Shown: positions 1 to 23,068 of the stretch, piece by piece | Numbering within the stretch: position 1 is the first letter of the stretch | Layout: every line of letters begins with the position of its first letter | Source: a virus | Strand: one strand, 5' to 3' | DNA length: 23,068 nt | IMG/VR virus record: IMGVR_UViG_3300011115_001040 | Span: 1-23,068 of that record | Notes under the pieces: model-generated | Databases searched by the model: none | Told to the model about the DNA's origin: nothing | The model's input: only the letters and a program-made list of their open reading frames with translations | Program-made: the position numbers and the translations under genes

Positions 1-548
1 CCCGATCTAATCCAATCCCCCGCCTTATATACTCCTCCGATCTCATCAAACGTTTTTTTTGATAATTCAAGTATCTCGTCTTGAGTTTCTGTTAGCTTAT
101 ATATCGCTGACCCCCCACGGGGGTACAGTTGCTTATGATTAGAAATCGCCTTCCACAAACCTTGTTGATCTGTGATATCTTTTGATTTGAGCATTACCTT
201 AAGCTCTTGCTCTGCGGCCTCAATGGCCTTTTCCGCAGCTTCGCGTTCGGGGGCGCCCCATGTGGGTATCACGGTATTTTCGATGACCTTTAGATGCGCG
301 GCCGCTTTTTTTTTGGCTATATCTACGGCTGCATCTACGGCATCGTTTGCCATCTTTATGAGCGGGAATGAAACAGAAGCGCGCACGGCCGAGGACATCT
401 CGGGTGCGCCTATGATCTGAATAAACACATCAAAGGCTTTTTCTTGGCTGATTCCAAGTTCATTCGCAAGACCCTTCAGGGCCGTGTCGAATTCAGGCAC
501 GCGCTTCTCAGACTCGTTATAAAGTTTCCATACTTCAGATATGTTCAT
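1..548 (-). CDS. Helical protein of unknown function, 3' end outside window
   Basis: The reading frame starts at ATG 546-548 and stays open to the left edge, so at least 182 residues are present and the C-terminus is missing. An AGAGGA Shine-Dalgarno sits about 10 bases before the ATG, which supports this start. The protein is almost all predicted helix, starting MNISEVWKLYNESEKRV, with Ala/Lys/Glu-rich stretches in the middle and no membrane segment or signal peptide. It follows the 390-aa gene after a 35-bp gap and is probably in the same transcript. I do not recognise a family. By position it is most likely a virion or virion-assembly protein, which is inference only. Confidence 0.75.
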   Translation of the reverse strand, partial: MNISEVWKLYNESEKRVPEFDTALKGLANELGISQEKAFDVFIQIIGAPEMSSAVRASVSFPLIKMANDAVDAAVDIAKKKAAAHLKVIENTVIPTWGAPEREAAEKAIEAAEQELKVMLKSKDITDQQGLWKAISNHKQLYPRGGSAIYKLTETQDEILELSKKTFDEIGGVYKAGDWIRS

Positions 549-583
549 TGCTCTTTTCCTCTTGCCTGCAGACTACAGCACCG

Positions 584-1756
584 TTATTCTTTACCTTTGA
601 TGATCTCTATCATCTGAGTCTCCACAGGATCTTTCGATATTACGGACTGCAGCATCTTCACAAGATTGGAATTACTTATGTTGAAATCGTAGTATTTACT
701 AGTATCGGCTGGGTCTATGTGCGCAGCAAAGTCACCTTCACCTTGATTCATTATCAGCTTACCTATTGCCTTGGCCTTTACTTCTGTGAGAGGATATGTC
801 GGATTATTCATTATGCTATTTATATGGGAAGTATCTTTGAGAAGCTCTAGCAAGCTTTTCGAATTGCCGTTTACGAAGGAACGCAGGAGTTGATTAATTA
901 TTTCCTGTGCCTTTCCTACGTTTTGGATTGCCGAGCGAGGAGCTTGCCAAAGGACCCACTCGAAGGGATAAACCTCTCCTTTTCCCTTTGGCTTTGGTCC
1001 AGTAACAGGCTTATTTTCATCTTTCTGCTTCTGCTTGACTGCTGTATCGACAGAGGTGGAAACCTTAAGGCATTTATCTTGAATTTCGACGACAACTATC
1101 TCGATGGCTTTGAGATAAACATTAATTTGTTCTTCATTTCTTACGGTTGCTGCAATTGGCATATTCGCTTTTGTCGCAATTCCACCTATTTGGAGCGCAT
1201 ACTGCATCTGCTTAAGAACCAATATGGCGTCGAGCAGTGAGGAGTCATCCGTCAGAGTCTTTCTGGGAAATGCTCGTACAAATGCGAGAGGGTCGAATGA
1301 TTTTCCGTCGACGGACGTCTCGCTTAAGACCCGAAAGCTAGGGTCAGAGTCATCCCGCGGTAGATCAGTATCGTCCGATGCAGGCGGGATAGAAGATGCC
1401 GAGGGCTTTGATGCAGTACCAAGTGCGGCCGGGGCTTCCGAGAGTCCGAGTCTCTCGATAAAGGACTTTGTCGGAAGACCATTTTTGCCAATAGGGGAAT
1501 CTATATTCAGCGCTTTGGCGATTACACCGACCGCGTCACGCGTCCTTTTGCCGTAGGCTCCGTCGACGCCATCTCTATTGGGGCCGGTCGTTCCAAGGCT
1601 GATCGTCGCACCGAGCGCTGTGGCCTTTTCTAGCAGTTTTGCCTGCAACCCTGAGATCCAGCTTGATCTAGGTATTCTTGCTTTCCCAGCGGCGGAAGCA
1701 GAGGCACTGCCAGCCTCAGTGGCGCGAGAGATAGAATCGATTCCAAGTAATGCCAT
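584..1756 (-). CDS. 390-aa protein with peptidoglycan-binding-like N-terminal segment
   Basis: The start at ATG 1754-1756 is preceded by AGGGG about 8 bases upstream, and the frame begins 2 bp after the stop of the preceding gene. Residues about 35-85 contain GLQAKLLEKA followed by DGVDGAYGKRTRDAV. This resembles the repeat of PG_binding_1-type domains (LQ..L...G, then DG.fG..T..AV), which bind peptidoglycan in lysins and tail proteins. Next comes a Ser/Pro/Asp-rich linker (about 110-145) and a long, mainly helical C-terminal region ending in Lys/Glu. No catalytic domain was seen. It could be a tail-associated or virion-lysin accessory protein, but the domain match is by eye only. Confidence 0.75.
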   Translation of the reverse strand: MALLGIDSISRATEAGSASASAAGKARIPRSSWISGLQAKLLEKATALGATISLGTTGPNRDGVDGAYGKRTRDAVGVIAKALNIDSPIGKNGLPTKSFIERLGLSEAPAALGTASKPSASSIPPASDDTDLPRDDSDPSFRVLSETSVDGKSFDPLAFVRAFPRKTLTDDSSLLDAILVLKQMQYALQIGGIATKANMPIAATVRNEEQINVYLKAIEIVVVEIQDKCLKVSTSVDTAVKQKQKDENKPVTGPKPKGKGEVYPFEWVLWQAPRSAIQNVGKAQEIINQLLRSFVNGNSKSLLELLKDTSHINSIMNNPTYPLTEVKAKAIGKLIMNQGEGDFAAHIDPADTSKYYDFNISNSNLVKMLQSVISKDPVETQMIEIIKGKE

Positions 1757-1758
1757 GT

Positions 1759-2718
1759 TTATACCCCTGGTAGAACTGGAGGCAAAGCATCAAGTTCTGA
1801 TGATGCAGTTTTTATCTGAGCATTAACGGCGCTACGTAGAGCCTCTGCCGCTGCGGCAAACTTACTAATATTGAGAAGCTGTTTTAGCGACTCTGGCTTA
1901 TCATGCTTGTCAGCATGAATCATTAGGCTCTTGATGTCTTTGTTGTCTAGTATGTATTTCTTGACTATTTCGTGCGCGGGACGATTAAATCCGTAGGCTT
2001 TGGGGTCTGCTTCTACTTTGTATTTTGTGAAGAAGTCCTCAAGTGCTTTCTTTCCGCCCAATATGTGTCTATTGTATGCATCTAATGATGGATTTGAGGA
2101 GCCGCCTTCAGAGGTCGCTGAAGCATTCGCTGAAGCGCCAGACGGAGCGGCAGCTGGAGCGACAGCTGGGTCTATGCCTGCGGCTTCCATTGCGTTCTCG
2201 ATTTCATCTCGTGCGTCGGTCAGATCATCACGAAGAATGCTGTACGCAAGCTCAAGGCTAGTTGCATCTGAGACCGGATACTTGAAAGATGACCCAATCA
2301 AGGCACCTAACTTGTCGTGAATTTCCTTCAAAAGAAGATGCCCAGACTCTCTCCAATAATTGCCAGTTGATGCCTCCAGGGCTACAAGGCCTCTATTTAT
2401 GAGTTCAATCATTTCTTCTATCGCCACCTTGGCGTCTTTCACTTTTTGATCTACTAACACAACTCTGCTTATGCCGCCCTTGACCGACATGGACAGGGAG
2501 ACTCCCTCTTTCGTCAGGTAGCTCATTACCTTTAAAAGAGCATCTGTGTGTTTGATTGCGTCGTTCAACTCTCCTAGTGCATCTTGAAGGTTATTGAGCG
2601 GCGACTCTATAGTCCAAGCCTTTCTGATGATAGCCAGCGCATCATTTGCTCCAGTGGCAGCAAGATCTATAAGCAAGCTCTGCATAATGGCTGATGCCTT
2701 TTGTCTTTTGATGCCCAT
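1759..2718 (-). CDS. Helical virion-type protein, 319 aa, unknown function
   Basis: The frame is open further upstream, to a possible ATG at 2862 inside the preceding gene. I choose ATG 2716-2718 because GAGAGGAAA lies about 8-9 bases before it and it starts 13 bp after the preceding stop. The protein begins MGIKRQKASAIMQSLL. Residues about 1-185 and 220-300 are predicted helix. They are separated by an Ala/Pro/Ser/Gly-rich linker (about 188-218) typical of flexible joints in structural proteins. The C-terminus carries an I-K-T-A-S motif (302-306) followed by a Pro-rich tail. Function is unknown; a structural role is inferred from context. Confidence 0.82.
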   Translation of the reverse strand: MGIKRQKASAIMQSLLIDLAATGANDALAIIRKAWTIESPLNNLQDALGELNDAIKHTDALLKVMSYLTKEGVSLSMSVKGGISRVVLVDQKVKDAKVAIEEMIELINRGLVALEASTGNYWRESGHLLLKEIHDKLGALIGSSFKYPVSDATSLELAYSILRDDLTDARDEIENAMEAAGIDPAVAPAAAPSGASANASATSEGGSSNPSLDAYNRHILGGKKALEDFFTKYKVEADPKAYGFNRPAHEIVKKYILDNKDIKSLMIHADKHDKPESLKQLLNISKFAAAAEALRSAVNAQIKTASSELDALPPVLPGV

Positions 2719-2731
2719 ACTGGTTTTCCTC

Positions 2732-3121
2732 TCAAGAAAGCTTTGATGCAACTTCTCGTAGAGAAGCCGCTTGTTTAAATAGGCATGCCGCATCTGCCTG
2801 ATCGGCAACAGCGCGCAACTGAACTGCAACGGCTGCGAGCTTCTTGCGCTTGCCGGCATCAAGGGTCTTTAGTGCCACCGCCTGGCGATCTTCTCGAGTC
2901 ATTACGGTTGCGTCTATGCCCTTGAGCTTGACAGACTTCTTATGAGCCTCGTCGAGCATGTCGCTAAAGTAGGCTTCGGCACGCTTATTCAATTCAGATT
3001 GTACGTCCACGTCTTCGCGCGGGGCGTCCTGGCGAAAGACGCTCTTAGGCATGGTCGATTGACCCGCCATCTTCTTCTGCACTTCTGCTAGCATACCGTC
3101 TACATCAACAAATTTTGACAT
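2732..3121 (-). CDS. Small helical protein, 129 aa, unknown function
   Basis: ATG 3119-3121 overlaps the preceding stop by one base (TAATG), indicating coupled translation. The protein is charged and helical, with a single Cys (C113) and no membrane segment. Its C-terminus has the pattern QADAACLFKQAASLREVA. This resembles the C-terminus of the gene just upstream (QSAAYMVELAASRLREI), so the two may share a short helical module. I do not recognise a family. A virion or head-tail completion role would fit the position but is not shown. Confidence 0.82.
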   Translation of the reverse strand: MSKFVDVDGMLAEVQKKMAGQSTMPKSVFRQDAPREDVDVQSELNKRAEAYFSDMLDEAHKKSVKLKGIDATVMTREDRQAVALKTLDAGKRKKLAAVAVQLRAVADQADAACLFKQAASLREVASKLS

Positions 3122-3726
3122 TATTCACCCAGTTTGATTTCTCTTAAACGAGAAGCTGCCAATTCGACCATATACGCTGCAGATTGATTATTAGCTAGCA
3201 GTGATGCAGTTTTATCCAACTTGCCTGCCATGCTGTCTATTTCTTCATCAGTCATGTCCTCGTCAGTCACAGAGTCAGCTATGTGCTCTTCTCTCTTGTC
3301 TGACTCGGTCTTGGCCGGTTTCTTGGCATGGTCGCCCATCATCTTGATGACAGTATTGCGAAACGCCTCTTCTGCCTCTGGCCCGCCGTTTATGACAGAA
3401 AGAATGAGTTGCTCTTCTTTCGTACTAGGAGTGCGCGGAGATGCAACACAGCATTCTGCACAGCCCGATGCGTCGACAATTGCTACGCAGAACAGGTCAT
3501 TCAATTCGTCAAGCCAAACGCGAACGGTTGCAGAATCATCTACCTTCCGAGCCTCTTCATGTATTGTTTTCAGCCAGCTCGATACATCAGTCGCTACAAA
3601 CTTGCGGTTTCTTTGGCTGTTCTTTTGAACAAGTGCATCTGCCCACGCAGATACAAGCTCATCGCGAGTATCCATTCCAGTGTCGGCCTCAAACATACTT
3701 GCAAATGAAGACAGTTTCTTATTCAT
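3121..3726 (-). CDS. Acidic helical protein, 201 aa, unknown function
   Basis: The frame extends upstream to a TTG at 3753 inside the previous gene. The ATG at 3724-3726 is preferred because GAGGTTGAG lies just before it and it starts 7 bp after the previous stop. It begins MNKKLSSFASMFEADTG. A Cys cluster sits near residue 100 (SGCAECCVAS), followed by a highly charged segment rich in Lys, Asp and Glu. A K-T-A-S motif (172-175) begins a final helical stretch resembling the end of the 129-aa protein downstream. Closely spaced cysteines could bind a metal, but only three are grouped here. Function unknown. Confidence 0.82.
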   Translation of the reverse strand: MNKKLSSFASMFEADTGMDTRDELVSAWADALVQKNSQRNRKFVATDVSSWLKTIHEEARKVDDSATVRVWLDELNDLFCVAIVDASGCAECCVASPRTPSTKEEQLILSVINGGPEAEEAFRNTVIKMMGDHAKKPAKTESDKREEHIADSVTDEDMTDEEIDSMAGKLDKTASLLANNQSAAYMVELAASRLREIKLGE

Positions 3727-3733
3727 CTCAACC

Positions 3734-4441
3734 TCACAACCACATGAACTCAAGCATTGGATTTACACTCGTAGGGGGCACGCATACCATTGCTACTGCC
3801 GGCTGGGCATCCATTAGCTGCTCGCTAGTAAGCCTACCGCCCGAGCTAACGTACAATGCGGCATTTATTGGATATGGAACTGCCGTCTCATACTGATCGG
3901 TAGCAAAGATACATCCGCTTGGATTTGGCCAGACAGTTACTTTGTTGCTTCCAAGTGTAGAATCATCCCCTGGTCTGTTCGGCACATAATACGAATACCT
4001 AACGCGTATCATTACGCTGTCGTTAGTAGTAGAGATTGGACTGAGTCGCGCATTTAATGGAGTGCCAGCGACTATGTTCACTGCTCCATTTGTTGCAATC
4101 AACTCTACTCCGGCTATGTCGGCAGCAAAGCTGTATTGCAAAACATTGGCGTTCTTGAGGAATGCAACTCTGTTTATCGCAAGAGTTGGCACTCCAGTGC
4201 TCATATCTATCTCGGAAGTAGACGGAGTAACCACCACTATTTCATCAATAGATGGGCGAACGTGAGCGACCTCTCTCACGTCCTCGATGATGCCGAATGG
4301 CGCGATGCCGTCGCTTACGCCGAGAACAATCTCGTTGCCGACTAGCTTATGCTGGCCAATCATACCAGGCAAAAATGTAGCATTTGGATCAAGAGGCCTC
4401 TGAGTGGGCCAATTTCTGCCAACATGAATTGGCCTAAGCAT
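3734..4441 (-). CDS. Beta-rich virion protein candidate (capsid decoration or small capsid protein), 235 aa
   Basis: ATG 4439-4441 overlaps the previous stop (TGATG). The sequence is unlike its helical neighbours. It is rich in Val, Ile, Thr, Pro, Asn and Gly with many short predicted beta strands, and it has few Lys and no coiled coil. The N-terminal third has PGMIGQ (25-30) and SDGIAPFGIIEDV (43-55), a pattern I associate with phage capsid-surface or decoration proteins that start with a Gly/Pro-rich beta region. Position just after the protease/scaffold gene fits a capsid component. At 235 residues it is short for an HK97-fold major capsid protein, although that is not excluded. No K-T-A motif is present. 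Confidence 0.8.
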   Translation of the reverse strand: MLRPIHVGRNWPTQRPLDPNATFLPGMIGQHKLVGNEIVLGVSDGIAPFGIIEDVREVAHVRPSIDEIVVVTPSTSEIDMSTGVPTLAINRVAFLKNANVLQYSFAADIAGVELIATNGAVNIVAGTPLNARLSPISTTNDSVMIRVRYSYYVPNRPGDDSTLGSNKVTVWPNPSGCIFATDQYETAVPYPINAALYVSSGGRLTSEQLMDAQPAVAMVCVPPTSVNPMLEFMWL

Positions 4442-4650
4442 CAGTCCTCCCCGAGAGTACTAACTATCTCTCCAAGCAAGTTGTCAACCTTGCCGGCAAG
4501 TGAGCTGCCCACCTCATCAAGTTCTCCGGCAGTACCAGCCAATTGGGCTGCTATTCCTGAAAAGTAATTAGCCTCAGGGGCCGGTGAATTTTCTTTCAGC
4601 GCTTGTTGCATGCTGTGTGCTATTTCGTCTGCCATATCAGTTAATGCCAT
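4441..4650 (-). CDS. Small helical protein, 69 aa
   Basis: The frame reaches a GTG at 4662, but ATG 4648-4650 has a strong GAGGAAGGAA Shine-Dalgarno directly upstream and is the likely start (MALTDMADEIAHS). The protein is amphipathic helical with no Lys-rich or membrane segment and ends LGED. It overlaps the end of the 47-aa gene by 14 bases and the start of the beta-rich protein by one base, so the three are probably translated together. Its size suits a minor capsid, chaperone or cement protein, but nothing in the sequence proves a role. Confidence 0.72.
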   Translation of the reverse strand: MALTDMADEIAHSMQQALKENSPAPEANYFSGIAAQLAGTAGELDEVGSSLAGKVDNLLGEIVSTLGED

Positions 4651-4780
4651 TTCCTTCCTCACTTTCTATAGGAAAATCCCAAAAGAAGCAGATATATCCA
4701 TCTATTTCCTCGGAATCAAGACCTAATTCTTTCAGCTCTTGTATCTCTGACTGAATCTCAAGCTGGCCAAAGTCAAACAT
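4637..4780 (-). CDS. Small acidic protein, 47 aa
   Basis: ATG 4778-4780 is preceded by AAGAGGCGCAT, a good Shine-Dalgarno about 6 bases away. The product starts MFDFGQLEIQSEIQELKELG, continues with an acidic DSEEIDGYI stretch, then a hydrophobic CFFWDFPIE, and ends GNGIN. The stop overlaps the start of the 69-aa gene. Evidence that it is real: the ribosome-binding site, the tight coupling, and amphipathic coding-like sequence in an otherwise empty 280-bp gap. It is the first gene after the terminator that closes the polyprotein gene. I know of no family; it could be a small capsid-assembly factor or a regulator. Confidence 0.62.
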   Translation of the reverse strand: MFDFGQLEIQSEIQELKELGLDSEEIDGYICFFWDFPIESEEGNGIN

Positions 4781-4830
4781 ATGCGCCTCTTGTTGGGCTG
4801 TTCTATGTTCCTTGCATTGCTCCTATTCTA

Positions 4831-4847
4831 TGTCCGACGGGCGGACA
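4831..4847 (-). other. Short inverted repeat in leader of the 47-aa gene
   Basis: A 6-bp stem with a 5-base loop (minus strand TGTCCG-CCCGT-CGGACA) lies between the terminator and the 47-aa gene. On the minus strand it is followed by TAGGAGCAATG, a Shine-Dalgarno-like site before a four-codon mini-frame that ends in TAG. Both may be accidental. No promoter matching a known consensus was recognised in this 164-bp gap. Confidence 0.3.
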
Positions 4848-4893
4848 CAAATATTTACATTTATTGATGTGCGGCCAGAAAATAACAGAAATA

Positions 4894-4921
4894 AGAAATC
4901 CCCGCGAGGGCGGGGATTTCT
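4894..4921 (-). terminator. Intrinsic terminator after the protease/scaffold gene
   Basis: A perfect 12-bp stem (4894-4905 with 4910-4921) with a 4-base loop reads AGAAATCCCCGC-CCTC-GCGGGGATTTCT on the minus strand. It is followed by TATTTCTGTTATTTT, a T-rich run typical of factor-independent terminators. It lies about 25 bp after the stop of the polyprotein gene, which is where a terminator limiting the head-assembly transcript is expected. No similar U-run follows on the plus strand. Confidence 0.78.
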
Positions 4922-4944
4922 GCAATCTCACTCTTTTATCTGTT

Positions 4945-7302
4945 TCAGATATCGAAGAGAGCCTTGCCTAGGCTGCGCCAGTCGCGAACGTCGACGCTGC
5001 TGCCGCTTGAAGCGGTGCGAGTGTTCGGCGAATCGGCGCCGTCAACCACACCCATCTGAGGAACTACGCCAGCGGTGCGTGACTGTGGCTTAACGTTGCT
5101 AACCATGCGCTTGAAGCTGTCAAAGTTAGAATCGTTACCGGTTGCGAGGGTGTCCGCGCACTCGTCCAGTGCCGCACGACCCTGGCTGATAAGGCCTCGA
5201 GCCTGTGCATCAATGGCGACAGCGTAGGCGCGCTTGTAGCGGAAGCCAATGTCTTCGTTTGAGCTAGCCGACTTCTTAAAGTCTGAAGTTAGGCTCTTGG
5301 CGAAGTCGGTGTCGACCTTGCCAAAGTACTCAAGGTAGTACTTGACTGCTGCTGCATCAACCGCTGCGACTGCAACAAGAGACTCTAGCTGTGACTCCTT
5401 GAGCGTGCCCTGACGGATTGCTGATGCAATACCGGCAGCGGCCTTCTTTACGCCCTCTGAAACAGTCTTCATTGCCATTTCCTGAGCCTCAAAGACGCTC
5501 TGAACGTCAGAGTCGGCATCGCCCGTGGTCTTGGTACCAAAGTCGAGCTTGCCCTCTCCCTTGCCATGGACATTTAGCATTGGATCTGACGTTACCAGGT
5601 CCATCTTGGCGGCGCGAGCAACTAGCTGCTTGCGCATGGCGGCACGCTTGGCCATATCAGGATCGGCCATGCTATCCATCGCATCTGCCTCGTCTTCGTC
5701 TTCCTTGCCTTCCTTGACTTCCTCTGCGAAGTCCTCTACCTTCTCTTCTAGAGCTGCAAGCTCTTCACGCAGCTCCTCAAGGGCCTTGTCGATATCTTCG
5801 TGCTCGCCATCAGTGTGCTCCTCGATGGCTTCTTCGACTTCTTCAGAAACCTGATCCAGTTCCTCATCATCGAGAACATAGGCATCTTCCTTTGCTTCTG
5901 CGAACTCTGCAATGCGCTCGTTCGCTTCCATCGCGGCAAGATGACCGTCACGGATCGCTGCGCGAGCAGCGAGACGAACCTTGGGGCTGGTCAGGTCTGC
6001 CTCGGTGACTAGAAAGCGCATCTCGCTGGCGAGAGAAGCCAACTCGGAGTGAGCCTCAAACATGTTGCGATTCATTGAAGCGGTAACGCCTAGGGCGCTG
6101 GCATCAACGTCGACATTGTCAACGCCTTCGTCACGACCCATTACGACGTCCTTGAGATTTGCCATGCACTCTTCTAGCTTCTCCATGGCGGCAATCAACT
6201 TGCTCTTCATGTCATCTGAAGCGGCATCTGCCTGGCCTTCTTCGGCTGGTTCGACCATCGGAGCTGGAGCTGCGGGAGCCATAGGAGCGGCAGGAGCCTC
6301 TGGAACGTCAGTCGCCGACTGCTTGGCAGCATCGAGCTCTGCTGCCAGCTTGCTGATGCGTCCTGCTCGGATCTGTGCCATTAGCTGCTTGCCGTACTCA
6401 GGAGAAACAAATAGGTCGCCCCAGGTCTTACCGGCAACGTCGCTCTGCTTGTTCAAGTGAACATTGTAGGCGTCCGAAGCAGTGACAGAGAATACTTCCT
6501 TGTCGCCAGCCAGAACCGACCAGCGCGAGCCTGCTACATTGGCAGACTTGGTTAGACGAGCCTTGAGGCCAGCGCGCTGAATAAGTTCCTTGATCTTCTG
6601 ATCAGGATTTGCAGCCTTCGTGTCAAGAACCTCACCATCGAGATGGTGATCGCTATCACGTAGACCTGGGTCGCCCATTGGAGCATATGACGTGGGTTCT
6701 TCAGTGCCCTGTGGGTAGGCCTTCTTCTTCATCGTCTTGCTGGCTTTGGCCTTGGCCATTGCTTTTTCGTCTTCTTCGTCTTCTTCGTCTTTCTTTGATG
6801 GCTTCTTGGCATCCTTCTTGGGATCCTTCTTTTCGTCCTTCTTGGCAAGGAAGGGGTTCTTGGCCTTCTTCTTTGCGGCTTCTTTTAGGATCTCGAGACG
6901 ACGAACCAGTGCCGCTTCGGCAGTCTTTAGGTCGTTATCATCGCCATCGTCGCCATCATCGCCATCATATGCATTTGCAGCTGGGACAAACTTCTTGTCA
7001 GCGATTACGCCAGCTGGCTTGCCAGCTGGGCCCTTGACTACAACGCCAGTAGTTTCAGCAATGGCCTTCAGCTTCTCTGCACGAGCAGTGCGACGAGCAT
7101 CTAGGGAAGCGCGGAGGAGCAATTCCTTCGTCTTCTGGTCTGGGTTCGCTACGGAAGTGTCGAGCTCCTCACCGTGAAGGTGATGATCTTCATCACGTAG
7201 ATCGGGGTTTCCCATTGGGGCATAAGCCTTTGGCTCTTCTGTTCCCTGCATGTAAGACTTCTTACGCAGGTTCGCGCGCTTCCGGAGTTCATCAAACGTC
7301 AT
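4945..7302 (-). CDS. Possible nested in-frame scaffold protein (785 aa) from an internal start
   Basis: Met512 of the polyprotein (codon 7300-7302) is preceded by ACAGGAGATATT, an AGGAG Shine-Dalgarno with 5-base spacing, which is as good as the sites of the separate genes here. Initiation there would give a protein beginning MTFDELRKRANL that lacks the protease but keeps the duplicated modules, acidic coiled coil and C-terminus. The precedent is phage lambda, where scaffold Nu3 starts in frame within protease gene C. Codon use also shifts at about this point, from AAA/ATA/AGA-rich to AAG/CGC-rich. Expression of the nested product is inferred. Confidence 0.5.
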   Translation of the reverse strand: MTFDELRKRANLRKKSYMQGTEEPKAYAPMGNPDLRDEDHHLHGEELDTSVANPDQKTKELLLRASLDARRTARAEKLKAIAETTGVVVKGPAGKPAGVIADKKFVPAANAYDGDDGDDGDDNDLKTAEAALVRRLEILKEAAKKKAKNPFLAKKDEKKDPKKDAKKPSKKDEEDEEDEKAMAKAKASKTMKKKAYPQGTEEPTSYAPMGDPGLRDSDHHLDGEVLDTKAANPDQKIKELIQRAGLKARLTKSANVAGSRWSVLAGDKEVFSVTASDAYNVHLNKQSDVAGKTWGDLFVSPEYGKQLMAQIRAGRISKLAAELDAAKQSATDVPEAPAAPMAPAAPAPMVEPAEEGQADAASDDMKSKLIAAMEKLEECMANLKDVVMGRDEGVDNVDVDASALGVTASMNRNMFEAHSELASLASEMRFLVTEADLTSPKVRLAARAAIRDGHLAAMEANERIAEFAEAKEDAYVLDDEELDQVSEEVEEAIEEHTDGEHEDIDKALEELREELAALEEKVEDFAEEVKEGKEDEDEADAMDSMADPDMAKRAAMRKQLVARAAKMDLVTSDPMLNVHGKGEGKLDFGTKTTGDADSDVQSVFEAQEMAMKTVSEGVKKAAAGIASAIRQGTLKESQLESLVAVAAVDAAAVKYYLEYFGKVDTDFAKSLTSDFKKSASSNEDIGFRYKRAYAVAIDAQARGLISQGRAALDECADTLATGNDSNFDSFKRMVSNVKPQSRTAGVVPQMGVVDGADSPNTRTASSGSSVDVRDWRSLGKALFDI

Positions 7303-8835
7303 AATATCTCCTGTTCCCACTCCCGCCTTCTGGGTCGGGAGACATGATTTCAAACTATCCAAACTGTTTTTAATAGATGTTATTCTGTCTACAAGCGCAT
7401 TGGATGTTTTTTCAAGCACCTGCGCATCTTTTTTCATCGACATATCTGCATACATTGCCGCAAACCCGGTAATACTAGAGGCCGGACCCTCCCCAGTGCC
7501 GGAATGACCAGCCTGCATGTTTCCTCTTCCAAACATACTCGTATCTAAGTTCTCGGTTCCGGCCGTATTGCCCACTTGAGCTCCAGCTAAGCCATTTCGG
7601 GCATCAGATCCTAGTGAAGAATCGCCCGCTGCTGAGGATGGCGTGACCGAGCCAGGTCCGCCTGAGATTTTACCAAGAATCATCTCATTAAGTTTGTTAA
7701 GAAATTCCTGACAAATCTCTGATTTTGTACGGGCCAATGCATTCTGAAGCCTCTCCACAAGATCAGGCTCATCCTTGATGTCGCCATAAAAGGCGTCTAA
7801 GTTGCCTTTTAAAGAATTTTCGTACATCTCTTCGATCTTCTTGACTGCAGCGGAGAAGGGGTCCGAATTCTTTTCACTCGTCTTTATAACGCCTAGAATA
7901 GTAACGAGATTATCCTTGGTCTCTTGATTATAGGATGGTTTCTCAAGCTGCCCTTTTATGGCATCTAGCTCTTGATCAAATGCTGCTAGCGCCTCTAGGG
8001 GTGCTCCTTTAATCTTGCGGAGCTCATCGGCTTGCGCACGATAGTCGTTGAGGCTAGCCACGATCTTGCGAATCTTTGCACGAGGATCTGCGCCTGTGAC
8101 AACGATGCTAAGCTCGATTGGATTTAGATCAAAGTTAATCTCGCCATAATGCGTACGCGCCTTTACATGGCCGCAAAACTCTGAGGCAACAGTTGCTACG
8201 TTTTGGCACTCAGAGCATACCGAGCGGCCTACTGCTGTTCCCATCGATACGTTGGTGGCATACCCGGCCTCTATCTTGCGAGCAAGATCTGGGTAATTCT
8301 TCTTGTCAAGCGCGAAAAGAGCATGCACTCTCTTGAACTTAGGGTCGTAAAAGGTGTCTACGATTACACCGCGGATACCATCGACAGAGCTTGAGACATG
8401 ATCTTTGCAAAGAGGCTTGCCAATCCAATTCTTATAGGCTTTTAGTAGCTCTGACTCTGGAAAGATGTCTCCGTTATTGTTCTTCGTCGGGCGGACACCG
8501 TCTGGGCTTACCCAGCGAGCAGTCTCTCTACCGCTCTCGCCGTCATACTTCTCGAACCAACCCGAGACCGGCTTGCCCGTCGCGTTCTTTATAACTTCTC
8601 CGGTCTCTTGGTTGACAAGAGATGACTCGGCTGCATGCATCATGATGCAGCTAGCATAAAGAAAGTCGTCTACATAGAGAGAGAGCTCCTTGGCTCCTCG
8701 CTTCTTCTGTTCGTCGCGAAGTGTATTCGTGACTGACGCAAATCGCGCATGGACTGCGGGATCATCGTTTAGCTTTGAATTGTCAATGATGCCAAACGAA
8801 TTGCCGTCAATATAGGCACTCTTGATAATGCTCAT
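4945..8835 (-). CDS. Prohead protease fused to a long scaffold-like region (1296-aa polyprotein)
   Basis: ATG 8833-8835 follows a strong GGGAGGAGAA Shine-Dalgarno and overlaps the 51-aa gene stop (ATGA). Residues about 1-260 look like a phage head-maturation serine protease: GKPLCKDH (candidate catalytic His146), NVSMG (candidate Ser197), then a Cys/His cluster CSEC (207-210) and FCGH (220-223), and ELSIVVTGADPRAKI. Residues about 270-510 are helical with a Gly/Ser-rich linker (390-455). Residues 512-1296 are scaffold-like: a 52-residue module in two copies (530-581, 709-760), GDD repeats (625-633), a Lys/Asp/Glu tract (665-708), a Pro/Ala linker (845-863), a long acidic coiled coil (about 985-1050) and a helical C-terminus. 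Free proteases of this kind are usually only a few hundred residues. The fusion suggests the scaffold carries its own maturation enzyme. The protease assignment is by motif, without alignment. Confidence 0.85.
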   Translation of the reverse strand: MSIIKSAYIDGNSFGIIDNSKLNDDPAVHARFASVTNTLRDEQKKRGAKELSLYVDDFLYASCIMMHAAESSLVNQETGEVIKNATGKPVSGWFEKYDGESGRETARWVSPDGVRPTKNNNGDIFPESELLKAYKNWIGKPLCKDHVSSSVDGIRGVIVDTFYDPKFKRVHALFALDKKNYPDLARKIEAGYATNVSMGTAVGRSVCSECQNVATVASEFCGHVKARTHYGEINFDLNPIELSIVVTGADPRAKIRKIVASLNDYRAQADELRKIKGAPLEALAAFDQELDAIKGQLEKPSYNQETKDNLVTILGVIKTSEKNSDPFSAAVKKIEEMYENSLKGNLDAFYGDIKDEPDLVERLQNALARTKSEICQEFLNKLNEMILGKISGGPGSVTPSSAAGDSSLGSDARNGLAGAQVGNTAGTENLDTSMFGRGNMQAGHSGTGEGPASSITGFAAMYADMSMKKDAQVLEKTSNALVDRITSIKNSLDSLKSCLPTQKAGVGTGDIMTFDELRKRANLRKKSYMQGTEEPKAYAPMGNPDLRDEDHHLHGEELDTSVANPDQKTKELLLRASLDARRTARAEKLKAIAETTGVVVKGPAGKPAGVIADKKFVPAANAYDGDDGDDGDDNDLKTAEAALVRRLEILKEAAKKKAKNPFLAKKDEKKDPKKDAKKPSKKDEEDEEDEKAMAKAKASKTMKKKAYPQGTEEPTSYAPMGDPGLRDSDHHLDGEVLDTKAANPDQKIKELIQRAGLKARLTKSANVAGSRWSVLAGDKEVFSVTASDAYNVHLNKQSDVAGKTWGDLFVSPEYGKQLMAQIRAGRISKLAAELDAAKQSATDVPEAPAAPMAPAAPAPMVEPAEEGQADAASDDMKSKLIAAMEKLEECMANLKDVVMGRDEGVDNVDVDASALGVTASMNRNMFEAHSELASLASEMRFLVTEADLTSPKVRLAARAAIRDGHLAAMEANERIAEFAEAKEDAYVLDDEELDQVSEEVEEAIEEHTDGEHEDIDKALEELREELAALEEKVEDFAEEVKEGKEDEDEADAMDSMADPDMAKRAAMRKQLVARAAKMDLVTSDPMLNVHGKGEGKLDFGTKTTGDADSDVQSVFEAQEMAMKTVSEGVKKAAAGIASAIRQGTLKESQLESLVAVAAVDAAAVKYYLEYFGKVDTDFAKSLTSDFKKSASSNEDIGFRYKRAYAVAIDAQARGLISQGRAALDECADTLATGNDSNFDSFKRMVSNVKPQSRTAGVVPQMGVVDGADSPNTRTASSGSSVDVRDWRSLGKALFDI
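6556..6711 (-). repeat. Duplicated 52-residue module, copy 2
   Basis: This segment encodes residues 709-760 of the polyprotein and repeats the module of copy 1, keeping QGTEEP, YAPMG, DHHL, LDT, ANPDQK and KEL. It begins 179 codons after the start of copy 1. The intervening sequence contains the GDD repeats and the charged Lys/Asp/Glu tract. Confidence 0.9.
6937..6968 (-). repeat. Nine-base tandem repeat encoding Gly-Asp-Asp
   Basis: On the plus strand ATCATCGCC, ATCGTCGCC, ATCATCGCC and a partial fourth unit follow each other. On the minus strand they encode GDD repeated three times (residues 625-633 of the polyprotein). This is a short coding microsatellite that could vary in length; it is not a CRISPR array. 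Confidence 0.85.
7093..7248 (-). repeat. Duplicated 52-residue module, copy 1
   Basis: This segment encodes residues 530-581 of the polyprotein, from QGTEEP through YAPMG, LRD, DHHL, LDT and ANPDQK to a final AR. It aligns without gaps to copy 2, with 38 of 52 residues identical by my count. Both copies follow a Lys-Lys-(Ser/Ala)-Tyr stretch. Confidence 0.9.
7300..7312 (-). promoter_or_regulatory. Internal ribosome-binding site and ATG within the polyprotein gene
   Basis: On the minus strand AGGAG (7308-7312) is followed by ATATT and ATG (7300-7302), in frame with the 1296-aa protein. It would allow scaffold to be made in excess over the protease-scaffold fusion. Confidence 0.5.
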
Positions 8836-8987
8836 TTCTCCTCCCTTTCTTCTGCGCTATCTAGGCACTCTTCAGTCACCTGATCAGTGGCAGAATTCTT
8901 TTCAACTGGCTTATCAGTAACCCAGGAAGGTATGTTTTTTGATTCAACAAGGGTCGCGGGTTCGGATGTTCCGTATTTAATTATCAT
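8832..8987 (-). CDS. Small acidic protein, 51 aa
   Basis: ATG 8985-8987 overlaps the stop of the 183-aa gene (ATGA), and its TGA (8832-8834) overlaps the ATG of the polyprotein gene in the same way. The product starts MIIKYGTSEPATLVESK, contains IPSWVTDKP, and ends in a Glu/Arg-rich tail that partly reflects the GGGAGGAGAA Shine-Dalgarno of the next gene. The double ATGA coupling fills what would otherwise be a 148-bp gap exactly. No membrane segment or family was recognised. It may be a small head-assembly factor, or may serve mainly to couple translation into the polyprotein. Confidence 0.65.
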   Translation of the reverse strand: MIIKYGTSEPATLVESKNIPSWVTDKPVEKNSATDQVTEECLDSAEEREEK

Positions 8988-9535
8988 TCTGTTACCTTTA
9001 CAAGCGGAAAGTGTGATGCAAGCTTTAATCTTCCAAGTATATTTTTATCTATATGAGATATCCACTCATCCTGGGAGCTGACTTGTACTTTTTCAAGATA
9101 ATTATTGATTTGTTGATGCGATGCCTTGGCTTCTGATATGAAATCATTCGAATCAAACTCATCCATAAGTCCCATTAGCTTTATGAACTCTATTCTGGCT
9201 TCAGAGAATGTGCTCAATATTACGTCTCTAATCTGGTCAGTTCTGGATTCTGAGTACAACTTGCCGTAGGCAACAAGCACAAGCGAGAAAGACTTTACGC
9301 AATTGTTAAAGTACGCTCTTAGTTTGTACTGGTATCTCTTGAGAAGAGGTCCAATTGGAATAAGCTGCTTACCAGACTCTATTTGCTGCAGAGACTCGAA
9401 TAGAACTGAAAAGAACTCCTTAAACTTATCCAGGTGGTCGCAGAATTCCTTTAGCTTTTCTTTGAGATCTGTTGCGCGCTCTTTTTCGCTGTCAGAGACT
9501 GACACCGAAAACTCTACATTTGATTTTTTGAGCAT
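8984..9535 (-). CDS. Coiled-coil protein, 183 aa, unknown function
   Basis: Starts at ATG 9533-9535, 11 bp after the previous stop, with only a weak GGTGAAATA ribosome-binding site. The product is mostly helix, with heptad-like Leu/Phe spacing in residues about 15-60 (KEKLKEFCDHLDKFKEFF). A second helical block spans about 65-130. No signal peptide or catalytic motif was seen. Its stop overlaps the start of the 51-aa gene. It lies directly upstream of the scaffold-protease gene, so an accessory role in prohead assembly is plausible but unproven. Confidence 0.82.
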   Translation of the reverse strand: MLKKSNVEFSVSVSDSEKERATDLKEKLKEFCDHLDKFKEFFSVLFESLQQIESGKQLIPIGPLLKRYQYKLRAYFNNCVKSFSLVLVAYGKLYSESRTDQIRDVILSTFSEARIEFIKLMGLMDEFDSNDFISEAKASHQQINNYLEKVQVSSQDEWISHIDKNILGRLKLASHFPLVKVTE

Positions 9536-9546
9536 TATTTCACCAA

Positions 9547-10245
9547 TTATTCAAGAGGGAATGAGAATGGAACAGATAGATTTCCAGGCCTGTCGTTTAG
9601 CATTCCTGGCTCACGAGTAAGCTGACCGCGCTGGTCTTCTGATAGCATTGTACGGGCCATTTGACTTGCCTGGTCGCTCGCAACCTGCGAGGCCTGGTCA
9701 GGCGTCATGTTCTTTACGGCCTTCATTCCACCATTGTTCTTTATGTAGTCTTTCAGTAGGGCAGTGCTTTTTTCGTCCAATGCTGCCTGGCCAATAAACA
9801 AATAAAAGTAGTGGTCCTCTAGCCAGCCGCGATGAGCACGAAGTGAGTCGTCCCTGCCTTCTGCGCTTTTTGTTATACTGCTTGCAAGCTTAACAGATGT
9901 GAGCTTTTTTTCCCTCAAAGGGGGAGACGGCAAGTTATGAGATCCTTTGGCAGCAATCACCAGGACATAATTGCTGCGATGTATAGATACAAATTTGCTG
10001 GACTCGGTGCCTCTAATGTCACCTGACTCACTCTTGTTCTTCTTGGAGAGAAATATTTCTGTCACTGGGGCTGCGGCAAATTGCTTTGCTATTTCCTCAT
10101 TTAGTATGAGATTGCTGACCTTTTCTTTTACCCATTCAGGATGCAGCTTTCGATAGATGAGTCTTGCAGAGGTAGATACGTGTATCTTCTTGCCGGTAAA
10201 TGGATCAGTTTGTTTGGTTTCCTCTGAGGATGATTGCTTTATCAT
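9547..10245 (-). CDS. 232-aa protein, unknown function
   Basis: ATG 10243-10245 has a GAGGTCAGC Shine-Dalgarno and overlaps the stop of the HExxH gene (ATGA). The N-terminus carries DPFTGKKIHVSTSARLIYRKLHPEW, here described rather than assigned, followed by a mixed basic region. The C-terminal third has a repeated DQASQ (twice within about 15 residues) and ends in a Pro/Phe-rich NLSVPFSFPLE. It has a mixed alpha/beta look, no transmembrane segment and no cysteine. Position between a metallopeptidase and a coiled-coil protein in the head module suggests a virion component or assembly partner. No family recognised. Confidence 0.82.
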   Translation of the reverse strand: MIKQSSSEETKQTDPFTGKKIHVSTSARLIYRKLHPEWVKEKVSNLILNEEIAKQFAAAPVTEIFLSKKNKSESGDIRGTESSKFVSIHRSNYVLVIAAKGSHNLPSPPLREKKLTSVKLASSITKSAEGRDDSLRAHRGWLEDHYFYLFIGQAALDEKSTALLKDYIKNNGGMKAVKNMTPDQASQVASDQASQMARTMLSEDQRGQLTREPGMLNDRPGNLSVPFSFPLE

Positions 10246-11135
10246 GCTGACCTCGAAACTATCTGTCCGATTATGTATGAAATCTGGCTTGGGTCAAGTC
10301 CTGCCAGCAGGTTCTTAAGTAGGCCGAATATGGCTCCTATTCCTGCAGAAGGATTTTTATTTTTTTCAGAAAGATCGGTGGATATCTGCCTTATCTTCAT
10401 TAGGACGCTGTTTTTAAACGAAGCGCGGTGCTCGGGAGATACTCTACCTACCATGTAGACGATTAACGATCCGATGCCCTGGATTATCTTTTCTGCATCT
10501 ATTTGTTCTGCGGCATTTCTTGTTATTGCGGCATCTAGGAATTCAGCAACTTTTGTGCTGCCTTCTAGATCAGAGAGGTGCGCTAGTCGCACAATGTCTG
10601 CGTAGTAGGCAGATATCTTGGTAAATTTTTCAAATGCCTTTGGATTTGATTTTATTTTTTCCTCAAGTGCACGGGCAAATTTCTGCTCTTCTGCGAAAGC
10701 AGGTCCTTCCCCTCCCTGGAACTTGGACTTTATGTGTCCCATTTCGTGACATAGCGTTGATGCCATCTGAACCGCCCGATCCATAGGGCTAGACGCAAAT
10801 TCACGCTCGATTCTGCCCGCAGATATATATATTGTCTTAGGATCGTCAGATATGACTTCTCCGTAGTGATGGGTATCACCAGCTTGGACGACAATTTTGG
10901 TCACACCTGAGAAATACCCACTGCCCCATACTTGCTCAACTAGATCTATGCCATCTTGAACATGTTCTTGGTACGGCTCGATGGTTATCGCTACCGCACT
11001 CCTTATCATGGTACGAGGCATGCAGCTTATTATCAGGCAATTCACATCCCCAGCTCTTCGGCGCTCTTTAGGCTCGGAAGGCTTTCTGGTTTTTTTCCAG
11101 TTCTTTTCTTGTTTATTGCTCGAATAAATGGGCAC
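10242..11135 (-). CDS. HExxH zinc metallopeptidase-like protein, 297 aa
   Basis: The start is GTG 11133-11135, supported by AGAGGA about 8 bases before it. The N-terminus is strongly basic (about residues 8-28). The zinc-peptidase signature TLCHEMGH gives H130, E131 and H134. A likely third ligand, E149 or E150, follows in GPAFAEEQ, as expected for a gluzincin-type site. The C-terminal half is helical, with two moderately hydrophobic stretches (about 217-231 and 264-280) that could be membrane-interacting or just buried helices. Substrate is unknown: it could process virion proteins or act on host protein during entry. The gene follows a 150-bp gap and a hairpin, and overlaps the next gene by ATGA. 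I could not assign a named peptidase family. Confidence 0.8.
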   Translation of the reverse strand: MPIYSSNKQEKNWKKTRKPSEPKERRRAGDVNCLIISCMPRTMIRSAVAITIEPYQEHVQDGIDLVEQVWGSGYFSGVTKIVVQAGDTHHYGEVISDDPKTIYISAGRIEREFASSPMDRAVQMASTLCHEMGHIKSKFQGGEGPAFAEEQKFARALEEKIKSNPKAFEKFTKISAYYADIVRLAHLSDLEGSTKVAEFLDAAITRNAAEQIDAEKIIQGIGSLIVYMVGRVSPEHRASFKNSVLMKIRQISTDLSEKNKNPSAGIGAIFGLLKNLLAGLDPSQISYIIGQIVSRSA

Positions 11136-11150
11136 GCAAATCCTCTAGAA

Positions 11151-11178
11151 GTGGGGTTATTTAAAATTAACCCAACAC
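11151..11178 (-). other. Hairpin just upstream of the metallopeptidase ribosome-binding site
   Basis: On the minus strand GTG-TT-GGGTTA pairs with TAACCC-CAC around an 8-base AT loop, making 9 base pairs with a two-base bulge. The AGAGGA Shine-Dalgarno follows within 10 bases. There is no U-run, so it is a poor terminator. The rest of the 150-bp gap holds a CATTTG-G-CAAATG palindrome (11230-11242) and no convincing gene. Confidence 0.35.
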
Positions 11179-11285
11179 TGTACTAGTTTATCCTTATGTA
11201 TGATCGCAAATAGGCCTGCTAGTGAGTTGCATTTGGCAAATGAAGAGCTGCAGGGAGATTACTTGATGCCATGGATATATGGCCT

Positions 11286-11831
11286 CTAGCTAGCGGTACC
11301 TGTGCCAGAGATAGCTGCATTCATCTCCTCCTTGGACGGCGAAACTGGCCGATCATTTATGCGATGTTCAAGGTGCAGGTGAACTCCCGTTACATCTCCC
11401 GTTGCTCCCATTATCCCGACCTGATCTCCTTTACGGATCTCTTGTCCTTGTCTTACAGAGATAGAATCTAGATGCATGTACATGTACTTGTGCTGATATC
11501 CCTTGTCATCTTCGCGTGAAATAGTCACCATATTGCCAGCATTGCCCGCCGGGCCGGCATGTGTAACCCTTCCATCGATTACGGCATATGCAGGCCTCCT
11601 CCCCGCTCCTATGTCTACTCCTTTGTGCATCTTTATGTCGTGGGACTTGGGGTGCTCTCTCATACCAAAGGGAGAGGTAACCCTAGCTCCAGGAATGCTA
11701 TCTTTTGAGAGATCCGGCTGGTAGACTGTTTCTTCTGTACCAGGAGGAGCGTTCATTTGCTTTATGCGAGCTTCTATCGGCTTAGCCCACTCCTTGACCA
11801 ATTCTCTTACTTTTTGGATATGCGGTTTCAT
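11286..11831 (-). CDS. M23-family (LytM-type) zinc endopeptidase, 181 aa
   Basis: M23 enzymes cut peptide cross-links in bacterial peptidoglycan. The conserved core is complete: SPFGMREHP, then MHKGVDIGA (zinc ligands H69 and D73), MYMHL (H120) and GVHLHLEHR (H151 and H153, the latter the likely third ligand). The catalytic domain fills residues about 48-160. The N-terminal 47 residues form a short helical extension, and there is no signal peptide. ATG 11829-11831 overlaps the previous stop (ATGA). Lying between portal-region and prohead genes rather than next to a holin, it is more likely a virion-associated entry enzyme than the main endolysin; this is inference. Confidence 0.92.
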   Translation of the reverse strand: MKPHIQKVRELVKEWAKPIEARIKQMNAPPGTEETVYQPDLSKDSIPGARVTSPFGMREHPKSHDIKMHKGVDIGAGRRPAYAVIDGRVTHAGPAGNAGNMVTISREDDKGYQHKYMYMHLDSISVRQGQEIRKGDQVGIMGATGDVTGVHLHLEHRINDRPVSPSKEEMNAAISGTGTAS

Positions 11832-12247
11832 ATTTTAACACCGAGTGTGGCTGCTTTAATGATCTTGTTTCTTATCTCAAGGTCGATATTGTACATTTCC
11901 TGATCTGGCCTTACAGTCCAGCGCAATTTTGCCGCTTCTCTCAGAAGAGGCACCCAGTTGCGATTCCTGTTTGCCTCTTTGTTATTTAGCCATATTTGAT
12001 CTATCTGTGCAAGCTTCAGCTTCAGTTGTCTTTTGATCGAAACGGATTTCTCCCTTTCTCTCGCCTTAATCTTTACGTTATTTATCGCATTACTTACTAG
12101 TAATTTGAGTTTGCCAGATGCGCCAGACAGCATTTGTAGCCCGGTCATATCCAAATTTCTCTCGCATTCTTGTACAAACGACGCAAGCCGCATCTCTGCA
12201 GCTCTATTGCCTCCGTTGTAGAGAATTATGTCAGCCTTTAGGTTCAC
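11828..12247 (-). CDS. Basic helical protein, 139 aa, unknown function
   Basis: The frame begins at GTG 12245-12247, 3 bp after the portal stop, with no clear Shine-Dalgarno, so reinitiation after the portal gene is likely. An alternative ATG at 12191-12193 (residue 19) also lacks a well-placed site. The product is helical and basic, with KARERE and KRQLKLKLAQ stretches at about 60-85, a Trp-containing region (IWLNN, NWVPLL, RWTV), and KAATLG near the end. Position right after the portal suggests a head-completion or assembly protein. No family recognised. Confidence 0.78.
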   Translation of the reverse strand: MNLKADIILYNGGNRAAEMRLASFVQECERNLDMTGLQMLSGASGKLKLLVSNAINNVKIKAREREKSVSIKRQLKLKLAQIDQIWLNNKEANRNRNWVPLLREAAKLRWTVRPDQEMYNIDLEIRNKIIKAATLGVKI

Positions 12248-12250
12248 CTG

Positions 12251-14104
12251 TTACATTGGAGGCAGAGGTGGCTCCGCTCCGCCTGGAGGAGGACCTGCCA
12301 TGCCTCCTGGCTCTTCCATTGGAGGCATGCCTGCATCTGGAGGAGGCATACCTGCGTCTGGGACTGTTCCTGGAAGTGGCTCATCATCTTTCTCAATTAT
12401 TGGAGCATCTGGATCGAGAGTTCGCAGCTCAGAAAGAGACATCTTGTTGATGGCAGCCATCTCTTTAGCTAGAATTGCCATCTGAATAGTTTCCTTTCTC
12501 TGGTTTGCCAGCTCATCCTGAAAATCAAGACCAAGACTGCGATACACCGTCCCTCTGCTGACGCCGGTAGGCGCCGTAGGCGGAGTCTTGTCCATGAGAC
12601 CGAGAAGATGACCTATGTACGTATCTACGTCGTACAGGGTCATTTGATTCCATTCTATCTCAGGCAATACGAGGTGCTTTTGGCCATCTATTGTCTCATA
12701 GAAATCATTGGCCTCGGCCATTGGTGCGAACACCTTGTTCACCAACCAATTAGTCATCTTTGTTCGGAAGTTGTTGTATCTCTGCCGAATAACATCAAGA
12801 GCTACTGAGGCAGAAGCATACGAAGCTCCTTCTTGAGTAATGACTGCCTTGGGTACCATTAATCCAATAAAGATGTTGTCAAGAATAAAGTTCAGGTCCG
12901 CAGATATGTCGAGAATTCCGCTATTAAAGCCTACTCGTTCTATCGAAACGTCAGGGTGCGTGAATATCTTGAAGTCTTTGTCGTACTGGGCATGCTCAAA
13001 AACGTCACGCATTGCGGCCAATTCCTCTTGACGAGGATAGTGGCCATCAGGACTTGATGCACCAACCTTAACAAGTGTCATGGGGTTTACCATGGCATCT
13101 GCCTGAATGAACTTGTTCTCGCGAAAGAGGTCCCATAGGACCAAATCCTTCCATACTGAAACGATCACTGACGAGCCATGCGTATTGTACGCAGTCGACT
13201 CGTTCTTCAGATGACTGATATTGAAGTTATCTAGAGGGATGTACTCATTGCGAGCAATGGCATCTAGTAGACCGGGATCCATCTTCTCTCTGTAGGATCG
13301 GTGAACTGGGTCGTTTGATTGTACTATTTGCAGTAGCTTTGGATCTGGCTTAAGCGCAATGATGGATTCTCCTGGGATAGGAGTTCGCTTGACTACGACG
13401 TAATCTGGATTGTGGCAGTATATCTTGGACCACATGTTCTTGCCTTCATCATACTCTGCATATGGAAAGACTTCTCCTATCATCCAGTACTCTAGAGCGA
13501 CTTGCTGGACTACGTTAAATAGATCTACGCGCTTGGCCATGTCGAGATACTTTCTCTCGATTTTCTTGTCTTTGCACTTTATAACTAGTTTGCTTATAGG
13601 ATAGGTTGCGTGCAGATTGATTGCATTTCGGACGAGAGGATTTGTTTCGTAAAATGCCCTGTTCCATGCGTTTGCAGTTATGCGATCCCGTGGCAGCTGA
13701 AGATTAGCCGTTAGGAATAGAGGCGAGTACAGGTTCGGCATCATATTGGTGGTGTTTCCACGACCAGCAATATGCAGCTGTCCTCCTAGTTCTGAGGCAG
13801 CTGCCGTCTTTATAAGGCTCTGCTTTCCTGCTGCAACTGCATTGCCGAGCTGAGTTCGAGGATCAGCGGAGCCCTGGGCCGTCTTGCGCATAGCCTCTTC
13901 TTCTACCTGGGCTCTGCGCTCCGGCCCTAATGAGCGTAGGGCTGCTTCGCTGAGCGCAAAGTCGCGAGTCCTTTCTTGCACTGACACATTTGTATATGCT
14001 GGAGGCCGATAAGGGGTCTTGCCGTCTGGCCTGGAGGCTAGAGCTAGTGGTTCTGGAGGAGCTTGCCAGTCGACAGCTCCCCATTTGTTGTGATTGTCTG
14101 CCAT
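12251..14104 (-). CDS. Portal protein, 617 aa
   Basis: The portal is the dodecameric ring at one capsid vertex through which the terminase pumps DNA. Evidence: length near 600 residues, position 8 bp after terL, and a typical central region including PLVRNAINLHATYPIS, LEYWMIGEVFPYAEYD, NPDYVVV, ENKFIQADAMVNPMTLV and GLMVPKAVITQEGASYASASVALDV, shown here as separate segments. ATG 14102-14104 has a GAGGTAG Shine-Dalgarno. The N-terminal 110 residues are low in structure and hold two K-T-A motifs (RKTAQ 73-77, IKTAA 98-102). The C-terminal 45 residues are Pro/Gly/Met-rich, with PDAGMPP twice. Either end could be flexible or removed at maturation. Confidence 0.88.
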   Translation of the reverse strand: MADNHNKWGAVDWQAPPEPLALASRPDGKTPYRPPAYTNVSVQERTRDFALSEAALRSLGPERRAQVEEEAMRKTAQGSADPRTQLGNAVAAGKQSLIKTAAASELGGQLHIAGRGNTTNMMPNLYSPLFLTANLQLPRDRITANAWNRAFYETNPLVRNAINLHATYPISKLVIKCKDKKIERKYLDMAKRVDLFNVVQQVALEYWMIGEVFPYAEYDEGKNMWSKIYCHNPDYVVVKRTPIPGESIIALKPDPKLLQIVQSNDPVHRSYREKMDPGLLDAIARNEYIPLDNFNISHLKNESTAYNTHGSSVIVSVWKDLVLWDLFRENKFIQADAMVNPMTLVKVGASSPDGHYPRQEELAAMRDVFEHAQYDKDFKIFTHPDVSIERVGFNSGILDISADLNFILDNIFIGLMVPKAVITQEGASYASASVALDVIRQRYNNFRTKMTNWLVNKVFAPMAEANDFYETIDGQKHLVLPEIEWNQMTLYDVDTYIGHLLGLMDKTPPTAPTGVSRGTVYRSLGLDFQDELANQRKETIQMAILAKEMAAINKMSLSELRTLDPDAPIIEKDDEPLPGTVPDAGMPPPDAGMPPMEEPGGMAGPPPGGAEPPLPPM

Positions 14105-14112
14105 GCTCTACC

Positions 14113-16455
14113 TCAATGCATCCTAGGGATGTACCCTACAATGGGAACCACTATGTCGTCCTGCTTCTTTTTATTTACACCATCGACCCTTTGCTCTGTG
14201 AACTTGCGAGTTACCATGAACTTATAAGCTGTATATGCATACATCAATGCCATTAGTCCGTCATTCTGGACTACTCCTTTTTTATAAGTCTTTAGCACTA
14301 TGCCATCTTTTGTCTTGGTGTGTGTTTCCATTGATGTTATATGGTCTACTAGCCAACCTAAAAGCTCTAGTGAGTCTCCCTTTGCTGGGATCTTTATTTT
14401 GCCTCTCTTAAATAGAGCAAATATCTCATCCAGGACCTGATCCTTATTGACTCCTACCATTAGATCCTTTTCGTCATATGAAAAGGCTCGCTTGGAATTG
14501 CTGAGATTGGTGCATCCGAGAAACTTGTCCTTGAGTCCCTCGTTATGCTGAACGAGTCTGACAAAGTCATTTCCATAATAAAAGTCTGCTGCGGCCTGGT
14601 CTATATGAAAATCAGACATCAGCTTTCTGACGACATTCATCTTATAGTCCGGATCATTCTTCTTGAGTCTGACGGCATTCTCTATTGTCAACGTCCCCGT
14701 ATGGTCGACTGAGAGTATCACTGCACAGGTAAATGATTTTCCGCGCTTAACTTCTAGATCTTCATCTGATTCAACTTTCTCACCCCAGTCCATCCCTAAG
14801 AAGAAGCTTTTGCCTGCGGGATTAGTGATACTTTTTGCAACGCCTCGGGACTCGTCGAGAGCATGGGCGTATACTTCCTCTAGGGTAATTGGAACTTCGC
14901 TGGCAGAATAAAACTGGCCTTTTGTTTCGTTTCTCCACGCACGCTCTGATGCATTCTTGTTGTGGGTTGGCCAATAATCAAGAACGTTCTCTTTTGTGAA
15001 AAGAGGGCTTAACATCATGTTGAAGTGGTATCCTATGAACTTCTGTGGTTCTCCCTTTGCATTGGTTGGTCTTGTGGATATCCAGCGCCCAAGATCTACT
15101 GACTCGCGCTTATCCTGTGTCTTGAGGCACGACGGACACTTGATTAGATTTTCCTTGATCCAGGTATCATTCCAATCATCATTATCTAGGTTGTACAAAA
15201 AGAAATAATGATCACAGTGCTTGCATCGCAGCTGGTAAAATCGCTGGTCAGATTCTTCCCACAGGGTCCAGAAATATGATCCAGAGTGTTTTGGAGTGCC
15301 GAAGAATACCTGCACTCCCTTTGTCGGAGCACCATATGGCGTTGCAGTCAAAACCTTAAGAGTGTTCTCTATTGCGCTGCGGGTCATGTCTTGGCAATTC
15401 TTTAAAACCACTCCTCCGAGCTTCTTAGAGCTGTGCCTTGACGTCACAATGAAATTGTGATTTTTCTTTACCTCAATATCGTAAACTTGCTGCTTTTTCT
15501 CTTGAGGTATTACTTCATCAACCGCCGTCACAGTATGAGCAGCATGCGCCTGTTTATTGTCCGGGCCGAACTGAGGTACGGACGGTTTGGTTATAATCAG
15601 AGATCCGGGCTTCAGATCCTTGGCTTGGACGTAACCATTTGTAGTTAGAAATGGATGATCTGGAGTGCACGTTATTTTTCGATTACCCATTTTCACAAGC
15701 ACTACGTCTCTAGGGGCGTGCTCCCATGCATGAACTAAGTCTTGATACTCGAACACATCATTCTCTATGTCGTACGACATGATTTTTGGATTTGGCCTTC
15801 CTTTTTTCCAATTCCGATAAAGTGTCCTGATTGTTTTCTTGCCGCCCTCTACTTCGATATATTCAGATCCCGAAATGCACTCGTCGAACAACAGCACATC
15901 TTGTGTACTACCACGGATACGGTCACCCGATTTACCTATAGAGTCTACCCGGACCTTGTTCATGCCGATGAAGTTCTTTTGAGTCTGAGTATCCTCTAGG
16001 TCTACTACGCGAGCGACCTTGAGAGCTCTTTTGCTGATATAGTTATCTTTTGATCCGCTTATTAGCGTAGCTAATATGTCCTTCGCGTAAACCCCGCACC
16101 GCTTGAGGTCTGGAAATACATGCATTACTCGTATTGGAGGCTTGCTGGATTCAGCGCCATATAGTCCAGAGCTACCCATGTGAAGGCTAAGGACTCCTGC
16201 CATTATGGTTGCGCCTACCTGGCGCCCCTTTAATAGGATGATTGGCTTGGCCTCTTTGTTTTCTACTTGAGCAGAAACAGTCCTGTAGATTTCGGCCATA
16301 TACTTCCAGCCGGAGCCTGAAAGATCAAATGGCTTGCCATCGATAGTTAGGTTGTGCTCTGCAAAGCTAACTGGATCAAGAACCGCTATGTCCTTCTTAA
16401 TCTCATCAAATATGTCTCTTGACGTAAGTACTTTTATCTTCTTGGGGCTTACCAT
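14113..16455 (-). CDS. terL: Terminase large subunit containing an in-frame intein (780 aa precursor)
   Basis: This is the ATPase and nuclease motor that cuts and packages DNA. ATG 16453-16455 follows GTGGAGAAAG and is preferred over an upstream TTG (16476) that falls inside a hairpin. Motifs, numbered from this ATG: Walker A variant LKGRQVGAT (about 75-83; Lys ahead of the loop, as in many terminases), Walker B DVLLFDE (186-192), intein 193-353, coupling motif FFGTP, a zinc ribbon (C411, C414, C440, C443), and RNase H-like nuclease acids D556 (GMDWG), D624 (ADFYYG) and D732 (QNDG). The zinc ribbon and the domain after it recall the lambda gpA-type terminase family. Removing the intein gives about 619 residues, normal for TerL. 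All catalytic residues appear present. Confidence 0.93.
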   Translation of the reverse strand: MVSPKKIKVLTSRDIFDEIKKDIAVLDPVSFAEHNLTIDGKPFDLSGSGWKYMAEIYRTVSAQVENKEAKPIILLKGRQVGATIMAGVLSLHMGSSGLYGAESSKPPIRVMHVFPDLKRCGVYAKDILATLISGSKDNYISKRALKVARVVDLEDTQTQKNFIGMNKVRVDSIGKSGDRIRGSTQDVLLFDECISGSEYIEVEGGKKTIRTLYRNWKKGRPNPKIMSYDIENDVFEYQDLVHAWEHAPRDVVLVKMGNRKITCTPDHPFLTTNGYVQAKDLKPGSLIITKPSVPQFGPDNKQAHAAHTVTAVDEVIPQEKKQQVYDIEVKKNHNFIVTSRHSSKKLGGVVLKNCQDMTRSAIENTLKVLTATPYGAPTKGVQVFFGTPKHSGSYFWTLWEESDQRFYQLRCKHCDHYFFLYNLDNDDWNDTWIKENLIKCPSCLKTQDKRESVDLGRWISTRPTNAKGEPQKFIGYHFNMMLSPLFTKENVLDYWPTHNKNASERAWRNETKGQFYSASEVPITLEEVYAHALDESRGVAKSITNPAGKSFFLGMDWGEKVESDEDLEVKRGKSFTCAVILSVDHTGTLTIENAVRLKKNDPDYKMNVVRKLMSDFHIDQAAADFYYGNDFVRLVQHNEGLKDKFLGCTNLSNSKRAFSYDEKDLMVGVNKDQVLDEIFALFKRGKIKIPAKGDSLELLGWLVDHITSMETHTKTKDGIVLKTYKKGVVQNDGLMALMYAYTAYKFMVTRKFTEQRVDGVNKKKQDDIVVPIVGYIPRMH
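15397..15879 (-). other. Mini-intein in TerL, 161 codons
   Basis: The insert begins with Cys in CISGSEYIEV (splicing block A) directly after the Walker B residues FDE. It has block B as GNRKITCTPDHPF with the T-x-x-H residues, block F as VYDIEVKKNHNFIV, and ends GGVVLKN before Cys of the C-extein (CQDM). Self-splicing would rejoin LLFDE to CQDM. Only about 50 residues separate blocks B and F, too few for a LAGLIDADG or HNH homing endonuclease. The penultimate residue is Lys instead of the common His. Such inteins can still splice, sometimes slowly. Confidence 0.93.
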
Positions 16456-16474
16456 CTGCTTTCTCCACAAACAC

Positions 16475-16499
16475 AAATCCGGCTATTGAAGCCGGATTT
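16475..16499 (-). terminator. Hairpin (possible terminator or attenuator) directly before terL
   Basis: A perfect 10-bp stem with a 5-base loop reads AAATCCGGCT-TCAAT-AGCCGGATTT on the minus strand. It is followed by GTGTTTGTGG, only a weak U-rich tail, and then the terL Shine-Dalgarno within about 5 bases. It follows the 169-aa gene by 21 bp. It could be a partial terminator, an RNA-processing or stability element, or a translation-control structure. Its outer arms (AAATCC/GGATTT) match those of the terminator at 4894-4921. Confidence 0.5.
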
Positions 16500-16520
16500 A
16501 TTGCAACCTAAGATAATAAA

Positions 16521-17030
16521 TCAGTGCTTTAGCTTTTCTGATATATTTTCGAATATCTTATTATCTTCGTTGGCACTGCCGCCTTCTGGCTTGTTATGCA
16601 TCGTTGGCATAGGAGATGGCATGTCGACCTTGTACTTGCCGAGCAGCTTTTCTATGAAATCCCTTAACTCTTTCTGGTGATCGCGAACAATTTCAATCCT
16701 GTGCTGAAATTTATTCTTAACGTCATCCATTACAGCAGGAGCTCCAATGCCTGATCTGCGCAACTCTATTAGTCCCGCTATGTATGCCTTTATCTCTGCC
16801 AAATCCTGTTCCTCATCTCCGGCTATAATAAGTCTAAAGTTGCCCGATGCCTTCTTTTTAAGGCCGGCCTCTTTTGTGATAAGAGGAGAGGCGTCTAGAC
16901 AAACTCTTCGGCGGAGCTCGTCCACCTTGGCCTCTACGGTCTTGAATTGCTCGCTTGACTCAGAGCTAATTCCATCCTGCCTTAACTCGCTCTTGATTAA
17001 GTCTTTATAAAGATCATCCCAAATAGTCAT
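16521..17030 (-). CDS. Helical protein, 169 aa, unknown function
   Basis: ATG 17028-17030 lies 7 bp after the previous stop, with a GAGG site. The sequence is mostly helical. It starts MTIWDDLYKDLIKSELRQDG, has a KKKASG segment near residue 60 and a likely coiled coil at about 105-135. Its tail is Pro/Met/Asn-rich and charged (MPSPMPTMHNKPEGG) before the final KLKH. It is the last gene before the hairpin in front of terL. Position suggests a packaging or structural role. I do not recognise a family. Confidence 0.82.
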   Translation of the reverse strand: MTIWDDLYKDLIKSELRQDGISSESSEQFKTVEAKVDELRRRVCLDASPLITKEAGLKKKASGNFRLIIAGDEEQDLAEIKAYIAGLIELRRSGIGAPAVMDDVKNKFQHRIEIVRDHQKELRDFIEKLLGKYKVDMPSPMPTMHNKPEGGSANEDNKIFENISEKLKH

Positions 17031-17037
17031 AAATGCC

Positions 17038-17907
17038 TCAAGCTGGGTAGGACTTGTTGCCTACGCTCTGGGTGCCGATCTCTATCTCCTCATCAATGCG
17101 ACTGAAGTCGCGATCAATAAGCATGCCCTTCTCTCTCAGTAATGAGTGAATTGACAGGTGATCTCGATTTGTAAATGCGTATTTTTTTGAAAGATCGCGA
17201 TAGACCGTTTCAATATTGCGACCATACGTTATGTGAGAGCGGATAATGATGTTCGTTATCTCGTGCAGAAATGGGTCCGCCATTAGCACTATGCGGGCCG
17301 ACGAAGCTTCCTTCTTGAACTCACCAGATTCCCATTCCATGTATGCTTGAACTTGAATATCTGACGGTTCTTCTATAGTTACCGGCAAGAGGGATTCTTG
17401 TCCTTCTGCCTCTGCGCGAATGTAATACGCTGGGTCACCATCTGGACCAATTCTAGCATAGACGGCAGAAGACATCTTGAAGTTTGCAGTCTTGCGACGG
17501 ACTTTTTTAGAGGCAAGGTTATCAAGAGCCTCCTCTAGTCGGGCGACATAGTCATAAATCTTATTTCGGATATCTTCGGCCTCTTCTTCGTCGATAATAT
17601 TCTTTTCGTCCGAACGAATGGCTTTGCTGATCTCCGCATCAATTCTCTTTAGATAAGCGACAGCACGCTCGATACCAACGGTAGTTTGCCCCTTGTGCTT
17701 GGGGATCGACTCCATCTTGCTGGCAAGATACTCGATAAACTTACTGTGATCACCGTGAGTCTCCCAGTTGGTTTCCTCTTCTGGCTCATCATCATGGTGA
17801 ACTGACATGTCTGATCCTGGAAGAACCTCGACACTGAGACCTGAATGGTTATCGCCTTCGGTAAGAAAGAGGTCGTCATTTATAATATCAAGAAGTTCGT
17901 CGTTCAT
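17038..17907 (-). CDS. 289-aa acidic protein, unknown function
   Basis: ATG 17905-17907 has a GAGGATGAAAA site and overlaps the previous stop (ATGA). Three parts can be seen. First is an acidic N-terminus with HHDDEPEEE (about 37-45). Second is a coiled-coil region (about 78-135). Third is a C-terminal mixed domain after RRKTANFKMSS (137-147), with a short beta-like YARIGPDGDPAYYIRAEAEG and a helical end (RIVLMADPFLHEITNIIIRS to SIHSLLREKGMLIDRDF, given as landmarks). The last part might be a small helical DNA- or protein-binding fold, but I see no clear motif. Structural or packaging accessory role by context only. Confidence 0.82.
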   Translation of the reverse strand: MNDELLDIINDDLFLTEGDNHSGLSVEVLPGSDMSVHHDDEPEEETNWETHGDHSKFIEYLASKMESIPKHKGQTTVGIERAVAYLKRIDAEISKAIRSDEKNIIDEEEAEDIRNKIYDYVARLEEALDNLASKKVRRKTANFKMSSAVYARIGPDGDPAYYIRAEAEGQESLLPVTIEEPSDIQVQAYMEWESGEFKKEASSARIVLMADPFLHEITNIIIRSHITYGRNIETVYRDLSKKYAFTNRDHLSIHSLLREKGMLIDRDFSRIDEEIEIGTQSVGNKSYPA

Positions 17908-18446
17908 TTTTCATCCTCATCGGCGAGTAAATAATTCAAGATCTGTTGAGTTTTCTCCAGATCTGAGCCATCTAGTTCGTTATTTTCCGTAGAATCCGCC
18001 TTAATTATTAGCCCATCCTCATCCTGAGAGGCATAGCCATAGATGCCATCAAATAGGTTTGCGTTGCCTGGATTGTCCCAGTAGCTCGCAAGAGGGTAGC
18101 TGTAGTAGCCGTGAATACCCATCGCTCCAAACATTCTTGGATAAACCTGGATAGCGTCCATTGCCGAGTCATTGACTCCTGCTCCTGGTTCTCCGTAGTC
18201 GCAATGTACTGCTTTTCCATCATCCGATATCTTATCGGCAAATGCACATCTGCCCTGACCATGCAGAGCATAAACGGCAGTGTTGTGCTCTTTCTGAATG
18301 TCTCTATCTTCTGAGTCGACCTTGCTCAATACTTCCATTCGCAACACAGAGTCGCCCGCATTCTTGCAAGCAACCTGGATACCAAGGCCGAATGGGCATC
18401 TGTGAACGCCGTCTGGGGTGCGAATAATTGCTAACTTCTTCAACAC
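17904..18446 (-). CDS. Four-cysteine protein, 180 aa, possible metal binder
   Basis: Start GTG 18444-18446 with an AGGTG site; it overlaps the previous gene by 7 bases and no early ATG is available. The N-terminal 85 residues contain four Cys in a Gly-rich setting: HRCPFGLG (C17), VACKNAG (C27), GRCAFAD (C67) and VHCDYGEPG (C82). Pairs spaced this way could hold one zinc ion or an iron-sulfur centre, but this is inference. The middle has an aromatic/Gly stretch (MGIHGYYSYPLASYWDN) and the C-terminus is acidic. No family recognised. It lies between the tRNA nucleotidyltransferase-like gene and terL. Confidence 0.82.
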   Translation of the reverse strand: MLKKLAIIRTPDGVHRCPFGLGIQVACKNAGDSVLRMEVLSKVDSEDRDIQKEHNTAVYALHGQGRCAFADKISDDGKAVHCDYGEPGAGVNDSAMDAIQVYPRMFGAMGIHGYYSYPLASYWDNPGNANLFDGIYGYASQDEDGLIIKADSTENNELDGSDLEKTQQILNYLLADEDEK

Positions 18447-18832
18447 GACACCTGCTCAATGTATTTCAAAAAGTCTCTCACTGCCTTGCCGGAGCCTGCT
18501 GAGCGCCAATACTTGCGATTCTCTTTCTTGTTGCAGTAAGCCTCTGTGGGAATTGCGGAATCTGTGGCATAGGCCTCGTATACACGCTTCTTCAGCGAAT
18601 GAGAGGCCTTCTTTCTGTATTCATCGAGTCGTCCTTGCAGTCCCTCTCCGGATCCGTAATCATAATTGTGTCTAAAAAAAGGTGGCATGTCTGCGTCAGC
18701 ACCTGTCAGAGGATGATCGGCAGACCATGCTGCGGTGGCAATAACTATTGGAGTTGCCAGAGTTCCGTGCTCCCTGTGTAGGGCTAGCGCCTCATTGATT
18801 ATCTTTTGCTTCCACTTCTTTACATTAGACAT
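18440..18832 (-). CDS. 130-aa protein, unknown function
   Basis: ATG 18830-18832 overlaps the end of the nucleotidyltransferase-like gene by 8 bases and has an AGGATG site. The protein is basic, starting MSNVKKWKQKIINEALAL. It has a central stretch with ADMPPFFRHNYDYGSG and a Lys/Arg/Tyr-rich C-terminal half (YRKKASHSLKKRVYEAY, CNKKENRKYWRS) that could bind nucleic acid. It ends in QVSC. Tight overlap on both sides suggests coupled translation with the nucleotidyltransferase-like and four-cysteine genes. Function is unknown. Confidence 0.8.
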   Translation of the reverse strand: MSNVKKWKQKIINEALALHREHGTLATPIVIATAAWSADHPLTGADADMPPFFRHNYDYGSGEGLQGRLDEYRKKASHSLKKRVYEAYATDSAIPTEAYCNKKENRKYWRSAGSGKAVRDFLKYIEQVSC

Positions 18833-19532
18833 GATGAAGCATCCTGTGGCGGGCCAATTCCTGTACGACTAGCTTTGTCATAGGAATGTGTTTTATAAGA
18901 TCTCTGTCTCGTATCCACTTGATTATGTCGGGATTTTTCCTAATCGCATCATTTATCATTTTGCCCGCATGCCTGTGGTTTATTGCGACAACCCTATGGA
19001 ATTGAGCAAGCAGCTCTTGTTCTACCGATGGATCCAGTAGCATGCCATCTGCAATGCACTTGATTGCCCTTAGTAGTCTAGTTGGATCCCTAAAGGATGT
19101 GGCAGGGTCTACAGGGCAGCGCAGCACCTTGGACTTAAGATCCGCCAGACCACCGCAGCGATCCAAAAACTCACCATTATCGCAGGCGATCATCATCGTA
19201 TTGATCGTAAAGTCTCTGCTGTACAGTTCGGATGCAAAAGCCCCTTCTTCGTGATCAAAGTGCAAGACATGTGGACTGAAATCTAGCTCTATCCCGTCGA
19301 CAATCATTTTCTTGGCGCCGATCCCAGTCTTGTAGACTGGGACTGAGAACAGTTGGGCCACCAAGTCTGCCAATACCAAATTATCTGGGCTTCCGCAGGT
19401 AATGTCGTAATCAACTGGCTCTGTACCAAGTACCATATTTCTTACGGCGCCGCCAACTATAAAGGGACGAGGCAGGCCATTGGCCTTTGCCAATCCTGCT
19501 ATTTGTCTCATTATCTCGGCGACGCTGCTCAT
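18825..19532 (-). CDS. tRNA nucleotidyltransferase / poly(A) polymerase head-domain protein, 235 aa
   Basis: Class II enzymes of this family add CCA to tRNA 3' ends, or poly(A) to RNA, from CTP and ATP. The diagnostic blocks are all present: PFIVGGAVRNMVLG (23-36), metal-binding DYDIT (D41, D43), GIELDFSP with a likely third acid (80-87), SRDFTINTM (105-113), and GGLADLKSKVLRC with SFRDPTRLLRA (146-156). ATG 19530-19532 has AGGGA about 10 bases upstream. At 235 residues it holds the head and part of the neck. It lacks the C-terminal body and tail, since bacterial CCA enzymes usually exceed 370 residues. It may repair host or phage tRNA, or use another RNA. No tRNA gene was seen in the window. 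Confidence 0.88.
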   Translation of the reverse strand: MSSVAEIMRQIAGLAKANGLPRPFIVGGAVRNMVLGTEPVDYDITCGSPDNLVLADLVAQLFSVPVYKTGIGAKKMIVDGIELDFSPHVLHFDHEEGAFASELYSRDFTINTMMIACDNGEFLDRCGGLADLKSKVLRCPVDPATSFRDPTRLLRAIKCIADGMLLDPSVEQELLAQFHRVVAINHRHAGKMINDAIRKNPDIIKWIRDRDLIKHIPMTKLVVQELARHRMLHHV

Positions 19533-19536
19533 CTAA

Positions 19537-20919
19537 TCACGTTCCCTGTATCGGTGGGACGGGCGAGACCGGTAGAGGAGGTGCCGCTCCTAATTCTGTA
19601 GTGCCTTCTGGGGCTGGCGGTGGGGGTGGCTCAAGGGCTTTGACCAATGGCAAGTCCTGTGGCTTCACAAGCGGTCTGACAACGCTAGGAGCCATCTTCG
19701 GTGCCGTCTGCTGCTGGAGCTCGGCTCGTAGCTTTCCGACCAGGTCATCAATCTTGTTCGCAGAGCCGTTAAAGGCCTCCATTAGCTTTGCTGCAGCATC
19801 ACCAATCTCGGACATGTGTCCAAATCCAAGATTGAATATGTCGATATCTCTCGCAGAAAGTTCTCTAATGATTGCCCTCTGGCGCAAGAAGGCAGATATT
19901 TCTTCCAAAGAAGATAATACCTTGTCTAGGTCTTCTGGCCTTGACAGTAGATTTGCTGTTTTCACAAACCTCTCGTCCGAGGCCGCTATCTCTCGAATAA
20001 GGTCGGCTCCTTCGAACCAGTCATTCTGTTCTGCAGTAAACGCAACCTTTTCGATAACATCCTTGAGTGTTGCAGTCTTCAACTTTCGAATATTCTTGCG
20101 TAGTATATTTAGGCTGTCTTCTATCGCATCGAATTGATCCTCATGAAGGAGGTGGCGATACTTCTCTAACAGCTTGTCAATCGCAAACGTCCTGCCGACC
20201 ATCTTTTCACGCATCTTCTTGAACTCCTCTGCTGACAAAGGGTCCGGACGGTGGTCATGTGCATTCTTCTGCTCGACTGACTCGCTTTCCTGCGTGGCAG
20301 GAGGGCTTCTCTTATAGAACTCGTAGATAAATGCATTATCAGAGTCGTATGCAACCTTTTTGATCAAGACATCCTCCTCTGCACACAAGTAGGCTAAATT
20401 CCTGCCAGACTTGTACTTTAATCCATACCAAGAAAGAAAGGCTAATCTGTCTTCTAAAATTAAGTCAGAAATCACCCTACGAATCGCGTCTTCCTCTAAT
20501 ACGCCTGCAGATACTAAGGTTGCCGCCCCTGACGCCAGCTGGGGAAAATTCCTTTTCCTACCGGTATATACAGCTGTATCTACGCCAACTGGGTAAGCCT
20601 TCTTGTGCACTCCCATTCCTATAGAATGAGAATATGTCGTATTTGGATCTTTCCTTCCGCTTAAGACTAAGCCTATCTCTCTGGATATTTCTTGGAGGGA
20701 ATTGACTTCGCACTTCATTAGGTGTCTGATCAAAGGCTCGCGCTCCTCTTGAGAGAGCTGAGCACCTAGATGACGAAGAGAGTCATGCAAGATTCTGTCC
20801 AAAAACAAATATCTAACAAGATCCTTTGGTTCAACGCCACACCTTGTAGCACGATCAGCTAGCGCTTTGAGGTTATTGAGCATTTCGCTGTCAAGTTTAC
20901 TATCCGTGTAATCAAACAT
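19537..20919 (-). CDS. 460-aa protein with Pro-rich C-terminus, unknown function
   Basis: ATG 20917-20919 has the best Shine-Dalgarno in the region (AGGAGGGAGAATAA) and overlaps the previous stop by 8 bases. Residues about 1-205 are helical with few landmarks except HKKAYPVGVD (105-114). This recalls the KKAYP stretch beside copy 2 of the polyprotein module. Residues about 205-225 form a charged linker. Residues 230-400 form coiled-coil-like helices with two K-T-A motifs (LKTAT, K281; VKTAN, K320). The last 55 residues are Pro/Ala-rich with PPPPP and end PVPPIQGT. Probably a virion structural or head-associated protein; no family recognised. Confidence 0.85.
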   Translation of the reverse strand: MFDYTDSKLDSEMLNNLKALADRATRCGVEPKDLVRYLFLDRILHDSLRHLGAQLSQEEREPLIRHLMKCEVNSLQEISREIGLVLSGRKDPNTTYSHSIGMGVHKKAYPVGVDTAVYTGRKRNFPQLASGAATLVSAGVLEEDAIRRVISDLILEDRLAFLSWYGLKYKSGRNLAYLCAEEDVLIKKVAYDSDNAFIYEFYKRSPPATQESESVEQKNAHDHRPDPLSAEEFKKMREKMVGRTFAIDKLLEKYRHLLHEDQFDAIEDSLNILRKNIRKLKTATLKDVIEKVAFTAEQNDWFEGADLIREIAASDERFVKTANLLSRPEDLDKVLSSLEEISAFLRQRAIIRELSARDIDIFNLGFGHMSEIGDAAAKLMEAFNGSANKIDDLVGKLRAELQQQTAPKMAPSVVRPLVKPQDLPLVKALEPPPPPAPEGTTELGAAPPLPVSPVPPIQGT

Positions 20920-21616
20920 TTATTCTCCCTCCTATAGGGATAAGGCCAGTGGTCTCGGTATATTCCAGCTCCTTCATCTTGAGATTCAATCTTTCCATGA
21001 ACTCTATTGCAAGATTAGGATCAACGCTATCTAGCGTATCTCTGATCGCATCTCTAATGACAGTGGCGTGATCACGAACAATGCTTATATTTACGCTGAC
21101 TTCTGATGAGTTTCCAGATGCTGCAGAGTCGGTCTTGTCTTGTTGCTGTAGAATCGAAAGCAGCAATTTCATTTGCTCAAGCAAGATCTTTTCGTTACGA
21201 TCATCCATCTTGCCGCTAGCTTGTAGTTCGTTATAGTAGAATTCCATACGACCCTTGATGATGGTCATAAGTTGAATTAATTCTTTCTTTACGTTTATTT
21301 CTTCTTCTGCAAGCTTTGCGATGGCCTCTTGATATGCGGAAGACTTGATTAATTCAGCCTTGATCTCAGCATTGTCTTTAGCCCAGCGAGGGACTTCGCT
21401 TTCCTGCAGTGCAATTTTGCTTAGCTTGCCAGAAGGCATAAAACGATCCCTGAAGTCATGGATCGTACGCCAGTGGATCTTTAGATGCGAGTTATGCTTG
21501 CCTGGGTACTTCGTAGTAAGAAATTCAGAAACCTTCTGTGGACTATCTCCATCGGAAAGCATCTTGATGATGATATCGCGGTCAAGGTGAGCCAGTATTT
21601 TATTCTTTGTTGCCAT
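20912..21616 (-). CDS. HTH and coiled-coil DNA-binding protein; candidate small terminase subunit, 234 aa
   Basis: ATG 21614-21616; no strong ribosome-binding site is visible upstream (AATATACATT). Residues about 12-60 have a helix-turn-helix look: DIIIKMLSDGDSPQKVSEFL, then HLKIHWRTIHDFRDRF. Residues about 95-165 are helical and likely coiled coil, with a Gln-rich stretch. The C-terminal 70 residues are also helical and end PIGGRINV. An N-terminal HTH with a central oligomerising helix is the usual plan of small terminases, which recognise DNA and load TerL. It lies six genes upstream of terL rather than adjacent. A transcription factor or other DNA-binding virion protein is the main alternative. 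Confidence 0.8.
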   Translation of the reverse strand: MATKNKILAHLDRDIIIKMLSDGDSPQKVSEFLTTKYPGKHNSHLKIHWRTIHDFRDRFMPSGKLSKIALQESEVPRWAKDNAEIKAELIKSSAYQEAIAKLAEEEINVKKELIQLMTIIKGRMEFYYNELQASGKMDDRNEKILLEQMKLLLSILQQQDKTDSAASGNSSEVSVNISIVRDHATVIRDAIRDTLDSVDPNLAIEFMERLNLKMKELEYTETTGLIPIGGRINV

Positions 21617-21636
21617 AATGTATATTACAAATGACG

Positions 21637-21656
21637 CGGGGCCCGCCTGGGCCCCG
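21637..21656 (-). other. GC-rich hairpin before the small-terminase candidate
   Basis: A perfect 8-bp stem with a 4-base loop reads CGGGGCCC-AGGC-GGGCCCCG on the minus strand, in the 48-bp gap between two genes. No U-run follows, so it is not a classic terminator. It ends about 20 bases before the ATG. A TAATATACAT stretch between hairpin and ATG resembles a -10 box, but no -35 box could be paired with it. Confidence 0.45.
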
Positions 21657-21664
21657 GTAACAAA

Positions 21665-22195
21665 TCATTTGCTAAATTCGATTTGTTGTCGCAGTGGCCT
21701 GAATCTCTCACTGCCTGCCGGAGTTTGAGCAGACACCGATCCGCCCACGTACTTAGTTCCATCGTCCAGAACAAATCCTTTGTTGAAGTCGTAAACCTTG
21801 TCTGATACTGGATCGCGGTAGACTCCATCCGACATACGAACGAGCTGAACGCCAGGAAGATCTGGTGAATGGCGAGTGCTCAGGCTTGCGCCAATATCTC
21901 CAATCGATGACCGATTAGGAGGCAGCATCTCTGTGCTGCGTCGCTTTGGTGGATCCCAGTACGCCTCTGGGTTGGAAGCAAACTTATTTAGGACGTTATC
22001 CAGTTTGTCAGCAGCAGTGCGGTGGCCGTCCGCATCAAGAGCACTGGCAAATCCAGACACGAGACTTGCAACTCGACGTAGGTCGTCTGTGTCATAGGCA
22101 GCGAAGTCCAGGGCAGCCGCAGCTAGAGTATCCTCGTCGCTACCGGCAGTATCAAGCTCGCTTATCTCTTTTTCTAGGCTAGCAATTTTTAGCAT
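21665..22195 (-). CDS. 176-aa protein, unknown function
   Basis: ATG 22193-22195, 3 bp after the preceding stop. It opens MLKIASLEKEISELDTAG, has an acidic-to-Ala region (about 15-45), and then a two-helix element (ASALDADGHRTAADKLDNVL) followed by NKFASNPEAYWDPPKRR. The second half is Pro/Ser/Arg/Val-rich, with probable beta strands (LPGVQLVRMSDGVYRDPVSD) and ends RQQIEFSK. An N-terminal helical part joined to a C-terminal beta part suits a virion protein, but I cannot name the family. Confidence 0.82.
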   Translation of the reverse strand: MLKIASLEKEISELDTAGSDEDTLAAAALDFAAYDTDDLRRVASLVSGFASALDADGHRTAADKLDNVLNKFASNPEAYWDPPKRRSTEMLPPNRSSIGDIGASLSTRHSPDLPGVQLVRMSDGVYRDPVSDKVYDFNKGFVLDDGTKYVGGSVSAQTPAGSERFRPLRQQIEFSK

Positions 22196-22198
22196 AAT

Positions 22199-23068
22199 TC
22201 AGTCCAGTAGGCCAAACATGGCCACGTTAACTCGGTTTGAAACATAGTTGGCGGTCTCGCTGCCGCCAGCAGCTAGATCGTCGGCATACTTATCAAACGC
22301 GCTGCGCTCCATGGTCGCGGTCTTCTGTATAACAGAGACCATGTCCTGGAATGCCTGGCGATGAAGGTCTTCTCCGTGCTCCTGGAGGATTACTGCCATA
22401 GCTTCTTCTGCTCCGGCGAGATTCCCGTACTGAGCGTTCTTGATTACCATTTTGTATAGATCATTGAAGCTACAGCTATTTAGATCTGATGCTATCGAGC
22501 GAAATGATGATTCTGACTCTGAAGCCGCCTTCTGTAGAGCTGAATCTGAAAATTCACAGACGCGATTGCCAGCCTGAAAAAACCCAGGAAGCAGAACACT
22601 TCTTCCGTCAAATTCAACAGGTACAGTGATGTACTGCTTGCCAGAGGCATTTCGAATATGAGTGCCTAGGCGAACCCCGTTCTCCATCTCACCTTCGACT
22701 ACGATCTTGTCGTGACGAACGTTTGCAAAGCGAAGCTGGTTAGCAAGCATCTGGCGAGCAGAGGCAAGCTTCTCAGGTCCACACTTTAGCGTAGCCTCTT
22801 TAAATACCTGCTCAAAATCGGCACCACCCATCTCTCTGACGGCAGCGCTCATCTCGGTGGGAAGCTCAGCAGAAGCGAGAACTGGAGATTCTGATGAACC
22901 TAGGTCGAAACCGGTACCACCAGAGACGCCGAGGTCGGCATCCCAAGAATCCGCTGCCGCTTTTATTACGGCGGGGCCAGCGAGGTTGTTCAGCTTATCG
23001 AGCAGGCCGACTGCGGAGACAGTAGCCTTGCCTCCCGAACTCGCCCACTTGCCCAGGTTCTCGTGATT
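22199..23068 (-). CDS. Unknown virion-type protein, 5' end outside window
   Basis: The frame is open without a stop from the TGA at 22199-22201 to the right edge, so at least 289 residues are encoded and the true start lies beyond the window. An ATG at 22850-22852 would give 217 residues, but the 72 codons upstream are also coding-like (KAAADSWDADLGVSGGTGFD) and there is no Shine-Dalgarno at that ATG. The visible protein has a Gly/Ser/Ala-rich N-terminal part, then a mixed region with GVRLGTHIRNASGKQYITVP and VEFDGRSVLLPGFFQAG, here given as landmarks for a beta-rich core, and a helical C-terminus with QKTATMERSAF. Probably structural; no family recognised. Confidence 0.83.
   Translation of the reverse strand, partial: NHENLGKWASSGGKATVSAVGLLDKLNNLAGPAVIKAAADSWDADLGVSGGTGFDLGSSESPVLASAELPTEMSAAVREMGGADFEQVFKEATLKCGPEKLASARQMLANQLRFANVRHDKIVVEGEMENGVRLGTHIRNASGKQYITVPVEFDGRSVLLPGFFQAGNRVCEFSDSALQKAASESESSFRSIASDLNSCSFNDLYKMVIKNAQYGNLAGAEEAMAVILQEHGEDLHRQAFQDMVSVIQKTATMERSAFDKYADDLAAGGSETANYVSNRVNVAMFGLLD

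Follow-up and report, generated by a model that had tools for sequence, protein, structure and literature searches.

The TerL1-e intein of mycobacteriophages such as Gaia (gp2) is inserted in the Walker B motif of the large terminase subunit, and its fast splicing has been shown (Kelley et al. 2016, PMC5050341). The same study describes mycobacteriophage class 1 inteins with a penultimate Gly, Lys or Ser, which are located in other host proteins or at other sites. One of these has been mutated—the Gly intein in the phage RDF—and swapping in His slowed its splicing, the native non-His residue being the faster one (PMC5050341).

Here, we describe a mini-intein in the terL gene of a viral DNA stretch of 23,068 nucleotides, the whole of which is referred to as the window. 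Like TerL1-e, it is a Walker B insertion in a large terminase. However, TerL1-e groups with class 3 inteins (PMC5050341), whereas the window intein is of class 1 with Cys1 and an Asp at F:4. The terminase families differ as well: terminase_1 for TerL1-e and GpA_ATPase-like for the window. By its penultimate Lys, the window intein shows the same class of substitution as the mycobacteriophage non-His inteins, Lys included. With Walker B insertion in TerL and a penultimate Lys both already published (PMC5050341), it adds an ordinary example to a known kind.

The mini-intein and its place in TerL

The terL precursor and its parts are all encoded on the minus strand, a point on which the earlier note was silent for the insert:

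14113–16476, minus strand: terL, large terminase subunit, precursor ORF of 787 aa (phrog_675 terminase large subunit, 5.8e-50; Pfam GpA_ATPase, 9e-10)
15880–16476, minus strand: N-extein, TerL residues 1–199 (86–88% identity to the intein-free TerLs of L007 and L009)
16207–16236, minus strand: putative Walker A-like segment LLKGRQVGAT, TerL residues 81–90 (motif assigned by eye)
15880–15897, minus strand: Walker B, VLLFDE, TerL residues 194–199, intein directly after (both acids, D198 and E199, invariant across the 17 TerLs aligned)
15397–15879, minus strand, read from 15879 to 15397: class 1 mini-intein of 161 residues, TerL residues 200–360 (intein profiles; HINT-fold model)
15877–15879, minus strand: Cys1 of block A, the first nucleophile (invariant across the 33 allelic inteins aligned)
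15643–15684, minus strand: block B region, ending in TCTPDHPFLT, with Thr72 and His75 (both invariant in the 33 inteins)
15487–15642, minus strand: B-to-F gap of about 52 residues (alignment with full-length alleles)
15451–15486, minus strand: block F, VYDIEVKKNHNF, with Asp134 and His141 (D134, N140, H141, N142 and F143 invariant in the 33 inteins)
15397–15417, minus strand: block G, GGVVLKN, with penultimate Lys160 and terminal Asn161 (N161 invariant in the 33 inteins)
14113–15396, minus strand: C-extein, beginning with Cys+1 (CQDMTRS...), stop codon included (90–94% identity to close relatives)

The listed start codon of terL is TTG, and an ATG 7 codons downstream is a possible alternative. 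Within the putative Walker A-like segment, K83, R85, Q86, G88 and T90 are invariant in the 17 aligned TerLs.

The insert is a real class 1 mini-intein. Its translation (CISGSEY...GGVVLKN) runs stop-free over 161 residues, for which the chance at this base composition is about 3e-5. It matches the NCBIfam profiles TIGR01445 (intein_Nterm, 4.5e-15) and TIGR01443 (intein_Cterm, 3.5e-5) as well as Pfam Intein_splicing (2.7e-14). The open-frame probability together with these far stronger profile matches excludes a chance origin. An AlphaFold2 model built on an alignment of 33 allelic inteins displays the HINT fold with a pLDDT of 93.3, and inteins lead its 65 PDB matches (E <= 0.001); the model of the whole TerL precursor was poor (pLDDT 60.6) and left unused. 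On top stand the mini-inteins of Mtu RecA and Ssp DnaB (PDB 2imz, 6frg; TM 0.77–0.78 by query length, E about 1e-9), which share the fold and the lack of an endonuclease with the window intein at 17–20% sequence identity. Both carry the canonical penultimate His, unlike Lys160 of the window intein.

The earlier note had described an endonuclease-free mini-intein at the Walker B motif with Lys before the terminal Asn, and each of these three features holds. The insert follows VLLFDE directly and is itself followed by Cys, its last two residues are Lys160 and Asn161, and a Pfam search finds no endonuclease domain in the TerL precursor of the window. Where full-length alleles hold about 195 extra residues with a LAGLIDADG_2 domain between blocks B and F, the window intein bears only a short loop, and a low-pLDDT loop of the model (near residues 101–110) falls inside this gap.

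Class 1 is assigned from Cys1 and the Asp at F:4, where a class 3 intein would be expected to have Cys; the terminal and +1 residues (C1, N161, C+1) and the block B and F residues (T72, H75, D134) are likewise those of class 1. The usual penultimate His is missing, but it does not define the class, as phage class 1 inteins with Gly, Lys and Ser exist (PMC5050341). A second deviation, missed in the earlier note, is Lys139 of block F, in a column that is otherwise almost always Asp (at least 90% of the aligned allelic inteins).

Alleles of the site in syntenic phages

Relatives were taken from IMG/VR and labelled with L-numbers. Among these, one codon boundary occurs in three states. L007 and L008 are empty and read YDE-CQDM, and L009 and L010 are empty and read YDE-IQDM. 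All four lack exactly the 161 insert codons, which confirms the intein boundaries and answers the question raised by the earlier note of whether intein-free relatives share the insert: it is absent from these TerL homologues and is not an ordinary part of the protein. Full-length inteins of 353–358 residues occupy the same boundary in L002, L003, L006, L011–L014, L016 and L018. In L004, L005, L015 and L017, contig ends cut terL, and an intein of this kind is present, whole or in part. LAGLIDADG_2 was found between blocks B and F in all four full-length alleles scanned (L002, L006, L012 and L016; E 6e-17 to 2e-23).

The nine loci compared agree in their gene order around terL, hence these inteins are alleles and not paralogues. 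As read from full-length LAGLIDADG and empty alleles at the same boundary, the window intein is an endonuclease-lost form of an allelic, mobile LAGLIDADG intein. Five of the Lys-type inteins (L002, L003, L005, L016 and L018; 357 aa) share with it the phage lineage, the codon boundary, the penultimate Lys and Cys+1, whereas they keep the endonuclease (LAGLIDADG_2 shown for L002 and L016); their splicing domains are 36–39% identical to the window intein. L016, which has the intein, and L007, which is empty and keeps the +1 Cys, encode TerLs that are identical outside the intein site at the rounding used, with 22% four-fold divergence. This pair shows that the intein was recently gained or lost.

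An Ile at +1 would not support class 1 splicing. The Ile of L009 and L010 may make these empty sites resistant to a splicing-competent insertion, and more distant empty relatives carry Val, Ile or Ala at +1. A +1 change that blocks splicing has been described for haloarchaeal MCM (PMC10643990).

Several further inteins were seen on the way. Three TerLs contain two inteins each with a 9-residue extein in between (e.g., ...PTHN/TMDCALFDE/C...), namely the ORFs of L049 (from 2489), L083 (from 2438) and L087 (from 2321), with the class 1 intein beginning at 4001 in all three. Their upstream intein looks like class 3 by eye (HLW, RCITVDS or KCITVDS, THN) and carries LAGLIDADG_3 in L049 and L087, and L041 bears the end of this same upstream intein plus an empty DE site. 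L109 and L119 have near-identical splicing domains and the same extein with inteins of 181 and 365 residues; the longer one gives no Pfam endonuclease match and may carry another endonuclease type. Inteins after a DE pair were also found in L062, L080, L086, L064, L085, L090, L091 and L071, in ORFs unlike the window TerL by length and flanks. Class 1 inteins may thus generally target Walker B or motif II.

The window is syntenic with L009, a contig of 371,675 bases, and could therefore be part of a jumbo phage. Two other genes of the window were annotated:

18825–19532, minus strand: gene within the structural gene block that encodes a tRNA nucleotidyltransferase / poly(A) polymerase head domain
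4945–8835, minus strand: 1296-aa protein, residues 119–227 of which resemble a head maturation protease (phrog_18299, 2.9e-12)

The penultimate Lys and the loss of the endonuclease

The 47 distinct inteins found at DE-C sites, mainly of TerL but also of some further proteins, comprise 35 with a penultimate His, six with Lys and six with Ser. Lys160 is common to the window intein and the five alleles named above, so that all other Lys inteins are full-length. The earlier note had presented Lys as a peculiarity of the mini-intein, and this view is not supported. Such full-length alleles and the published phage data (PMC5050341) indicate that Lys is no mark of endonuclease loss and need not slow splicing. 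No link between a non-His residue and the mini form was seen: two of the 14 mini-inteins have such a residue, against 10 of the 33 long ones (Fisher p 0.30, on rows that are not phylogenetically independent).

Placing all mini-inteins in one clade is rejected (AU p 2.5e-63), and parsimony requires 9–12 changes between mini and long forms. The mini forms are hence polyphyletic, and the simplest reading is that endonuclease loss at the terL Walker B site was repeated. In a first tree, the window intein stands beside the Lys-type full-length inteins with a support of 81/78. In a second tree—calculated without the penultimate column and three distant rows—it moves to L006 (55/19), while the Lys clade is not rejected (AU p 0.18). 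The claim that Lys160 was inherited rather than convergent was dropped on account of this shift.

The branch to the window intein is long (1.4–2.0 changes per column). Its identity to full-length alleles is only 34–45%, and direct ancestry from a single one of these is not claimed for that reason. A separate recent invasion, suggested by 36–41% intein against 88–94% extein identity, was also dropped, as L002 and L006 show a similar contrast (43% against 85–90%). A single-sequence search of IMG/VR with the intein alone gave no close relative, which makes dN/dS on near copies impossible. A search of GTDB genome contigs gave no TerL relative, hence neither host nor prophage was found. Four-fold degenerate sites between the window and its relatives are saturated (0.58–0.70). 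The mini-intein would thus have kept its frame and nucleophiles for long, or have come from a similarly old lineage, and selection for splicing would be the simplest account of both.

Splicing, persistence and packaging

Taken together, the mini-intein is very probably the endonuclease-lost class 1 form of a LAGLIDADG family homing at the TerL Walker B site, which splices constitutively and persists without being needed. Its excision and the ligation of the exteins are inferred from its residues. After translation, Cys1 would form a thioester, helped by Thr72 and His75, and the N-extein would pass to Cys+1. Asn161 would then cyclise with His141 of block F, whereby Lys160 possibly assists in the role that a penultimate His usually has. 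The product would be a TerL in which FDE-CQDM is uninterrupted. Such a selfish remnant would persist because imprecise loss would destroy an essential ATPase, even though the intein itself is dispensable.

The earlier note had proposed instead that slow or condition-dependent splicing might control the timing of packaging, by deciding when TerL gains its ATPase activity. Placed directly behind the catalytic acids, the insert would indeed keep TerL inactive until splicing—given the invariance of D198 and E199 and what is known of the family—and the penultimate residue alters precursor accumulation in the phage RDF intein (PMC5050341). Nevertheless, syntenic relatives with near-identical TerL are intein-free, Lys is common to endonuclease-bearing selfish alleles, and five TerL inteins assayed with a reporter, one of them inserted at a Walker B site, were quick to splice, while the native non-His residue of the RDF intein sped splicing up (PMC5050341). 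No regulatory feature was found. Conditional splicing is thus improbable. Phages of this lineage exist with and without the intein (L016 and L007), hence packaging in this lineage does not need it and a required packaging timer is unlikely; with this pair and the fast published TerL inteins (PMC5050341), the proposed control of packaging timing is unsupported. About as improbable is the specific form in which the mini-intein with Lys160 and Lys139 would delay the TerL ATPase to late infection by slow or conditional splicing, as a timer that outlived the mobility of the intein.

The two departures Lys160 (mostly His in relatives) and Lys139 (mostly Asp), together with the long branch, count against constitutive splicing and could mean weakened function. 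In the extreme, the intein would be decaying or dead and the contig a defective phage or one using another TerL, as both Lys residues differ from most relatives. On the other side, the frame is open and all nucleophiles are intact despite saturated four-fold sites, Lys160 is also found in alleles whose LAGLIDADG domain is complete, and the TerL flanking the intein is 88–94% conserved relative to its nearest relatives. This makes decay a slim prospect. An ordinary TerL insertion domain that merely resembles a HINT fold has next to no probability: its exact presence or absence at one codon boundary (L007–L010) refutes it, and Cys1, Asn161, Cys+1 and the allelic inteins with homing endonucleases speak against it.

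The site is a well-anchored case of the life cycle of an intein in syntenic phages—empty, full-length with endonuclease, and endonuclease-lost. As the penultimate Lys occurs in mobile and immobile alleles, it should be taken neither for a sign of decay nor for a switch. With these alleles, the splicing rates of His, Lys and Ser could be compared at a single insertion site.
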